Below, one piece after another: positions 1 to 64,000 of a DNA stretch of 64,000 nt; positions within the stretch are counted from its first letter, which is position 1, and each line of letters opens with the position of its first letter. This DNA comes from Paenibacillus sp. Soil522 (GTDB lineage Bacteria > Bacillota > Bacilli > Paenibacillales > Paenibacillaceae). A program made the position numbers and the translations under genes. The DNA lies in NCBI RefSeq assembly GCF_001428245.1, contig NZ_LMRV01000031.1, positions 40,666 through 104,665 of the forward strand, written 5' to 3'. Below the pieces are notes generated by a model. That model had not been told where the DNA came from and searched no databases. It worked only from the letters and a program-made list of their open reading frames with translations.

Positions 1-1
1 C

Positions 2-484
2 AGCTGGCAATGCGGCACGATCCAGCTTGATTTCCAAATGCCGGATAAGTTCGATTTGGCCTACATTGGCGAGGATAGCCAGAAGCATCGGCCCGTCGTC
101 ATTCACCGCGCGGTGTACGGCTCGATCGACCGGTTCATCGGTATTTTGACCGAGCATTTCTCAGGCGCGTTTCCGCTATGGCTGGCTCCCGTTCAGGTTA
201 AGCTTCTGCCTGTCTCGGAGAAGTATATCGATTACGCTTTGCAAGTTAAGCAAGTGCTGTCCGATGCGGGCATTCGCACGCAGGTGGATACGCGAAATGA
301 AAAGCTGGGCTATAAGATCCGCGAAGCGGGGCTTGCGAAGGTGCCCTACACGCTCGTGCTGGGTGAGAATGAGAAAAATGCAGGTACTGCAGCGCTAAGG
401 AAAAGGGGCGAGGGAGACCTCGGGTCGCAAACGATTGGCGAAATTTCTCAGCGTATCAAGGATGAGATTCAGGCTAAGTTATAA
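2..484 (+). CDS. thrS: Threonine--tRNA ligase, C-terminal part (5' end outside window)
   Basis: Charges tRNA-Thr with threonine in the cytoplasm. The reading frame is open from base 2, so only the end of the gene is present. The visible part starts in class II motif 3 context (WQCGTIQLDFQMP), continues through the HRAVYGSIDRFIGIL segment, which is typical of ThrRS, and ends with the anticodon-binding domain (from about APVQVKLLPVSEKY to the C-terminus). The Cys in WQCGT matches the position of the zinc/active-site region of the family. An intrinsic terminator follows at once, so thrS is the last gene of its transcript. The identification is firm; only the missing N-terminal part cannot be judged. 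Confidence 0.96.
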   Translation, partial: SWQCGTIQLDFQMPDKFDLAYIGEDSQKHRPVVIHRAVYGSIDRFIGILTEHFSGAFPLWLAPVQVKLLPVSEKYIDYALQVKQVLSDAGIRTQVDTRNEKLGYKIREAGLAKVPYTLVLGENEKNAGTAALRKRGEGDLGSQTIGEISQRIKDEIQAKL

Positions 485-503
485 TTGCCGCAGAAAGAAA
501 TAG

Positions 504-549
504 AAGTGAGCTTTGACCATTGATCGAATGGCGGAGCTCACTTTTTTTA
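504..549 (+). terminator. Intrinsic terminator of thrS
   Basis: A stem with arms GTGAGCT (506-512) and AGCTCAC (535-541) is followed directly by seven T. It lies 20 bases after the thrS stop. Confidence 0.85.
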
Positions 550-860
550 TTTTGTGAAAGGGATGATAGGGCACGGACGGGTGCAGCTTTGCGAGTCTAT
601 CCTGCACTATTGCTCTGTAGAGACTCCAAATCGGAGCTTATCGGATCGAGAAAGGCGTCTCAAGTGCGAGTGTGCAGGATAGCTCAATTCGTTAGCCGGA
701 AAAAAGAAAAGATCGTGCATTTGTGCAATATAGCACAGCGGGAGACGGTACTGCAGGAGAACGCGAATAATAGACAATCATCGAAACACAAAGAGAAGCA
801 GCATCATATGATGAAGGGAATAGACCAATAAACGGATGTGCGCTACAGGAAATAGGATAT
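550..860. repeat. Gene-free interval with inverted CTATCCTGCAC repeat
   Basis: No credible gene was found between thrS and mccA. The interval holds a perfect 11-base inverted repeat, CTATCCTGCAC at 597-607 and its complement at 672-682, separated by about 64 bases. The same core recurs at 44010 and 44058 in another intergenic region, so it looks like a dispersed short element. No S-box or T-box consensus was seen ahead of mccA. Confidence 0.5.
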
Positions 861-877
861 CGTAGGAGGGACTGCGG

Positions 878-2951
<2,074 letters not shown>

Positions 2952-3161
2952 AACAGCTATTTGATGCTGAAAACAGAGCAATTCCTACGAGCATTACGGT
3001 TTTTCGTTGCCGTGCGAATGGATAGCAGCATGCCCCACTCCTTTTTATTGAATAAAAGCGAATATTTATAAAATTGGGAAGGATTGTGAACGGTCCAGCT
3101 AGAATATTGGTTAATGCAACAATATTGAAGCTAGCCTCCTGGAAAGGTTAATTGATACAAC

Positions 3162-4742
3162 ATGATGAATAACAATAGAATTAAAGAAGCGCATAATAAA
3201 TGCCGGCTGCAGGGGCTTGATCCGGATAAGCTGCCAATCCATACAGAATGGTTTTCTGGTACGGAGCTGGAAGCGCAGCGAAGCCGTTATAAAGAAGCCA
3301 TCGAGGTTATCGGTTTTTTTGTCGATAAGTTTCTTTCCTCTGTGTCCGGTGATCCTTTCTTCGTTGCGATTTCGGATAACGAGGGCTATATTTTGGAATT
3401 CAAAGGCGACGCTTCTATTATTAGCACGGTGCGTCAGCTGGGAATTACAGAAGGAGTACGATTTTCGGAAGAGCTTGGTCCAAATGCGATTGATTTCAGC
3501 CTGCGCTACAATCAGCCTAATCAACTCATAGGCGAGGATCATTACCATAAGGTGCTGCATGAACTCGCTTGCTACACAGCTCCGTTCCGCAAGGAGGAAA
3601 ACGGCGAGCCGCTGGGTACCATTTCGCTAATGACCAGCATCCAATTCGCCCATCCTTATTTGATTGCTCTCTTATGCACGATCGTCGATTCCATTGAGCG
3701 CGAGCTTCTATTACGGAGGCATAATACCCAGCTGCAAATACTGAATCAGGTTCTTCTGGAGACCAATTATTATGGTGTCATTATTACAGATGCGCTGGGA
3801 GTTATTGTGGAAATAAATGGAAACAGTGCAGCAATACTCGGTAATACCGAGGATGGGAGGCGCGGCTTCTTAGGCAAGAGCGTATTTGAAATGAGTATGA
3901 TTGGAGCCTATTTTGAACGCGTTATTGTGCATCGGGAGCCGTGTGTAGGCATAGAGGTAGCGATTAAAGTAAGGAATTCGCAAAATTATTATATACTTGA
4001 TGTGGTGCCAGTGTACGATAATGAGCATCAGCTTACCCGGGTGGTAGGCAGCCTGCGGGACATTACCGAAATGAAGACGACGGAGGAACTGCTGCGGAAT
4101 ACCGAGAAACTAGGATTTGCCGGTCAGATCGCAGTCAGCATTGCGCATGAAATTCGCAACCCGATGACTACGGTCAAGGGCATGCTTCAATTGTGCAGTA
4201 AAACGACCAATCCTCTCCACTACAACGTCATGATGTCTGAGCTGGAGCGTATGAATGCGATTGTGGGTGAGTTTTTAATTTTAGGAAGGCCGCAGGCGGT
4301 TGAATATAAAGAAGAGCAATGCGCGATCATTTTGCAAGAGGCCATATCCGTGTTTGAAATGCAATTCGAAATGAACGGCATCCGGATTCATAGTGAATTT
4401 GGTGATATGAAGATGGTTCGATGCGACCGTGATCAAGTGAAGCAGGTTTTCCTGAACATTTTGAAAAATGCGTTGGAAGCTCTGCCCTTCGGCGGCGAGG
4501 TGAACATCCGGCTGGATGCTGTTGATGGCTTCCAGCGGATTCGGTTTACCGATAACGGCGTCGGAATGACGGATGAAGTACTGCAGCGCATCGGGCAGCC
4601 CTTTCATACGACAAGACCCGACGGAAATGGCCTCGGCATGATGATCGTGGATAAAATCATTTCTTCGCATGACGGCCGCCTGGCGATATCGAGCGAATTA
4701 GGCGTCGGGACGACGGTAGAAGTATCGTTCCCCGGCATATAA
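3162..4742 (+). CDS. Soluble PAS-domain sensor histidine kinase (orphan)
   Basis: Cytoplasmic sensor kinase of 526 residues with no membrane segment. Residues about 1-175 resemble the GAF-type sensory part of AcoR/DhaR-like proteins, about 190-305 form a PAS domain ending in GSLRDITEMK, then HisKA with the phospho-acceptor H329 in IAHEIRNPM, then HATPase_c with the N box (N432-N436, NILKNALEAL), G1 DNGVGM and G2 GNGLGM. This architecture is like Bacillus sporulation kinases feeding the phosphorelay. No response regulator is adjacent, which fits that role but does not prove it. The ribosome binding site is weak (GGAAAGG, about 13 bases from the start). A bidirectional hairpin follows. Confidence 0.85.
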   Translation: MMNNNRIKEAHNKCRLQGLDPDKLPIHTEWFSGTELEAQRSRYKEAIEVIGFFVDKFLSSVSGDPFFVAISDNEGYILEFKGDASIISTVRQLGITEGVRFSEELGPNAIDFSLRYNQPNQLIGEDHYHKVLHELACYTAPFRKEENGEPLGTISLMTSIQFAHPYLIALLCTIVDSIERELLLRRHNTQLQILNQVLLETNYYGVIITDALGVIVEINGNSAAILGNTEDGRRGFLGKSVFEMSMIGAYFERVIVHREPCVGIEVAIKVRNSQNYYILDVVPVYDNEHQLTRVVGSLRDITEMKTTEELLRNTEKLGFAGQIAVSIAHEIRNPMTTVKGMLQLCSKTTNPLHYNVMMSELERMNAIVGEFLILGRPQAVEYKEEQCAIILQEAISVFEMQFEMNGIRIHSEFGDMKMVRCDRDQVKQVFLNILKNALEALPFGGEVNIRLDAVDGFQRIRFTDNGVGMTDEVLQRIGQPFHTTRPDGNGLGMMIVDKIISSHDGRLAISSELGVGTTVEVSFPGI

Positions 4743-4808
4743 AGGCATAATGACGACGGCCAAATGCGGCACTAAGCCGATGAGCAGCAGCCGTTAACTA
4801 TATTAAAT

Positions 4809-4850
4809 GAAAGCGCGTCTCGAATTCTGAGATGCGCTTTCTGCTGTTTT
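4809..4850. terminator. Hairpin terminator between convergent genes
   Basis: Arms GAAAGCGC (4809-4816) and GCGCTTTC (4834-4841), extended inward by TCTC/GAGA pairs, lie between the kinase and the convergent gene. A weak T tract follows on the plus strand. Confidence 0.7.
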
Positions 4851-4855
4851 CTAAC

Positions 4856-5674
4856 CTATTTGACGGCTAGCTGCGTGTCGACCTTTGCGATAATGCTCAT
4901 CGTTTGCTGCTCGTACGCGTATATGTTTTGCTTAAGGTCGTTAATCTGCTTCATATAGGCGAGCATCCTCGTAAAGGAGCTTAAAGTCGCTGTCGAATCC
5001 CTCTTTCTCACCACTTGGTTTAAGATAGAGGCTTCGGTCGTAAACTGTTGTTTTGTACGGCTGATGGAGCTCTTGGAAGCTTTGATTTTCACTTTAACCG
5101 GGTCGATATCACTCAGAAGATCCCGCAGCTTTTTTATGGTCTTAGTGGTGCTTGCTTTTGCGGTCTTAAGCACCGCTTCCTTGCTGCGTATATCCAGCTT
5201 GGCAAGCTGAACGGCGGCCTTTGCCATTTCAACCTGCGGCTTAAGCAAACCGGTCAGTGTCTTGTCCTTGAACGACTTCGCGATGCTCAGCTGCTGGTTC
5301 AATGAATCATAGAGATTGAATAAGGGCTCATACTTCTGCTTGGCCTGTATCACGGCAGCCTCAAGCCTCCGCAGCTTCTCCGCGTCTACTTCTTTTATTC
5401 GCTTGCGCGTTGCGAGGATAGCCTCCTCATTCCGGTAATGAAGATTGTCTATTCTCGTATCCCAGTCGGCCGACTGCTTCTGTATGGTTTGCAATTCAGC
5501 ATATTGCGATGCTAGTTTGGCAGCTGTCGCTTTATCCGCAGCTCCTTTCATTTTGTCAAAAGCGGCTTTGGCCGTAGCGCTGAACTCGAACGAAACGGCG
5601 GCAAGGACGGTTGGACTAACAAGCGCGAGTAAGAGGACGAGCCCTAGTGCGGTTAACCTTGAAATAAAACGCAT
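4856..5674 (-). CDS. Secreted coiled-coil protein of unknown function
   Basis: A 272-residue protein that I do not recognise. It begins with a clear Sec signal peptide (MRFISRL, a hydrophobic core ending LAL, then SPTVLAA as likely cleavage region at about residue 26). The mature part is almost entirely alpha-helical, rich in Lys, Ala, Gln and Glu with heptad-like spacing, so an exported coiled coil is likely. There is no cysteine, lipobox, LysM or SLH motif. The start ATG has AAAGGAGGC at 5685-5693. A sigma-A-like promoter and a leader with an intrinsic terminator precede the start, so expression is probably controlled by readthrough. A sporulation or cell-wall role would be a guess. Confidence 0.75.
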   Translation of the reverse strand: MRFISRLTALGLVLLLALVSPTVLAAVSFEFSATAKAAFDKMKGAADKATAAKLASQYAELQTIQKQSADWDTRIDNLHYRNEEAILATRKRIKEVDAEKLRRLEAAVIQAKQKYEPLFNLYDSLNQQLSIAKSFKDKTLTGLLKPQVEMAKAAVQLAKLDIRSKEAVLKTAKASTTKTIKKLRDLLSDIDPVKVKIKASKSSISRTKQQFTTEASILNQVVRKRDSTATLSSFTRMLAYMKQINDLKQNIYAYEQQTMSIIAKVDTQLAVK

Positions 5675-5792
5675 GATTTATGAAGCCTCCTTTGGCATGG
5701 TCAGACAACGCAAAAAAAGCACCTGCAAGATAGGCGTCATACGCCATCTCTTACGGGTGCTTCCATCGTAAGCCGTGCTTATTTAACTGATT
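5675..5792 (-). promoter_or_regulatory. Leader with intrinsic terminator and competing hairpin (attenuator)
   Basis: On the minus strand the predicted transcript start is near 5792. The leader contains a long stem (5760 down to 5719; GCACC pairs with GGTGC, inner arms GGCGT/ACGCC) followed by seven U (5718-5712), only 38 bases before the start codon. An alternative six-base stem, CTTACG (5772-5767) with CGTAAG (5755-5750), would disrupt that terminator. As the promoter lies upstream of the terminator, the gene can be expressed only by readthrough. No known riboswitch class was recognised. The terminator may also serve the upstream araC-type gene. Confidence 0.55.
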
Positions 5793-5798
5793 TCTACC

Positions 5799-5828
5799 AA
5801 TATACAGGATGCTTCGGGCCACAGTCAA
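5799..5828 (-). promoter_or_regulatory. Sigma-A-type promoter for the secreted coiled-coil gene
   Basis: TTGACT (5828-5823), an 18-base spacer and TATATT (5804-5799) on the minus strand. Each box matches consensus at five of six positions. It lies just after the araC-type gene and upstream of the attenuator hairpin. Confidence 0.6.
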
Positions 5829-5841
5829 GCCGCCCGGCGAG

Positions 5842-6648
5842 CTACAAGGATATTGACTTGGCATACTCTTCCGGCGTTTTGCCGATAATGGATTTGAAGT
5901 CTTTTATGAAATGCGATTGATCATAATAGCCGAGATCGGCAGACAGCTTAAGCAGGTCATGATGGCTGCCGGAATCCATGGCCTCAGCCGCATTTTGCAG
6001 CCGGTAAAGCTTGATGACCCACTTAGGGCTAATTCCGACGTACTGGTTAAATAAGCGCTGGAGCTTTCTTTTGTTTATATCGAATAAGCCGCATAGCTGT
6101 TCCACCCTGGTCAGATCGGGATCCTCGAGAATACGTGCGATCATTTGATTAATGACCTTAATTGCTCCATCCTGCCCTGGAAGACGCTGCAAAAATAATG
6201 ATTCCGTTAGCGCGATCATGCCGGCCGGATCAGTCTCGGACTTAAGCTGCTGCTCGTAGTCTATTGCATTTATGCCGAAAACAGATTCAATAGACAGGGC
6301 TTGATCCTTAAGCATGGAAAGCGGCGATTTGATAAAGGGATAAAACCCACCGGGCTGAAATTTTACGCCGAACACTTGCCCTTTGCCTTCTATTTTCTTC
6401 GTATACATGCGGCTGGCGACGCCGTAAATGCCGCTTCTATGGTCTTCCATAACCATATTGACACAAGGATTCGGAACGACGTCCTGCAAATAAGGGGCTT
6501 GGCCTTCCAAATTCCAGCTTACGATCCAGTAGTGCTTCACGAAATGCTGGAGCGGCCCGGAAGGCGCATAGCGAGTAAGCTGAAATTTTTTTTCGCCCTC
6601 GCTTAGCTGTAAAATGCCCATGCTGCGCTTTTGGTCCGTTACTTTCAT
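5842..6648 (-). CDS. AraC-family transcriptional regulator
   Basis: Cytoplasmic DNA-binding regulator of 268 residues. The N-terminal part (about 20-115, RYAPSGPLQHFVKHYWIV... GVKFQPGGFYPF) is the effector domain common to a group of AraC regulators that open with a hydrophobic YWxV segment. The C-terminal two helix-turn-helix units occupy about residues 170-265 (FDINKRKLQRLFNQYVGISPKW and LGYYDQSHFIKDFKSIIGKTPEEY). The ATG has AGGAGAG upstream. It is divergent from the SRPBCC gene with about 125 bases between them, so it likely regulates that gene. The ligand is unknown. Confidence 0.85.
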   Translation of the reverse strand: MKVTDQKRSMGILQLSEGEKKFQLTRYAPSGPLQHFVKHYWIVSWNLEGQAPYLQDVVPNPCVNMVMEDHRSGIYGVASRMYTKKIEGKGQVFGVKFQPGGFYPFIKSPLSMLKDQALSIESVFGINAIDYEQQLKSETDPAGMIALTESLFLQRLPGQDGAIKVINQMIARILEDPDLTRVEQLCGLFDINKRKLQRLFNQYVGISPKWVIKLYRLQNAAEAMDSGSHHDLLKLSADLGYYDQSHFIKDFKSIIGKTPEEYAKSISL

Positions 6649-6774
6649 ATATAAATCTCTCCTATCGGCCGATTTGTCGCGTTTTTACAATACCAGCCAT
6701 TCAAATAGCGTTATACTGCAGATAGAAACAAATGGAAGCTTACTTAAAAATAGAAGATAGAAGGAGTGTATCAC

Positions 6775-7224
6775 ATGGAGTTTAAATATGAGTTTTATAT
6801 CGGTGCAGCGCCCGAGCAGGTGTGGGATGCGTTTGTATCGCCGGAAGGGACGCGTCAAACGTTTTTTGGCTGCGTCATTCATTCTACGTTCGAAGCAGGA
6901 GCGTCCTTCCAATATGTTGGCCCCGGTACGGAAGGCGATGAGACCGTACATGTTTACGGTACTATTTTAGCATATGAGCCGAATAAAATGTTTAGCGTTT
7001 TGGAGCATCCGGGCCCTTCGTATAGACCGAATCATGCGGAGCTGGAGTCCACGATCACCTTTATGTTAGAGGCAGTCGGGGCGACAACCAAGCTTACTCT
7101 GATCAATAACAAGTTTACTGAAAACCATCCTTCGCTGGAAACGGTCGACAGCCAGTGGTGGATGATCCTTAGCAATCTGAAGACCTATGTCGAGACAGGC
7201 AAAGGCTTAGACTTTGGCTGGTAA
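6775..7224 (+). CDS. SRPBCC (AHSA1-type) domain protein
   Basis: Small cytoplasmic protein of 149 residues, with one START/Bet v1-like fold of the activator-of-Hsp90-ATPase (AHSA1) type, which usually binds a hydrophobic ligand. Typical features are the opening beta strand YIGAAPEQVWDAFVSPEGTRQ, the central EPNKMFSVL and the long C-terminal helix after SQWWMILSNLKTYVETG. The start chosen is ATG 6775, eight bases after AAGGAG; a GTG at 6766 would overlap that ribosome binding site. It is divergent from the AraC regulator and ends at a terminator, so it is monocistronic. The specific function is unknown. Confidence 0.85.
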   Translation: MEFKYEFYIGAAPEQVWDAFVSPEGTRQTFFGCVIHSTFEAGASFQYVGPGTEGDETVHVYGTILAYEPNKMFSVLEHPGPSYRPNHAELESTITFMLEAVGATTKLTLINNKFTENHPSLETVDSQWWMILSNLKTYVETGKGLDFGW

Positions 7225-7241
7225 GCATTAGGGGGAAATAG

Positions 7242-7271
7242 ATAGCATCGGCAGCCGCTGATGCTATTTTT
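7242..7271 (+). terminator. Intrinsic terminator after SRPBCC gene
   Basis: Arms ATAGCATCG (7242-7250) and the complementary TGATGCTAT (7259-7267), followed by a T run, 18 bases after the stop. Confidence 0.8.
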
Positions 7272-7375
7272 CTTTATAATCTGCAGGTAGTGATTCCTTT
7301 TCTGAGCATGATTCTTTATACTGTATAAAAAGGACAGGCGGTATGTCTGCAACTACGGATAGGGGAGAAGACAGA

Positions 7376-8161
7376 ATGGGCTATAAAATCGTTTTTTTTG
7401 ATATCGACGGCACGTTAATCAATGAGCAGAAGGAAATACCGGCGGATACGATTAAAGCCATTGCCGAGCTGAAGGAAAGCGGCATTGAGCCGGTTATCGC
7501 AACGGGCAGAGCGCCTTATTTTATTAAGAAGCTCGCTGAGCAGCTTGGAATCGAATCATTCGTATGCTTGAATGGCGGCTATGTCGTATACAAGGGAACT
7601 CCGCTTTATAAACGCGAGATTGAGAAAAGCCGGCTGGAGGCGCTCGTCAAGGCGGCCGCAGAACACAATCACGGTCTCGTATTTGAAGGAGAGCACAGCT
7701 TCTTCGCCGATAAAGAGGATCATCCTTTTATAATAGAATCGGTTAATTCGTTAAAGGTTGATTTGCCGGGCTACAATCCGGAGTTTTGGAAGACAGATGA
7801 GATCTATCAAGTATTTCTTCATTGCGAGAGTCACGAGGAGCACTTGTATGAGGGTCTGCATTCCGAGTTGAAGCTCATTCGCTGGCATCCGCAGGCTATT
7901 GATGTTCTTCCAGCCGGCGGCTCGAAGGCGCAGGGAATCGAAGCGTTGCTGGAAAAACTGGGCCTTACGGCTGCCGATGCCGTTGCATTCGGTGATGGTC
8001 TGAACGACAAAGAGATGCTGGAGACAGTCGGCTTCGGAGTGGCCATGGGCAACTCGCATCCCGAGCTGCTGCCATTCGCCAATTATGTGACAACGCATGT
8101 CGACGAGCAGGGCATCCGGAACGGTTTAGTAAAAGCAGGTTTATTATTGCAAACTGTATAA
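7376..8161 (+). CDS. Cof-type HAD-superfamily phosphatase
   Basis: Haloacid-dehalogenase hydrolase of the Cof/YidA subfamily (HAD-IIB), which dephosphorylates sugar phosphates or flavin/nucleotide phosphates in the cytoplasm. Of its 261 residues, motif I is FFDIDGTL (nucleophile Asp and acid/base Asp), motif II is the Thr in VIATGR, motif III the Lys in GGSKAQGIE, and motif IV GDGLNDKEML. The C2B cap lies between motifs II and III. ATG 7376 has AGGGGAG eight bases upstream and starts right at the conserved strand; an ATG at 7343 would add eleven residues without family support. The gene is single and ends in a strong hairpin. The substrate cannot be read from sequence. Confidence 0.88.
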   Translation: MGYKIVFFDIDGTLINEQKEIPADTIKAIAELKESGIEPVIATGRAPYFIKKLAEQLGIESFVCLNGGYVVYKGTPLYKREIEKSRLEALVKAAAEHNHGLVFEGEHSFFADKEDHPFIIESVNSLKVDLPGYNPEFWKTDEIYQVFLHCESHEEHLYEGLHSELKLIRWHPQAIDVLPAGGSKAQGIEALLEKLGLTAADAVAFGDGLNDKEMLETVGFGVAMGNSHPELLPFANYVTTHVDEQGIRNGLVKAGLLLQTV

Positions 8162-8166
8162 AAAGG

Positions 8167-8209
8167 AGAAAGCCCCGCCGAAACATTCTTGTTTCGGCGG
8201 GGCTTTCTC
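8167..8209. terminator. Strong bidirectional hairpin terminator
   Basis: A perfect 19-base stem (8167-8185 with 8191-8209; core AAGCCCCGCCGAAAC) with a five-base loop lies between convergent genes. The T tract is imperfect (TCTCTGTTGTT). Confidence 0.75.
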
Positions 8210-8298
8210 TGTTGTTACGCACGGCGTGTTTAATTCGCCTGTCCGGTTGTGGCAGGTTCCGAAAAACGTTTACGATATCCCTCCAGCAGGAAACTTCC

Positions 8299-8964
8299 TC
8301 ACCCGTATAAATACCACACTCGTACCGAGGCGGCAATGGTCAGCTGCCCGGGTTCGATCGGTGTGGCAGCGCTTTGCATTTGCAGGGCGGCTGCGAAGGG
8401 AATCGGTTCCGCCGCACGAGGAAGCTCCTGAACCTGGCTCGGAACCGCGGCAAGATTGACTCTGAGTGCAGCTGCGATCGTTTCGGCCTTTTGCCGGGCG
8501 TTGCGAATGGCTAGCGACAACGCCTCGCTCTCGTAAGGTGCCGGATCTGCCAATGTAAACTGGACGCTTGTAACGGTATTAGCGCCGCTTGATACGGCTG
8601 TATCAATAACGATGCCGGTTTCCTCGACTTTCTCGATTGTGATTTGCAGTAGATGGGTCACTTTGTAGCCTCGAAAGATCTGCTCCCCGTCCTTGTAATC
8701 GTATTGGATCTCAATCCGAAAATCATTCGTTTGTACATTCTCCTTCGGAATATTCAGCTCTAAAAGTGATTTAATAATATGGGTAATGAGTTGCGCATTT
8801 TCGTTTTGGACGGTTTGCAGGACAGGTCCTTCCGTTATGGCACCCAGCACGACCACTGCTTGGTCAGGAGCTGCTTCAACCTTTCCATCACCCTGGACTT
8901 CGATGGTAAAGGGGCATTTTGAATGAATAGAAGCGGGCGCGTTGTCGTAGGAATAACTATACAT
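8299..8964 (-). CDS. SIMPL (DUF541) domain protein
   Basis: A 221-residue member of the SIMPL/DUF541 family (oxidative-stress defence protein YggE and relatives). The family core is visible: TIEVQGDGKVEAAPDQAVVVLG near the N-terminus, the middle PKENVQTNDFRIEIQYDY, and GANTVTSVQFTLADPAPYESEALSLAIRNARQKAE. Unlike Gram-negative YggE there is no signal peptide, so a cytoplasmic location is likely. The ATG has AGGAGTT upstream. It is divergent from tgl and convergent with the HAD gene. The biochemical role of the family is not established. Confidence 0.85.
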   Translation of the reverse strand: MYSYSYDNAPASIHSKCPFTIEVQGDGKVEAAPDQAVVVLGAITEGPVLQTVQNENAQLITHIIKSLLELNIPKENVQTNDFRIEIQYDYKDGEQIFRGYKVTHLLQITIEKVEETGIVIDTAVSSGANTVTSVQFTLADPAPYESEALSLAIRNARQKAETIAAALRVNLAAVPSQVQELPRAAEPIPFAAALQMQSAATPIEPGQLTIAASVRVWYLYG

Positions 8965-9165
8965 CAGTAAACTCCTTTCTCATAAAGGATTATAAATCTA
9001 ATGTATATGAGCCGTATGAGCCCGATAATTCGTATTTGGGACGGCAGCTGCTTAATTTTAAAGTAGAAGAGGCTATATACGGTTATATCGGATCACTGCT
9101 CACAAAAAAATTTTTTGCACGTACAATAACCTAATCGAAAAATGACCAGATGGAGGAAAACGACG

Positions 9166-9999
9166 GTGATACTAGTTGCGGGTAGTAATACGTTTGCGCT
9201 TAATCCGATCACGCTGACAGAGCTGGAGAGAAGGATGCTGCTAGACAAGCAGAATAGCCGGGTCGTCTATCGCTATCCCTCTGAAGATGCGTTTAAGTTT
9301 GAGCTGAAAATGCGAACGAATATCGTGGAGGCTGCCAAGGCGCTGTATGCGGGCGGGGCAAACTTCGCAACCTTTGCAAGATCAAGGTGTAACGAGCGAT
9401 ACTGGACGAGAACGGAAAACGGCGGCTTCATGCTCAATCGAGGCGTGTGGCCCTCAGACGGAATATACGATATTTTCGTAAATGGTCGTCTATACGGCTT
9501 TGAATGCGCGGGTGCAATCATTATTATTTTGTACAAGGCGGTACTCGATACGGTTGGCGGAGCGGTGTTTAATGCTTATTTCCAAAACCTGTTTCTGCGG
9601 GACTGGCAGTTTGACCGCGATTTGCGCTTAATTACGACCTATAATAATTATAATGCGTATCCCGGCGATGTGCTTTATTTTAAAAATCCGGATTATGATC
9701 CGAGAACGCCGGAGTGGCAGGGCGAGAACGTCGTCATGATGGACGACAATTTGTATTTTGGGCACGGCATCGGTATTAAATCGGGTCAGGAAATTGTTGC
9801 CGGGCTGAACCGGATGAGAAGGAGAGGAAGCATCATATCAGCATACATGCAGGATTCGGTCGTTTCCCCTGATTTCGAATATTTGCGCAGCCTTACGATG
9901 AGAGACGACGCTCAGCCGGTCGTTAAAAGCGTGGAGAGGCAATATGGAATAGTCGCAAAAATAGGAGCAGGTACCTTTATCTATAAAGAAGTATTATGA
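9166..9999 (+). CDS. tgl: Spore-coat protein-glutamine gamma-glutamyltransferase
   Basis: Transglutaminase that cross-links spore coat proteins by epsilon-(gamma-glutamyl)lysine bonds during late sporulation. The 277 residues align over their length with Bacillus Tgl: FELKMRTNIVEAAKALYAGG, the catalytic cysteine C114 in YGFECAGAI, and the His/Glu region YFKNPDYDPRTPEWQGENVV and YFGHGIGI. The start is GTG 9166, nine bases after TGGAGG, giving MILVAGSN, which matches the family N-terminus; an upstream ATG at 9142 lacks a ribosome binding site. Its presence marks the host as an endospore former. The C-terminal tail is about 30 residues longer than in Bacillus subtilis. Confidence 0.93.
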   Translation: MILVAGSNTFALNPITLTELERRMLLDKQNSRVVYRYPSEDAFKFELKMRTNIVEAAKALYAGGANFATFARSRCNERYWTRTENGGFMLNRGVWPSDGIYDIFVNGRLYGFECAGAIIIILYKAVLDTVGGAVFNAYFQNLFLRDWQFDRDLRLITTYNNYNAYPGDVLYFKNPDYDPRTPEWQGENVVMMDDNLYFGHGIGIKSGQEIVAGLNRMRRRGSIISAYMQDSVVSPDFEYLRSLTMRDDAQPVVKSVERQYGIVAKIGAGTFIYKEVL

Positions 10000-10017
10000 A
10001 AAAATTCGTATAAGCTT

Positions 10018-10069
10018 AGAAGCACCCGTAACGCTAGCGTAATGGCTTGCGCTTACCGGTGTTTCTTTG
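10018..10069 (+). terminator. Probable terminator after tgl; rest of 10000-10341 empty
   Basis: An imperfect stem (AGAAGCACC with GGTGTTTCT, inner GTAA/TTAC and CGC/GCG) ends in a short T-rich stretch. The remainder of the interval up to 10341 holds no credible gene; a 74-codon frame there has no ribosome binding site or family resemblance. Confidence 0.5.
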
Positions 10070-10341
10070 TATCGATATCGGGATATTTTACGAGATTAGT
10101 GCTTCCACCGGGCGGTTATATCGAGCATCCAAAGAGCATATCGCAATCTTCAGCCATAACTGTTACTGTAGAAGATGAAGACACGCTTTGCGACGCAGCG
10201 GCCTGCTGCGGAAAGCGCAATATAAACCTGATAGGTGAGCATTTAGCGGATAGAATCCATCATTAAGGTTATTAACTGTAAAGGCAGTAAATGAATTTAA
10301 AAATCAGCTTTATTCTGAGCCTATAAATGGGGGGGAATCTT

Positions 10342-11326
10342 ATGTCATCATTTAAAGCGCTTGTGATAAATAAAATCGACAACGAAATAATAGCAGAAAC
10401 GAAGCGCATAGAGATAAAAGATCTGCCGGAGGGCGAGCTGCTCATTCAGGTTGCGTACTCCAGTGTAAATTACAAGGACGCGTTAGCTTGTACGGCAAAC
10501 GGCGGCATCGTAAAGAGCTATCCGTTTATACCGGGTATCGATTTGGCAGGTACGGTCGTTTCCAGCCAAAATGAGCGGTTCCGGGCAGGGGATCAGGTGG
10601 TGGCGACCGGCTACGGGCTGGGGGTAAGCCACTACGGCGGATATAGCGAATATGCCCGGGTGCCTGCGGATTGGGTGCTCAAGCTGCCGCAGGGCTTATC
10701 GATGAAAGAAGCGATGATACTTGGAACGGCGGGCTTTACGGCTGCTCTTTCCGTGTACGAGCTTCAGCAAAACGGAGTTCGTCCGGAGGACGGCCCTATT
10801 CTGGTCACGGGAGCTACGGGAGGCGTAGGCAGTGTGGCTAGCGATTGCGGCAAAGCTCGGCTACGAGGTGGCGGCGAGTACCGGCAAGCCGGACAAGCAT
10901 CAATATTTGCTCGGGCTGGGCGTGAAGCGAATCCTCGCAAGGGAGGAGCTCGCAGCCGATTCGAAGCGGACGCTGGATAAGCAGCTGTGGGCGGGTGCGA
11001 TCGATTGTGTCGGCGGCGAAACGCTGTCATCGATCCTGCCGAAAATCCAATATGGCGGCGTCGTGGCCGCGTGCGGATTAACGGGCGGCACGGAGCTTTC
11101 GATGACCGTATTCCCTTTTATTATTAGAGGGGTTCGGCTGATCGGCATCGATTCAGTCATGGCCTTGATGGAGAAGCGGAGCAAGGTATGGGAGCTGTTA
11201 GCCGATGTATATAAGCCTCCTCTATTGAACGAGCTGTGCGAGGAAATCGGACTGGAACAGGTGATAGAGAAGACAGCTGTTTTGTTAAAAGGGCAATCCA
11301 AGGGTCGAACGATTGTTAAGCTCTAG
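10342..11326 (+). pseudogene. YhdH/AcuI-type quinone (acryloyl-CoA) oxidoreductase, frameshifted
   Basis: Zinc-independent medium-chain NADPH oxidoreductase of the YhdH/AcuI group, about 327 codons in total. Frame 1 from ATG 10342 (G-rich ribosome binding site) carries the GroES-like half (SSVNYKDALA, PFIPGIDLAGTV, GYGLGVSHYGGYSEYARVP) and the dinucleotide motif GATGGVGSVA. Frame 2, from 10841, continues exactly with AIAAKLGYEVAASTGK, the rest of the Rossmann domain, and ends at GRTIVKL. The shift lies at 10839-10841 and equals one extra base or two missing bases; restoring GT there would give the usual GSVAVAI. As written the protein is cut in half. A sequencing error is as likely as real decay. 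Confidence 0.85.
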
Positions 11327-11345
11327 AAGAAAGGGTTAGACAAAT

Positions 11346-12149
11346 ATGGATTTTCAGCAGCTTATTATGCTTATTCCTTGGCTGGATCAGGTTCATCTTT
11401 ATCAAACGTCACATCAGCTTAAGCTTGAAGAAGGCCAGCATGCTCTCCTTATAATACGGCGCGGCCACGTTACGGTCACGACAGAGGGAAAGGACGCTGC
11501 CATCTGCACGCAGGGCTATGCTTGTCATCCGCAGAGGAGCATGTACAGCATTGAAGTGCCGAAGACGAGGGAGGCGGAGTATGGTCTGATCACCTACCGT
11601 ATGATCCCGGAAGGCCAAGAATGGAATTTGGACGGGCCGCTCAGCACATTCAGCGAGATCAAAATCCATTATATGCTTGATGAGATACTGCGGATAATGG
11701 AGCCGGATTTATCTGCTGAGGAAGAGGTGGACGTCGCTCAGCGTTTCCGGCTGCGGCTCATGCTGGAGCGGGTTTTGTACATCTATTTGTATGAGTCCGG
11801 TATGAAGAAGGAGGAGAAGTCAGCCGAGCAAGCGATAGAAGATACAATTTCCTATATGAATGAGCATTATATGCTGATGCTCACGCTGCCGATGCTCGCG
11901 ATGCGCGCGGGAATGAGCGAGGGGCATTTTACCGTATTGTTCAAAAAATATACAGGCGCGACGATGACCACCTATATGCGCAAGCTTCGAATTGAGAAGG
12001 CCAAGCAGCTTTTCCAGCAAACCGATTTGACAGCCAAGGAAATTGCGCAAAAAGCAGGCTTCAGCGATTATTTTTATTTTAGCAGGATGTTTAAGAAAGA
12101 AGTGGGCTGTTCGCCGATTGCCTACAAAAAAAGCGTTGCTGAAATCTAA
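11346..12149 (+). CDS. AraC-family regulator next to siderophore uptake genes
   Basis: DNA-binding regulator of 267 residues. The N-terminal cupin-like part (about 1-150) senses the effector; the two C-terminal helix-turn-helix units lie at about 165-265, with LTLPMLAMRAGMSEGHFTVLF and LTAKEIAQKAGFSDYFYFSRMFKK. The gene starts 20 bases after the broken oxidoreductase and is followed by the Fur-box promoter of the siderophore importer. In Bacillus the AraC-type Btr activates bacillibactin uptake genes in the same position, so control of the downstream importer by a ferric siderophore is a reasonable inference. Unlike Btr it has no fused binding-protein domain. Confidence 0.85.
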   Translation: MDFQQLIMLIPWLDQVHLYQTSHQLKLEEGQHALLIIRRGHVTVTTEGKDAAICTQGYACHPQRSMYSIEVPKTREAEYGLITYRMIPEGQEWNLDGPLSTFSEIKIHYMLDEILRIMEPDLSAEEEVDVAQRFRLRLMLERVLYIYLYESGMKKEEKSAEQAIEDTISYMNEHYMLMLTLPMLAMRAGMSEGHFTVLFKKYTGATMTTYMRKLRIEKAKQLFQQTDLTAKEIAQKAGFSDYFYFSRMFKKEVGCSPIAYKKSVAEI

Positions 12150-12216
12150 AAATAAGACATGTACAATCTTAAGATAAGATATGGTCGGATGACAAGTATA
12201 CCTTTAGAATGTGAAT

Positions 12217-12235
12217 GAGAATAATAATCATATTC
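12217..12235 (+). promoter_or_regulatory. Fur box upstream of siderophore importer
   Basis: GAGAATAATAATCATATTC matches the 19-base Fur consensus at 15 positions by eye. It lies 22 bases upstream of the binding-protein start, so iron repression of the importer is expected. Confidence 0.75.
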
Positions 12236-12257
12236 ATTTATAGGGGGAACAAGTATT

Positions 12258-13235
12258 ATGTTTCAAGGTATTAAGCGCGTACTGAGCTTCACCGTTTTAA
12301 GCATCGTTATATTAAGCCTAATCGCTTGCGGCAACGCAGCTAACAATGATTCAAAGCAAGCGGCAGAAGCGGGTCAAGCTTCGGAGACGCCGGCCAACGC
12401 GCCATCCGCTTCCAAAACGGTTATCGAGCATGCACTTGGCAAAATCGAGCTGGAGAAAGCGCCGGAGCGGATTATCGTATTAGAGTTTAGCTACACGGAC
12501 GCACTTATGACGTTAGGCGTTCAGCCGATTGGCGTGGCTGACGATGACGATCCTGCATTGTTTATGGATGTGGTGAAGGAGCAATTGAAGGACTACACCT
12601 CCATTGGCTCGCGTTACGAGCCTAACATTGAGCTTATTAGCTCGCTTAAGCCAGACCTGATTATTGCGGACTTGAATCATCACAAAACGGTATACGAGCA
12701 GCTGAATGCGATTGCGCCGACGCTTGTGCTGGATGACCATCAAGCGGATTATAATCAAATGCTTGAGAACTATAAAATCATTGCTAAGGCGCTCGGCAAA
12801 GAAGCGGATGGCCAGAAACGGCTCGAGGAGCATGCGGCGAAAATGGATGAAGCCAAGGCGAAAATCAAAGACGCCAGCTTAAGTGTGCTGCCGGCCGTCG
12901 TAAATCCTAAAGGCTTTTATGCGCATTCCGATCATTCGTATACCGGTTCATTTTTGGCAAGCCTAGGCTTTACGGATCCGGTTAAGAGCGAGGATTCCTA
13001 TCCGCAGCTAAGTCTTGAGTAGCTGGTCGAGACGAATCCGCAAGCGATCTTCCTGCTGCCTGCAACGGAAGAGACGATCATCAGCCAGTGGGAAGCGAAT
13101 CCGCTTTGGAAAGAGCTTGATGCGGTGAAGTCAGAGCATGTCTTTAACGTGGAAAGACGGAATTGGGCTTTATCTCGCGGCTTGCTCGGTTCGGAAAGAA
13201 TGGCCGAGGACATCGTCTCGTACTTAGGAGAGTAA
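12258..13235 (+). pseudogene. Ferric siderophore-binding lipoprotein with internal amber stop
   Basis: FeuA/FhuD-type substrate-binding lipoprotein of an iron-siderophore ABC importer. The signal peptide ends in the lipobox LIAC; the periplasmic-binding fold begins at VIEHALGKIELEKAPERIIVLEF. The frame is closed by TAG at 13020-13022 after SYPQLSLE, but the same frame continues for 70 sense codons (LVETNPQAIFLLPATEE to DIVSYLGE) and stops at 13235, four bases before the first permease. A CAG-to-TAG change (Gln) in the conserved LSLEQLVETNP segment explains this. Without suppression, the C-terminal lobe is lost. Everything else, including the Fur-box promoter and the permeases, is intact. Confidence 0.85.
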
Positions 13236-13239
13236 CAGC

Positions 13240-14259
13240 ATGGTTAAGCTAACAGAGCTTCAGAAGCAGAACCGCAAGCCGGTTCTGCTCTTCCTGTTTT
13301 TCGCGTCGGTTATGGTTTTAGCGATCGGTTTTCTCAGCAGCTTGAAATGGGGACAAGCGCATACCACGTGGCCTGCTCTATGGGAGGCGTTAACATGGCA
13401 GGGCAAGGACAAAGCTCATTTGTATATTCAAACGCTCCGTTTACCACGAACGCTTACGGCTCTTCTCGTAGGCGTTCAATTGGCGTTAGCGGGCTTGCTG
13501 ACTCAGCTGATTACTAGAAATCCGTTAGCTTCACCACATTTATTAGGGATTCATGCGGGGGCTTCTCTGGCGGTAGTCGTCGCTTTAATTACGTTCTCGG
13601 CCATCTCGTTAACCCATACGGTATTATTCGGCTTTGCAGGTGCAGCATTGGGCGTCTTCTTAGTGTGGCTATTAGCGGGATCACAGCAGAAGCAGCATGT
13701 TCAGCTCACGTTGGCGGGTATTGCCGTCTCGCTGCTGCTGTCCTCGTTGACGGAGGGGCTTACGATTTTGAATCAGCATTCTACCGAAAGCATGCTGTTC
13801 TGGCTCGTTGGCTCGGTCGATCATGCCTCATGGGCGGAAGTGCGGACGATTACGCCATTTGCCTTGATAGGCTTTGCCGTGTTCATGCTTATGATTCCAT
13901 CGATTAAGCTGCTGGCGATGGACGATGCCGTAGCGATTGGCTTAGGCGGACGCGTTGCCGTTATCAAAGCGATATGCATGCTGCTTGTCATTGTTCTCGC
14001 TGGATCGGCAGTTGCCATCTGCGGGCCTATAGGCTTCGTCGGGCTGATCGTTCCGCATATTGCACGCGCGCTCGTCGGCGGGCGACTGGTGCTCCTAGTG
14101 CCCTTAACGGCACTGCTTGGCGGAAGCTTGCTGCTATATGCTGATTTCATTAGCCGCTTTATCGCCTTCCCCTATGAGTCGCCAGTAGGCATTGTGACAG
14201 CTGCTATCGGCGGTCCCTTCTTCATTTACTTAGCCCGGAAAAAAGGAGGTGCAAGGTAA
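13240..14259 (+). CDS. Iron-siderophore ABC transporter permease (FecCD family), first subunit
   Basis: Membrane subunit of 339 residues with about nine hydrophobic segments, forming with the next gene the heterodimeric channel for a ferric siderophore. Family signatures: LRLPRTLTALLVGVQLALAGLLTQLITRNPLASPHLLG near the N-terminus, and GPIGFVGLIVPHIARALVGG, the ATPase-coupling region, near the C-terminus. It starts four bases after the binding-protein frame and its stop overlaps the ATG of the second permease (TAATG). No ATPase gene is in the cluster, so a shared FeuV/YusV-type ATPase elsewhere is expected. Confidence 0.92.
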   Translation: MVKLTELQKQNRKPVLLFLFFASVMVLAIGFLSSLKWGQAHTTWPALWEALTWQGKDKAHLYIQTLRLPRTLTALLVGVQLALAGLLTQLITRNPLASPHLLGIHAGASLAVVVALITFSAISLTHTVLFGFAGAALGVFLVWLLAGSQQKQHVQLTLAGIAVSLLLSSLTEGLTILNQHSTESMLFWLVGSVDHASWAEVRTITPFALIGFAVFMLMIPSIKLLAMDDAVAIGLGGRVAVIKAICMLLVIVLAGSAVAICGPIGFVGLIVPHIARALVGGRLVLLVPLTALLGGSLLLYADFISRFIAFPYESPVGIVTAAIGGPFFIYLARKKGGAR

Positions 14260-15245
14260 TGCTGCTGCGTAAGAGCAGACCTCTTCTTATTGCATTTGCA
14301 CTGCTTTTTATTTTATCTGTGCTCTCGGTTCGGGCAGGCGCCGTCTCGGTTCCCTTTCATGAGCTATGGGCTAGCTTAGTGACGAAGGACAGCGCCTTCT
14401 CGTTTATTGTACGGGAGTATCGGCTGCCGCGAATCGCCGTCGGCATTTTGGCCGGCTTTGGCCTGGCGGTGGCGGGCGTTATCTTGCAAAGCATCATTCG
14501 CAATCCGCTCGCAAGTCCAGACGTAATTGGGATCACGAAAGGTGCGGGCTTCGCGGCAACCTTGGTCATCTTTGTATTTCCGGGAGCGCCGGGCTATGCG
14601 CTTCCCGCAGCAGCTTTTGCCGGTGCGCTGCTCTCCTTCTTCCTGCTGCTCTTATTGAGCAGACGAATGACGCTGACGCCAGCCTCCTTCGCTTTGGTCG
14701 GCATTGCGGTCGGGGCGATCTTTCAGGCCGGCATTCAATATTTGCTTGTAAAAAACCCGTCGGACATTAACATGGCGCTGCTGTGGATGTCGGGAAGCTT
14801 GTGGGGACGCGGCTGGGACGAGGCGCTGATGCTTTTGCCGTGGATCATCGTATTGCTCCCTATCGCATGGTGGAATTTCGCTAAGCTGAACGTTTTTCAG
14901 CTTGGGGATGAATGGAGCGTGGCGCTTGGACTGAACATTGTGCGGGAGCGGCTATGGCTGCTGCTGCTGGCTGTTGCGCTTACGGCGATTTCTGTAGCGG
15001 CTGTCGGAGCAATCGGCTTCGTTGGCTTGATCGCTCCGCATACCGCGAGACTATTGGTTGGCGGCAGGCACCAATGGCTTATTCCGCTAGCGGCGTTCAT
15101 TGGTGCCGATATTATGCTCCTTGGCGACTGCTTAGGCCGCGTGCTTATCATTCCGCGGGAGGTATCAGTTGGTATTATGACTGCCATTATCGGCGCTCCC
15201 TATTTTGTTTACTTATTGCGCCGTGCCCGCGTACGCAATGGATAA
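14259..15245 (+). CDS. Iron-siderophore ABC transporter permease (FecCD family), second subunit
   Basis: Partner of the preceding permease, 328 residues with about nine hydrophobic segments. It carries the same signatures: REYRLPRIAVGILAGFGLAVAGVILQ, IIRNPLASPDVIGITKGAG, and GAIGFVGLIAPHTARLLVGG. It overlaps the first permease by one base, so the two are coupled. It is the last gene of the operon; the gene after it is on the opposite strand 29 bases away, and no clear terminator was seen in that short gap. Confidence 0.92.
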   Translation: MLLRKSRPLLIAFALLFILSVLSVRAGAVSVPFHELWASLVTKDSAFSFIVREYRLPRIAVGILAGFGLAVAGVILQSIIRNPLASPDVIGITKGAGFAATLVIFVFPGAPGYALPAAAFAGALLSFFLLLLLSRRMTLTPASFALVGIAVGAIFQAGIQYLLVKNPSDINMALLWMSGSLWGRGWDEALMLLPWIIVLLPIAWWNFAKLNVFQLGDEWSVALGLNIVRERLWLLLLAVALTAISVAAVGAIGFVGLIAPHTARLLVGGRHQWLIPLAAFIGADIMLLGDCLGRVLIIPREVSVGIMTAIIGAPYFVYLLRRARVRNG

Positions 15246-15274
15246 AGCGGCGGCCGCAGCAGGAGGCAAGGCAG

Positions 15275-15697
15275 TTAGCCCCGATTCAATCTCCGTGCGC
15301 GGAACTGCTTGTATTGAAAATAGATGGTGCAGCCGATGCAATAGCCGAGTATGGCGCCTAGAGCGGCGGCTCCCATCATGCCGGCGAAGATATACCCGGC
15401 AACAGACCAGCCGAGCGCAAAGCTAAGCAATGAACAGGTGAGAAAGCCTACGCCGAGTGAGTTGTTGAAGCGCTGCAGCTCGGCTGTTTCGGTTCTGGCT
15501 GAAGCTGCTTGGCGGGCGAGAAATGGACGGGCCGCCATAATAAACAAATTTGCCTTCAGACCGAAGATAAGCCCAGCGGCCTGAATGATCCACAGCGCAG
15601 CGATGAGCCAAGGCAATTGAAAGGTAATCGCGATGAGGAGCACGGTGACGATGCCGACCTGATTACTGCGGACGTATGGAATCGGAATCTCCTTCAT
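15275..15697 (-). CDS. DUF4395 family membrane protein
   Basis: A 140-residue protein of the DUF4395 family. It has four hydrophobic segments (about residues 14-34, 36-56, 80-100, 100-120), and the family C-terminal signature GYCIGCTIYFQYKQ, with a CxxC pair next to a membrane segment, which suggests a redox-linked membrane role. Members often sit beside thioredoxin- or sulfur-related genes; none is next to it here. It is convergent with the siderophore operon and divergent from the LacI regulator. Confidence 0.8.
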   Translation of the reverse strand: MKEIPIPYVRSNQVGIVTVLLIAITFQLPWLIAALWIIQAAGLIFGLKANLFIMAARPFLARQAASARTETAELQRFNNSLGVGFLTCSLLSFALGWSVAGYIFAGMMGAAALGAILGYCIGCTIYFQYKQFRARRLNRG

Positions 15698-15788
15698 TTT
15701 AAAAACCTACTTTCCTTATTGGATTTATTAAATTTAATAGTAGTGAATCGCAGGTGATTTGGCAATATATTTTATGCATTTCAAAACC

Positions 15789-15815
15789 CCACAATCCATT
15801 AGGTTGTGGATTTTT
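15789..15815 (+). terminator. Small hairpin with T tract in divergent intergenic region
   Basis: Arms CCACAA (15789-15794) and TTGTGG (15804-15809) are followed by ATTTTT. It lies between two divergent genes, where a terminator is not expected; it could end readthrough from the siderophore operon or an unseen short transcript. Confidence 0.35.
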
Positions 15816-15895
15816 GCGTTTCTGCTACTTCAGCTTCGTGCAGCGCCTGCGTTAGAAACGCCGTTTGCACAGACAAATAAGGAAAAATAAAAAAC

Positions 15896-17012
<1,117 letters not shown>

Positions 17013-17051
17013 CAGATTTAACACTTGTTTATTCTGTTAAGGAGGTGGTTT

Positions 17052-17111
17052 GTGGAGAAATGTGAAAGAGGAAAAAACCTAGCCACGGCAATGACTAGGC
17101 GCTTTAGGTAA
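17052..17111 (+). CDS. Possible 19-residue small ORF ahead of sugar-binding protein
   Basis: A GTG codon at 17052 is preceded by AAGGAGGTGG, a near-perfect Shine-Dalgarno sequence with six bases between GGAGG and the start. The frame runs 19 codons (begins VEKCERGKN) to TAA at 17109. Codons 9-15 overlap a small CCTAG/CTAGG stem. Without such a gene the strong ribosome binding site is unexplained. The product resembles nothing I know; it may be a leader peptide or chance. Confidence 0.3.
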   Translation: MEKCERGKNLATAMTRRFR

Positions 17112-17181
17112 AAAAGCCAGCTTTATTGTATCAAAAAAACAGTTATTATCCAACACCTACATGAATCGGGGGGACCATTCA

Positions 17182-18414
17182 ATGAAAAAGGCATTTTCTC
17201 TTACTCTTGCATTAGCATTAGCCGTATCTATTGTAACTGCATGCGGCAGCAAAGAAGAAGGTTCCAGCAGCAACGGAAAAGTAAAAGTTGAGTTTTTTCA
17301 ATATAAATCAGAAGCGGTTGCAACTTATGACGCATTGATCGCGAAATTCGAGGCGGCTAATCCTGGTATCGACATTGTCCAGACAAACGTTCCTGAATCA
17401 GCAACTGTTCTTAAAACACGGGTAGCGAAAGGCGATGTGCCGGATATCATTTCAACAGGCGGCGATGCACAATTTGCTGACCTAGCCCTAAATGATATCC
17501 TTGCAGATTTGACGGACTACTCTGTTCAATCTTCTGTCATCGAAGGCTATAAAACAACTTTGAAGTTGATTACAGGCACTGACGAGCTTTACGGTGTTCC
17601 TTTCGCTGCGAATGCGAACGGCATCATCTACAACAAGGGTGAATTTGAAGCGCTTGGCTTGTCTGTTCCAACTACAAAAGACGAAATGGATAACGTTTTA
17701 GCTGCGATTAAAGCTGCAGGTAAAGTTCCGTTCCATTTAACTTTTAAAGATGCTTGGACAGCGCTTCCCGCATGGAATGTTTTTACCGCTTCTTTGCAGC
17801 CGGCTGACTTCTACGCGGATAGAGCAGCAGGATCTACAACTTTCGCAGCAGCTCATAAAGAACTAATGACTCAATACCTTGCATTTATGCAAAACGGTCA
17901 ACCCGGAGACCGTTTCACTGATGGATATACTGAGGGTAACACAGCATTCGCTAAAGGCGCGTCTGTGATGTATCTGCAAGGTGTATGGTCAATTCCGGAA
18001 ATCTTGAAAGCCAACCCAGAAATCAAGCTTGGTGTATTCCCATATCCTGTATCCAACGACAAATCCAAAAATCTTCTTGTATCCGGTGTTGATGCATTGT
18101 TCGCTATATCTGCAACATCCAAACACCCGGAAGAGGCTAAGAAATTCATTGAATTTTTGATTCAAACCGAAAACGCCCAACAATATACAAATGAGCAAAA
18201 ATCTTTCTCCGCCATTGAAGGTGTTTTTCAAAACGAAGAATACTACAGTGACCTTAAGCCTGTATTTGAAGAAGGCCGTATTGCTGACTTTCCAGATCAC
18301 TACATCAACGGTATGGACCTTGGCATAATCGTTCAAGAACTGATGCAAAAGAAAGACATTGATGCAGCATTGAAAAAAATGGATGAAGAGTACGACAAAT
18401 TAGCGAATCGCTAA
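17182..18414 (+). CDS. Sugar ABC transporter substrate-binding lipoprotein
   Basis: Extracellular solute-binding protein family 1, 410 residues, anchored by a lipid. The signal peptide ends in VTAC, the lipobox. The mature part shows the family pattern: VEFFQYKSEAVATYDALIAKFEAANPGI, then YGVPFAANANGIIYNKGEFEALGL and the C-terminal HPEEAKKFIEFL. ATG 17182 follows CGGGGGG; the upstream in-frame ATG 17161 would only add seven polar residues before the signal peptide. Two permeases follow. No ATPase gene is present, so a shared MsmX-type ATPase is expected. Confidence 0.92.
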   Translation: MKKAFSLTLALALAVSIVTACGSKEEGSSSNGKVKVEFFQYKSEAVATYDALIAKFEAANPGIDIVQTNVPESATVLKTRVAKGDVPDIISTGGDAQFADLALNDILADLTDYSVQSSVIEGYKTTLKLITGTDELYGVPFAANANGIIYNKGEFEALGLSVPTTKDEMDNVLAAIKAAGKVPFHLTFKDAWTALPAWNVFTASLQPADFYADRAAGSTTFAAAHKELMTQYLAFMQNGQPGDRFTDGYTEGNTAFAKGASVMYLQGVWSIPEILKANPEIKLGVFPYPVSNDKSKNLLVSGVDALFAISATSKHPEEAKKFIEFLIQTENAQQYTNEQKSFSAIEGVFQNEEYYSDLKPVFEEGRIADFPDHYINGMDLGIIVQELMQKKDIDAALKKMDEEYDKLANR

Positions 18415-18442
18415 TCTATATCAAATCGGGAAGTGATAAAGG

Positions 18443-18475
18443 GATGAAAAGCATTCAGTCGCTTTTCATCTCTTT
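18443..18475 (+). terminator. Intra-operon hairpin between binding protein and permeases
   Basis: Perfect arms GATGAAAAGC (18443-18452) and GCTTTTCATC (18461-18470) are followed by a weak T-rich stretch. This placement usually keeps binding protein in excess over permease. Confidence 0.65.
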
Positions 18476-18499
18476 GTTTAATCTGGAGAAGGAGGATGC

Positions 18500-19369
18500 A
18501 TGGTGAAAAAAAATAGAGGGACCTATTTATTAATGGTCGTACCAGCCACTTTATTGTTTTTTTTATTCCATACAACACCAGCATTAATGGGTATATTCTA
18601 CAGTTTCACAGACTGGAATGGCCTTCGGCCTACGTATGAACTGATAGGACTTAAAAACTTTATTAACGTTTTTAAAGATAAGGATGTTTTAGATGCTTAT
18701 TTATTCACATTTAAATTTGCAATTGTAACGACAGTTATTGTGAATATTGTAAGTTTATCAGCAGCCGTTGCGTTAAACAGCAGAATCAAGTTCAAAAACT
18801 TTTTCAAAGGCCTTTACTTCATGCCGTATATTTTAAGCATGTTAATTGTTGCCTATATCTTCAACTATTTCTTTGCGAACTTTTGGATTGATATCATGGA
18901 ATGGTTAGGTATTGAGAAATGGATGGTTAATCCATTAGGAAACGAAAAAGGCGCGTGGCTAGCCATTGTCTTTGTTACAGTATGGCATTCCTCGGCATTT
19001 AACACGGTGCTTTACTTAGCGGGTTTACAAACGATTTCGGAAGATTTATATGAAGCCTCCGCGCTTGACGGCGCTAACAAGTGGAAAGAATTTTGGAGTA
19101 TAACGTTTCCTCTTATTGCCCCTTTTTTCACGATAAATATGGTTCTTTCTCTGAAGGGTTTTTTACAAGTTTTCGATCAAGTGCTGGCACTCACAGGGGG
19201 CGGGCCTTTCGGGGTAACCCGTTCGATCGCACTGCTCATTTACAGAGATGGCTTCTCAGGTACGGAATTCGCATTCCAATCAGCAAATGCCGTCATTTAT
19301 TTTGTAGTCATCGTGATGATATCGTTCATTCAGCTTAAATATCTTCAAAAGAGGGAGATGAATCTATAA
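18500..19369 (+). CDS. Sugar ABC transporter permease (MalF/LacF type)
   Basis: A 289-residue inner-membrane permease with six predicted segments. The N-terminus has TYLLMVVPATLLFFLFHTTPALMGIFYSF, and the ATPase-docking EAA loop is EASALDGANKWKEFWSITFPLI. The start ATG follows AAGGAGG by six bases. It overlaps the next permease at TAATG. Together they form the channel for the adjacent binding protein, probably importing an oligosaccharide or sugar under the upstream LacI regulator. Confidence 0.92.
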   Translation: MVKKNRGTYLLMVVPATLLFFLFHTTPALMGIFYSFTDWNGLRPTYELIGLKNFINVFKDKDVLDAYLFTFKFAIVTTVIVNIVSLSAAVALNSRIKFKNFFKGLYFMPYILSMLIVAYIFNYFFANFWIDIMEWLGIEKWMVNPLGNEKGAWLAIVFVTVWHSSAFNTVLYLAGLQTISEDLYEASALDGANKWKEFWSITFPLIAPFFTINMVLSLKGFLQVFDQVLALTGGGPFGVTRSIALLIYRDGFSGTEFAFQSANAVIYFVVIVMISFIQLKYLQKREMNL

Positions 19370-20190
19370 TGCGATTAAACCGGGCCAATTGGTTTGCGAC
19401 CATTTTTCTTGCGCTGGGATCAGTATTTCTTTTGTTTCCTTTATATATGACGATTATGTTAGCCGTAAAAAATACGGAAGAAATCGCAAAAAGCGTGCTC
19501 GCTTTTCCAGAGCTGTGGAGCTTGGATAATTTCCGTATTGCCGCGGAGAAGGTGAACTATTGGCAAAAGTTCCGTAACAGCGCGTTAATTACCGTAATTA
19601 CGGTTTTCCTAACCTTGCTGACAAACTCTTTTGTTGCGTATGGGATTAAGAAAAACTTCGATCGTAAATTTTACAAAAGCCTTTATTTCTATTTCGTAAG
19701 CGCAATGTTTGTGCCGTTTCCCATTATCATGCTGCCTGTTGTGAAACTGACAGCCAAATTTAATATGGATAATTTATATGGATTAATTGTTCTATATATT
19801 GTGTACGGATTATCCTTTAACGTTTTGCTTTATGTCGGTTATTTGCGAAGCCTGCCGCAAGAGCTTGAAGAAGCGGCGATCGTGGACGGTGCTTCCATAT
19901 GGCAAACGTTTTGGAAAGTTATTTTCCCGCTGCTTGCGCCAATTAATGCTACGGTTGCAATTATTACAACGGTTTGGGCTTGGAACGACTTTTTACTGCC
20001 GCTCATTATGTTGGATCAAGAGTCGCAGGCTACTCTGCCGCTCGCACAATTTATTTTCCAATCGAAATTTGGTCAAGACACAAATTATGCTTTTGCGTCA
20101 TACTTAATGGGTATGGCTCCAATGTTGATTGTTTATCTCGTTGCGCAAAAATGGATTATTAGCGGCGTTACACGCGGTGCTGTGAAATAA
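19369..20190 (+). CDS. Sugar ABC transporter permease (MalG/LacG type)
   Basis: A 273-residue partner permease with six membrane segments. It carries the EAA loop EEAAIVDGASIWQTFWKVIFPLLAP and the family C-terminal end KWIISGVTRGAVK, characteristic of MalG-type subunits. It is coupled to the preceding permease by a one-base overlap and is the last gene of the operon, closed by a strong terminator. Confidence 0.92.
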   Translation: MRLNRANWFATIFLALGSVFLLFPLYMTIMLAVKNTEEIAKSVLAFPELWSLDNFRIAAEKVNYWQKFRNSALITVITVFLTLLTNSFVAYGIKKNFDRKFYKSLYFYFVSAMFVPFPIIMLPVVKLTAKFNMDNLYGLIVLYIVYGLSFNVLLYVGYLRSLPQELEEAAIVDGASIWQTFWKVIFPLLAPINATVAIITTVWAWNDFLLPLIMLDQESQATLPLAQFIFQSKFGQDTNYAFASYLMGMAPMLIVYLVAQKWIISGVTRGAVK

Positions 20191-20237
20191 GAATGAGGCC
20201 TCCTCAAGCATCCGAATCCATGCGGCGCCACCGCGTC

Positions 20238-20268
20238 AAAAAACCGCCTTGCGCTAAGGCGGTTTTTT
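20238..20268 (+). terminator. Intrinsic terminator of sugar importer operon
   Basis: Stem AAAACCGCCTT / AAGGCGGTTTT with a five-base loop, followed by further T residues, about 50 bases after the last permease. Confidence 0.85.
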
Positions 20269-20450
20269 GCTGTGTATGGAATCAGCCGGCGGAAAGATCC
20301 GAAAATAAAATATTTATATATAAATTTCGACATCTTATCTACTATTTTCACTTTTCATATATAATAGACGCATATAACTTGAGAACTAATTTTTCTAATG
20401 ATAGGTCGATTGGCCTGTGAAGCAAAATAGAAAGTGAATAGGGGGATATT

Positions 20451-22214
20451 GTGCGAATTAAGCTTGTACATATGATTGCTTTGCTAACGGCGGTGGCCGT
20501 GTTCCTCATGTATAAAGGGACGCTCGATACGATGGACTATTTTTTCCAGGATCGGTTTATGCAGAAGGAGAGCGCTGCGGATACCCGGATCGCTATAATT
20601 GCCATCGATGATGAAAGCGTAAACGAATTTGGAAGCTGGCCTTGGAACCGCAGCGTTCATGCCCAGCTCATCGATATGCTCGCCGAAGGGAAGCCTGCGG
20701 TTATTGCGTTTGACGTAACCTTTCCCGTACCCTCGGCAGATGACACATCATCGGATGAGGCGTTGATCGCCGCAGCAGCGAATGCGGGCAATGTTGTCAT
20801 GCCTGTGTATGGAACGTTCGCTCCGTCTGCGAAGCAAGGCGCGATTGAAGCGCTGGACATGTCGGATCCATTCCCGGCGCTAAAGGAAGCGGCCGCAGCG
20901 GTCGGGCACATCAACACGATACCGGATCGCGACCGTGTCGTGCGTAATTCCTTATATAGCTTTACGGATAAAGGCGAGCGGGTAGAGAGCTTTTCTTGGG
21001 TTGTTTACCGGATGTTCATGGAACGCATGGGCAGGTCCGCTAATGCGGATATGCTTCCGCTCGATGCGTTTGGCCGGTTTCATATCCCGTACACGGGACG
21101 GCCGGGACAGTATGAAGCCATTCCGTATTCCGCTGTTCTTAGCGGAGAGGTGCCTGCGGATTATTTTAAGGATAGAATCGTGCTGGTTGGCCCTTACGCA
21201 ACAGGATTTAAAGATGATTACCTTACGCCGCTGCAGGTGAAGAGCCCGATGTATGGGGTGGAGATACATGCGAACATCATTCAGGCGCTGCTCGAAGGGG
21301 ATCTGAAGCATGAGCTTGATTGGAAATGGAATGCGCTTATTTTGCTGCTGGCGGCGGCGCTTGCCTGCTTCCTGTTTCGAAGGTGGAACATGGTCATTTC
21401 CTTCATGGCCGTTGCGGCAATCATTGCTTCTTTTATATTAGGGAGCAGTTATCTATACGACAATGGTCTAATCATCTCGATTGGCTATGTGGTTCCTTTG
21501 CTCATCGTCAGCTGTATCGTCGTCGTTGGCTTTCATTATATGGAGGAGCTGCTGGAGCGCCGCAGGGTGACGGACATATTCGGCAGGTACGTTGCTCCGG
21601 AGGTCGTGAACCAGATTTTGAAAAATGGCGAGGAAGGCTTGAAGCTTGGCGGAACACGCCGGAAGCTAACCGTTTTGTTCGTCGATATCCGCGGCTTTAC
21701 GCCGCTCTCGGAGCGGGCGGAGCCGGAGGAAATCGTAGAAATATTGAATGAGTATCTCGATCTTGCAGCCAACTGCATCTTTAAGCACGACGGGACGCTG
21801 GACAAGTTTATCGGGGATGCGGCGATGGCGATTTTTAACGCGCCGCTGCTTCTGAAGGATCATCCGATGCGGGCTGTGGAAGCGGCTTGGGCGATGAAGG
21901 AAGGCTCGGCTGCGCTCGAGCGCAAGCTGGTCGAACGGTTCGGCTTTGGCGTTAAGTTCGGCCTTGGGATTCATACGGGCTCTGCCGTCTTCGGCAACAT
22001 TGGCTCGAAGAGCCGGATGGACTATACCGCAATCGGCGACACCGTGAATACGGCTGCTAGGCTGGAGAGTAATGCGAAGCCGGGGCAAATTATTTTGAGC
22101 GATGCAGTTTATCAGGCGGTAAAGGATCGAATCAAGGCCGGTTCTCTTGGCGAGATCAAAGTGAAAGGGAAAGAGCAGGGCATTACTATTTATGAATTGG
22201 AGGGATTAAATTGA
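20451..22214 (+). CDS. CHASE2-domain class III adenylate/guanylate cyclase
   Basis: Membrane-bound signal transducer of 587 residues. One N-terminal membrane segment (about 5-20) leads to an extracellular CHASE2 domain (about 25-300; QDRFMQKESAADTRIAIIAIDDESV, NRSVHAQLIDML). Three membrane segments follow (about 290-370), then the cytoplasmic cyclase domain (about 400-587). Metal-binding Asp D412 (FVDIRGFT) and D456 (FIGDAA), base-specifying K452 and D524, and transition-state N533 and R537 are all present, so it should be active, with ATP favoured by the Lys/Asp pair. The start is GTG after AGGGGGA. The stop overlaps the TTG start of the FecR-domain gene. The ligand is unknown. Confidence 0.92.
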   Translation: MRIKLVHMIALLTAVAVFLMYKGTLDTMDYFFQDRFMQKESAADTRIAIIAIDDESVNEFGSWPWNRSVHAQLIDMLAEGKPAVIAFDVTFPVPSADDTSSDEALIAAAANAGNVVMPVYGTFAPSAKQGAIEALDMSDPFPALKEAAAAVGHINTIPDRDRVVRNSLYSFTDKGERVESFSWVVYRMFMERMGRSANADMLPLDAFGRFHIPYTGRPGQYEAIPYSAVLSGEVPADYFKDRIVLVGPYATGFKDDYLTPLQVKSPMYGVEIHANIIQALLEGDLKHELDWKWNALILLLAAALACFLFRRWNMVISFMAVAAIIASFILGSSYLYDNGLIISIGYVVPLLIVSCIVVVGFHYMEELLERRRVTDIFGRYVAPEVVNQILKNGEEGLKLGGTRRKLTVLFVDIRGFTPLSERAEPEEIVEILNEYLDLAANCIFKHDGTLDKFIGDAAMAIFNAPLLLKDHPMRAVEAAWAMKEGSAALERKLVERFGFGVKFGLGIHTGSAVFGNIGSKSRMDYTAIGDTVNTAARLESNAKPGQIILSDAVYQAVKDRIKAGSLGEIKVKGKEQGITIYELEGLN

Positions 22215-24649
22215 AGACTTTAAAGCTGTTTTTCGTCACTTTGCTTGTCATGGTGCTCATTTTGCCGACTTCCGTTTTTGCGAAGGATACTGGCAAAGCG
22301 GGCAAAATGACGGCCGTTACAGGCAAAGCGGAAGTGAAAAAAGGCGGCGGCTTCAAAAAATTTAATGCTTTTAAAGGGATGGCCATCACGCAAGGCGATA
22401 CCATTATGACCGGCAGCGACGGCAAGGTTAAGATGGATTTGGATAGCGACAAAGAGGTGACGATCGGCACCAATACGACGCTTGTCGTCAGCGAGCTGGT
22501 TAAGAGCGCCAAGGCGCTGGGCGGGAAGACAAGCCTCAGTCTGCTAAAGGGCAAGGTGCTCGTTTCCATTAAGAAGAAGCTGGACGGCGACTCCAGGTTT
22601 GAGATCGAAACGCCGACCGCCATTATGGGCGTTATGGGGACGGATTTTACCGTTAAATATGAAAATGAAGAAAGCTACGTCGGCGTTTTTGAAGGCGCTG
22701 TGAAGACCAAATACGGTGAGGGACTGCAGGATGAGACGACCGTTACACCCAATGAGCAGCTGCAATTAAACGAAGAGGGAACAGGCGGCAAAGAAAAGCT
22801 CGATTATCGCGACCTTCCGCTTGTGGGCTTGGAGCATTATGTTCAGCTGCTCGAGAAGGATCCTGAAGCCGATAAAAATTTAATTAATCAAGTAAAACAA
22901 GTAATCGAAACGAAAACAGAGGTGGAAGCTGCGGAAGTTTCTACTAATAGCGGAAGCTCGCAATCCAGCTCGGGCATCGTATACGAGGATAAAGAGGGAC
23001 AATCGAGCGATGGCGGTAATTCAGTGACACCGACGCCGACAGCAACGCCAACGGTGACGCCGATACCAACGGTATCTCCAACAGCAACACCAACTGCCAT
23101 TCCGAATCCGCCTGAACTAGACGTCACTGCATTTTACGGCAATCTTAGTTCATACATCATAAATGATAAAAATTTTGTTTTGCCGTTTACGGCAACACTT
23201 GCTTACAATGGCGCGAATTCGGCATTCCCTGCCGATGGATCACAGGTCGTTAAATTTGAGGTCTATCAGGAAAATGCGGGTGCATTCATTGAAAACAAGA
23301 GTATGGTTGAGACGGTTAAACGTGATCTTCACCATTCCAACCGATTAGTGGTTACCTTATCGCAGGCCGTTCCGTATGGCTCTAAAATCCGTATAACGAT
23401 TCGCGAGGGCAAATTGAAAAATGCGGAAACAAACGATATTCAAATCGAGGATCAGGTAACGGCAAGCGAGCGGTCAGGCCAAGGGTTTACATTTAAGTTC
23501 GATCAGGAAACGATACCGCTCGAGTTTATACATGAGGCAGATGCGGCGGACAGCTACCAGAATCTGTCGTTTTCTACACTCGGCTATCATATACCGCTAG
23601 TTCCTGAAATGGATAACTCGCCTGACATTACGATAAGCAAAGTTTGTCCCGGTGATGGGAATGAAGGAGAGGAAACGCAAGAAGGAGGCGAAGTAGATTC
23701 AGAATGTTATCCAAACGTTATCCATAATGGGAATGGGATTTTATTATTAAGCATGATCGAGAATAGAGCGGAAGTTAGCCTGAATACATCCTATTTTAAA
23801 AGGCTTGAACCCGCTTTATACCAAGTGCGCCTTAATTTTAAAGATGATAATGGCCTTGAGATTGATGGCCATGTAGATATTCATATAAACGTAAGGCAGT
23901 TTAATCCTCCTGTCGCGCTGAGCTATCAGGCGCAAATGACGGATGATCATACCTTAATACTGCCATTTAGCACGAGTTTGATGCTGCCTTTCATTTCGTC
24001 CAATCTGGAGGATTTAATAACTGTCAGTGTTTATAACATTCGAACTGAAGTTCCAGTTTTGACGACAGATCCTTTTAACGGGGAAAATGAAGACGGAGAC
24101 ACGGCTTATCCGCCGTTTAACGCTGTTAATATTTTGAATGTAGTCATTGATGGCAATGATAGGGCGCGGCTCATAGTTACATTGGAGGATGCTGTTGAAT
24201 ACGGCTCGCTAGTATACGTAAATGTAAATCCAAATTTGTTGCTCAATGCAGATACTAAGGATATGCAAGAAGCACCTCAATTTTTTAATTACATGTATCG
24301 GTCTGAGCTGTCAAAGAACACCGTCAGATTCATTCATAAGTCACCCGTATCAGATGACGTAGAAATTATGATTAATAGCCGCGGAAATGAAATAGGGAAT
24401 ATAACTTTGCTTCAGGCTTGTGATTGGGTCGATAACTCTTGCAGCGGGTATGAGTCTCCTCCTGATTTAGACAAGGGGTATGAGCTAACCAGGGTTGGGC
24501 ATTTAGCGAAGCTGACGCTCAAAGGGGCTTATTTTAGTAATGAAGCTGCAGTGTTAACGCCATATTGGCTCATTATTCCAATCATAAAAGACGAAGAACA
24601 AATAGATGTGCTTTACATAGAAATCATGGTCTATTCACAACTTCAATGA
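22211..24649 (+). CDS. Secreted FecR-domain protein with duplicated C-terminal region
   Basis: An 812-residue exported protein. The TTG start overlaps the cyclase stop, with GGAGGGA upstream. A signal peptide (about 1-24, ending SVFA) is followed by a FecR domain (about 30-180; GDTIMTGSDGKVKMDLDSDKEV, FEIETPTAIMGVMGTDFTV). A linker of Thr/Pro repeats (about 273-300, TPTPTATPT) leads to two related units of about 240 residues: LPFTATL/LPFSTSL, RLVVTLSQAVPYGS/RLIVTLEDAVEYGS, LKNAETNDIQ/LLNADTKDMQ. Each unit ends near a Cys pair. FecR domains next to CHASE2 cyclases are known in several phyla, so it may be the extracytoplasmic partner of the cyclase. The repeated unit I do not recognise. Confidence 0.85.
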   Translation: MKTLKLFFVTLLVMVLILPTSVFAKDTGKAGKMTAVTGKAEVKKGGGFKKFNAFKGMAITQGDTIMTGSDGKVKMDLDSDKEVTIGTNTTLVVSELVKSAKALGGKTSLSLLKGKVLVSIKKKLDGDSRFEIETPTAIMGVMGTDFTVKYENEESYVGVFEGAVKTKYGEGLQDETTVTPNEQLQLNEEGTGGKEKLDYRDLPLVGLEHYVQLLEKDPEADKNLINQVKQVIETKTEVEAAEVSTNSGSSQSSSGIVYEDKEGQSSDGGNSVTPTPTATPTVTPIPTVSPTATPTAIPNPPELDVTAFYGNLSSYIINDKNFVLPFTATLAYNGANSAFPADGSQVVKFEVYQENAGAFIENKSMVETVKRDLHHSNRLVVTLSQAVPYGSKIRITIREGKLKNAETNDIQIEDQVTASERSGQGFTFKFDQETIPLEFIHEADAADSYQNLSFSTLGYHIPLVPEMDNSPDITISKVCPGDGNEGEETQEGGEVDSECYPNVIHNGNGILLLSMIENRAEVSLNTSYFKRLEPALYQVRLNFKDDNGLEIDGHVDIHINVRQFNPPVALSYQAQMTDDHTLILPFSTSLMLPFISSNLEDLITVSVYNIRTEVPVLTTDPFNGENEDGDTAYPPFNAVNILNVVIDGNDRARLIVTLEDAVEYGSLVYVNVNPNLLLNADTKDMQEAPQFFNYMYRSELSKNTVRFIHKSPVSDDVEIMINSRGNEIGNITLLQACDWVDNSCSGYESPPDLDKGYELTRVGHLAKLTLKGAYFSNEAAVLTPYWLIIPIIKDEEQIDVLYIEIMVYSQLQ

Positions 24650-24673
24650 TCAAATAGCGAAAGGAGCAATCAT

Positions 24674-26998
24674 GTGAAAAGCAGATTTCGATTGCTGGCG
24701 GCAGGCGCGGCGCTTACTGCGGCGCTTACCGCGGCTAACTTAACGGTATACGCGGCAGCGGAAGGGCCAACTGAAATAACGGCGGAGGCCGGCGCTGCTG
24801 TAATTGCGAAAGTGTTCGACAAAGTAAATCAGCCATGGGGGCTTGCTGCTTTACCGGATGGCGGCATCATTGTCGTCGGCTCGGAAAGCAACCAAATTAG
24901 CAAGTGGCAAAATGGGCAGCTCACGCCTGTAACGGCTCAGACTAAACCGGGTTATTTTGATGGTACGACCGTGACCTCAAGCTTTTATCACCCGACTTAT
25001 TCAGTCGTGAACAGCAAGGGTGTTATCTATGTTAGCGATACGGACAATCATGTTGTGCGCAAAATCGTTCATGAGCGGGTGTACACGGCTGCCGGAAACG
25101 GCAATGCGGGCAATAAAAACGGCAAATTCGAAGAGGCGCAGTTTAACGCTCCGACTGGTCTCGCGCTCGATGCCGATGACAACGTTTATGTTGCCGATTC
25201 GTTAAACCATGTCATCCGCAAAATTACGCCGGAGGGCATGACGTCCACGTTCGCCGGAGCCGCTGACGAAACGGGCGGATATAAGGACGGCAGCGCATCT
25301 GAAGCGCTTTTTAACGAGCCGATGGGACTTGCTTTTGATAAGAAGGGCGGCTTGTATGTTGCGGACAGCGGCAATCATTTAATTCGTTATATTCATGAGG
25401 GAAAAGTGACGACAATTGCCGGCAAGCCGACAGCCGCCGATGCGTTTACCGGTTATATGGCAGGCGGCTACGCAAACGGTTCGGGAGGCGATGCGCGGTT
25501 TAACCGTCCCCGCGGACTTGCTTATGCCGATGGCGTCTTATTTATTGCCGACAGCCTGAACAACCGTATCCGTGCTTTACAAGCTGATGGGAAAGTGATT
25601 GCGATTGCGGGCCAAAGCGCACCGGGCGATAAGGTAGGAGCGTTGGATACCGCACAGTTTAATCAGCCGTCCTCCTTGCTCTATACGGCGGGTAAGCTGT
25701 ACGTTGCGGATACGATGAACAACAGCGTGAAGATGCTTGAGGCTGATCCGAAGACGCTTAAGCCGATTAGCACAAAAGAGGAGTTAATTGCCGGTACGGA
25801 GCTGCTGCCGGCGGGCAAGGATGTTCAAGTATGGCTGGAAGGCAAGCAGGTGAAATTTGCTGCTGCGCAGAAACCATATAAGAGCGGGGACAAAACGTAT
25901 CTCCCTGTCAGAGCTTTGTTTGAAGCATGGGGGACAGAAATCAAGTGGAATGCTGCCAAGAAGGAGGTGCGCTTAGCCAAAAAGGGCTGGAAGCTTGTAC
26001 TCAAAGCTAATGCAAAGCGTACGGTCGTTCTGAACAAAGGTGTCATGTACGTAGAGGCCGTTTATTTAGAGGACGCGGCATCATTCTTAATAGCGCACGA
26101 CGACGAATTCAATGCTATTATTATAAGCAGGGGCTATAACAAGCTCAGCAATTATACTTGGAACGGAGGCTGTAAAATGACTTCAGGAAGCCATTTGCAA
26201 AATAACGTAGAACGTTTCTCCGGATTCGAAAATGATTATGATCAGCATCGGCCGAAAGCCCCGACCGCGGTTGTCGATATTTTGACCGGCTACTTGGGCA
26301 AGGCGCCAAGCGTTGTGGTTGATGTCGGCTGCGGCACGGGCTTGTCCACCTTTGTCTGGAATAAGCATGCCGGGCGGATCATGGGCATTGAGCCAAACGA
26401 CGATATGAGAAGCAAGGCGCTGGCCCGTTTATCTGAGCTGAAGGATGCAGGGCATATTTCATTTGTCAAAGGCTATTCTGACAAGCTTGCCCTGGATGTG
26501 GAGAGCGTGGATGTCGTGACTTGCTCGCAATCCTTTCATTGGATGGAGCCTGTCAGCACGCTGCGTGAATTTGCTCGCGTTCTGCAACCGGGAGGACTGT
26601 TCGCGGCGTATGATTGCGACTGGCCGCCAACTCTCCACTTTGGCGTTGAGATGGAGTATAAGCAGCTTATCGACCGGTCCGAGGCGATCATTGCCAAGTA
26701 TATTGCCGAGAAAAACCGGGCAAGCAAACGGGATAAGGAGCAGCATTTAACCCGAATTAGGGAAAGCGGCCTATTTCGTTTCTCGAAAGAAATCGTGTTT
26801 CATCATATAGAGTCATGCGATGCAGAGCGCTATATCGGTTTGGCGCTCAGCCAAGGCGGCGTTCAGGCGGTGTTCAAGCTTGGCTCGTCGGAGCTGGACA
26901 AGCCGCTTCAATCGTTCCGCAGCAGCGTGGAGCATTATTTTGCGGGAAGAACGCTGGATGTGATGTTCAGCTACCGGATGAGGCTGGGCGTGAGGTAA
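24674..26998 (+). CDS. NHL-repeat/stalk-domain secreted protein, reading through into a methyltransferase
   Basis: One uninterrupted 774-codon frame holding two unrelated proteins. Residues 1-27 are a signal peptide, about 45-360 carry five or so NHL beta-propeller repeats (FNAPTGLALDADDNVYVADSLNHVIRKI pattern), and about 380-490 form a copper-amine-oxidase-N-like stalk domain (YLPVRALFEAWGTEIKWNAAKKEV). Then, with no stop, comes a complete cytoplasmic SAM methyltransferase from residue 502. Export of a SAM methyltransferase makes little sense, and the second half has its own ribosome binding site and ATG. One more G in the G4 run at 26130-26133 would create a TAA right after IIISRG, so a one-base loss probably removed the stop. 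GTG start, AAGGAG upstream. Confidence 0.75.
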   Translation: MKSRFRLLAAGAALTAALTAANLTVYAAAEGPTEITAEAGAAVIAKVFDKVNQPWGLAALPDGGIIVVGSESNQISKWQNGQLTPVTAQTKPGYFDGTTVTSSFYHPTYSVVNSKGVIYVSDTDNHVVRKIVHERVYTAAGNGNAGNKNGKFEEAQFNAPTGLALDADDNVYVADSLNHVIRKITPEGMTSTFAGAADETGGYKDGSASEALFNEPMGLAFDKKGGLYVADSGNHLIRYIHEGKVTTIAGKPTAADAFTGYMAGGYANGSGGDARFNRPRGLAYADGVLFIADSLNNRIRALQADGKVIAIAGQSAPGDKVGALDTAQFNQPSSLLYTAGKLYVADTMNNSVKMLEADPKTLKPISTKEELIAGTELLPAGKDVQVWLEGKQVKFAAAQKPYKSGDKTYLPVRALFEAWGTEIKWNAAKKEVRLAKKGWKLVLKANAKRTVVLNKGVMYVEAVYLEDAASFLIAHDDEFNAIIISRGYNKLSNYTWNGGCKMTSGSHLQNNVERFSGFENDYDQHRPKAPTAVVDILTGYLGKAPSVVVDVGCGTGLSTFVWNKHAGRIMGIEPNDDMRSKALARLSELKDAGHISFVKGYSDKLALDVESVDVVTCSQSFHWMEPVSTLREFARVLQPGGLFAAYDCDWPPTLHFGVEMEYKQLIDRSEAIIAKYIAEKNRASKRDKEQHLTRIRESGLFRFSKEIVFHHIESCDAERYIGLALSQGGVQAVFKLGSSELDKPLQSFRSSVEHYFAGRTLDVMFSYRMRLGVR
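26177..26998 (+). CDS. Class I SAM-dependent methyltransferase (own start inside the fused frame)
   Basis: A complete 273-residue methyltransferase when read from ATG 26177, eight bases after ACGGAGG. Motif I is VVDVGCGTGLS (SAM-binding glycine loop), motif II ends at GIEPNDDMR, and the post-motif segment is VDVVTCSQSFHWMEP, typical of the UbiE/Methyltransf_11 group that methylates small molecules. The C-terminal part is family-specific. It ends just before a strong terminator. The substrate is unknown. Listed separately since the fused frame upstream is probably an accident, and this start should be used in the cell whether or not the frames are fused. Confidence 0.75.
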   Translation: MTSGSHLQNNVERFSGFENDYDQHRPKAPTAVVDILTGYLGKAPSVVVDVGCGTGLSTFVWNKHAGRIMGIEPNDDMRSKALARLSELKDAGHISFVKGYSDKLALDVESVDVVTCSQSFHWMEPVSTLREFARVLQPGGLFAAYDCDWPPTLHFGVEMEYKQLIDRSEAIIAKYIAEKNRASKRDKEQHLTRIRESGLFRFSKEIVFHHIESCDAERYIGLALSQGGVQAVFKLGSSELDKPLQSFRSSVEHYFAGRTLDVMFSYRMRLGVR

Positions 26999-27024
26999 GA
27001 AGGGGAGCTCAAGTCGGGTTATAG

Positions 27025-27070
27025 AAGCAAGCAGCCAGCGCTATTTAGGCAAAGGCTGCTTGCTTTTTTT
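27025..27070 (+). terminator. Intrinsic terminator after methyltransferase
   Basis: Stem AAGCAAGCAGCC with GGCTGCTTGCTT, followed by seven or more T, about 30 bases after the stop. Confidence 0.85.
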
Positions 27071-27129
27071 GTTATTTTAAAAATGGCAGAGCACTGTATC
27101 GTCGTTACTGGCGATTATATTGGCGTTTA

Positions 27130-27143
27130 TGAAATGGGTTTCA
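27130..27143 (+). promoter_or_regulatory. Operator of downstream LacI regulator (autoregulation)
   Basis: TGAAATGGGTTTCA, the same 14-base sequence found at 28370 and, with small changes, at 28282 and 28356. It lies about 55 bases ahead of the LacI gene. Confidence 0.65.
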
Positions 27144-27197
27144 TAAATTTTTATCATCTGTTATCATGGAGACAAGAAACAACCTCAAGGGTGGAAC

Positions 27198-28241
27198 ATG
27201 ATGAAAAACATAACGATTTACGATATCGCGAAAGAAGCGGGCGTTTCGGTATCGACGGTTTCACGGGTCTTAAACAGTACGGCGCCCGTCAAAGCCAGTA
27301 CGAAAGAAACCATTATGAGAATTATTGAAAAATACAAATTTCAGCCGAATGCTTTGGCAAGGGGCTTAATCAAAAAGGAATCAGGCACAATCGCCATGAT
27401 TGTGCCTGATATTACGAATCCGTTCTTCCCGGAAGTGTTCTGGGGATCAGAGAATGAGGCGAGGGAGAAAGGCTACACCTTTTTCCTATGTAACACGGCT
27501 GGCGAATACAGCAGAGAAACGGAGTATTTGTCGATTTTTCGTGAAAAAAGAGTAGAAGGCATTATCTTTGTTGGAGGCCGTATCAATTTGGCGAACTGTC
27601 CGCCTGACTTAGTGCAAGAAGTAATGGAAGTGGCTGAAGGTACTCCCATTGTCCTCGTAAACGGAAATCTCGCCAAAAGCGGTTTACACCGTATTTATAC
27701 CGATGAAGCAGCCGGGACCGCTATGTCGACGCAGCATTTAATTGACCTGGGCCATAAGGATATTGCGTTTATTGGCGGCTTGGACTTTATGACGACCACC
27801 AATCAGAAGGTGAAGGCGGTTAAAAAGAAGCTGGAAGAACATCAATTAAGTTTGCGCAAAGAATGGATTCAATATGGCGAGTTTTCGATAAAAGCAGGAC
27901 GCGAACTCATGAACAAGCTTTTGGATGGAGAGGAAAGGCCTACGGCTGTGATCTGCGTAAATGATTTTACGGCCATCGGTGCCGTTAAAGCAGCAATGGA
28001 ACGTGGTTTGCGGATCCCGGATGATATTTCAATTGTTGGTTTTGATGATTCGCCGTTGTCCACTGCCGTTATTCCCGAGCTAACCACAGTGACACAGAAT
28101 ACTTATGAGCTGGGCAGGCTTGCGGTTGAAAGAATTTATCAGATCATTAATGGAATACCTGCGAAAAAAAATACAGTCCTGCAGCCTGAACTTATTGTTC
28201 GGCAGAGTACGGGGAAACCTCGGCAAAAAAATGAATATTGA
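27198..28241 (+). CDS. LacI-family regulator of the GH30 glycosidase
   Basis: A 347-residue repressor with helix-turn-helix TIYDIAKEAGVSVSTVSRVLN, hinge helix region FQPNALARGLIKK, and a sugar-sensing domain ending VGFDDSPLSTAVIPELTTV. Two adjacent ATG codons are possible (27198 and 27201); AAGGGTGG at 27187-27194 suits the second slightly better. Copies of one 14-base palindromic operator occur in its own promoter and three times between it and the GH30 gene, which ties the regulator to itself and to that gene. The inducer is presumably a product of GH30 action. Confidence 0.9.
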   Translation: MMKNITIYDIAKEAGVSVSTVSRVLNSTAPVKASTKETIMRIIEKYKFQPNALARGLIKKESGTIAMIVPDITNPFFPEVFWGSENEAREKGYTFFLCNTAGEYSRETEYLSIFREKRVEGIIFVGGRINLANCPPDLVQEVMEVAEGTPIVLVNGNLAKSGLHRIYTDEAAGTAMSTQHLIDLGHKDIAFIGGLDFMTTTNQKVKAVKKKLEEHQLSLRKEWIQYGEFSIKAGRELMNKLLDGEERPTAVICVNDFTAIGAVKAAMERGLRIPDDISIVGFDDSPLSTAVIPELTTVTQNTYELGRLAVERIYQIINGIPAKKNTVLQPELIVRQSTGKPRQKNEY

Positions 28242-28281
28242 CTGATTATGGAATGTGGGAATATAATTAATTTCAGATTAA

Positions 28282-28295
28282 TGAAACCCCTTTCA
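28282..28295 (+). promoter_or_regulatory. LacI operator copy
   Basis: TGAAACCCCTTTCA, 40 bases after the LacI stop; nearly symmetric and one member of the four-copy operator family. Confidence 0.55.
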
Positions 28296-28322
28296 CTAAA
28301 GAAGGAAGTTCAAAAAAACGGG

Positions 28323-28347
28323 CCCGCAAACAGCGGGTATTATTTTT
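28323..28347 (+). terminator. Terminator of the LacI regulator gene
   Basis: Stem CCCGC / GCGGG with a five-base loop, then TATTATTTTT. It separates the regulator from the GH30 promoter region. Confidence 0.6.
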
Positions 28348-28353
28348 GAAATT

Positions 28354-28385
28354 AGTGAAACCCGTTTCATGAAATGGGTTTCACT
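28354..28385 (+). promoter_or_regulatory. Double LacI operator (abutting palindromes)
   Basis: TGAAACCCGTTTCA (28356-28369) and TGAAATGGGTTTCA (28370-28383) abut directly and together form a 32-base near-perfect palindrome. This suggests two repressor dimers, or strong cooperative binding, ahead of the GH30 gene. Confidence 0.7.
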
Positions 28386-28435
28386 AAAGCGTATAAGCGG
28401 TAAGCTTATTTTATAGAGTTTTTTTTATAACAACT

Positions 28436-28449
28436 TGTAATCGTTTACA
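28436..28449 (+). promoter_or_regulatory. Putative CcpA cre site for GH30 gene
   Basis: TGTAATCGTTTACA fits the Bacillus cre consensus TGWNANCGNTNNCA at every fixed position. It lies about 225 bases ahead of the GH30 start, downstream of the LacI operators. The rest of the leader up to 28674 contains no recognisable gene. Confidence 0.6.
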
Positions 28450-28674
28450 AACCAAAATGCAATGCCATATTGAAAGGTGGTGAGGCTAATCGAAGAAAGA
28501 ATAACAAGACATCCAGATTTTCAGGAGGCTTGATTTACACGGTGTAATGAATCCTTGATCTTAGAAGGAGAGATGGTAATAATTGAAAAAGTTAGTCATG
28601 GGTAACTACAGTAGATTTGTTCATCATACAAATTTCGACCGATACAATTTAAGTAAGGGGGCGGCTATTAGAAT

Positions 28675-31600
28675 ATGAAATCATTAAAGAAATTTACAGC
28701 AACATTTCTCACTTGCACATTATGTTTTGGTCTATTCGGAAGTGCTGTGAGCGCCGAAATGGCTAGTGAAGAGAATAAGCAGATCGATGCATTCGTTACC
28801 ATCGATGCCTCAGTTAAGTATCAGAAGATCGACAACTTCGGCGCATCCGACGCATGGTCAATGGAGCAGCTGGGAACCAACTGGACTGATGAAAATAAGG
28901 CACGCGTTGCCGACCTGCTCTTCTCAAGAGATAAGGGTATAGGTTTGTCCAGTTGGCGCTTCAACATTGGAGCGGGCTCGACGGAGACGGATGAAGCGAT
29001 TATAACGAATCCGTGGCGGCGCGCAGAAGCGTTTAAATCATCGGCAGACAGTGATTATGATTGGAGCAAGCAAGCGGGACAACAATGGTTTCTTGAGGCA
29101 GCTAAGGACCGGGGTGTCGATACGCTGATTGCCTTCGTCAATAGTCCGCCTGTCTGGATGACAAAGAACGGTCACGCACAGCCGGACTCCACTGTCGGTT
29201 CCACCAACTTGAAAGACGGATACGAAGACGATTTTGCTGCTTATATGACTGATGTACTGGAGCATTTTAAGTCAAAAGGCTTTGAATTCGACTATATAAG
29301 CCCGATTAATGAGCCTACTTGGGATTGGAATAAAGCCGGGCAGGAAGCCAATCGATATAATAACGAAGACATGAAAATTGTCATACTCGAGCTTTACCGG
29401 CAGCTTAAGGAAAGAGGCGCAACCGCTCAAATCAGCTCGCCTGACGGAGTGGAAATCACGGCTTTGCTTGATGATGAAGTCTATAAGAGCTTCGCGGACA
29501 AAGATCAATATTCAGGCGGCGCCAATAGTCTTGGGGTTGGCAAATATCGCGAATATATTAAGGATCTGCTTGGCGACCCGGAACTAAAGGAAGCGATTGG
29601 TAATAAAATTGCCTCCCATTCGTATTGGTCAGATTATAGTAACCCGGGAGACGACCGCCTTGGTAAGTTGAGAGACCTTCTGGCTGAGAACTTGAAGAAA
29701 TATGATTCTTCCGCTAAATATTGGATGTCTGAATATTGCATTCTCGGTTCCTATGGTCCTGGACGCGATCTAGGCATCGACCCCGCTCTTTATGTTGCCC
29801 GTACCATTCATTTCGATCTGACGCGGGCGAATGCCGCGGCATGGCAGTGGTGGACAGCTGTTTCCACTGAAGATTATAAGGATGGTTTGATTTACACGGA
29901 TTTTAAAACAGCGGGGGATGAGCAGAACATCCTCGCTTCGAAGATATTGTGGGGATTAGGCAATTACAGCAAATTCATACGTCCAGGCGCAGAGCGCATC
30001 GCACTTACCGGATTGGATGAACAAGCGCGGAGCGGATTGTTGGGCTCTGCCTACAAGGATGATAACGAAAAGACGGTAACGGCTGTATTCGTTAATGACA
30101 GTGAGGAAGATAAACGAATCAAGCTATCCGCTGCGGGATTGGATAAGAACGACGCTGTATACATGTTGAAGCCTTACGTTACCTCGGCCGATAAGGATTT
30201 GGCTAAAGGCCAGAATGTGTCTGTTCAGGCGGATGGAACGTTCGAAACGGTTATTCCTGCTCGTTCCGTTGTGACGTTATATGGAGATCTGGTGAAGGTG
30301 AACAAGAAGCCGGATGCCCCGGAAAACGTTCAAGTAAAACCAGCGAATAAAGGGCTGGAAATAGCATTTACAGCTCCAAAAGGCGCGTATGAATATGAAG
30401 TGGCATATGGGGAGAAAAAAGGCAATCGGGAGCGCAAAGTGACGGTGGCAGCTGATGATGTCATCACTCTTCAGAATTTGGAAAATGGAACGGAATACTA
30501 TGTTACCATTCGAGGAGGCAATAAGAATGGTTTTGGGCCTCCGTCCGAGCGGGCCTACGGAGTACCGGAAATGCAGGTCCCGAACGGAGTATCGGCCATT
30601 AGTACGGATGGCGGTTTTACGGTCAAGTATGACGCTGCAACCGGGGTTCCTGCGTATCAAGTTCGCTACGGATTGCAGCCGGGCAGTTATGATCAAAAAC
30701 AGGTAAGCGAAGCGCCGAACGGAGCCGTTCAAGTTGAAGGGTTGATAAATGGCGAAACCTACTATGGGATCGTGGAGGCGGTTGACGGCATACATGTCAG
30801 TCCTCCATCGGCTCCGTTTCAAATCATGCCCGATATTCCTGCACCCAAGAAAGTCATTGGCATTGCAGGCAATAACAAAGTACATCTTGAAGCGACTCCG
30901 GTAAATGGTGCATTAGGGTATATATTTCAAGTTGGTTCTGAAACACAAACCAGCACTACCGTGAAGAGTGATAAGAATGCAATAGAACTGGACGGCTTAA
31001 TCAATGGGGCGCCAATAACGGTTCGTGTATCTACTATTGGAATAGGCGGAAATGGTACCGGATTCTCGGAGGCGATAGTAACTCCGAAAGCTGAGGAAGT
31101 CCGGTTAGAGGACAACTTTGATAAGAGTGACATGACACGCTATCAACAGGACATTAGCAAATGGCTCATAGAGGACGGTTTGTTAAAACATGCTTCCGGT
31201 GCAGATAATCAAGGTGAAATCAGCTTAAATAGTCTGAAACTGATTGATGGTACAATAACAGCGATTGCAAAACACTCGACAGCAGGAGCGGATTGGGGTA
31301 TCGTTTTTCGCGGCGCCAGCTATGACAAAGGGTACATGTTCGGCTTCGAAAACGGCAATTTGTTCATTCGTAGAGACGGACAGAACTTGGCTCCCTCCAT
31401 TCCTTTCTCTGCGAAACTGGATGAGCTTTATAAACTTGAGGTTCGTCTAAAAGGGAAACAAATCCAGGCATTTTTAGACGGGGCACTGGTATTTGAAGTG
31501 ACGGATACAACCTACACAAGCGGACGTGTCGGTCTACATAGTTGGGCTGATGCGGAATTTGCTTACATTAAAATTGCCACCGAAGCGAATAGCATCATGA

Positions 31601-32355
31601 CTAAACCCGAAATTTATCAGGTGAAAGAAGGCGATCGGCAGGTTGCGCTGAAATACAGCGAAGTTGACGGCGCGGAATCCTATACGATCAAATATGCGGC
31701 GTTAACTGGAGATGACACTGCTCCGGTCGAACTGTCTGCAAATCCGGGTTCAACGATTGTAACCGGTTTAACTAACGGCGTTTCATATTCATTTACGGTG
31801 GTTGCCAAGCGAGGCTCAGAGGAAGCAATATCGGAACCGATTACAGCAACGACCATCGGAAACTCGGATAACGTTCTTTTCTATGTGGACGCTGGCGATG
31901 GAACGCCTTCCGTGCTTGAGGATGGCGAGAAGTTTGGCTCACTTCAGACGTTGGAGGAACAGCCGTATGGAAGTGACCCTATTACAGGTGTGAAATGGGG
32001 GTACGAAGCCGATGGCGGACTGACTTGGGCTCATACTTCACCTACTGAGGCTTACCAATCGATCCGTCAATACGACGGTAATGAGAACGGCAAGGGGCTT
32101 GCTTACCGTTTTCAATTACCGAATGGTACTTACAAGGTTAAGGTCGGGTTCTTTGATCCATGGAAAGCAAGCGATCGTAAGATGAATCTGACCATTAATG
32201 GCGAGACGAAACTGACTGATTATGTGATCGGTGATAAACAGGAAGAGAAAACATTTGATAGTATTAAAGTGAACAATGGAGAACTAATTGTTAAGGTCAT
32301 TAAGGCAGGCGGATCCAAACCGATGTTAAGCTACATCGTGGTGGAACAGCAATAG
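28675..32355 (+). CDS. Secreted multidomain GH30-family glycoside hydrolase
   Basis: A 1226-residue extracellular polysaccharide hydrolase. Signal peptide about 1-27. The GH30 catalytic barrel with its side beta-domain spans about 38-540: KIDNFGASDAWSMEQ, acid/base E213 in ISPINEPTWDW, nucleophile E353 in WMSEYCILG. Three fibronectin type III-like modules follow (about 545-810), then a LamG-like/DUF1080-type beta sandwich (about 815-980, DWGIVFRGASYDKGYMFGF), another FnIII (about 985-1060) and a C-terminal malectin-like carbohydrate module. Start ATG after AAGGGGG. Control by LacI operators and a cre site is visible. A beta-1,6-galactanase or xylan-type activity is possible; the exact substrate is not readable. 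Confidence 0.88.
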   Translation: MKSLKKFTATFLTCTLCFGLFGSAVSAEMASEENKQIDAFVTIDASVKYQKIDNFGASDAWSMEQLGTNWTDENKARVADLLFSRDKGIGLSSWRFNIGAGSTETDEAIITNPWRRAEAFKSSADSDYDWSKQAGQQWFLEAAKDRGVDTLIAFVNSPPVWMTKNGHAQPDSTVGSTNLKDGYEDDFAAYMTDVLEHFKSKGFEFDYISPINEPTWDWNKAGQEANRYNNEDMKIVILELYRQLKERGATAQISSPDGVEITALLDDEVYKSFADKDQYSGGANSLGVGKYREYIKDLLGDPELKEAIGNKIASHSYWSDYSNPGDDRLGKLRDLLAENLKKYDSSAKYWMSEYCILGSYGPGRDLGIDPALYVARTIHFDLTRANAAAWQWWTAVSTEDYKDGLIYTDFKTAGDEQNILASKILWGLGNYSKFIRPGAERIALTGLDEQARSGLLGSAYKDDNEKTVTAVFVNDSEEDKRIKLSAAGLDKNDAVYMLKPYVTSADKDLAKGQNVSVQADGTFETVIPARSVVTLYGDLVKVNKKPDAPENVQVKPANKGLEIAFTAPKGAYEYEVAYGEKKGNRERKVTVAADDVITLQNLENGTEYYVTIRGGNKNGFGPPSERAYGVPEMQVPNGVSAISTDGGFTVKYDAATGVPAYQVRYGLQPGSYDQKQVSEAPNGAVQVEGLINGETYYGIVEAVDGIHVSPPSAPFQIMPDIPAPKKVIGIAGNNKVHLEATPVNGALGYIFQVGSETQTSTTVKSDKNAIELDGLINGAPITVRVSTIGIGGNGTGFSEAIVTPKAEEVRLEDNFDKSDMTRYQQDISKWLIEDGLLKHASGADNQGEISLNSLKLIDGTITAIAKHSTAGADWGIVFRGASYDKGYMFGFENGNLFIRRDGQNLAPSIPFSAKLDELYKLEVRLKGKQIQAFLDGALVFEVTDTTYTSGRVGLHSWADAEFAYIKIATEANSIMTKPEIYQVKEGDRQVALKYSEVDGAESYTIKYAALTGDDTAPVELSANPGSTIVTGLTNGVSYSFTVVAKRGSEEAISEPITATTIGNSDNVLFYVDAGDGTPSVLEDGEKFGSLQTLEEQPYGSDPITGVKWGYEADGGLTWAHTSPTEAYQSIRQYDGNENGKGLAYRFQLPNGTYKVKVGFFDPWKASDRKMNLTINGETKLTDYVIGDKQEEKTFDSIKVNNGELIVKVIKAGGSKPMLSYIVVEQQ

Positions 32356-32378
32356 TTGGAGCTTGTCACCTAACAAGG

Positions 32379-32408
32379 GTCCCAAACCAAACGGTTTGGG
32401 ACTTTTTT
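32379..32408 (+). terminator. Intrinsic terminator of GH30 gene
   Basis: Perfect 10-base stem GTCCCAAACC / GGTTTGGGAC with a four-base loop, followed by six T. Confidence 0.88.
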
Positions 32409-32451
32409 GCGGTTTCTTTGCTCGAACATACGCGACGCGGCCTCACCTGAA

Positions 32452-33451
32452 CTAAAGCCCTGAGCGGAGCAGCAGCTGCGCAGTTTCCGCCGGATGCGAG
32501 ATCGGAAAGTGGTGACCGTGCGGGAGGAGTGCAGTAGAGATGGATTGATAGGCTGTAGGAATCGTATATGCGAGATCCTTCGTCCCCCACAGCATGCTGA
32601 TTTTACGTTTATCCCAGCTCTCCGGCCGAAGCCGGAAATGCTCGGCCGGCTCAAGGCTGCCAGCGTATCCGCTAAGGTAGCTCTGACCCGGGGCGAGCTA
32701 AGCTCGTTCTGCGCATAGACGGCGTAGCTGTGCGGGATCGCATTTGCATGCTCAAAGCAGCCTCGCGAGATGAGCTCCTTGCGCAGAATGTCATTCGTAA
32801 CCTGCGGCAAAAGCATACGATTAATGAGCCGGCTCTTGTAGCGGGACCCTGCCGGATGGAGCACCGGCTGCATCAGGAGGACGGCATGGATACATTCCGG
32901 TATTTGCTCCATGACCTTGGCTGCGAGCAATGCGCCATAGGAGTGGCCGATTAACGTGACCTGCTCCGGCTGCGATGCAATCGCCTCTATGATGGCATGG
33001 ACATGTCCTTCAATTACATTTGCTGCATGGTGATAAGGCGAACGTCCGAAGCCTGGCAGATCGGCGACCCAAACATGATGGCCCTTCAGCTCGTCGGCTA
33101 GAGGCAGAAGGCAGTCTGCTCCGCTGAAGATGCCGGGCAACAAAATAACGGGATTGCCGCCGCCCGTTTTCTCAAGTACAGCTAATGGCCCGCGTCTGCT
33201 GCGCTCGAAGCCCGAATGGCTCGACTGCCCGTGCGAAAGGCGAAAATCCAGATCGGCAACGACATGCGGAAGAACGGATGCATTTAGGGAGGCAGGAAGC
33301 GCGTGTTTTTGCTGAATATGCCGGGCAGCTTGCAGCGGAAAGGAGTCATTGACGATAAAGCTGAGCGACTGCTCGGGCCTTCGGCTGCAAGCCGCCTTAC
33401 AACCTGCAAGCCGATAAATCCTGTTCCGCCGGTAATGAATACATGTACCAT
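32452..33451 (-). pseudogene. Remnant of an SDR/epimerase-alpha/beta hydrolase fusion gene
   Basis: From ATG 33451 (GAGGAGG upstream) the frame encodes only the start of an NAD-dependent epimerase (MVHVFITGGTGFIGLQVVRR, the Rossmann motif), then loses homology near 33375. A second frame carries the hydrolase part: EQSLSFIVNDSFPLQAARH, VILLPGIFSGADCLLPLADE, nucleophile elbow LIGHSYGA, to TLAALSRP. A further shift of one base near 32645 is needed to reach the C-terminal part EHFRLRPESWDKRKISML and the catalytic His region LLPHGHHFPISHP, ending at TAG 32452. Most of the epimerase domain is deleted. It shares a TetR operator with the adjacent regulator. Confidence 0.75.
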
Positions 33452-33479
33452 AATAAATGTCCTCCTCAGGCTTAATGAA

Positions 33480-33499
33480 TTAGTACCGATTAGTACTAA
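33480..33499 (-). promoter_or_regulatory. TetR operator in promoter of the decayed fusion gene
   Basis: TTAGTAC, six bases, GTACTAA: a perfect inverted repeat in the short gap between the TetR gene and the decayed gene. It matches the site in the regulator's own promoter. Confidence 0.65.
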
Positions 33500-33513
33500 T
33501 ATGGTCAAAAAAA

Positions 33514-34095
33514 TTACTTTAGCATGGCAGCTAAAGCTTGAAGCGAATGCTGCAATATGGCCGGGTCCTGATTGGCATGCTGCAGGAACAGCCCGCCCTC
33601 GATCGTCGACAGAATTAAGGCCGCTGTCAGCTGCGGGGACAGGCTGCCGTTGATTTCTTTCCTCGCGATGCCTTGTTTGATGAGCTGCTCGAGTGTGATC
33701 TTTTGTCTGCTGAAAAAACGGCTGATTTGCTCGCGAATAGCGGCGGCTTCCTTCGGCGTATGGGTATAGAGCGTCAGGAAGGGACAGCCTCCGAGGCAGT
33801 CGGCGTCTTGCTCGATGAGCACCTGCATAAGCCTCATGAGCCGGTCCATGACCGGAAACTCGCTCTGAGCTGCAATGTGGGCAATGAGCGTATCGTATTG
33901 CTCGGTCATCCGCGCGATAATGGCGGACAACAGCTCCTCCTTGCTTTTGAAATAATAATAAATGTTCGTCTTGGATACTTTGCTTGCGGCGACAATGTCG
34001 TCCATGCTGGTAACGAGGTAGCCTTTGCTCAAAAACAGGCTGGCAGCCGTCTGGAGCGCGATCTCACGATTGGATATTTTTGTTTTAGCGTTCAT
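33514..34095 (-). CDS. TetR/AcrR-family repressor
   Basis: A 193-residue repressor. N-terminal DNA-binding domain: EIALQTAASLFLSKGYLVTSMDDIVAASKVSKTNIYYYFKSKEELL, with the usual helix-turn-helix; the C-terminal part is the ligand pocket (TetR_C YcdC-like group) with a CLGGCPF loop seen in quinone/thiol- or fatty acid-responsive members. The start is ATG 34095 after removing an 18-residue extension without a ribosome binding site. Two matching palindromes, one in its own promoter and one ahead of the decayed SDR-hydrolase gene, mark its regulon. The target gene being broken, the regulator may now control little else nearby. Confidence 0.85.
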   Translation of the reverse strand: MNAKTKISNREIALQTAASLFLSKGYLVTSMDDIVAASKVSKTNIYYYFKSKEELLSAIIARMTEQYDTLIAHIAAQSEFPVMDRLMRLMQVLIEQDADCLGGCPFLTLYTHTPKEAAAIREQISRFFSRQKITLEQLIKQGIARKEINGSLSPQLTAALILSTIEGGLFLQHANQDPAILQHSLQALAAMLK

Positions 34096-34096
34096 A

Positions 34097-34116
34097 TTGG
34101 TACTATATAGTACTAA
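34097..34116 (-). promoter_or_regulatory. TetR operator in its own promoter
   Basis: TTGGTAC, TATATA, GTACTAA: the same arms and six-base spacer as the site at 33480-33499. It lies directly ahead of the TetR start. Confidence 0.65.
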
Positions 34117-34148
34117 ATAATGAGCTGTCAATGGGCAGCCAAGGCACA

Positions 34149-34180
34149 CAAAACCCCCGATCCTGTTCGACCGGGGATTT
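34149..34180 (-). terminator. Hairpin terminator downstream of minus-strand GH43 block
   Basis: On the minus strand CCCCGGTC and GATCGGGG form a stem followed by GTTTTGTG. It lies between the unrecognised gene and the TetR gene. Confidence 0.55.
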
Positions 34181-34197
34181 TATCACAGATGCTTTTT

Positions 34198-34791
34198 CTA
34201 ATACAGGCCATGAACCTCCTCCCACCAGCCGAATGAAATGACGGCGGGGGCGGGGTGGTTCATAGAGCTGGTTAGCGTAAAGAGAATGGCATTGCCGGGA
34301 CCGATAATCCAGTGGCCGTCCTTCTCGCTCGACACGCTTGAGTAGGACGGAATGACCCGCGTGGATACGGGAATCGCCGCCAGCGCGGTTGTATCGAGAC
34401 TGCTGCCGAACTGGATTTGCCCCCGCGGAAGCGGCTGTGGATGAAACGACAGATTGGCGGATGAAACCTCATGCGACTGTTTGCCTTGCGTCGGCAAGCT
34501 GGAGCAGAAGCAAATTTGCGATACCAGCTTGTCGTTGGACAAATTACTGAGCACATACACGGCAAAGTAAAGATTAACGTCCGAATGAGAGGGATTGACG
34601 AGTGCCCCCCAAGTCCGGTTCGAATCGGTCGGATTCAGCTGATCCGTTTCGCCCAAAAAATATTTCCCCTGCAGCGATTTAATAAACGGATTCGTTAAAT
34701 CGACCACACTGGCAGGCACGTAGCCATACATCGCTTCACCGTCCTTCGCAACATGCTTATATTCCACCATATGATTGGAATCCGGGAACAT
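34198..34791 (-). CDS. Conserved-looking protein of unknown function
   Basis: A 197-residue protein I do not recognise. It has no signal peptide or membrane segment; the composition is Ser/Pro rich with many predicted beta strands (YFAVYVLSNLSN, HPQPLPRGQIQFG, WIIGPGNAILFTLTS, APAVISFGWWEEV), suggesting a beta-sandwich. The annotated ATG lacks a ribosome binding site. Remarkably its frame is the same as that of the GH43 gene: the GH43 TAG is followed by four sense codons and this ATG, so coupling or readthrough is possible. An internal ATG at 34770 is an alternative start. It is cotranscribed with the arabinanase gene. Confidence 0.6.
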   Translation of the reverse strand: MFPDSNHMVEYKHVAKDGEAMYGYVPASVVDLTNPFIKSLQGKYFLGETDQLNPTDSNRTWGALVNPSHSDVNLYFAVYVLSNLSNDKLVSQICFCSSLPTQGKQSHEVSSANLSFHPQPLPRGQIQFGSSLDTTALAAIPVSTRVIPSYSSVSSEKDGHWIIGPGNAILFTLTSSMNHPAPAVISFGWWEEVHGLY

Positions 34792-34803
34792 GACAGTGAT
34801 TGG

Positions 34804-36312
34804 CTACTCTTTTGAAACGTGACTGCCCCATATGGCAATCCCTTCTTTGGATAATGCGCTAAACGTCATGACATAGCTAAGCGTGCCTTCATTCCACTGG
34901 CGCAGCAGCGAGCCGTTGTATTGCGTTCCGTCGATCGTAAGACCGATCGTCGAAGCGCCGGTGTTTTTCCATGTGCCGCTCACGCTGCCGGTTATTTTGC
35001 CGTCTTTGCCAAGCGTGATCAGACTGGCTTGCTTAATACCGGCCGTAATATCCTTGCCGTGATTCACGTATTTATAGTCGCCGATGATTTGGTCCTCCGT
35101 TACGTTCCCGGCTGTCTCACCCGCATAACGATGCGGAGCGACGACGGGCCAGCCTTCGGAGTTCATCAGCATCTGATGAACTCTCACTTCATGGGCTTCG
35201 CCGCGGGAGGGGAAGCGAGTATGGAAGATGATAAACATTTTGCCGGAGTCCGGATCTATATACGTTGAATTATGGCCAGGCGACATGTACCCCGTTCCGA
35301 TATTCGCGATTTCCCCGTCTACATTGTCCATCTGGAAATTACCCATGAGTTTAACCCCGTAAGGCGCGATAGACACATCATCGAACAGCGTCCCGTAAGC
35401 GCCAAATGCGTCGATCATATCCTTGCCCTCGGCGTCGAGGAACGGACCGTCGGGATTTTTCGAGCGGGCGACGCGGATGTTATAGCCGCCGGCCGAGTCT
35501 AGTCCGCCATAGGACAGGAACAAATAATAATAGTCCGTTTCCTTGCTGTACATCATGTACGGCGCTTCAATGCGGCTGTGATTGTTGCCGAGCAGCCGCT
35601 TGCCGTAGCCTTGACCTTCATAAGGCAGTCCGGTGACCGGGTTCATTTTCATAATGAATATACCGCCTGAATACGAGCCGTACACCATCCAAAGAATACC
35701 GTCTTTATCATAAAATACATTCGGGTCGACTACGTTTGGATGCACGGTCGCATCATAGATCGTCCCGTCCTCGCTCAAATCATTCCACATGCCGGATTTC
35801 AAAATAATCCCTTTATTTTTATAAGGCCCTTCTGCCTTGTCGGCGACCGCATACCCAAGCACGGACCGCGGAGAGTCTCCCTTGCACATGCTGTAATACA
35901 TATAAAATTTGCCGTCCGGCAGTTTAATAACGTCTCCTGCCCAGAACGTATCTGTTTCCGCCCACGCAAATCCTTCGCTCATTTCCGTTAGTACGTCCGG
36001 TATAATCGGATTACCTTCGTAGACACTAGAGTTAAGCTGTTCCCAGGACATAAGATCCGCCGACTTCGCAGCAGCGAGATGCGATCCGAAAATGTAGAAG
36101 GTATCGCCGGCTTTAATGATAGACGGATCGTGGACGGAAGCGTTTGCGAAAACAGGCTCTTCAATTAAAACCGCTTCCGTTATAATGGTTTCAGCAGCGT
36201 TTGCAGGCGCAGCGCTTTCACCCGGAACGCGGCTTCCGGTATTATTGCCGCTGCATGCGCTCATGATAGACATGAAACATATGATCGTAAGTAAAATGGC
36301 AGATTTCTTCAA
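34804..36312 (-). CDS. Lipoprotein GH43 arabinan endo-1,5-alpha-L-arabinosidase
   Basis: Glycoside hydrolase of family 43 (arabinanase group), 502 residues, cell-surface lipoprotein with signal peptide ending MSAC. The five-bladed propeller starts with the catalytic base Asp in ASVHDPSIIK; DATVHPNVVDPNVFYDKDG and the Glu in SRIEAPYMMY supply the other catalytic acids, and the calcium-site histidine region is MSPGHNSTYIDP. A C-terminal GH43-associated beta domain (about 400-500) ends in GIAIWGSH. The start chosen is TTG 36312 after CTGGGGGG, directly ahead of the signal peptide; a frame from 36363 has no ribosome binding site. It should cut arabinan side chains of pectin, supplying the divergent importer block. 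Confidence 0.88.
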   Translation of the reverse strand: MKKSAILLTIICFMSIMSACSGNNTGSRVPGESAAPANAAETIITEAVLIEEPVFANASVHDPSIIKAGDTFYIFGSHLAAAKSADLMSWEQLNSSVYEGNPIIPDVLTEMSEGFAWAETDTFWAGDVIKLPDGKFYMYYSMCKGDSPRSVLGYAVADKAEGPYKNKGIILKSGMWNDLSEDGTIYDATVHPNVVDPNVFYDKDGILWMVYGSYSGGIFIMKMNPVTGLPYEGQGYGKRLLGNNHSRIEAPYMMYSKETDYYYLFLSYGGLDSAGGYNIRVARSKNPDGPFLDAEGKDMIDAFGAYGTLFDDVSIAPYGVKLMGNFQMDNVDGEIANIGTGYMSPGHNSTYIDPDSGKMFIIFHTRFPSRGEAHEVRVHQMLMNSEGWPVVAPHRYAGETAGNVTEDQIIGDYKYVNHGKDITAGIKQASLITLGKDGKITGSVSGTWKNTGASTIGLTIDGTQYNGSLLRQWNEGTLSYVMTFSALSKEGIAIWGSHVSKE

Positions 36313-36343
36313 TGCTGTGTGCCCCCCAGGTCTGTTTTTTAAA

Positions 36344-36379
36344 ATAATATATTTATTAATCAATTAACAAATATATTAT
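36344..36379. promoter_or_regulatory. AT-rich inverted repeat between GH43 and sensor kinase genes
   Basis: Perfect 11-base arms ATAATATATTT and AAATATATTAT with a 14-base spacer in the divergent region. A TATAAT at 36377-36382 could be a -10 box for the kinase. It may be a shared operator. Confidence 0.4.
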
Positions 36380-36428
36380 AATTTAAGAAAGCTATCTTCA
36401 CAACTACTCATTCAAAGGAGGGCAAATT

Positions 36429-38231
36429 TTGATATTTCGAACCATGCTGCGGTTTCTTTGGCGAAAATCGATTATTCGCAACATTTTATTCTCGTATTTG
36501 GGTATTAACCTGATTCTGTTGTTTTTGCTCGGCCTCGTATCGATAAAAGATTCGACGCACACGCTAAGGGAAGAGATTATAGCATCCCGTTACAAATTAA
36601 TGGAGCAGGCCGCGCGCGGCATTAACTTCAATGTAGAGGAAGCGAAGCGCCCGCTCGTCCAATTTGCGTCGCATGCCTCCGTCATCGCCCTTATGAACCC
36701 GGATCATACGTTAAGTCTGGAGGAGCGCATTCAGCATGAACGCAGCATTGCGGAGCTTTCAAAGGGAGTAACGGCGCTGCAAACCTTAATCAGTGACGTT
36801 CTTATGCTGGGGACGAACAAATATGTCAATAATCTGGACAACCGCAAGTCGCTGCAATGGAATTATCCTTTCTGGGAGCAGCCGTGGTATCTGAAGGCAG
36901 TTTCCTCAAGCGGGAGCAGAGGCTTTATACCGTTGTACCTGCATCAGCAAAACTATTATACAGAAGCGATGCTGTCCAAAATTAACAGCCAGACGTTCGC
37001 GATTTCACTGCCGGTAAGAGGCTACAGACAGCAGGTAATAGGTACTGTCATAGCTAATCTCGATCTCCAAAAAATTAACGGTTTGTTCGAGCTGAGCGCG
37101 GACCAGAACGGAGAGCATATTTTTATGCTGGATGAAAAGGATACGATTATCGTGCATCCTGAGCCTGGGAAAATAGGAAATCATCTTGTTTTTGAAGGGA
37201 TAGAAGCGATTCACTCCAGCGAATCCGGCAGTTTCGTCGCGACGATTGAAGGACAGGAAAGGCTGGTCATCTATCATCCTACGTCGATTAAGGGACTGCG
37301 AATCGTCTCCACCGTGCCGATGTCAGTGGTGTATGCGCAGGCTGATCCGCTTAAAGCCACTCTGGCGGGTATTTTATATTTATGCCTGCTGCTGAATACG
37401 CTCATTTCCATCATTATTACGGTCCGTATTTCGAGGCCCTTCACCCGGCTTCTGGTTACGCTTGATCGAATAGGGGAAGATAGTTTATTGGTCATTCCGA
37501 AAAATTATAAATACCGCGAATTGAACTTAATCGGCAATAAATTTAAAGAGCTGGTAGGACGAATCGAGCAGCTGGTAAAGCAAAATTATGTCGCCCAAAT
37601 CGCGCTCCGGGATGCTCAGCTGAAGACGCTCGAATCGCAAATCAACCCGCATTTTTTATTTAATACGCTGCAGCTGCTGCAGACGGAAATTGTTTGCGGC
37701 AATACGGAGGACTCCAATCATCTGGTACTCTCGCTCAGCAGCCTGCTCCGCTACTCGATGCAGAGGGATCAAGGGCAGGTTGAGCTTGCGGATGAGCTTC
37801 GAAATGCGAAGGACTATTTGTACATTATTAATAAAAAATACGACGACGGCATTCATATTACATTCGAAGTAGCCGATCCGGCGCTGCTGCGAAGCGGAAC
37901 CGTTAAGCTGATGCTGCAGCCGGTTATTGAAAATGCGATCGTTCATGCGTTTCAGGAAAATCCGCAATCCGCGCGTATCGGGATAAAGGTTGCGTCCATG
38001 CGCAGAGGCGTCTGTATTTCGGTAACCGATAACGGCATTGGAATGACGAGGGAGAGACGGCAGTGGCTGACAAGACGGCTTCGGGGGAAATCGGACAGCA
38101 CGGGCAGTATCGGATTAATTAACGTTGACCGGCGCATCAAGCTGACCTTCGGTCCGGCGTACGGGTTGTCCGTTCGCAGCAGGCACAAGGCGGGCACGAC
38201 CGTTTATATCGTGCTGCCAGGCTTACTATAA
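36429..38231 (+). CDS. YesM-type membrane sensor histidine kinase
   Basis: Two-component sensor of 600 residues. Membrane segments at about 17-39 and 315-337 flank an extracellular dCache-like sensor domain (about 40-310). HAMP linker about 335-390, then the LytS/YesM-type His kinase core with the phospho-acceptor His in QINPHFLFNTLQ, the N box VIENAIVHAF and the G box TDNGIGM, and GSIGLINVDRRI. The start is TTG with AAAGGAGGG seven bases upstream. Followed at 23 bases by its response regulator and then by a sugar importer, the usual arrangement for sensing extracellular oligosaccharides; the divergent GH43 gene suggests arabino-oligosaccharides. Confidence 0.9.
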   Translation: MIFRTMLRFLWRKSIIRNILFSYLGINLILLFLLGLVSIKDSTHTLREEIIASRYKLMEQAARGINFNVEEAKRPLVQFASHASVIALMNPDHTLSLEERIQHERSIAELSKGVTALQTLISDVLMLGTNKYVNNLDNRKSLQWNYPFWEQPWYLKAVSSSGSRGFIPLYLHQQNYYTEAMLSKINSQTFAISLPVRGYRQQVIGTVIANLDLQKINGLFELSADQNGEHIFMLDEKDTIIVHPEPGKIGNHLVFEGIEAIHSSESGSFVATIEGQERLVIYHPTSIKGLRIVSTVPMSVVYAQADPLKATLAGILYLCLLLNTLISIIITVRISRPFTRLLVTLDRIGEDSLLVIPKNYKYRELNLIGNKFKELVGRIEQLVKQNYVAQIALRDAQLKTLESQINPHFLFNTLQLLQTEIVCGNTEDSNHLVLSLSSLLRYSMQRDQGQVELADELRNAKDYLYIINKKYDDGIHITFEVADPALLRSGTVKLMLQPVIENAIVHAFQENPQSARIGIKVASMRRGVCISVTDNGIGMTRERRQWLTRRLRGKSDSTGSIGLINVDRRIKLTFGPAYGLSVRSRHKAGTTVYIVLPGLL

Positions 38232-38254
38232 AAAGAAAGAGAAGTGGTGAGGGG

Positions 38255-39763
38255 ATGAAGCTTCTTATTGCGGATGACCAGCCGTCGCTGCATCGGTTTT
38301 TAAATAAAATGATAGATTGGAAAGCGCTGGGCATTACCGAAGTACGGCATGCCTATAACGGCAAAGAGGCTGCTGAAATGACGGAGGCCCTCGAGCCGAA
38401 CTTGCTTATTATCGATATTCATATGCCCGAATGGAACGGAATTGAGGCGCTAAAGCATATCCGGCATCTGCGCAATAAACCGAAAACGATCATCCTCAGC
38501 GCATACGATCAGTTTGAATATGCAAAGGAGGCGCTCCGGCTAAATGTATCGCAGTATATGCTAAAGCCCGTCGATGCTCTGCAGATTAGAGAGCTGCTGC
38601 TTGCTCTTGTGCAGGATATTCGTATGGAGGCACGCGCGCTTGCACTCAGAGAGCTGGAAAATGCGACAGCGGTAGAGCGTTTCACGGAGAATTGTTTGGC
38701 AGCGGCAAAAGCCGCATTGACTGCGTATGGCAGTTCGGCATATGCGGTATTGACGGTCCGCGGACCGAAGGCAGGCAGCAGCTGGCCAGCCCTCGGCTTT
38801 ACGGAAGCAAGCGGCATCGAGCTGTTTCCGCTTCCGCCCCGCGAGGATACCGGCGAATGGTGCATCTTTGTTGGCTTGAGCGATGCTGATCAGTATGCGG
38901 AGCTGCTGCTGGAAGGAGAGAAGTGGCAAGGCGAATGGCTGCGCCTGCTGCCCGGGCAATCGTTCACGCTTGGCTTCAGTCAGATCGAAGAGGAGGTTGC
39001 GCTGCTGCCTAAGCGAATGGAAGAAAGCCGGCAGGCGGCGAAGCAGGCCTTTTATGAAGCGGGCCGCATCTATCGTTATGAGGACGGCTTATTTGCGGAA
39101 GGGGCGGAGCTTCGCACGGTCCGTCACGAAGGGCTCCAGCTTGAAGAAAAGCTGCGGAGGGGTTACGATACGCCGGCTGCGCTGGAGCTGATCAGACCTT
39201 TTTTCGAAGCAGCCAAGCAAAGACGAGTTGAGCCCGAGGAGATGCAGGAAATAGCGCATCGGCTGCTCTTTGTGTTTTGCGGCAGCCATACGGGCGGGCC
39301 GGGCGGATATAACGGCGATTTCATGCCGCTGCGGGCTTACCGCCACGCTTGTACAACCTTTGCCGAGCTGATGCTGTTCTGGAGCAAATATGCACAAGCG
39401 CATGTTGCCGGCCTTGCGGCATCGGCTCCGGAAAACGATGTCATTTTTCAAATAAAAAAATACGTTGATACCAACTTTGAAGCCGATTTGTCGCTGCAAA
39501 CGGTTGCTGATCGCTTTTTCATCGACAAGTTCCGTTTAAGCCGGGAATTTAAGCAGCTGTTTGATGAAAATTATTGGACGTACGTGACGAGAATCCGGAT
39601 GGAGCAAGCCGCATTGTTCCTTCGGGAGACGAATTGGAGAATCGGCATGATTGCTGAGCGGACGGGCTATTGCGACGAAAGCCATTTCAGCCGCGCCTTT
39701 AAAAAATATTATAATGTCTCGCCAAGGGAATATCGCGGTGCATCCGGAGAGCGCAATGATTGA
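38255..39763 (+). CDS. YesN-type response regulator with AraC DNA-binding domain
   Basis: A 502-residue response regulator. Receiver domain about 1-120 with the phospho-acceptor Asp in LLIIDIHMPEWNG, acidic pair at LLIADDQ, and the Lys in QYMLKPVDALQ. A long middle region (about 130-390) is typical of YesN relatives. The C-terminal two helix-turn-helix units are LSLQTVADRFFIDKFRLSREFKQLF and WRIGMIAERTGYCDESHFSRAFKKYYNVSPREYR. It is the partner of the preceding kinase and very likely activates the importer genes that follow 60-100 bases downstream. ATG with GAAGTGGTGAGGGG upstream. Confidence 0.9.
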   Translation: MKLLIADDQPSLHRFLNKMIDWKALGITEVRHAYNGKEAAEMTEALEPNLLIIDIHMPEWNGIEALKHIRHLRNKPKTIILSAYDQFEYAKEALRLNVSQYMLKPVDALQIRELLLALVQDIRMEARALALRELENATAVERFTENCLAAAKAALTAYGSSAYAVLTVRGPKAGSSWPALGFTEASGIELFPLPPREDTGEWCIFVGLSDADQYAELLLEGEKWQGEWLRLLPGQSFTLGFSQIEEEVALLPKRMEESRQAAKQAFYEAGRIYRYEDGLFAEGAELRTVRHEGLQLEEKLRRGYDTPAALELIRPFFEAAKQRRVEPEEMQEIAHRLLFVFCGSHTGGPGGYNGDFMPLRAYRHACTTFAELMLFWSKYAQAHVAGLAASAPENDVIFQIKKYVDTNFEADLSLQTVADRFFIDKFRLSREFKQLFDENYWTYVTRIRMEQAALFLRETNWRIGMIAERTGYCDESHFSRAFKKYYNVSPREYRGASGERND

Positions 39764-39783
39764 CAAGTTTTTGCGCAACGATT

Positions 39784-39836
39784 TGCATTCAAATGCAGGG
39801 GTGGGATGCCTACAATAGGTAATGTAAGTGCTTTCA
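39784..39836 (+). promoter_or_regulatory. Palindrome and cre-like site ahead of sugar-binding protein
   Basis: TGCATT, CA, AATGCA (39784-39797) is a candidate activator site for the response regulator. TGTAAGTGCTTTCA (39823-39836) matches the cre consensus except one central base, so CcpA repression is possible. Confidence 0.45.
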
Positions 39837-39860
39837 AATATTGTTCGAGGGGGATACAAA

Positions 39861-41141
39861 ATGAAAAAGTGGTTAGCGTTAAATCTCGTCATCGTACTTG
39901 CTATCACGTTCGTGCTCTCTGGCTGCAGCGGAAATAAAACCGAAACGGGAACGGAGGGCGATAGCCAAGGCGCGGCCAAGAAGGTGAAGCTGAGCATCCT
40001 GTCCTGGAATAACGAAAAGGAGATGAAGCCCGTCATAGAAGGGTTCACGCAGAAATACCCGAACATCACCTTCGACTTTCAGAATGCGCCGCCGGTGAAG
40101 GATTATATCGCCAAGCTTCAGACGATGCTTTTGTCCGATACGGCGACTGACATCTTCATCATGGCAGCGGAAAACCGCAATGAGATTATTGACGGCGGCT
40201 ATGCGCTTGATCTGACGAATGAACCCTTTATGAGCACGATGGTAGACGGCAATAAGCCGATGCTCAGCAAGGACGGCAAAACGTATGCCTTTACGCAAAC
40301 GGGCTGGGCTGGCGGATTGTTTTATAATAAAGAGCTGTTTGCCAAAGCAGGCGTTGAGGGTGTCCCTCAAAATTGGGAGCAATTCATCGATGCGGCTTTG
40401 AAGCTTAAGGCGGCGGGTATCATACCGTATTATGACAATATGCAGGATGTGACGACCATCCACTCCGGGCTGTTCGGCAACTTGACGCTTGCCGCGAATC
40501 CCGACTTCGATGCGAAGCTGTTTGAGGGGAAGGCTTCCTTCTCCGAGGGCTGGACGGAGGTGCTCCGCATTTGGAAACGCGATCTCATCGATAACAAAAT
40601 TTTGACTCCGGATATGATCGGTCTGACCGGAGACCAAATCGTGAATGAGTTCGCGATCGGCAAGGTTGCGATGTTCCCGGGCGGACCATGGAATATTAAT
40701 ACGCTTAGGGAAACGAATCCGGATCTGGATTTTGCCATGATGGCCATACCTGGACCAAATGAAGCAGGCGGCAATTATTTTGCCGGAGCGCCGGGCGTAG
40801 GCTTCGCGATTAACAGCAAGACCAAGTACAAGGAAGAGGCGCTGCTGTTCCTGCAATATTTGGCATCACCGGAAGGCTTGAAGGCGTTTGAGACCGGTAC
40901 GGGCGCGATGATTACCGCAAACGGCTATGAAAGCACGGTTGATCCGGTCATGGAAAGCGCCTATAAAGACGGACTGATGAAGAGCAGGATTTATTTGCCG
41001 ATGGTATCATGGGCAAGGCATCAGGAGGCGCTGCGCAGCCAGTTTGTCGTATCGATTCAGGATTTAAGCTTTGGCAAAATAACGCCTGAGCAGGCAACGG
41101 AGGCGCTCGATAAGAAGCTGAAGGAAATGGAAAACAAGTAA
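39861..41141 (+). CDS. Sugar ABC transporter substrate-binding lipoprotein
   Basis: Family 1 extracellular binding protein, 426 residues. The signal peptide ends at the lipobox VLSGC; the mature part shows KVKLSILSWNNEKEMKPVIEGFTQKYPNI, the GWAGGLFYNKELFAKAGV segment, and MFPGGPWNI, typical of sugar binding proteins. ATG 39861 follows GAGGGGGA; an earlier ATG at 39828 would put eleven residues ahead of the signal peptide. Two permeases follow after an intra-operon hairpin. Together with the upstream two-component system it likely imports an oligosaccharide released by the GH43 enzyme. No ATPase gene is present. Confidence 0.92.
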   Translation: MKKWLALNLVIVLAITFVLSGCSGNKTETGTEGDSQGAAKKVKLSILSWNNEKEMKPVIEGFTQKYPNITFDFQNAPPVKDYIAKLQTMLLSDTATDIFIMAAENRNEIIDGGYALDLTNEPFMSTMVDGNKPMLSKDGKTYAFTQTGWAGGLFYNKELFAKAGVEGVPQNWEQFIDAALKLKAAGIIPYYDNMQDVTTIHSGLFGNLTLAANPDFDAKLFEGKASFSEGWTEVLRIWKRDLIDNKILTPDMIGLTGDQIVNEFAIGKVAMFPGGPWNINTLRETNPDLDFAMMAIPGPNEAGGNYFAGAPGVGFAINSKTKYKEEALLFLQYLASPEGLKAFETGTGAMITANGYESTVDPVMESAYKDGLMKSRIYLPMVSWARHQEALRSQFVVSIQDLSFGKITPEQATEALDKKLKEMENK

Positions 41142-41151
41142 AGAAAGCGGA

Positions 41152-41179
41152 GGGTATTAGGAAGTCCTAATGCCCTTTT
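41152..41179 (+). terminator. Intra-operon hairpin between binding protein and permeases
   Basis: Stem GGGTATTAGGA / TCCTAATGCCC followed by TTTT. As in the other sugar importer here (18443), it lies just after the binding-protein gene and should lower permease expression. Confidence 0.65.
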
Positions 41180-41195
41180 CTAGAAAGGAGACAAC

Positions 41196-42080
41196 ATGGG
41201 AAAGCTGCTGCGGCAACTGAAGTTTCAATTATTTTTGCTCCCGATCCTATTGATTTACACCTTATTCTCCATTTACCCGCTGCTCAAATCGGTATTGCTG
41301 AGCTTTACGAATTTTGATGGCTACGTAAAGTCATACGACTTTGTCGGGTTTAGCAATTACGCTAAAATCTTTATGGATGAAGCGCTCATTTCAGGCATTT
41401 CCTTCACGCTGCTGTTTGCTTTCGCGAGCACGCTGCTCATTACCGTTCTCGCGATACCGCTTGCCATCATTTTGGATCAGAACTTTTGGAGCAAAAATGT
41501 GCACCGCGCCATTTTCTTTTTTCCTTCGATACCGAGCGGCTTGCTGCTGGCGTACATTTGGGGCTTCATTTTGGCTCCGATCTCCTCTGGGGTGCTGAAC
41601 GGCATATTGGAAAAATTATTCGGGATGGGTCCTCAGCCTTGGCTGTCGGATCCAATGCTTGCCAAAGCGTCGACGGTCGTTATCTCGGCGTGGGCCGCGG
41701 CCGGCTGGCATGCCGTATTGTATTTGGCTTTTTTGCAGTCTATTTCGAAGGATTATTACGAAGCGGCCGCGATTGACGGCGCTACCCGCCTACAGCAAAT
41801 TAGACATATTACGCTTCCGCTGCTTGCGCCGGCCATGACGATCAGCATGATGCTGCTGCTCACCGGTGGCTTGAAGGTATTCGAAATTCCGTTTGCCTTA
41901 ACGCGCGGCGGTCCCGGCTTTGAGACGCATACGATTACGCAGGTTATCGTGCTTCGGGGCATTTCCGAAACGCAGTACGGTCTCGCCTCGGCGATGTCCG
42001 TCGTCTTCTTCCTTATCGTACTCGCAATTGCGATATTCCAAGTGAAGCTGATGCAGAAGCGGGAGGAGAAAATCCAATGA
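41196..42080 (+). CDS. Sugar ABC transporter permease (MalF/LacF type)
   Basis: A 294-residue membrane subunit with six predicted segments. N-terminal FLLPILLIYTLFSIYPLLKSVLLSFTNFDG and the EAA loop EAAAIDGATRLQQIRHITLPLLAP are typical of the MalF-type partner. Good ribosome binding site (AAAGGAG). Its stop overlaps the next permease by four bases (ATGA), so the two are coupled. Confidence 0.92.
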   Translation: MGKLLRQLKFQLFLLPILLIYTLFSIYPLLKSVLLSFTNFDGYVKSYDFVGFSNYAKIFMDEALISGISFTLLFAFASTLLITVLAIPLAIILDQNFWSKNVHRAIFFFPSIPSGLLLAYIWGFILAPISSGVLNGILEKLFGMGPQPWLSDPMLAKASTVVISAWAAAGWHAVLYLAFLQSISKDYYEAAAIDGATRLQQIRHITLPLLAPAMTISMMLLLTGGLKVFEIPFALTRGGPGFETHTITQVIVLRGISETQYGLASAMSVVFFLIVLAIAIFQVKLMQKREEKIQ

Positions 42081-42901
42081 CGAGCGACAACAAAAAGAAC
42101 TGGCTGCTGGATGTGCTCATGCTTCCCATTGGCGCCATCACCTTCTTCCCGTTCTATTTAATTATAATCAATACATTCAAGAGCATGCAGGAAACCGCGG
42201 CAAGCCCGCTCAGCCTGCCGAAGAGATGGATATTTTCCAACTACGTGACCGTATTCAAGGAAACTGAGCTGCTGCGCAGCTTCGGCAACAGCTTGACCAT
42301 CACGGCGGTATCGGTGCTGCTTATGGTGCTGATAGGGGCGATGGCGGCGTATCCGATCGTATTTAATCCGAACCGGACGAATAAGCTCGTTACGATGTAT
42401 TTGCTGGCTGGCTTTATGATCCCGTTTCAGACGACGCTCATCCCGCTGTTTCAATTGATGACCGATCTCGGATTTATCGACCGTCTCTACGGACTTATTA
42501 TTTTGTATATGGGCGGGGCGGTCTTTGTCTTCTTTCTGATGATGGGCTATATGAAGTCGATTCCGAAGGAACTTCCGGAGGCGGCGATTATTGACGGCTG
42601 CGGGGTAGGCGGGATCTTTTGGCGCATTATTTTGCCGCTGCTAAAGCCGATAACCGTTACAAGCATCATTTATCAAACGATGTGGATTTGGAATGATTTT
42701 TTGGCGCCGATGCTGTTTTTGAACTCCAAGAGCAATGCGACGCTCGTGCTTGAGGTCTATTCCGCCAAAGGAGAGTTTTCGGTTAATTGGCCATTGTTTA
42801 TGACCTTGACTGTCATCTCGCTTATTCCGATCTTCGTTTTCTTTATCGTGATGCAGAAGCAAATCGTGAAAGGAATTGTTGGCGGAGCGGTGAAAGGTTA
42901 A
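42077..42901 (+). CDS. Sugar ABC transporter permease (MalG/LacG type)
   Basis: A 274-residue partner permease with six membrane segments, the EAA loop PEAAIIDGCGVGGIFWRIILPLLKP and the family ending KQIVKGIVGGAVKG. It is the last gene of the two-component/importer operon and is closed by a terminator. Confidence 0.92.
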   Translation: MTSDNKKNWLLDVLMLPIGAITFFPFYLIIINTFKSMQETAASPLSLPKRWIFSNYVTVFKETELLRSFGNSLTITAVSVLLMVLIGAMAAYPIVFNPNRTNKLVTMYLLAGFMIPFQTTLIPLFQLMTDLGFIDRLYGLIILYMGGAVFVFFLMMGYMKSIPKELPEAAIIDGCGVGGIFWRIILPLLKPITVTSIIYQTMWIWNDFLAPMLFLNSKSNATLVLEVYSAKGEFSVNWPLFMTLTVISLIPIFVFFIVMQKQIVKGIVGGAVKG

Positions 42902-42928
42902 GGGATCGCAGAATGCCCTGCAAATACG

Positions 42929-42966
42929 AAAGGCTGTCCTAAGGTCGGAGACCCGGACAGCCTTTT
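42929..42966 (+). terminator. Intrinsic terminator of importer operon
   Basis: Stem AAAGGCTGTCC / GGACAGCCTTT followed by T residues, 28 bases after the stop. Confidence 0.85.
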
Positions 42967-43041
42967 CATTTGAAACGTTAACGCTGCTAATATTTCACCG
43001 TAATAACGGGCCTAAGGACGGCGATGGCCGCTTGCGCCCGT

Positions 43042-43758
43042 TTATTTTACTTTTGCCGGTTCTTCGAACGTCATGCCGAGCGTGTCTACCGTTACTTTTT
43101 TCATCGAAATCGGATTTTCCGGCCTATCATTCGCACCGGTTGTCTGATTCGCGATTTCGTCTACCGCGTCCATGCCTTCCGTTACTTTACCGAAGGAAGC
43201 ATACTGATTATCAAGCGAAGGAGCGTCGGCAACCATGATGAAAAATTGCGAGCCTGCGGAGTCCGGCTCACCGGTACGCGCCATCGAAAGCACGCCGCGC
43301 GTATGCTTCAGCTTGTTCTCGAAGCCGTTATCGCTAAATTCGCCGGGAATGCTGTAGCCGGGGCCGCCCGAGCCTACGCCGTCCGGGTCTCCGCCCTGGA
43401 TCATAAACCCTGGAATAACGCGGTGGAATATAACCCCGTCATAGAATCCTTTATTTATGAGAGAAATAAAGTTGTTCACCGTGTTAGAAGCAACCTCCGG
43501 ATAGAGCTCAAGCTTAACGATTTTTTCATTACTTAGTTGAATAGTCACGACGGGATGCTTATCCGGACCGAGCAGCTCAGGGCCATCCTCTTCAGGCGCT
43601 TCAGTAGGGGGAGTTGTACCCGCACTGCCACTGTTCGAGCTTGCGCCGGAGCTTTTGTCCCCAGCCGCGTTCTTGTTTGCGCCGCAGCCTGAAGCGGTAA
43701 CGAGCAGAACGAGCATAAGGAGCAGCATCATCCCAAGACGTTTGTTATTAAACAGCAT
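43042..43758 (-). CDS. Cyclophilin-type peptidyl-prolyl isomerase lipoprotein
   Basis: A 238-residue surface lipoprotein. The signal peptide ends in VTASGC (lipobox), a Ser/Gly/Pro-rich linker follows (about 28-65), then the cyclophilin domain (about 68-235) with NNFISLINKGFYDGVIFHRVIPGFMIQGGDP, GVLSMARTGEPDSAGSQFFI and YASFGKVTEGMDAVDEI. Catalytic Arg in FHRV and the Gln/Phe of SQFFI are present. It catalyses prolyl cis-trans isomerisation and probably helps folding of exported proteins. GAGGAGG lies upstream of ATG. It stands alone, convergent with the importer operon. Confidence 0.92.
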   Translation of the reverse strand: MLFNNKRLGMMLLLMLVLLVTASGCGANKNAAGDKSSGASSNSGSAGTTPPTEAPEEDGPELLGPDKHPVVTIQLSNEKIVKLELYPEVASNTVNNFISLINKGFYDGVIFHRVIPGFMIQGGDPDGVGSGGPGYSIPGEFSDNGFENKLKHTRGVLSMARTGEPDSAGSQFFIMVADAPSLDNQYASFGKVTEGMDAVDEIANQTTGANDRPENPISMKKVTVDTLGMTFEEPAKVK

Positions 43759-43914
43759 TCCAATATCCTCCTCAAAATTTGCTTTTCCTTCTCTTATTCC
43801 ATTTGTATGATAACATATGGATCGATTTAAATGCGAGAGAGCCGCATTCTGTTGTAAGTGGGACTAGAGATTGAATGTACGCTAGGCAGCATAGAAGAAC
43901 AGACTCGATCCTGG

Positions 43915-43943
43915 ACAAGGCTCTCTTTTTTGAGAGCCTTGTT
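43915..43943. terminator. Perfect hairpin in gene-free interval 43759-44227
   Basis: Perfect 11-base arms ACAAGGCTCTC and GAGAGCCTTGT with a T-only loop. There is no T run after it on the plus strand. No gene was seen in the interval, which also holds repeat copies at 44010-44081. Confidence 0.5.
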
Positions 43944-44009
43944 ACTTACTCAAGTATACGAACTCAACTCTTCTGCTTGGGAGCTGCCTCGAACTCACAC
44001 CAATAAATA

Positions 44010-44081
44010 GCTATCCTGTAAATGCAGTAACTTTTCACTTATTAGAGCCAACTCCTGTCTATCCTGCACATTTGCAATAAA
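44010..44081 (+). repeat. Two copies of CTATCCTG short repeat
   Basis: Copies begin CTATCCTGTAAATGCAGTAA (44011) and CTATCCTGCACATTTGCAAT (44059), 48 bases apart and in the same orientation. They share their core with the inverted pair at 597-682. Function unknown. Confidence 0.45.
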
Positions 44082-44227
44082 AAGCTTCTATATTCGGCAG
44101 TATGCTGAATAAGGGGGTCTCCATCAACCGCACGCTATAAACCCCAGCAACAACCAGCAGGAAATAAGCCGTTGTCTCGCGAATATACTTGAAGTATTTA
44201 TGACTTTTATTAGGAAGGGCTTAGGCA

Positions 44228-45010
44228 ATGGGAATGTTATTTGCAGTCATCGGTTTCCTTATTATCGATTTGTATTTTAATCTCATTCCGCAGTTATTCC
44301 CGCTGGATACCGTCTCTTGGCTGTTGTATGCTTGCTTGTTTTTTGTATTAGCCCATCATGTAGCTAAGCTTACCGGTTTAAGCGGAATTGGCGATTTGGG
44401 TATAAAAGCTCATTTTGGCTGGAAAAGAAATCTGCGGATCGGTTTTTTATTCGGGGCAGGCATTTGGGCTGCGATGTATTTGCTTTTGTGGGGTTTTGGA
44501 GATTTTGAAATCACCGGTGTAAAGAAAGCGCCGGAAGCCGTCATTTTTGTCATCGAGACCTTTGCCGGCATGTTTCTTGGCTCGCTTATGAATGATCTCA
44601 TTGTAAGGGGCTATGTATTTGCACATCTTAAGGGTAAAGTGTTAAACGTTTATTTATTGCTCATATCCGCGTTTATTTATGCGCTGGATGATGTTTGGCT
44701 GGCAGGCTTCAGCATTTCAAACACCCTATTTTCCGTTATACTCGGTCTATCGCTTGGCTATGTGCTTCTAAAGACGGGATCGATTTGGATGAATTCGGGT
44801 ATACATATGGGCTTAAACGTCATGTACTGCTTCGTATACGGGATTCCGGGGCGTGAGGCTGTAAAGGGCCTGCTTTTAACGACGCCAGGGGGGAGCCGTT
44901 CCTTCCTGCTGGACCATGCCCATATACTGGCGGCTATCGTATTGCTCCTGGTTATCCTTGCTGCATATGGCCGTTTAAAGCTTAATTCGGCTAATAAATA
45001 CATGTACTGA
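44228..45010 (+). CDS. CPBP-family intramembrane protein with degenerate first motif
   Basis: A 260-residue membrane protein with about eight hydrophobic segments, from the CPBP (CAAX protease/bacteriocin-processing) family. In active members the first motif is EExxxR; here the same position reads NDLIVRGYVF, so both glutamates are replaced. The later motif SGIHMGLNVMY keeps the His and Asn. It may therefore be a non-proteolytic member acting as chaperone or immunity-like protein. The ATG has a weak AGGAAGGG upstream. It stands alone. An unrelated membrane protein is possible but the RG and HxxxN spacing argue for CPBP. Confidence 0.7.
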   Translation: MGMLFAVIGFLIIDLYFNLIPQLFPLDTVSWLLYACLFFVLAHHVAKLTGLSGIGDLGIKAHFGWKRNLRIGFLFGAGIWAAMYLLLWGFGDFEITGVKKAPEAVIFVIETFAGMFLGSLMNDLIVRGYVFAHLKGKVLNVYLLLISAFIYALDDVWLAGFSISNTLFSVILGLSLGYVLLKTGSIWMNSGIHMGLNVMYCFVYGIPGREAVKGLLLTTPGGSRSFLLDHAHILAAIVLLLVILAAYGRLKLNSANKYMY

Positions 45011-45095
45011 GAACGGGCTGCAGGTAATAAAAAGCGATGTTTGTTAATGCAGTTAAAAATATAAGCAGTTAAACATACAGCAGCTATAAATACAG

Positions 45096-45124
45096 TTGCG
45101 AAACAAGCGTTGATTCGCTATAAT
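45096..45124 (+). promoter_or_regulatory. Promoter of histidyl-tRNA synthetase leader
   Basis: TTGCGA (45096-45101), 17-base spacer, TATAAT (45119-45124). The predicted transcript start near 45131 gives a leader of about 200 bases. Confidence 0.7.
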
Positions 45125-45155
45125 CACTTTAATTCAGTCGAAGGGATTGGGTATC

Positions 45156-45203
45156 ATGTACAAATTCCAATTGAATCAGCTTCATCATTTCACCAAGCGT
45201 TAG
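45156..45203 (+). CDS. Leader peptide with tandem histidine codons
   Basis: A 15-codon frame, MYKFQLNQLHHFTKR, with AAGGGA nine bases ahead of ATG and stop TAG at 45201-45203. The two adjacent His codons (45183-45188) lie just upstream of a series of overlapping hairpins and a terminator ahead of a histidyl-tRNA synthetase gene. This is the arrangement expected for ribosome-mediated attenuation by histidine supply, as known for enterobacterial his operons. The small number of His codons is a weak point. Confidence 0.6.
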   Translation: MYKFQLNQLHHFTKR

Positions 45204-45204
45204 C

Positions 45205-45303
45205 ACACCTGAACAACATTCAGGGTGGGCTAGCGCTTCTCGCGTTGGCCTCCCTGCAGCATACGATGCGCGCAGGACCATGAGGTCCTGCGCGTTTTTT
45301 TTT
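45205..45303 (+). promoter_or_regulatory. Four-hairpin attenuator ahead of histidyl-tRNA synthetase
   Basis: Hairpin 1: CACCTGAA (45206-45213) with TTCAGGGTG (45219-45227). Hairpin 2: CAGGGTGG... (45221-45236) with ...CCTCCCTG (45242-45256). Hairpin 3: CCTGC/GCAGG plus GCAT/ATGC (45253-45276). Hairpin 4: terminator CGCGCAGGACC / GGTCCTGCGCG (45269-45294) with nine T. Hairpins 1/2, 2/3 and 3/4 exclude each other. A ribosome stalled at the His codons allows 1 and 3 (readthrough); one that reaches the stop codon covers the first arm, allowing 2 and 4 (termination). No T-box motif (AGGGTGGNACCGCG) is present. Confidence 0.65.
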
Positions 45304-45334
45304 ATTCCAATAATCCGGGAGAGGAATGATCGTG

Positions 45335-46642
45335 ATGCAAAACGTGAAGGGGACTTATGATTATTTTGGCAAGGAGCAGGCGCTTAGGAGGCAGGTTCAA
45401 GCAGCTCTCCATGAAAAGTTTGAGCTCTATGATTTCGATGAGATGGTGACGACCGAGCTGACCGGGCTCGATTTCTTGACCTCCAAATACGCGGGTGGCG
45501 ATGAAATCATGAAGGAAATGTACCAGCTGACGGATCAGCGAAAGCGGCGATTAGGATTGCGGTATGACCTGACGGTCCCTTTCGCCAAGGTGCTCGCATT
45601 AAATCCGGGGATTGAGCTGCCCTTCAAGCGGTATGAGATCGGAAAGGTGTTCCGTGACGGTCCCGTTAAGCGCGGGCGTATGCGGGAGTTTTTGCAATGC
45701 GATGTCGATATTGTCGGGGTAAAAGGGCCTGAAGCGGAGGTCGAATTAATGCAGCTGGCGGTCGACGTATTCCGTACGCTGGCGATTAAGATTCAGCTGA
45801 AATGGAACAATAGACGTTTTTTGGGCGAGATTCTGGCTGCTGTCGGAGTTCCAGCCAAGGATTCGCTATCGGTCATGCTGACCCTAGATAAGCTTGCAAA
45901 AATCGGAGCAGACGGCGTGAAGGAAGAGCTTGCCGGGAAAGGACTGGCGGGCGAGGCGAGGGATGCCGTTACCTTGCTGATTACAATAGAAAATCCGTCG
46001 CTCGAGGAACTTATGGACAAATACGGGCTGCAAAATAGCGCGGGAGCGCTGGAGGTGCTGGCGGTACGAGATATGCTGTGCAAGATTGGACTTGCGGAGG
46101 ACTGCTTGTTTGATCCATATCTCTCGCGCGGGCTATCGTTCTATACGGGAACGGTCTATGAAATATTTGATGCAGCAGGCGGCTTCTCTTCGAGCTTGGG
46201 CGGCGGCGGGCGTTATGATGCGATTATTGGACAGCTGGCCGGTAGGGACGTTGCCGAATACAGCGCGGCCGGGTTATCGTTTGGCATGGAGTCGATTATG
46301 GCGCTGCTCGAAAATCGTACCGCGGAAGCGGCTGCCGCTTCGGTAGTCCTCATTCCCGTAGGCGTATCTGCTGCGGATATGCTGCAAACAGCGGCCGAGC
46401 TGCGCGCGAGCGGTATCCGGGTGAAGCTCGATACGAGCGGCCGAAAGCTGAAAAATATTCTCGCCTCGGCAGCGGGCAGCGGAATCCGTTATGCGCTGCT
46501 GCTGGGAGAAACGGAATGGAAGGCTGGAAGGGTCCGTTTAAAGGACATGGAAGAGCGGATCGAGCGGGAAGTGAGCGTAGATGAAGCGATATACGTAATA
46601 GAGACTAATATTGCTCAACCGCTGGTCCCAAATAGACTGTAG
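45335..46642 (+). CDS. hisS: Histidine--tRNA ligase (paralogue-type)
   Basis: Class II aminoacyl-tRNA synthetase of 435 residues charging tRNA-His. Motif 2 region: RYDLTVPFAKVLA and FKRYEIGKVFRDGPVKRGRMREFLQCDVDIVG; the histidine-binding loop reads SRGLSFYTGTVYE (usually RGLDYYTG), motif 3 is FGMESI. A C-terminal anticodon-binding domain is present (SVVLIPVGVSAADMLQTA to the end), which sets it apart from the shorter HisZ regulatory subunit. No hisG follows. The start is ATG 45335, giving MQNVKGTYDYFG; an ATG at 45326 lies against the ribosome binding site GAGAGG. Leader-peptide attenuation is likely. HisZ function cannot be fully excluded. Confidence 0.82.
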   Translation: MQNVKGTYDYFGKEQALRRQVQAALHEKFELYDFDEMVTTELTGLDFLTSKYAGGDEIMKEMYQLTDQRKRRLGLRYDLTVPFAKVLALNPGIELPFKRYEIGKVFRDGPVKRGRMREFLQCDVDIVGVKGPEAEVELMQLAVDVFRTLAIKIQLKWNNRRFLGEILAAVGVPAKDSLSVMLTLDKLAKIGADGVKEELAGKGLAGEARDAVTLLITIENPSLEELMDKYGLQNSAGALEVLAVRDMLCKIGLAEDCLFDPYLSRGLSFYTGTVYEIFDAAGGFSSSLGGGGRYDAIIGQLAGRDVAEYSAAGLSFGMESIMALLENRTAEAAAASVVLIPVGVSAADMLQTAAELRASGIRVKLDTSGRKLKNILASAAGSGIRYALLLGETEWKAGRVRLKDMEERIEREVSVDEAIYVIETNIAQPLVPNRL

Positions 46643-46695
46643 ATGCCGCGGAAGGCAGCTTTTGGCGATAACGGACAGCCGAAGCCGCAGGAACG

Positions 46696-46735
46696 CAAGC
46701 GGCACCAGCTCTTCGGTGAGAGCCGGTGCCGCTTG
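46696..46735. terminator. Bidirectional hairpin between hisS and glutathione peroxidase gene
   Basis: Perfect 11-base stem CAAGCGGCACC / GGTGCCGCTTG between convergent genes; no strong T run. Confidence 0.7.
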
Positions 46736-46753
46736 ATTAATCTGGCTTTGATA

Positions 46754-47248
46754 TTAAGCGTGAGTAGGAACCTTCAGCAGCTTCTGGATATAGCTTTCGA
46801 TTTGCTCGGGCATATCTTTAGACCCGAAACGCTTCAGCACTTTACCGTTCTGGTCGACGAGGAACTTCGTGAAGTTCCATTTGATGGATTTCGAGCCGAG
46901 GAACCCGCGCGCTTCATTCGTAAGATGTTTGAACAGGGGATGCGCATTGCTGCCGTTCACATCGATTTTCGCATAGAGCGGGAACGACACTCCGAAGTTG
47001 ATTTCGCACGCCTCTGCCACTTGGCTGTCGTCGCTTAGCTCTTGATTGGCGAACTGTGAGGAAGGAAAGCCGAGTACGGAGAAGCCTTGCTTGCTGTACG
47101 TATCATGAAGCTTTTGGAGACCCTTGAACTGAGGCGCAAAGCCGCATTTGGTAGCTGTATTTACGATCAGCATAACCTTCCCTTTATAGGGGGCGAGCGT
47201 CTGCGATTCTCCCCGGATCGTCTTTACCTCAAAATGGTATAAGGACAT
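46754..47248 (-). CDS. bsaA: Glutathione peroxidase-like thiol peroxidase
   Basis: Cytoplasmic peroxidase of 164 residues in the glutathione peroxidase family (BsaA/YkuU-like), which in Bacillales reduces hydroperoxides using thioredoxin or bacillithiol. The peroxidatic Cys is in NTATKCGFAPQFKGL (Cys rather than selenocysteine), Gln and Trp of the catalytic triad are in GFPSSQFANQE and IKWNFTKFLVD. The second Cys in EACEINFGV is the resolving residue. The start chosen is ATG 47248, with GGAGGTT nine bases upstream. The promoter region shares a 12-base sequence with that of ohrR, so peroxide control through OhrR is likely. Confidence 0.92.
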   Translation of the reverse strand: MSLYHFEVKTIRGESQTLAPYKGKVMLIVNTATKCGFAPQFKGLQKLHDTYSKQGFSVLGFPSSQFANQELSDDSQVAEACEINFGVSFPLYAKIDVNGSNAHPLFKHLTNEARGFLGSKSIKWNFTKFLVDQNGKVLKRFGSKDMPEQIESYIQKLLKVPTHA

Positions 47249-47286
47249 AGGAACAACCTCCAATAACTGAATTTTATATTTTATAT

Positions 47287-47298
47287 AATTTAATTTTA
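47287..47298 (-). promoter_or_regulatory. OhrR operator-like element ahead of glutathione peroxidase gene
   Basis: TAAAATTAAATT on the minus strand, identical to the 12-mer at 48272-48283 in front of ohrR and similar to the AT-rich OhrR box (TACAATTAAATTGTA) of Bacillus. Confidence 0.5.
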
Positions 47299-47409
47299 CA
47301 CAATTTAAATGTGGGTGTCAAATCTAAGGCGAAAGCATCTGCCATAAAAACATGACATATCCCCCGAATGATGATCGCGCTGCAGATATATTAATCGAAT
47401 ACGAAAAAA

Positions 47410-47600
47410 ATAACAGGAAAAACTCCATCTAATTAACTCGCGTATAGGATCGCGCTTTAATTATCAGGAATTTCTCCCGCTAATTCAGCACATAAACCTT
47501 TAGTGTGATGAATCTCTTCAGATTACATGGAGGATTTCCTGCTAAATGCAGCGGTAAGGCGTATACAGGTAAAATTAACAGGAGCTTTTCCTGTTAATCA
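47410..47600. repeat. Four copies of a palindrome-like short repeat (TAACAGGA family)
   Basis: Copies at about 47411-47434, 47461-47486, 47523-47547 (inverted) and 47575-47599. Each has TAnCAGGA, a short A/T centre, CTCC or TCCT, and TAATT. The fourth is a nearly perfect palindrome, TTAACAGGAG with TTCCTGTTAA. The whole interval 47299-47754 has no gene. Confidence 0.55.
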
Positions 47601-47754
47601 TGCCGCGTGCTGCTGCTGTCTTGAATGATGGATGGCTCTCGACTCGCAGATAGAAAATCGATTCAACATGATATGTGGCTAAGGCAATGCAGAGAGGAAA
47701 GGGGCGTCTCGGAGGACTTTTCAGGCCTACTGGGACACCCTCGTATATTCGCGG

Positions 47755-48204
47755 TTATTCTTTGGCTGCGCCTTGCTGGATTCGGCGGAGAAACTGCTGC
47801 ATAAGCGCAAGCAGTGCAGCACCTTCTTCAGGCGTACCGTCAAGCTTGCAGGCAAGCTGATAAGGAATATCGAGCGCATTCTCCTTCAAGGCTCTGCCTT
47901 GCTCGGTCAGCTCGACCAGAACACTCCGTTCATCGTTGCGGTCGCGCGTACGGGTAATATGTCCGGCTGCTTCCAGCTTTTTGAGCAGAGGGGTCAAGGT
48001 GCCGGAATCGAGATACAGCTTGTTGCCAAGCGCGGTTACCGTTACATGATCCTGCTCCCACAGGGCGAGCATCGTGACGTATTGGGTATAGGTTAGATCA
48101 AGCTTTTCCAGCATTGGACGGTACAGCTTCGTAATCTCCCGGGAACAGGCATAAAAAGCGAAGCAGATTTGATTGTCCAGTTTTAATATTTCGTTGCTAT
48201 CCAT
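47755..48204 (-). CDS. ohrR: Organic hydroperoxide-sensing MarR-family repressor
   Basis: A 149-residue MarR-type repressor that senses organic peroxides. It matches Bacillus OhrR from the N-terminus: LKLDNQICFAFYACSREITKLYRP, with the reactive Cys at position 14; the winged helix contains LYLDSGTLTPLLKKLEAAGHITRTRDRNDERSVLVELTEQG. A second Cys (C20) is also present, close to the sensor. Its usual partner gene ohrA is not in the window, but the glutathione peroxidase gene 500 bases away on the same strand has a matching operator-like sequence. The ATG has GCGGAGGAC upstream. Confidence 0.92.
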   Translation of the reverse strand: MDSNEILKLDNQICFAFYACSREITKLYRPMLEKLDLTYTQYVTMLALWEQDHVTVTALGNKLYLDSGTLTPLLKKLEAAGHITRTRDRNDERSVLVELTEQGRALKENALDIPYQLACKLDGTPEEGAALLALMQQFLRRIQQGAAKE

Positions 48205-48271
48205 ATCGTTGTCCTCCGCGGGAAGGTGAATTTGTTAGTTTAGGCAAGTTGAGCATTATCGCTAAATTTAG

Positions 48272-48283
48272 TAAAATTAAATT
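48272..48283 (-). promoter_or_regulatory. OhrR operator-like element ahead of ohrR
   Basis: TAAAATTAAATT followed by GTGATAAATATAAT, in an AT-rich region 68 bases upstream of ohrR. It shares the 12-mer with the peroxidase promoter; autoregulation is expected. Confidence 0.5.
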
Positions 48284-48409
48284 GTGATAAATATAATATA
48301 ATGGAGATGGCAAAGGACTGTCAATGCGAGGGAATACGGAGTACCATTGAAGATAGAAGTCCAAGTATGCTATAGTTACTGCGTTTATTAAGGTGGAGGA
48401 GTGAGAGCG

Positions 48410-48646
48410 ATGTCCCATAACGCTGTTGAGGTTGCAGAGTGGATGCTGAGCGAGTTGAAGGAAAAAGGGATTTTGCATCAAAGCGCCGCCGTGGAGCATA
48501 TAAAGAGCCACTATGGCGAGTCGTTTATATATGTAAATGAGCACGGCAATCAATCGATCGATAAAGAAGTGAAGAAGGTATTCCGCAAGCTTCATAAAGG
48601 GAAAGCGGCATGGGAACGGGATGGCTTCTTCTGGGGCTGGAGTTAA
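48410..48646 (+). CDS. DUF6953-type small protein
   Basis: A 78-residue soluble protein found widely in Paenibacillus-like genomes. Sequence: MSHNAVEVAEWMLSELK at the start, the middle HIKSHYGESFIYVNEHGN and a basic C-terminal part KKVFRKLHKGKAAWERDGFFW. The fold looks like a small winged-helix-like unit and may bind nucleic acid. The start is ATG 48410 after GGAGGA; a GTG at 48401 overlaps that site. It is a single gene. Function unknown. Confidence 0.75.
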   Translation: MSHNAVEVAEWMLSELKEKGILHQSAAVEHIKSHYGESFIYVNEHGNQSIDKEVKKVFRKLHKGKAAWERDGFFWGWS

Positions 48647-48742
48647 TTTCGCTGCTCGGCGGCGGGCGTTACGGCAATCGATGGCTCCAGAGCCGGCTGA
48701 TTGCAGCGGATAACGCCCTTTTTACCGGTAATCACAACTCGT

Positions 48743-49149
48743 CTACTGCATGCATCCAATAATTAGACCGGCAATCGCGTACGAGACCAGATGGTAGCCT
48801 ATCGTAATGAAGTAAAGACCAAGCTTATGTCCTTCGAAGAGATAGTTCATGCCGATTTTGAGCGAAACGCTAATACCGATCAACAACCCGACGACTAATC
48901 CGGCTATCATCGTTGATTCATCCGCAAGCGTAAGCAATAGCGCCAAAATAAATGAACCGCCAAGCGCGGTCAAGGCTGTCAGCATATAAGTTATCGCCCC
49001 GCCGCCGGACATTTCATTCTTTGACAAGCCGCGATACTTCATCCACGCATTGCCTAACAAGATAGGGGAATACCATAAGAAGCCAAGCACCTCGTCGTTA
49101 CCGCAGCAAGCAGTACAGCTAAATAGTTTACGTCAGCCCAATGCACCAT
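48743..49149 (-). pseudogene. DUF1761-type membrane protein with N-terminal frameshift
   Basis: A small membrane protein (about 135 codons, four hydrophobic segments) of the DUF1761 family. From ATG 49149 (AAAGGAGGA upstream) the frame gives MVHWADVNYLAVLLAAVTT; the rest, VLGFLWYSPILLGNAWMKYRG to the stop, is in another frame beginning near 49092. One base is missing after the codons for AVTT. Restoring it would give the family N-terminus NYLAVLLAAV...VLGFLWYSP. Sequencing error is quite possible. The function of the family is unknown. Confidence 0.7.
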
Positions 49150-49241
49150 CCGCTTATTCCTCCTTTAATTAGCCAAGCCTCCTCATATTATCAGAAAAAG
49201 AGATCTTCTCGTTAGCATAATGTCCAATTTTGATGAAGAAC

Positions 49242-49276
49242 TTGACAAAGATAACTGTAACTATTAAACTTACAGT
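49242..49276 (+). promoter_or_regulatory. Promoter with overlapping CTGTAA/TTACAG inverted repeat
   Basis: TTGACA (49242-49247), 17 bases, TAAACT (49265-49270). CTGTAA (49255-49260) and TTACAG (49270-49275) flank the -10 box; more TTACAG copies occur at 49332 and 49363. Drives the IDEAL-domain gene, with a leader of about 125 bases. Confidence 0.5.
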
Positions 49277-49402
49277 ATGGAAGTCACCAACAAGACGGCG
49301 CTTGAATTCGAATGAGTTTCGTCTACTTTTTTACAGTAAATGTACTGGAAAAAGTTACAGTTAAACGGGTATCTAACTAATAGGGACAGGTGGTGTTGGA
49401 AG

Positions 49403-49771
49403 ATGAAATTCAACATAAGCGACTGGGTGCAAGGTAAAACGAAAGATGGCGAGCTTATTCACGGATTTGTCGAGACGGTCGATATTTTGCAAGGCTTCGT
49501 AACCGTCAATGTTGTAAAGTCAGATAACGAGGAAGTCATAGGGAAAATCGTTGCGGTTCGTTCATCCTGGCTCAAAAACGTATCCGACATTTCACTAGAC
49601 GATGCCCAGGTTTTTCAAAATACAATCGACTTGGCATTAGATACATGGGATGAGGCTTGGTTTATGGAGCTGACGAATGCGCAGAAAGCAAGCAGGAACG
49701 AAGCGGCCCAAGCGGGCGACCGTTCAAACCTATATTCATTTCCTGCAAACCGGCTAGGCCGATCTGCTTGA
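49403..49771 (+). CDS. IDEAL-domain protein
   Basis: A 122-residue cytoplasmic protein. The N-terminal part (about 1-60, MKFNISDWVQGKTKDGELIHGFVE) looks like a small beta barrel; the C-terminal part contains the IDEAL motif (NTIDLALDTWDEAWFMELT), a short helix pair found in Bacillales proteins such as ComK-interacting or ClpP-adaptor-like proteins. ATG 49403 was chosen as the first Met of the conserved part, with AGGTGG about ten bases upstream. It ends at a strong terminator. Its exact role is unknown. Confidence 0.75.
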   Translation: MKFNISDWVQGKTKDGELIHGFVETVDILQGFVTVNVVKSDNEEVIGKIVAVRSSWLKNVSDISLDDAQVFQNTIDLALDTWDEAWFMELTNAQKASRNEAAQAGDRSNLYSFPANRLGRSA

Positions 49772-49811
49772 TAATAAGCGGTTTCGATCATAGAGCATAA
49801 TAGCAACGAGC

Positions 49812-49851
49812 AAAAGGATGATGCCATGCGATCCATGGTATCATCCTTTTT
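49812..49851. terminator. Bidirectional intrinsic terminator
   Basis: Stem AAAAGGATGAT... / ...ATCATCCTTTT followed by T, between convergent genes. The complementary A run serves the minus strand. Confidence 0.85.
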
Positions 49852-49904
49852 TTGCATCCGAAGGGGTATAAAAACAGGCGTATCCATTCAAAATGAAGGG
49901 GACG

Positions 49905-50885
49905 TTACTTGACCTGCAGCCCAATCCCGAGCGCTATCGCACGCTCAACGAAATAATCTGCCGCCGCCATATCGAACACCGCCATACCCATTGGGCAAAA
50001 TAATACTGGCTCCGTGCTGGCGAAGGCGGCCAATGCGCCGCGGCATACGACATCGCTTAAGGACCGGGTCTGGGCCTTGCTTAAGCCTCGTTCAATGTGC
50101 AGCAGCTCGATGTCGGTATTTTCGCGGCAAACCTCCTCCCAATCGTCGACGATAACCGCGTTAATGCCGCTTAAGGCAGCCGGGGTGTAATCCCGTAAGG
50201 ACACATCAAGCAGAAGGCTGCCTGCGGCAGGAGGGATATCAATATAACGCTGGTTGCTCACCGTACATGTAATAATGAGATCGCACTCGGTATATAATTG
50301 CTGCCAGCTGCTCGCGAGCCGGGTACGGCTGCGCAGGTCGTTGTCCGCCCCGGTGAAATCAAGCTCGCAGCCCCGTATATCATACACATACACATTCTCC
50401 AAGCGTTCCCCGAACAGCTGACAGCACATATCGTAATGAAGCCGGCCCACAGGCCCGAAGCCGATGATCCCAAGCTTTAAACGTCTTTCCGCACCTTGCG
50501 CCGCCAGGTAATGACGGATGAGAAGACCGCTTACCGCAGCCGTTCGGGCGGCGCTTGGCAGCGGCGTATTGAGCATCGCGTAAGGGATGCCAGTCTCAGC
50601 GTTGTTTAGCAGCGTGACGCTGTGTGCACGCGGCAAGCCGGCGTCGATATTGCCCGGAAAGCTGGCTATCCATTTAATGCCGGCCGTCTGCACGGCGCCG
50701 CCGACATAAGCGGGCATGGCGATGATTCGGTTAGCCGGATTACGGTAGCGCAAGTAAGGCTTTATCGGCTGCGCATAATCACCCGAATCGATGATCCGCA
50801 CCGCGGCCTCCATGCTGTCGACAAGCTCTCCCCAGTGCAGACCGATGGCGCGAATATGCTTATCGCCGAGATATAGCACGGGCAT
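49905..50885 (-). CDS. sbnB: N-((2S)-2-amino-2-carboxyethyl)-L-glutamate dehydrogenase (SbnB)
   Basis: NAD-dependent enzyme of the ornithine cyclodeaminase/mu-crystallin family, 326 residues. With SbnA it makes L-2,3-diaminopropionate: it oxidises the SbnA product to L-Dap and 2-oxoglutarate. Rossmann motif GIIGFGPVGRLHYDMC, family segments AGIKWIASFPGN, PAARTAAVSG and DVSLRDYTP are present. It lies 50 bases downstream of sbnA in the same operon. In Staphylococcus these genes belong to the staphyloferrin B cluster and in others to NRPS clusters; no NRPS or NIS synthetase is near here. An ornithine cyclodeaminase is the alternative without context. Confidence 0.88.
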   Translation of the reverse strand: MPVLYLGDKHIRAIGLHWGELVDSMEAAVRIIDSGDYAQPIKPYLRYRNPANRIIAMPAYVGGAVQTAGIKWIASFPGNIDAGLPRAHSVTLLNNAETGIPYAMLNTPLPSAARTAAVSGLLIRHYLAAQGAERRLKLGIIGFGPVGRLHYDMCCQLFGERLENVYVYDIRGCELDFTGADNDLRSRTRLASSWQQLYTECDLIITCTVSNQRYIDIPPAAGSLLLDVSLRDYTPAALSGINAVIVDDWEEVCRENTDIELLHIERGLSKAQTRSLSDVVCRGALAAFASTEPVLFCPMGMAVFDMAAADYFVERAIALGIGLQVK

Positions 50886-50935
50886 TGTCCTCTCTAGTAT
50901 AGATTTTAATTGCTTTTGACGGCTCTATGCCAAAA

Positions 50936-51922
50936 TCAGGATTTGGCATCCGCTCCATCAGAATTATAGCGGTACCCGCCGAATTGCTGCTCTACCCATT
51001 CATCGCAAAACACCGTATCCATATAACGCTCGCCCCGGTCATGCAAAATAACGGCGCATACCGAGTCATCCGGCAGCTCATGCAGGATCGACTTCAAGGC
51101 ATGGATAACCGCGCCGGAGGAGGGGCCAACTAGGAGCGATTCGTGTTTTACAAGCAGCCTGCAGCCGGCAACCATGTCCTGATCGGCGACTTTAATGGCA
51201 TGGTCCATAAACCTCGTTTGTCCAAATGGGGGGATAATCCCGGTTCCGAGGCCGGGAAATCGCCGATTGCCGTTCGTTCCTCCAAAAATAACGCTGCCCT
51301 CCGCATCAACGGCAACCACCTTCGTGGAAAGCTTGTGATCCCGGACATACTTTGCGCATCCGAGCATCGTGCCGCAGGTGCTGACTCCGCCGACTACGTA
51401 ATCGACATGGCCCAGTTCTTCGATGATTTCACGCATCGTTCCGTCATAATGGGACAAGTAGTTGTTTTTATTCGCATATTGGTTCGGCCAGAAGCTATTT
51501 GGCGTGCGGGCCAGCAGCTGCTGGACCCGGTTCAGTCTTGCTGGCAAAAACTCCCCTGTCTCCGGATCCGCTTCTTCGACGAGATCGATTTTGGCGCCAT
51601 AAGCGCGCATAATCCGAATGTTCTGCTTCGTCGCTTTCGGATCGATGACGCTGATGAAGCCCATGCCCAGATAGGAACAGATGGCTGCAAGGCTGATCGC
51701 CATATTGCCGGAACTGGACTCAATGATGACGGAACCGGGACCGATTATGCCTTCTTCCCACGCTCCGTTAATAATTCGCGCGGCTGACCGGTCTTTTGCG
51801 CTGCCTCCCGGGTTAAGCAATTCGAGTTTGGCAAACACTTTGATTCCGCGATCGTTCGTGAACAGCTTCGACAGCTGAACGAGAGGCGTATTCCCGATGA
51901 TAGACAACAAATTTTTCTCCAT
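50936..51922 (-). CDS. sbnA: N-((2S)-2-amino-2-carboxyethyl)-L-glutamate synthase (SbnA)
   Basis: PLP enzyme of the cysteine synthase fold, 328 residues. It joins O-phosphoserine and glutamate, giving the precursor of L-2,3-diaminopropionate. PLP lysine in NPGGSAKDRSA, substrate loop ESSSGNMAIS (SSSGN in place of the TSGNT of CysK, as in SbnA), phosphate loop GGVSTCGTM, and the ending VILHDRGERYMDTVF typical of SbnA. It starts 14 bases after the ligase gene and precedes sbnB. AAGGGGAACG lies upstream. The pair makes Dap from primary metabolites. Confidence 0.9.
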   Translation of the reverse strand: MEKNLLSIIGNTPLVQLSKLFTNDRGIKVFAKLELLNPGGSAKDRSAARIINGAWEEGIIGPGSVIIESSSGNMAISLAAICSYLGMGFISVIDPKATKQNIRIMRAYGAKIDLVEEADPETGEFLPARLNRVQQLLARTPNSFWPNQYANKNNYLSHYDGTMREIIEELGHVDYVVGGVSTCGTMLGCAKYVRDHKLSTKVVAVDAEGSVIFGGTNGNRRFPGLGTGIIPPFGQTRFMDHAIKVADQDMVAGCRLLVKHESLLVGPSSGAVIHALKSILHELPDDSVCAVILHDRGERYMDTVFCDEWVEQQFGGYRYNSDGADAKS

Positions 51923-51936
51923 AGGCTTCGTTCCCC

Positions 51937-53175
51937 TTAGAAATAAATTTTTTTGGATTTCACCGCCCCGCGCTCTAGCTGTTCGTTTTCCGCTGCGCGT
52001 GTCACTGTAACGCCTTCAAGCATGCGGTTTTGAATCATTTGTCCGATCTCACCAATTTTATGCTCGATAGCATGCTGAATATGAACAAGCATCTCATTTC
52101 TTAACGATTTACTTCGAATATGGACGGACAGCTTGTTATGGCGCAGTCTCACGCGAAGCTCGGCATCGCCCACGAATTGGTTCACGACGCTTTCGATGTC
52201 ATATAAGCTAATTTTCTCGCCATGCTTCAGATCCGTGCCGATTCTCTTGGATATACAGCGGAAGCATTGCCTTTCCCGGCCGTCCACCTGGATCGTTTGA
52301 AAATCCCGAACCACGTCATAGGTAACGTATCGGATGGCCGGGAACAGCGTGCGCACATAAGAGGTCAGCACGAGTACGGCTTCGTTAGCTTGAAGAGGCT
52401 CGAACCGGTCATCAATTTGCTCCGACGGCAGGGCTTCGGCATGAATGCCGTCCGCGATCATATATAGTCCGAGCTCGTGAGAGTAAGAGGCGATAGCGCC
52501 GATCTCAATTGAGCCGTATGTGTCCAAAATATCCTTAGGCTCAATCCTGAACCGGGCGGCAATGTTAGACTGCCAATCAAGCGGGGCGATTTCGCCGACA
52601 AGTATTATTTTTCTGATGCCAAAATGCTGCGGCTCCCCTGAAGCGGAAACGAGAGCGTCCAAAATCGACGGCATCGTATAGAGAAGCTCGGGCCGGAAGG
52701 AATCCAGCCTCGCGATATGCTCTTCGATCGGCAGTGCGTAGGACAGAGAGTCCGCCTGCAAGCCAAGCCGGCTGAAGATCGTCATTGCCGTGCTGGCCGC
52801 ATGTCCGGTGCCCATATCGGCAAGCGCTTTGCGGATCACAGCCGGATGCTGCTGTAACGAGCCGTCAGCCGTCAGCCACTCCCGAAAGGAAGCAGTCTTC
52901 GCAGCGATATAGCTCTCATCGTCCTCCTCTGAGTAATAGATCGCCTTGCGGATGCCGGACGAGGTACCGGAGGTTCTGTATACAGATAATCCGGCCTCGG
53001 TTCTGGCCTCCCGGGTGAAATAGTGCTTCTCCAGAATTTCTGATGTAATGAGCGGCAGCTCAGCAAGCTCGCATGCTTGCGGATTTATTTCGCGCATTGC
53101 AAGAAGAGCGCCGTACCAAGGGTGAAGCTGGCAAATACGATCGATTTGCTGCTGAATTAGAGTCAATGACGACAT
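51937..53175 (-). CDS. PaaK-like adenylate-forming ligase of the Dap operon
   Basis: A 412-residue adenylate-forming (ANL) enzyme related to phenylacetate-CoA ligase and other small PaaK-like proteins. The A3 phosphate loop is VYRTSGTSSGIRKAIYY, the A5 motif is LDTYGSIEIGAIAS, the hinge region RYVTYDVVRDF precedes a smaller C-terminal domain with DIESVVNQFVGDAELRV, and a final lysine (ERGAVKSKKIYF) fits the catalytic Lys. It is the first gene of the operon with sbnA and sbnB. It may activate an acid for joining to diaminopropionate, or Dap itself. No carrier protein gene is visible. ATG with AGGAGG upstream. Confidence 0.8.
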   Translation of the reverse strand: MSSLTLIQQQIDRICQLHPWYGALLAMREINPQACELAELPLITSEILEKHYFTREARTEAGLSVYRTSGTSSGIRKAIYYSEEDDESYIAAKTASFREWLTADGSLQQHPAVIRKALADMGTGHAASTAMTIFSRLGLQADSLSYALPIEEHIARLDSFRPELLYTMPSILDALVSASGEPQHFGIRKIILVGEIAPLDWQSNIAARFRIEPKDILDTYGSIEIGAIASYSHELGLYMIADGIHAEALPSEQIDDRFEPLQANEAVLVLTSYVRTLFPAIRYVTYDVVRDFQTIQVDGRERQCFRCISKRIGTDLKHGEKISLYDIESVVNQFVGDAELRVRLRHNKLSVHIRSKSLRNEMLVHIQHAIEHKIGEIGQMIQNRMLEGVTVTRAAENEQLERGAVKSKKIYF

Positions 53176-53334
53176 TCGCGCTGAGCCTCCTAAAGAAAAA
53201 CGTCATGGATGAATGCGTTACTTAAGCATATGTCGCTTGCGCCTGCAGGTTCGGTTATGCCGGCAGCTGCCTAAATCCATTTCGCAAAATGTTCGTATGC
53301 TAATAGGAGCGGGAAAGTGAAAGGAAGGGATTTG

Positions 53335-54240
53335 ATGAGAAAGATGCATGCAAAGGCGTTGATTGTAAATAAACCCATGCTCAACCCCAGTCTAAACCTC
53401 AGTCTCAACCCCAGTCTCAACCCCAGCCAAAGCCCAAGCCGCGGCCGCAGCAAAACCGATAAATGGACAAAGACGGAATTATTGCAGGGCGATCCGGAGC
53501 TCAAGAAGCATTTGCCCCCGGCACAAATGTTGACGGAGAGCGGTTTGCGGGAGATGCTGCAGCAGTGCGGAATGGTGTACGTTAAGCCGATACGGGGGTC
53601 GCAAGGACGCGGCGTGATGAAGGTGGAGATGATCGAGGCGAAGGCGGCGGGCCGTCCCGTGCGGATTTATGCCTACCAGCTTGGCGAGAAAAAGCGGGCC
53701 TTCCCCGTTTATAAATCGTTTTACCGGTCCATGTTGAACAATGCGCAGGGGAAGGTCTATTTAGTCCAGAAGGGCATTCAGCTGCTAAAGCATAAAGGAC
53801 GTCCCTTTGATATTCGTCTCGTCGTGCAGCGGGCGCCTCGCGGAGGCTGGAAAGCGACCGCAACGGTGGGCAGAGTGGCTCATCCCCGCAAGATCGTAAC
53901 GAACGGCAGTCAAGGCGGAACCATTTACCCGACGGCGTACTTGCTGAGGAGCTATACGAATGAGACCGGGCGGCTGCGGCTGCTGAAGCAAATGGATCAG
54001 CTCGGTGTCCGCACGGCGCAGCGGCTCAGTCTTGTCTATCCCGGCATCGTGGAGCTTGGACTCGACATTGCCCTCGACCAACAGCTGAAGCCTTGGATAC
54101 TTGAGGTGAACAACAGGCCTGATCATTGTCCGTTTACACTGCTCGAAGATCAATCGATGCTCCGCAGGATCATACGCTACGGCAAAGCAAATGGGAAGAT
54201 TTACAGGCTGCGCTGCAAAAAAGCGAAGCGGGGGCTGTAG
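53335..54240 (+). CDS. YheC/YheD-type spore-coat ATP-grasp protein with low-complexity N-terminus
   Basis: A 301-residue protein. Residues about 1-14 are followed by a low-complexity stretch (about 15-40) of LNPS/LNLS units, encoded by 12-base tandem repeats (AGTCTCAACCCC, 53385-53440). The remainder is the YheC/YheD family ATP-grasp-like domain: YVKPIRGSQGRGVMKVE (ATP-binding Lys and glycine loop), RPFDIRLVVQRAPRGGWKATATVGRV, and LGLDIALDQQLKPWILEVNNRPD (metal-binding Glu/Asn). Family members are tied to spore coat. It is divergent from the Dap operon, so it might be its amide ligase, but this is a guess. ATG 53335 follows AAGGAAGGGA; a GTG at 53317 is the alternative. Confidence 0.82.
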   Translation: MRKMHAKALIVNKPMLNPSLNLSLNPSLNPSQSPSRGRSKTDKWTKTELLQGDPELKKHLPPAQMLTESGLREMLQQCGMVYVKPIRGSQGRGVMKVEMIEAKAAGRPVRIYAYQLGEKKRAFPVYKSFYRSMLNNAQGKVYLVQKGIQLLKHKGRPFDIRLVVQRAPRGGWKATATVGRVAHPRKIVTNGSQGGTIYPTAYLLRSYTNETGRLRLLKQMDQLGVRTAQRLSLVYPGIVELGLDIALDQQLKPWILEVNNRPDHCPFTLLEDQSMLRRIIRYGKANGKIYRLRCKKAKRGL

Positions 54241-54250
54241 CCCACAGCTT

Positions 54251-54590
54251 GTCGCTGTAAGCACGCATATGTGCTTACAGCGACGATGCAGCCTGAATTG
54301 GTGGGCTGAAAGTACAAATATGTGCTTATAGAGCGGATTCGGCGTGTGCGGAAGGTTGAAAGTTCGTTGTAAGCGCGAATATGCGCTTACAGCGACAAAG
54401 TAACCCGAGTTAGTAGTCTGTAAGCACAAATATGTGCTTTACAGAGCGGAATCGGCGTGTGCGGAAAGTTGGAGGTTCGCTGTAAGCGCGAATATGCACT
54501 TACAGCGATAAAGTAACCCGAGTTAGTAGTCTGAAAGCACAAATGTGTGATTATAGGCTGGTTTGGCGTGTGAGTAAGGTGGAAACTTCT
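54251..54590. repeat. Three tandem 113-base units with paired palindromes
   Basis: Equivalent points at 54256, 54368 and 54481 give a 112-113 base period. Each unit has two palindromes: the first, such as GTCGCTGTAAGCAC and its complement (54251-54284, perfect 14-base arms), the second of the type AAGCACA-AAT-ATGTGCTT. A conserved spacer (GTAACCCGAGTTAGTAGTCT) separates them. No gene on either strand is credible here. Confidence 0.75.
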
Positions 54591-54643
54591 GCAGAGACGG
54601 AGTTTTAACGATTTCGTCGCCAGAAGCGACTTGTTAGGAAGAC

Positions 54644-54842
54644 AATAGCGAAAGAAATTTTCCCTATTCATCATCATTTACCTATAAAGAGGAAACTAGA
54701 GAAAGAAAATTTCTCTATTTTCGAATAATGATCTGATTTCAGGCGGTCTAAAGAGATTATTTACAAAATAGCGAAAGAAATTTTCTCTATTTACATCCAA
54801 TAGGCATGTTTTTCGCAAATAGCGAAAAAAACTTTCCCTATT
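54644..54842. repeat. Four copies of a 25-base hairpin element (AATAGCGAAA family)
   Basis: Copies at 54644-54668, about 54695-54718, 54767-54792 and 54818-54842. Each begins AATAGnGAAA, has AAATTT-like centre and ends TTCYCTATT, so it can fold into a short stem. They lie between the 113-base units and the 3' end of pucR. No gene is present up to 54883. Confidence 0.7.
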
Positions 54843-54883
54843 AGCGGGCGATATGCTCATCTCAGCCAGCAGTTCTCACTCTC

Positions 54884-56560
54884 TCATGTTTTATCGGACA
54901 GGAACAGCGATTCCATCGCAAAAGCGGTGCGGAAACGAAGGCTCTCGACGGGATCGCGCAGATCACGGCCGGTGAGCCTTTCGCATTTTTCAAGGCGATA
55001 GGTGACGGTGTTGCGGTGAATGAACAGCTGCTTGGCAGTCTCCGCCAGCTGGCAATGCGTCTCATAGAAGGTACTGAGCGTCTTGAGCAGATCGCTGCGT
55101 TCTTTCCCTTCGATGCTTAACAAATCTTTGAACGTTTCTTCGTAATACTCCCGAAGCTCCTCCTTCGGAATCATCCGCAGCAGATTGTTGAAGTTTTTGG
55201 CGCGATACGGCTGAACGAACTGCTTCTTGCGCGCGTCGTAGCCGGTTTGGAGCGCTTCGATCGCTTCTTTGTAGGATAGCGGAATATCGGGAAGCTGCGA
55301 TACCGGATTGCCGACGCCGACCGAGATTGGAATGCCGTGCACCATGCTCAGGTTGCTGACCATTTGCTTTAGCTGCTCGAGAAATTTGCTTTCCTTGCCT
55401 TCAGTCACTTTTTGGCCCCCGTGCAGCGCAATGAGGAAGCAGAAATATTCGTTTTTCGTAAACAGAACAAAGCGAAGATCAAGCTTCGAAAATTCGCTCT
55501 TCAGCAGGTTGTAGTGGCGGTCGCGTTCGGAAATAAAGCGGCCGTCCGACTCGAGCGTGCTGGAGGGACGAAGTAAATCGAAGGAGGTATCACGCTTGGC
55601 GACTACGCTGATATATACAGGATGGTTCAGCAGACCATAGTTTTTACTGCGGTGCAGAAGCTCCTGCTCGGAAGTGATCAAGCCGTCGACGAAGTCGGAG
55701 AAAAACTCGTTTTTGTACCGCCGCGACCGCTCCTTTACCGCTTGCTTCTTCATGAGCTCCAGTCCGATGACGTTAGCTGCTTGTTCCATCGCATGCTTCG
55801 TGAGGTTGCTGAACTGCTTGCTTATATCGCTCGTTAAGGCGATCAAATAGCCCTCCAGCTGAAAGGTGACGATCGGATGCAGTTCGACTGCCGAATAGAG
55901 CGTGCCTTCGGACAACTGCGGCGGCAGCTGGAACGTAAAGGAGCCGTGCAGCGAGGGTGAAGCAAGCTCCGTATGAAGCTCGCCCGGCAGCTTAAGGTAC
56001 AGCTCCTCAGTCAACCTGCTGGAGCGGAAAAGCAGTCCGGCATGTTGATTCATAAGCATGACCGGCGAATCGATCAGGTGAGCCAGCGCTTCGATAACAT
56101 CCTCGGTGCTCTTGCCCTGCATGATCATTTGAGAAAATTGCTTATGCGTCGTTAACGCATAGTTCAGCTCATCGGTACGTTTCTCCAAAATGTGACTGAG
56201 CGAGTAATTGGATATATCGCCGAGCGATTGCTCCAGAGAGAGCTCAATTATCGGAAATTGAAGCTTCTCCGCGCACTGCAGCACATCCTTCGGAATCTCC
56301 TGCAAAAATCGCTTCGTCTTAATGGCCAGTCCGGCACAGCCGACCTTAGCCATGTTTGATACGAGGGACAGCAGCGCTTCCGGATGATCCTTCATCGCGT
56401 AGCCGGTCGTGAGGAGCAGCTCCTGCGGCTTTAAATAATTAATAATATCAGGTGCGTCCATGATGTTGACCGATTGGACGCTATTTGTCATGCCGTCATG
56501 TCCGGCAACCACTTTTGCGTTCGCGTAAATAGGAAGAGTGATGAGCTCTTTAAGCAGCAT
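54884..56560 (-). CDS. pucR: PucR-family transcriptional regulator of ureide catabolism
   Basis: A 558-residue regulator. N-terminal PucR domain (about 1-125; LPIYANAKVVAGHDGMTNSVQSVNIMDAPDI, the family signature), a GAF/GGDEF-like middle domain (about 290-430, ISVGVGNPVSQLPDIPLSYKEAIEAL), and the C-terminal helix-turn-helix (QLAETAKQLFIHRNTVTYRLEKCERLTGRDLRDP). In Bacillus PucR activates purine and allantoin genes in response to allantoin or allantoate. Here it is divergent from an ABC importer and three ureide genes, which are the probable targets. ATG with a weak upstream site. The 190-base divergent region contains AT-rich promoter-like stretches. Confidence 0.9.
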   Translation of the reverse strand: MLLKELITLPIYANAKVVAGHDGMTNSVQSVNIMDAPDIINYLKPQELLLTTGYAMKDHPEALLSLVSNMAKVGCAGLAIKTKRFLQEIPKDVLQCAEKLQFPIIELSLEQSLGDISNYSLSHILEKRTDELNYALTTHKQFSQMIMQGKSTEDVIEALAHLIDSPVMLMNQHAGLLFRSSRLTEELYLKLPGELHTELASPSLHGSFTFQLPPQLSEGTLYSAVELHPIVTFQLEGYLIALTSDISKQFSNLTKHAMEQAANVIGLELMKKQAVKERSRRYKNEFFSDFVDGLITSEQELLHRSKNYGLLNHPVYISVVAKRDTSFDLLRPSSTLESDGRFISERDRHYNLLKSEFSKLDLRFVLFTKNEYFCFLIALHGGQKVTEGKESKFLEQLKQMVSNLSMVHGIPISVGVGNPVSQLPDIPLSYKEAIEALQTGYDARKKQFVQPYRAKNFNNLLRMIPKEELREYYEETFKDLLSIEGKERSDLLKTLSTFYETHCQLAETAKQLFIHRNTVTYRLEKCERLTGRDLRDPVESLRFRTAFAMESLFLSDKT

Positions 56561-56778
56561 GACAGCACCACCAATAATTTAATGTTATATTTATTGACAT
56601 GAATATATCACTTATGCCGTAAGGTGTAAATGTATAATTGTGTAGACTAGTCAATGATCTTAGGTGATTTTTAGCTAATGCGCACAATGACAACGACTTA
56701 GATTCGGATTATGATGTAGCTATACATCACCGATACATGTGATATAAGCTTACAATGATATGGATTGGGGTTGAAGAA

Positions 56779-57546
56779 ATGAAGTTGGTCGTAAACCAGG
56801 TTGGGAAGAGCTTTGGAAGCAGAACGATTTTGAAAAATGTAGATCTCATGGTTAACTCACACGAGTTTATTTGCATACTTGGCCATAGCGGATGCGGCAA
56901 ATCGACGCTGTTAAATATGATTGCGGGTTACCTTCTGCCCGATGACGGCTCCATTACGGTAGATGGAGAAGAGATTAAGGGTCCTTCGAAGACGCGGGGA
57001 ATGGTGTTTCAGGATCATGCTTTATTTCCTTGGATGACGATAAAGGACAACATCGCCTTTGGTCCTGAGGTGCAGAAGGTACCAAAGGCGCAGGCGAAGG
57101 CAACGGCGATGGAGTTTCTTAAGCTGGTTGGACTTGAGCAATATGCGTCGCATTATCCGGGGGAGTTGTCGGGCGGCATGAAGCAGCGCGTCGGCATTGC
57201 GAGGGCGCTTGCGAGCAAACCGGATATTTTACTTATGGATGAGCCGTTTGGAGCGCTTGACGTACTGACGCGGGAGACGATGCGGGTCGAGCTGCAAAAG
57301 ATTTGCAGCCAGCTGAAGCCGACGATCTTGTTCGTCACACACAGCATTAGCGAGGCGGTTTACCTGGCTGACCGCGTAGTGGTCATGAAGCATGGCGAGA
57401 TTGCAGATATTTTCGAGGTTGGCATTAAGCACCCGCGTTCTTCTCATTCCGCCGGCTTTGGCGAAATGATGAGCCGGATTGAACGGGTTCTAATGGATGA
57501 GGAGCATCTGGGGATTGCTTCTGCTTCTGCGAAGGTGGGGTCGTAA
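56779..57546 (+). CDS. NitT/TauT-type ABC transporter ATPase, probably for ureides
   Basis: Cytoplasmic ATPase subunit, 255 residues. Walker A GHSGCGKST, Q loop FQDHALFPWM, signature LSGGMKQRVG, Walker B ILLMDEPFGALD and H-loop His in FVTHSISEA. The family with Phe-Pro-Trp after the Q loop serves nitrate, taurine, aliphatic sulfonates and pyrimidine precursors. ATG 56779 opens the conserved domain; a frame from 56755 adds eight residues without a better ribosome binding site. It overlaps the permease by one base. Position between pucR and allantoinase points to allantoin or a related ureide or purine as substrate. Confidence 0.9.
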   Translation: MKLVVNQVGKSFGSRTILKNVDLMVNSHEFICILGHSGCGKSTLLNMIAGYLLPDDGSITVDGEEIKGPSKTRGMVFQDHALFPWMTIKDNIAFGPEVQKVPKAQAKATAMEFLKLVGLEQYASHYPGELSGGMKQRVGIARALASKPDILLMDEPFGALDVLTRETMRVELQKICSQLKPTILFVTHSISEAVYLADRVVVMKHGEIADIFEVGIKHPRSSHSAGFGEMMSRIERVLMDEEHLGIASASAKVGS

Positions 57547-58427
57547 TGAACGGAGCGAATTTATCTGCTGTGAAGGATACAGGAGCGGGGTCGGCCGCAT
57601 TAGCTAAGGCGGCGGTAATAGGCAAACGCCCCCCTGCGCTAAGCCGATTTTTTCAGAAATATAATATTCTCCCGTCTATCTTGTTCTTTGTGTTCTGGGA
57701 GCTGTTTTCCAGATTGAACGAAACCGCCAAGTTTTTTAATCCTAACTTCCTTCCGGCTCCGACGGTGCTGCTGTCGGAGGGCTGGGAGCTGGCGAAAACA
57801 GGGATTATTACAGACAGCCTTATTTCAAGCACGATCCGGATTGCTTTAGGGTTTGTGATCGGGAGCGCAGCAGCGGTGGGGCTTGGCGTCATTATGAGCA
57901 AGTTCAAAACGGTGGAGCGGTGGTTTTCGCCGATTCTCAATTTGGTAGGGCCGATTCCGACTCTGGCGCTCCTGCCCTTGTTCATTATCTGGTTCGGCAT
58001 CGGCGAGTTTCCAAAGGTGCTGCTTATTGCATGGACCACGTTTATCCCGGTGCTCGTATACACGCTCGACGGCTTCAAGTCGGTGCCTTCGACTCTGATT
58101 CGCTCGGCGCTCAGCTTAGGCGCGACGGAGCGGCAAATTTTTACGAGGGTGATGCTTCCGTCTGCTATTCCGAATTTTCTCGTTGGCGCGCAGGTAAGTC
58201 TCGGCCTATCCTTCTCGGCCCTCATTGTCTCCGAAATGATGGGTGCAAAGTCGGGGCTTGGCTACATTATCGTTGACGCAAGAAATTATCTCAAAATAAC
58301 GAATATGTTCATTGCCATCATTTTGATTGGCTTGGAATACAGCTTGTTCTCCTACCTGTTGAAGCTAGTTGAGAGGAGGGTTATGGCTTGGCGTAAAGGC
58401 GGGCTTCGAGATGCCATCGAGAAGTAA
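57546..58427 (+). CDS. NitT/TauT-type ABC transporter permease
   Basis: A 293-residue membrane subunit with six predicted segments (from ILPSILFFVFWELFSRL on). The SsuC/TauC-type docking loop reads LIRSALSLGATERQIFTRVMLPSAIP, and FIIWFGIGEFPKVLLIAWTTFIPV is typical of the family. Coupled to the ATPase by the TAATG overlap. The N-terminal tail of about 35 residues is Ala/Gly rich and cytoplasmic. It forms the channel of the importer in the ureide cluster. Confidence 0.9.
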   Translation: MNGANLSAVKDTGAGSAALAKAAVIGKRPPALSRFFQKYNILPSILFFVFWELFSRLNETAKFFNPNFLPAPTVLLSEGWELAKTGIITDSLISSTIRIALGFVIGSAAAVGLGVIMSKFKTVERWFSPILNLVGPIPTLALLPLFIIWFGIGEFPKVLLIAWTTFIPVLVYTLDGFKSVPSTLIRSALSLGATERQIFTRVMLPSAIPNFLVGAQVSLGLSFSALIVSEMMGAKSGLGYIIVDARNYLKITNMFIAIILIGLEYSLFSYLLKLVERRVMAWRKGGLRDAIEK

Positions 58428-58493
58428 CGCTGCATACCGAAGGAAAGAGCAAGGCGAAAAACAACTATAAAGAGAAAAGTGGAGGGAATATCG

Positions 58494-59582
58494 ATGAAAA
58501 AATCGGGAAATTGGTTCAAATCTGCAATTGTACTCACATCATTAACATTTGTGCTTGCTGCCTGCGGCGGAAACAATGTCGCCCCAGCGGATACGAACGA
58601 AGGCGCGGCATCGAATGCGCCAGCCTCCACGAAGCTGGAGACGGTGGATCTGACACTGGTTGGCGTTCGCGACGCTCAAATTTCCTCGCAGCAAATCATT
58701 GCCGATAAGCTTGGTTATTTCAAGGAAGAGGGACTTAACGTAACGAGTCAACTGATCGAGAGCGGCCCGGATATCGGACCGATGGTTGCCGGTGGAAGCG
58801 CCCCTGTTAGCATTCAAACGAACTTTATGGATATTATTCTTAAATCAACCGATATTCCAGTCAAAATCATTGCTCCGCTCGCACAAATTGCCGGAACGCA
58901 AGCAGTGGTAGGCGGGGGCAAGCTTGAACTGAAGAGCGCGAAGGATCTCGAGGGCAAAACGATCGGTATTCCAAGCGGCGCTGACGTCACGATAGCCATT
59001 AACAACATGGCAAAAGAGCTGGGCGTAGACGCAAGCAAAATCAAATACGTTAACCTGGCGCCGAGCGACGCAGTCGTGGCTTTGGAGAAGGGCGACATCG
59101 ATGCGCTGGCTGCTTGGGAGCCGTTCATTACGAAGGCAATCCAAGGCGGCGGCAAATTCCTCTTCAGCGGAACGAAGAGCGAGCTGCCTGACAAACAAGG
59201 CGACGTGAACTGGATGAGCGTGCATACGACGATCCAAGTATCCGATGATTTCATTGCGAAAAATCCGAACACGCTGAAGGCTGTGCTGCGGGCTTTGAAG
59301 AAAGCGACGGACTACATCAATGACAACCGTGAGGAAGCGATCAAAACGCTGGCTCCTGAGCTGCACCTAACCGAGGAAGAACTTACGCAAATTATGAGCC
59401 GTAACGTGTATTCGATGGAGGTTGGAGATACCTACGTGAACGGCAGCAACGGCCCTGCTGTCGGCGAGTACCTGAAGTCGGTCGGCAACATCAAGACGAT
59501 TCCGGCGTCAGCATCCTACCATGATCTAAGCCTGCTGAAGGAAGTGGACCCAAGCTTGATCGTGACGGATCTGAAGGAATAG
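58494..59582 (+). CDS. NitT/TauT-type substrate-binding lipoprotein
   Basis: A 362-residue solute-binding protein of the NMT1/THI5-like (SsuA/TauA) group. The signal peptide ends at the lipobox VLAAC. The mature part has VDLTLVGVRDAQISSQQIIADKLGYFKEEGL, LEGKTIGIPSGADVTIAINNMAKELG and ALEKGDIDALAAWEPFITKA, all typical. ATG 58494 follows GGAGGG by seven bases. It belongs with the preceding ATPase and permease; the ligand in this setting would be allantoin, a ureide or a purine breakdown product. A terminator follows, so the enzymes downstream may have their own promoter. Confidence 0.9.
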   Translation: MKKSGNWFKSAIVLTSLTFVLAACGGNNVAPADTNEGAASNAPASTKLETVDLTLVGVRDAQISSQQIIADKLGYFKEEGLNVTSQLIESGPDIGPMVAGGSAPVSIQTNFMDIILKSTDIPVKIIAPLAQIAGTQAVVGGGKLELKSAKDLEGKTIGIPSGADVTIAINNMAKELGVDASKIKYVNLAPSDAVVALEKGDIDALAAWEPFITKAIQGGGKFLFSGTKSELPDKQGDVNWMSVHTTIQVSDDFIAKNPNTLKAVLRALKKATDYINDNREEAIKTLAPELHLTEEELTQIMSRNVYSMEVGDTYVNGSNGPAVGEYLKSVGNIKTIPASASYHDLSLLKEVDPSLIVTDLKE

Positions 59583-59634
59583 AAGGTTGAGAATGGAGCA
59601 AGCCCGCCGGGTTTAGGGCAGCTTGCGATACAGG

Positions 59635-59677
59635 AAAATCGGGCCGCTGACCTCGTAGTCCGCGGCCCTGATTTTTT
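59635..59677. terminator. Terminator after ureide ABC importer
   Basis: Stem AATCGGGCCGC / GCGGCCCTGATT with six T following, about 55 bases after the binding-protein stop. Confidence 0.8.
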
Positions 59678-59797
59678 GGAAGGATACCAGCGGGCATTTG
59701 GCGAAAGGAGTAGGGGGAAGCTCATTATCCATGAGGATAGCTTCGTGGCGGGTGAAGTTGAACTCACTAAGCTGGCGTATCGTTGTTCGAGGGGGAA

Positions 59798-59823
59798 AAA
59801 TAGTGAAGCCAGCTTCACTATTT
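59798..59823. promoter_or_regulatory. Perfect palindrome in the 59583-59910 interval
   Basis: Arms AAATAGTGAAG and CTTCACTATTT with a four-base centre, about 90 bases ahead of the allantoinase start. It may be an operator or an RNA hairpin. The interval holds no gene. Confidence 0.45.
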
Positions 59824-59910
59824 GGCTGGATTGCCTCATAAACTGCATTAGAGTGTATATGCGTATAGATGGCGCTGTTAACCATATATCGAGAAAGGCA
59901 GGGGTGTTGG

Positions 59911-61281
59911 ATGGGCGGACAAGATAAGCTGGATTTCATTATAAAAAACGGCACCGTCGTATTAAAGAATGAGGTGAGAGTGCTCGATATTGGCATAAAA
60001 GCGGGAAAGATCGTTCAGCTTGGTGAAGAGCTGGATGGCGGAAATGCCGCTGCGCTTCAGGATGCGGCGGGACTAACCGTCATGGCCGGCATGATCGATG
60101 TCCACGTACATCTGAATGAGCCTGGCTTAGGTGAATGGGAGGGCTTTGAGACTGGCTCCGCGGCGCTCGCGGCCGGCGGCTGCACGACCTATGTCGATAT
60201 GCCGCTGAACGGTATTCCGCCTACGGTTACCGTGAATGCTTTGGAGCAAAAGCTTGCCGCCGCGAAGGATAGATCGTATGTGGACTACGCTATTTGGGGT
60301 GGATTAGTGCCGGGGAAGCTGCATGAGTTAATTCCGCTGCACGAGGCGGGAGTCATCGGCTTTAAGGCGTTTATGTCATCGCCAGGCGACCCGAGCGAGG
60401 ATGCGTTCCGCGAGGTAGACGATTACACGCTGTTCGAGGGGATGAAAATAATCGCAAGCTTGAACAAGGTGCTTGCACTGCATGCCGAGAGTGAACCGAT
60501 TGTTGCCAAACTGGGCCAAGCTATGCGGGCGGAAGGGCGTCTGGCTCCGGCCGATTACGTGGCCTCAAGGCCAATCATTGCCGAGCTGGAGGCGATTAAC
60601 CGGGCACTCTTCTATGCCGAACAAACGGGCTGCGCGCTTCATTTTGTCCATATCAGCAGCGAGGCTGGCATACATTTGATTACGCAGGCGCGCGGGCGCG
60701 GGTTGAACGTAACGGTGGAAACCTGTCCGCACTATTTGACCCTGTCGGCGGCGGATTTGGATCGTAAGGGCGCGGTCGCCAAGTGTTCGCCGCCGCTGCG
60801 GGACGCTTCGGAGCGGGAGAAGCTCTGGCGGGCCATAGCGGAAGGCCGTGTCGATATGATTTCGTCGGATCATTCGCCTTGTCCGGCCTCCATGAAGGAA
60901 GCGGATAATTTCTTCGATGCGTGGGGCGGCATTGCCGGCGCGCAAAGCTCGATGGAGCTCGTTATCGGGGAAGGGCATGTAAAGCGCGGCTTGCCGCTTA
61001 CGTTGCTAAGCGAGCTGCTTGCAGCCGGGCCGGCCCGGCGGTTTGGATTACAGGCCGCGAAGGGTGAAATACGAATTGGCGCAGATGCCGACCTTGTTCT
61101 AATCGATTTGAACAAGTCTTATATTTTGGAAGAGGGGCAATTGTATCAACGGCACAAGCATAGTCCGTATATTGGGGAAGAGCTTCATTGCAAAGTAACG
61201 GCTACTTATTTGCGCGGTCAGAAGGTATACGGGGAAGATACGGGAATCGGCGAAAGCAAGACGGGTCGGTGGGTGAGATAG
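59911..61281 (+). CDS. allB: Allantoinase
   Basis: Metal-dependent amidohydrolase of 456 residues opening the hydantoin ring of allantoin to allantoate. First metal motif IDVHVHLNEPG, bridging Lys in IGFKAFMSSPGD, His in LALHAESEP and FVHISSEAG, catalytic Asp in ISSDHSPCPA. The allantoinase-specific DMPLNGIPPTV is present, which separates it from dihydroorotase. ATG 59911 follows AGGCAGGGGTG; an in-frame ATG at 59869 lacks a site. First enzyme of the ureide set (pucH in Bacillus naming), followed 29 bases later by allantoate amidohydrolase. Confidence 0.93.
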   Translation: MGGQDKLDFIIKNGTVVLKNEVRVLDIGIKAGKIVQLGEELDGGNAAALQDAAGLTVMAGMIDVHVHLNEPGLGEWEGFETGSAALAAGGCTTYVDMPLNGIPPTVTVNALEQKLAAAKDRSYVDYAIWGGLVPGKLHELIPLHEAGVIGFKAFMSSPGDPSEDAFREVDDYTLFEGMKIIASLNKVLALHAESEPIVAKLGQAMRAEGRLAPADYVASRPIIAELEAINRALFYAEQTGCALHFVHISSEAGIHLITQARGRGLNVTVETCPHYLTLSAADLDRKGAVAKCSPPLRDASEREKLWRAIAEGRVDMISSDHSPCPASMKEADNFFDAWGGIAGAQSSMELVIGEGHVKRGLPLTLLSELLAAGPARRFGLQAAKGEIRIGADADLVLIDLNKSYILEEGQLYQRHKHSPYIGEELHCKVTATYLRGQKVYGEDTGIGESKTGRWVR

Positions 61282-61310
61282 ATTTTGCTAACAGAATAGG
61301 AGGAACAGCT

Positions 61311-62597
61311 ATGGAGCGAAGCGTATGTCTCTCTCCGCAGGAGAAGGAGCAGCTGTTATCGTATTTTGAGACGCAGGTTATGCAGGTGTTGAATTGGCTG
61401 GCTGCATTTAGCCCGGATGAAGAAGGCGGCATTACGCGGCTGCTTTACACGGAAGGCTGGCTGGAGACGCAGCTGGCGCTGGCGGAGAAAATGGCAGGCT
61501 GCGGCCTTAAGACGGAATTTGATCATGTCGGCAACTTATTCGGAAAATTACAGGGCGAGGATTTGGATGCGCCTTCTATTATAACGGGGTCCCATATTGA
61601 TACGGTTGTTCAAGGGGGCATGTATGACGGGGCTTATGGCATTGCGGCTGGCTTGCTTGCGCTGGACTATTTACAGCGGCAATTCGGCAAGCCGAAGCGA
61701 ACGCTTGAGATCGTCTCCCTCTGTGAAGAGGAAGGCAGCCGGTTTCCGATGGCCTATTGGGGCTCGGGCAGCATTGTCGGGAAACGGAACTTCGAGCAAA
61801 TCGTCCATTTGCAGGATTCGTATGAAGTATTTTTCGCGGATGCGATGCAGCGGTGCGGCTTTGGCGAGGGAACGGGCAGGGATAGCCGGCGTTCCGATAT
61901 TGGAGCCTTTATTGAAGTGCATATCGAGCAGGGGGCCGTGCTTGAGAAGGAAGGCATAGCTATCGGCGTGGTGGACACGATTGCGGGCCAGCGAAGGCTG
62001 AAGTTTGAAGTGATCGGCGAAGCCAATCATGCGGGAACGACACCGATGCATATGAGAAGGGATGCGCTTGAGGGTGTGAGCGTAATGATTCAGGCGCTCC
62101 GCCAAGAGGCGGTCCGGATCGGAGCGCCTCTTGTGGCAACCGTTGGCAGGCTGCAGGTGCAGCCGAATGTGCCGAATGTCGTGCCGGGCAAGGTGGTTTT
62201 TACGTTAGATGCGCGCCATGACGATGAGCAGGCGCTCGATAGCTTTTGCCAGTGGGTGATGAAGGAGTTTACCTCTCTGGCGGCCCAGCGGCAGCTTGCC
62301 ATTCATGGAACGGAATGGTTCAGGGAAGAGCCGGTTCCTATGAACGACAAGCTCAAAAAGAAAATGGACGACGTTTGCGGCAAGCTGGCCATCTCCTCGA
62401 AACGGATGGTAAGCGGAGCCGGGCATGATGCCCAAATGTTTGAGCATCTTTGTCCGACTGCCATGCTGTTCGTTCCGAGCAGAAGTGGCATTTCGCATTC
62501 GCCTGAGGAATATACGGAGCCCCGCGATCTCGCGGTTGGCGTTCTCGTGCTGACAGAGCTGCTTTATCGACTAGGCTATGAGGGGGAAGAGCTATGA
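61311..62597 (+). CDS. allC: Allantoate amidohydrolase
   Basis: Zinc/manganese M20-family amidohydrolase of 428 residues (pucF in Bacillus), converting allantoate to ureidoglycine with release of ammonia and carbon dioxide. Metal-binding motifs: GSHIDTVVQGGMYDGAYGI, SLCEEEGSRFP, FIEVHIEQG, and SGAGHDAQ near the end with HSPEEYT. The lid domain carries NHAGTTPMHMRRDAL. ATG 61311 follows AGGAGGA by seven bases; a longer frame from 61188 runs into allantoinase. The stop overlaps the pucG start (ATGA). Confidence 0.93.
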   Translation: MERSVCLSPQEKEQLLSYFETQVMQVLNWLAAFSPDEEGGITRLLYTEGWLETQLALAEKMAGCGLKTEFDHVGNLFGKLQGEDLDAPSIITGSHIDTVVQGGMYDGAYGIAAGLLALDYLQRQFGKPKRTLEIVSLCEEEGSRFPMAYWGSGSIVGKRNFEQIVHLQDSYEVFFADAMQRCGFGEGTGRDSRRSDIGAFIEVHIEQGAVLEKEGIAIGVVDTIAGQRRLKFEVIGEANHAGTTPMHMRRDALEGVSVMIQALRQEAVRIGAPLVATVGRLQVQPNVPNVVPGKVVFTLDARHDDEQALDSFCQWVMKEFTSLAAQRQLAIHGTEWFREEPVPMNDKLKKKMDDVCGKLAISSKRMVSGAGHDAQMFEHLCPTAMLFVPSRSGISHSPEEYTEPRDLAVGVLVLTELLYRLGYEGEEL

Positions 62598-63820
62598 AGG
62601 CTTATAAGGATTTATCGCCATCGCCGCGCACGATCATGACACCGGGCCCGGTGGAGGTCGATCCGCGGGTGCTGCGGGCGATGTCTTTTCCGATATTGGG
62701 ACAGTTTGATCCTGAGTTTACGGCGTTAATGAATGAAACGATGGGGATGCTGCGGGAGCTGTTCAAGACGGATAACGAGTGGGCATTTCCGGTGGATGGG
62801 ACGTCCCGTTCCGGAATTGAAGCGGTACTTGTTGGTTTAATCGAGCCGGGGGATAAGGTGCTTGTGCCGATTTACGGTCGGTTCGGGCATTTGCTGACGG
62901 AGATTGCGGCGCGGTGCGGCGCGGAGATCGTGACGCTGGAGAAAGAATGGGGCAGCGTGTTTGAAACGGAGGAAATCATTAGCGCCATAAAGGAGCATCA
63001 GCCTAAGCTTGTAGCACTTGTCCATGGCGAGACGTCGACGGGGAGGCTGCAGCCGCTTGAAGGCATAGGACAAGTGTGCAGGGAAGTTGATGCGCTATTC
63101 GTTGTAGATGCGGTTGCTACGATTGGCGGCATCGAAGTGGCGACGGATCGGCTGCTTATTGATGCCGTTATCGGCGGCACGCAAAAATGCTTATCCGTGC
63201 CGGCGGGCATGGCTCCGATCACATACAATAAACGGGCGGAAGCGAAGCTGCAGAGCCGCAAAAAAATTGAAAGAGGGCTGCTGCTCCAGGATGGCGGGGA
63301 GGATCCGCTGCTGCGCCCGATTCAGAGCAATTATTTGGATTTGAGCCAGCTTCAGGACTATTGGAGTCCGGCGCGGCTCAATCATCATACGGAAGCGACC
63401 TCGATGCTTTATGCGCTGCGCGAAGGGCTGCGTCTTGTGCTGGAAGAAGGGCTTGAGGCGCGTTTTGCCCGGCATCGCGAGCACGAAGGCGCGCTGATTG
63501 CCGGTTTGGAGGCAATGGGCCTGCGCTTGTATGGCGACCCGTCCTGCAAAATGACCGTGGTAACGTGTATTGAAATACCCGCCGGGGTAGACGGCGAATC
63601 CGCAAGATCGATGATGCTCGACCATTTCGGCATCGAAATCGCCAGCTCCTTCGGACCCCTGAAGGGTAAAATATGGCGTATCGGCACAATGGGCTACAGC
63701 TGCAGCAAACGAAACGTGCTTCTCACGCTTAGCGCGCTGGAAGCTGTGCTGCTGCGCCACGGCCATCAGCTGAAAGCGGGCCGTTCGCTGCAAGCTGCGA
63801 TGGATGCCTACGGGATGTAG
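62594..63820 (+). CDS. pucG: (S)-ureidoglycine--glyoxylate aminotransferase
   Basis: PLP class V aminotransferase of 408 residues, passing the amino group of ureidoglycine to glyoxylate and giving glycine and oxalurate, the last visible step of the pathway. N-terminal TPGPVEVDPRVLRAMSFPILGQFDPEF is the family mark; the PLP lysine is in DAVIGGTQKCLSVPAG. Overlaps allC by four bases. Alanine-glyoxylate aminotransferase is related, but the position after allB and allC fits PucG. No clear terminator follows; a GCAGGG/CCCTGC stem lies near 63836-63864. Confidence 0.92.
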   Translation: MKAYKDLSPSPRTIMTPGPVEVDPRVLRAMSFPILGQFDPEFTALMNETMGMLRELFKTDNEWAFPVDGTSRSGIEAVLVGLIEPGDKVLVPIYGRFGHLLTEIAARCGAEIVTLEKEWGSVFETEEIISAIKEHQPKLVALVHGETSTGRLQPLEGIGQVCREVDALFVVDAVATIGGIEVATDRLLIDAVIGGTQKCLSVPAGMAPITYNKRAEAKLQSRKKIERGLLLQDGGEDPLLRPIQSNYLDLSQLQDYWSPARLNHHTEATSMLYALREGLRLVLEEGLEARFARHREHEGALIAGLEAMGLRLYGDPSCKMTVVTCIEIPAGVDGESARSMMLDHFGIEIASSFGPLKGKIWRIGTMGYSCSKRNVLLTLSALEAVLLRHGHQLKAGRSLQAAMDAYGM

Positions 63821-63929
63821 CGGATTTGTTGTACAGCAGGGTGCAGTCTGCGGGCTGCCCTGCGTATAACGAGCTGCGTGATCTGCACCTTCGTATCATC
63901 AGTCAGGTGGCCAGCCGTAAGTGTAACGA

Positions 63930-64000
63930 CCAACCCAACCCAACCCAACCCAACCCAACCCAACCCAACCCAACCCAACCCAACCCAACCCAACCCAACC
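63930..64000. repeat. CCAAC pentanucleotide tandem array (runs off the window)
   Basis: Fourteen uninterrupted copies of CCAAC, 71 bases, with no variation, reaching the last base of the window, so the full length is unknown. On the minus strand it would read as GWVGL repeats. Confidence 0.9.

Follow-up and report, generated by a model that had tools for sequence, protein, structure and literature searches.

Organisation of the leader upstream of HisRS2

The window, by which we mean the whole 64,000-nucleotide stretch of DNA that was analysed, carries a short leader ahead of a gene for a histidyl-tRNA synthetase-like protein, here called HisRS2 (Table 1). We found all of the elements that an initial annotation of the sequence had listed, namely a promoter, a 15-codon open reading frame (ORF) with a Shine-Dalgarno sequence (SD), two His codons, a set of hairpins, and a terminator with nine T. 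Five pairing arms, A to E, together span 45197-45295; the hairpins described earlier as 1/2, 2/3 and 3/4 correspond to A:B, B:C and C:D, and the terminator to D:E. Because they share strands, these successive helices are pairwise exclusive. The folding energy of the region 45131-45303 is unusually low (z = -4.56), and none of 200 shuffled sequences folded equally well. The promoter-like site is weak by itself, since shuffled sequences give 1.0 expected site for the 1 found; a motif of the form TTGNNN-16..18-TATAAT lies upstream of 65 of 86 related leaders. The leader arrangement is confirmed as real and conserved.

Table 1. Features of the leader and of the gene that follows it (window coordinates).
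Feature	Position	Strand	Details
Promoter-like TTGCGA-17-TATAAT	45096-45124	+	motif match
SD of the leader ORF, GAAGGG	45140-45145	+	
Leader ORF, 15 residues	45156-45203	+	MYKFQLNQLHHFTKR; ATG at 45156, stop codon TAG at 45201-45203
Two adjacent His codons, CAT CAT	45183-45185, 45186-45188	+	first base 14 nt upstream of arm A
Arm A (GCGTTAGC...CCTGA)	45197-45212	+	leader stop codon inside; partner B
Arm B	45220-45236	+	partner A or C
Arm C	45242-45257	+	partner B, or D via CCTGC at 45253-45257
Putative C:D antiterminator, CCTGC...GCAGG	45253-45276	+	45253-45257 with 45272-45276, inner GCAT/ATGC; based on complementarity only
Intrinsic terminator D:E with nine T	45268-45303	+	stem 45268-45279 with 45284-45295; T run 45295-45303
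HisRS2 (PRK12420)	45326-46642	+	candidate regulated gene

The downstream gene had been described simply as a histidyl-tRNA synthetase. It is indeed HisRS-like (NCBIfam PRK12420, histidine--tRNA ligase; 541.7 bits against a cut-off of 540), but it is a second paralogue: the main HisRS, with the usual motifs, is encoded elsewhere in the 6.4-Mb genome (G000:C34), which also holds a HisZ-like gene (C30). Most of the closest named relatives belong to Paenibacillus, and the host is therefore likely of that genus. Directly upstream of the C34 hisS lies a T-box match of 70 bits, below the gathering score of 93, with an E value of 3e-14. Class II synthetases carry an arginine in motif 3. At this motif (window ~46270-46310) HisRS2 reads GMES, compared with GLER in the HisS of the same genome. 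Serine occupies the arginine position in 59 of the 59 HisRS2 proteins in which the pattern was found (83 were searched, some species being represented twice), and the arginine is absent from all eight HisRS2 proteins that we aligned; L101 has Val. Because this residue is missing wherever the motif was seen, the ligase activity of HisRS2 is uncertain.

The leader peptide and its reading frame are conserved

The initial annotation had proposed a comparison of the same region across related genomes, and in that comparison both the ORF and its His codons were kept. Among 52 distinct regions upstream of HisRS2 genes, with the window's own counted (HisRS2 matches at E up to 1e-40; four alphaproteobacterial loci were left out), a leader ORF was present in 51 and absent at one locus, L021. 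A model built from 48 leaders (R1) matched 94 of 245 family genomes, and the resulting family search supplied a first census of 99 loci, six further strong matches being already represented by other loci. At 88 of these 99 loci a leader ORF was present, and 86 of the ORFs end at the conserved stop; where a locus offered several candidate ORFs, the one richest in His/Tyr was preferred. The last nine codons of the 67 HisRS2 leader ORFs mostly read NQLHHHKQR. At position -6, 55 of the 67 carry His and the other 12 Tyr; the 12 leaders that precede genes for NUDIX hydrolases (NUDIX leaders) all have His there. Every one of the 67 HisRS2 leaders has Arg at -1, a residue encoded by a codon that overlaps arm A.

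The frame was then assessed at loci that had not been preselected for having an ORF, by scoring an SD and start codon in frame with the conserved stop. In the first census, 76 of the 88 distinct anchored leaders had such an in-frame SD and start, as compared with 2 and 0 in the other frames; the remaining 11 of the 99 loci have no arm-A anchor and fall outside the 88. An order-wide search matched 161 of 392 genomes at E up to 1e-6. In a second census of 40 order-wide places, which were chosen and not random, 33 of 40 had an in-frame SD and start, and neither of the other two frames gave any. Shuffled upstream sequence gave 1.0-1.2%. Exceptions were also seen: the frame is broken at L206, and the terminator alone remains at L212.

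A conserved peptide ahead of competing hairpins could also belong to a leader that, in the manner of the erm and hflXr types, senses any slowing or stalling of the ribosome (an antibiotic being one possible cause) and not the charging of tRNA-His specifically. Such a function would sit well with the presence of Tyr, Phe or other residues in place of His in some peptides, and with the occurrence of related leaders before genes whose connection to histidine is not obvious, namely those for NUDIX hydrolases, an N-acetyltransferase and unknown products. However, at least one His falls within the last nine codons of 86 of 86 first-census peptides, runs of three (HHH) occur in 10 of 12 NUDIX and 42 of 67 HisRS2 leaders, and a HisRS paralogue is the commonest downstream gene (69 of 99 loci). 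We therefore regard a general stalling sensor as unlikely and favour a leader that responds to scarcity of charged tRNA-His.

The leader does not match the T-box model

A second way to sense tRNA-His would be a T-box, possibly shortened, that reads the uncharged tRNA directly. By eye, AGGGTGGG in arm B (window 45222-45229) mimics the T-box motif, and T-boxes are frequent in the window's genome (24 matches, 9 of them over the cut-off), where the main hisS has one. The T-box bulge is UGGNACC, and C73 of tRNA-His would face G in AGGGTGGG. In relatives, however, the same stretch reads GGGAGGG, GGGCGGG or GGGATGGG, and A:B pairing follows these changes; since the stretch varies in this way, the likeness is probably a coincidence. 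A conserved reading frame also precedes arm B, with ~90 nt from the predicted transcription start to that arm, and the Rfam T-box consensus in the main hisS match is of the GGUACC type where the window leader reads TGGGCTA. A T-box in this leader was one of the findings that the initial annotation had named as counting against its reading, and a covariance search for one found none: neither the T-box model (RF00230) nor the His_leader model (RF00514) matched the window leader, whether the gathering score was applied or E values up to 5 were allowed. We reject T-box identity on the grounds that there is no covariance match and that the same type of search does find the T-box of the main hisS; the chance that the leader is a T-box appears very small.

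Pairing of the arms

Compensatory changes had been suggested as a check on all four stems; we found them clearly in A:B and to some extent in D:E. Across the set of 104 leaders, 93.1% of A:B cells are paired. Two-sided changes fall in 47 cells, as compared with 15.8 in shuffles, and none of 500 shuffles was as high, although relatedness can raise such counts. A:B pairing is also specific to the type of leader: cognate arms pair at -22.4 and -21.6 kcal/mol, whereas arms exchanged between HisRS2 and NUDIX leaders pair at -16.0 and -14.3, a cost of 6 to 7 kcal/mol for swapping arms, and 0 of 2000 permutations were as good as the cognate pairing.

For the other helices the results were mixed. Among HisRS2 leaders, cognate B:C pairing was slightly better, at -25.5 compared with -24.7 for permuted arms (0 of 2000 permutations as good), but counting in fixed columns of alignment A1 gave no excess of two-sided B:C changes. 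For arm B of NUDIX leaders the foreign HisRS2 arm C is a better partner (-19.5) than the cognate arm C (-16.6), and NUDIX arm D is likewise better matched by HisRS2 arm E (-21.4) than by the cognate arm E (-17.2). Some covariation was seen in D:E across the 104 leaders, and none in C:D among the leaders aligned, the C and D arms being nearly invariant. A base of arm D, 45274 (alignment column 111), finds a partner in C in all 104 leaders but a partner in E in only 47 of them, an asymmetry that speaks for C:D, whose support otherwise lies in complementarity and invariance. Because the arms are almost invariant, most pairs lie beyond the reach of covariation testing.

Predicted folding depends on the position of the ribosome

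We modelled the ribosome as covering the 12 nt that start with its A-site codon. Where the first His codon (His1) begins 14 nt before arm A, a ribosome with that codon in its A site would then end 2 nt short of the arm. This distance of 14 nt holds for 36 of the 48 leaders; it is 17 nt in 11 others and 11 nt in the remaining one. With the ribosome edge fixed 2 nt before arm A for every one of the 104 leaders, the predicted probability of the full-length terminator was 0.51, compared with 0.99 for a ribosome at the stop codon and 0.98 when arm A was shuffled. When the ribosome was instead placed at each leader's own His1 (48 leaders), the full-length terminator reached 0.71, as against 1.00 at stop. 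The outcome tracked coverage of arm A: the full-length terminator probability was 0.51-0.54 with A free, 0.68 with 1 nt covered and 0.90 with 3 nt covered. With the ribosome at His1, C:D exceeded its value at the stop codon in 84 of the 104 leaders, and the full-length terminator was lower in 67. In the 12 NUDIX leaders the terminator stood at 0.23 when stalled and 0.97 at stop. A stall one codon later lowered A:B from 0.73 to 0.35. C:D at partial length, in comparison, showed no step at the first base of arm A (0.63 at -2 and 0.57 at +3, falling to 0.31 only at +13).

In the window leader itself, the predicted effect is confined to partial length. Before any of arm E is made, C:D stands at 0.92 when stalled and 0.99 at stop; with E half made, it is 0.90 when stalled but 0.16 at stop (0.99 and 0.23, respectively, in a second computation). 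At full length the terminator reaches 0.96 when stalled and 1.00 at stop. Because the terminator wins at full length even with a stalled ribosome, the switch in the window leader would have to be kinetic.

We also folded divergent leaders; L100 and L102, whose sequences had been cut short of the terminator, and L113, which had been read in a wrong frame, count in neither direction here. L094, L095, L096, L098 and L099 are HisRS2 leaders from another family of Bacilli that, by eye, are dissimilar except for the His codons and short arm stretches; in all five, His1 lies 14 nt before arm A, and the minimum-energy fold changes from A:B with C:D at His1 to B:C with the terminator at stop. L101, L103, L104 and L109 kept the terminator in both ribosome states. 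Dependence of folding on ribosome position is thus predicted on average and in five divergent leaders.

Folding with no ribosome gave a less uniform picture. In 66 HisRS2 leaders, partial-length C:D was 0.70, resembling the stalled state, and the full-length terminator was intermediate at 0.68; in 12 NUDIX leaders the full-length terminator stood at 0.43. The terminator formed in L094, L095 and L101, where the His codons pair with the 3' side of arm C. Given the intermediate full-length terminator and its presence in these three untranslated leaders, we do not claim that the leader is on by default without translation.

One could still suppose that the hairpins are just a terminator with incidental pairing and that the short ORF has no regulatory role, a view that gains what ground it has from arms so nearly invariant that covariation cannot test most pairs; A:B covariation, the frame control and the position-dependent predicted folding argue against it, and we think it highly improbable.

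Proposed mechanism

Our data point to ribosome-mediated His attenuation, the mechanism that the initial annotation had put forward, as the best reading of the leader: the His codons and their frame are conserved, A:B covaries, predicted folding depends on ribosome position, and there is no T-box. The leader has the features of an amino-acid attenuator, with a conserved SD and His-codon ORF and with exclusive helices that include a terminator (C:D by complementarity only). We propose that a ribosome stalled at His1 would allow A:B to form, leaving arm C free for the C:D antiterminator and so hindering the terminator. At the stop codon, which is part of arm A, the ribosome would instead cover A; B:C would then form, leaving D to E, with termination as the outcome. 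The natural signal would presumably be low charging of tRNA-His, which extra HisRS2 would relieve. To judge from modelled folding and conservation, then, the leader most likely attenuates transcription by way of the ribosome and would increase HisRS2 expression under scarcity of charged tRNA-His.

Relation to known attenuators

The enterobacterial his leader is usually described as one in which the stalled ribosome breaks the first helix. In the window leader, by contrast, A:B would survive the stall, and arm A contains the stop codon. The enterobacterial leader (RF00514) and the window leader are alike in their His codons, competing hairpins and terminator and in read-through upon stalling, which for the window leader is a prediction; the part of PMC11805395 that concerns it reports that the enterobacterial leader terminates when untranslated.

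The initial annotation had placed his-peptide attenuation in enterobacteria, but it has also been predicted in Bacillus and in three Firmicute lineages. Naville and Gautheret (2010) predicted that Bacillus hisS* and hisZ are each preceded by a histidine leader peptide, hisS having a T-box (PMC2965389). What the window shares with this system, at the level of description, is a His-codon peptide before a hisS paralogue and a T-box on hisS; arms, spacing and mechanism are missing from the relevant section of that paper, and its main text contains neither 'Paenibacill' nor 'nudix'. Two of our divergent leaders, L103 and L104, from other families of Bacilli, may be of this hisS* type. A 2022 study (PMC9413887) predicts, in the section concerned, that his operons are under His attenuators in three lineages: the Bacillus cereus group, Peptostreptococcaceae with Lutispora, and Erysipelotrichales. 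Like the window leader, these are from Firmicutes and have leader peptides with His codons, three to five in their case, right before the attenuator hairpins, but they precede his biosynthesis operons instead of HisRS2, and 'hisS' and 'histidyl' are absent from the main text. Because of these two sets of predictions, His attenuation as a kind is already known.

Two further systems are related more loosely, according to the passages that describe them. The Leu attenuator of Staphylococcus aureus ilv-leu (PMC5794164) is likewise leader-peptide attenuation in Bacillales, and has experimental support; it differs in sensing Leu, in serving a biosynthesis operon and in its structures. uORFC-8-2 before cysS in Rhodobacterales (PMC8632094) is, similarly, a predicted leader-peptide attenuator of an aminoacyl-tRNA synthetase gene, but for Cys and in Alphaproteobacteria.

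In the open-licence literature we found no paper naming this leader family. As far as our searches go, what is new is a leader family across the order of the Paenibacillaceae, its spacing, and its place before NUDIX and orphan genes; as a variant it is set apart by its arm parity, by a stop codon that falls within arm A, by fixed spacing and by having spread to other genes. The leader is a well-supported candidate for a leader-peptide attenuator of a Gram-positive aminoacyl-tRNA synthetase paralogue. With a candidate HisRS2 attenuator beside the T-box of the main hisS, a single cell could serve to compare two ways of sensing the same tRNA. Fixed spacing, together with dissimilar leaders that share the same arm logic, makes the mechanism directly testable, and the related leaders before NUDIX and orphan genes offer a route to the functions of those genes. 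A broader proposal, which we advance tentatively and consider somewhat doubtful, is that the leader is a portable His-stall switch, with a 14-nt ruler from His1 to the stop-containing arm, that has spread across the order to HisRS2, NUDIX, orphan and other genes; the resulting regulon might detect blocked charging of tRNA-His, perhaps by natural HisRS inhibitors, and the switch may be re-aimed to Tyr.

Genes downstream of related leaders

We classified the genes that follow the leaders of the first census by tblastn and obtained 69 HisRS2, 13 NUDIX, 3 orphan "RFHGNY", 1 N-acetyltransferase and 13 unclassified loci. Among the unclassified, L130, L207 and L209 look by eye like hisS2 remnants; L165 is a relic, and several of the weak matches seem unrelated. 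The second census yielded 21 HisRS2, 5 NUDIX, 3 RFHGNY and 11 others. NUDIX hydrolase genes follow a related leader, rich in His and sharing these arms, at L150, L151, L153, L155, L157-L162, L164 and L167, and further such loci are L251-L253, L256 and L258 (Pfam was run on two of all NUDIX loci). In the window's own genome, only distant NUDIX relatives were found (best E 2e-7). That genome also contains a weak second match to the leader, L168 (G000:C88:155698-155802; 42 bits), with a similar D-E part; we looked for a leader ORF there and found none, and the match is possibly a relic.

The orphan protein follows the leader at L149, L152, L154, L250, L257 and L267; the three that were measured have 123-143 aa and no Pfam match. 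At L240, L243, L246 and L248, the leader precedes a stand-alone protein resembling only the C-terminal anticodon-binding domain of HisRS2 (PF03129 at 20.7 bits against a cut-off of 21 in L240; no Pfam match in L248). A PIG-L-like deacetylase follows in L240, as identified by Pfam, and in L243 and L246, as judged by eye.

Two downstream genes were not counted as regulated, each being preceded by a NUDIX- or hisS2-start-like stretch: an S66-like peptidase (by eye) at L259 and a histidinol dehydrogenase (Pfam) at L277. At L268:301-1724, a leader ending in LHYYKRR precedes a tyrosyl-tRNA synthetase (TyrRS) gene, an arrangement seen in one genome. A stretch like the start of hisS2 lies between leader and TyrRS, and A:B contains a mismatch; for these reasons the apparent re-aiming to Tyr may be decay. 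By eye, the TyrRS relatives L281-L283 have T-box-like leaders.

Finally, a few loci pair variant leaders with other genes. A YYYH leader precedes the N-acetyltransferase at L163, a YYYM leader with three Tyr and no His precedes a short ORF at L255, and at L254 the leader QQLHHHQQR lies directly before a HAD-family hydrolase.
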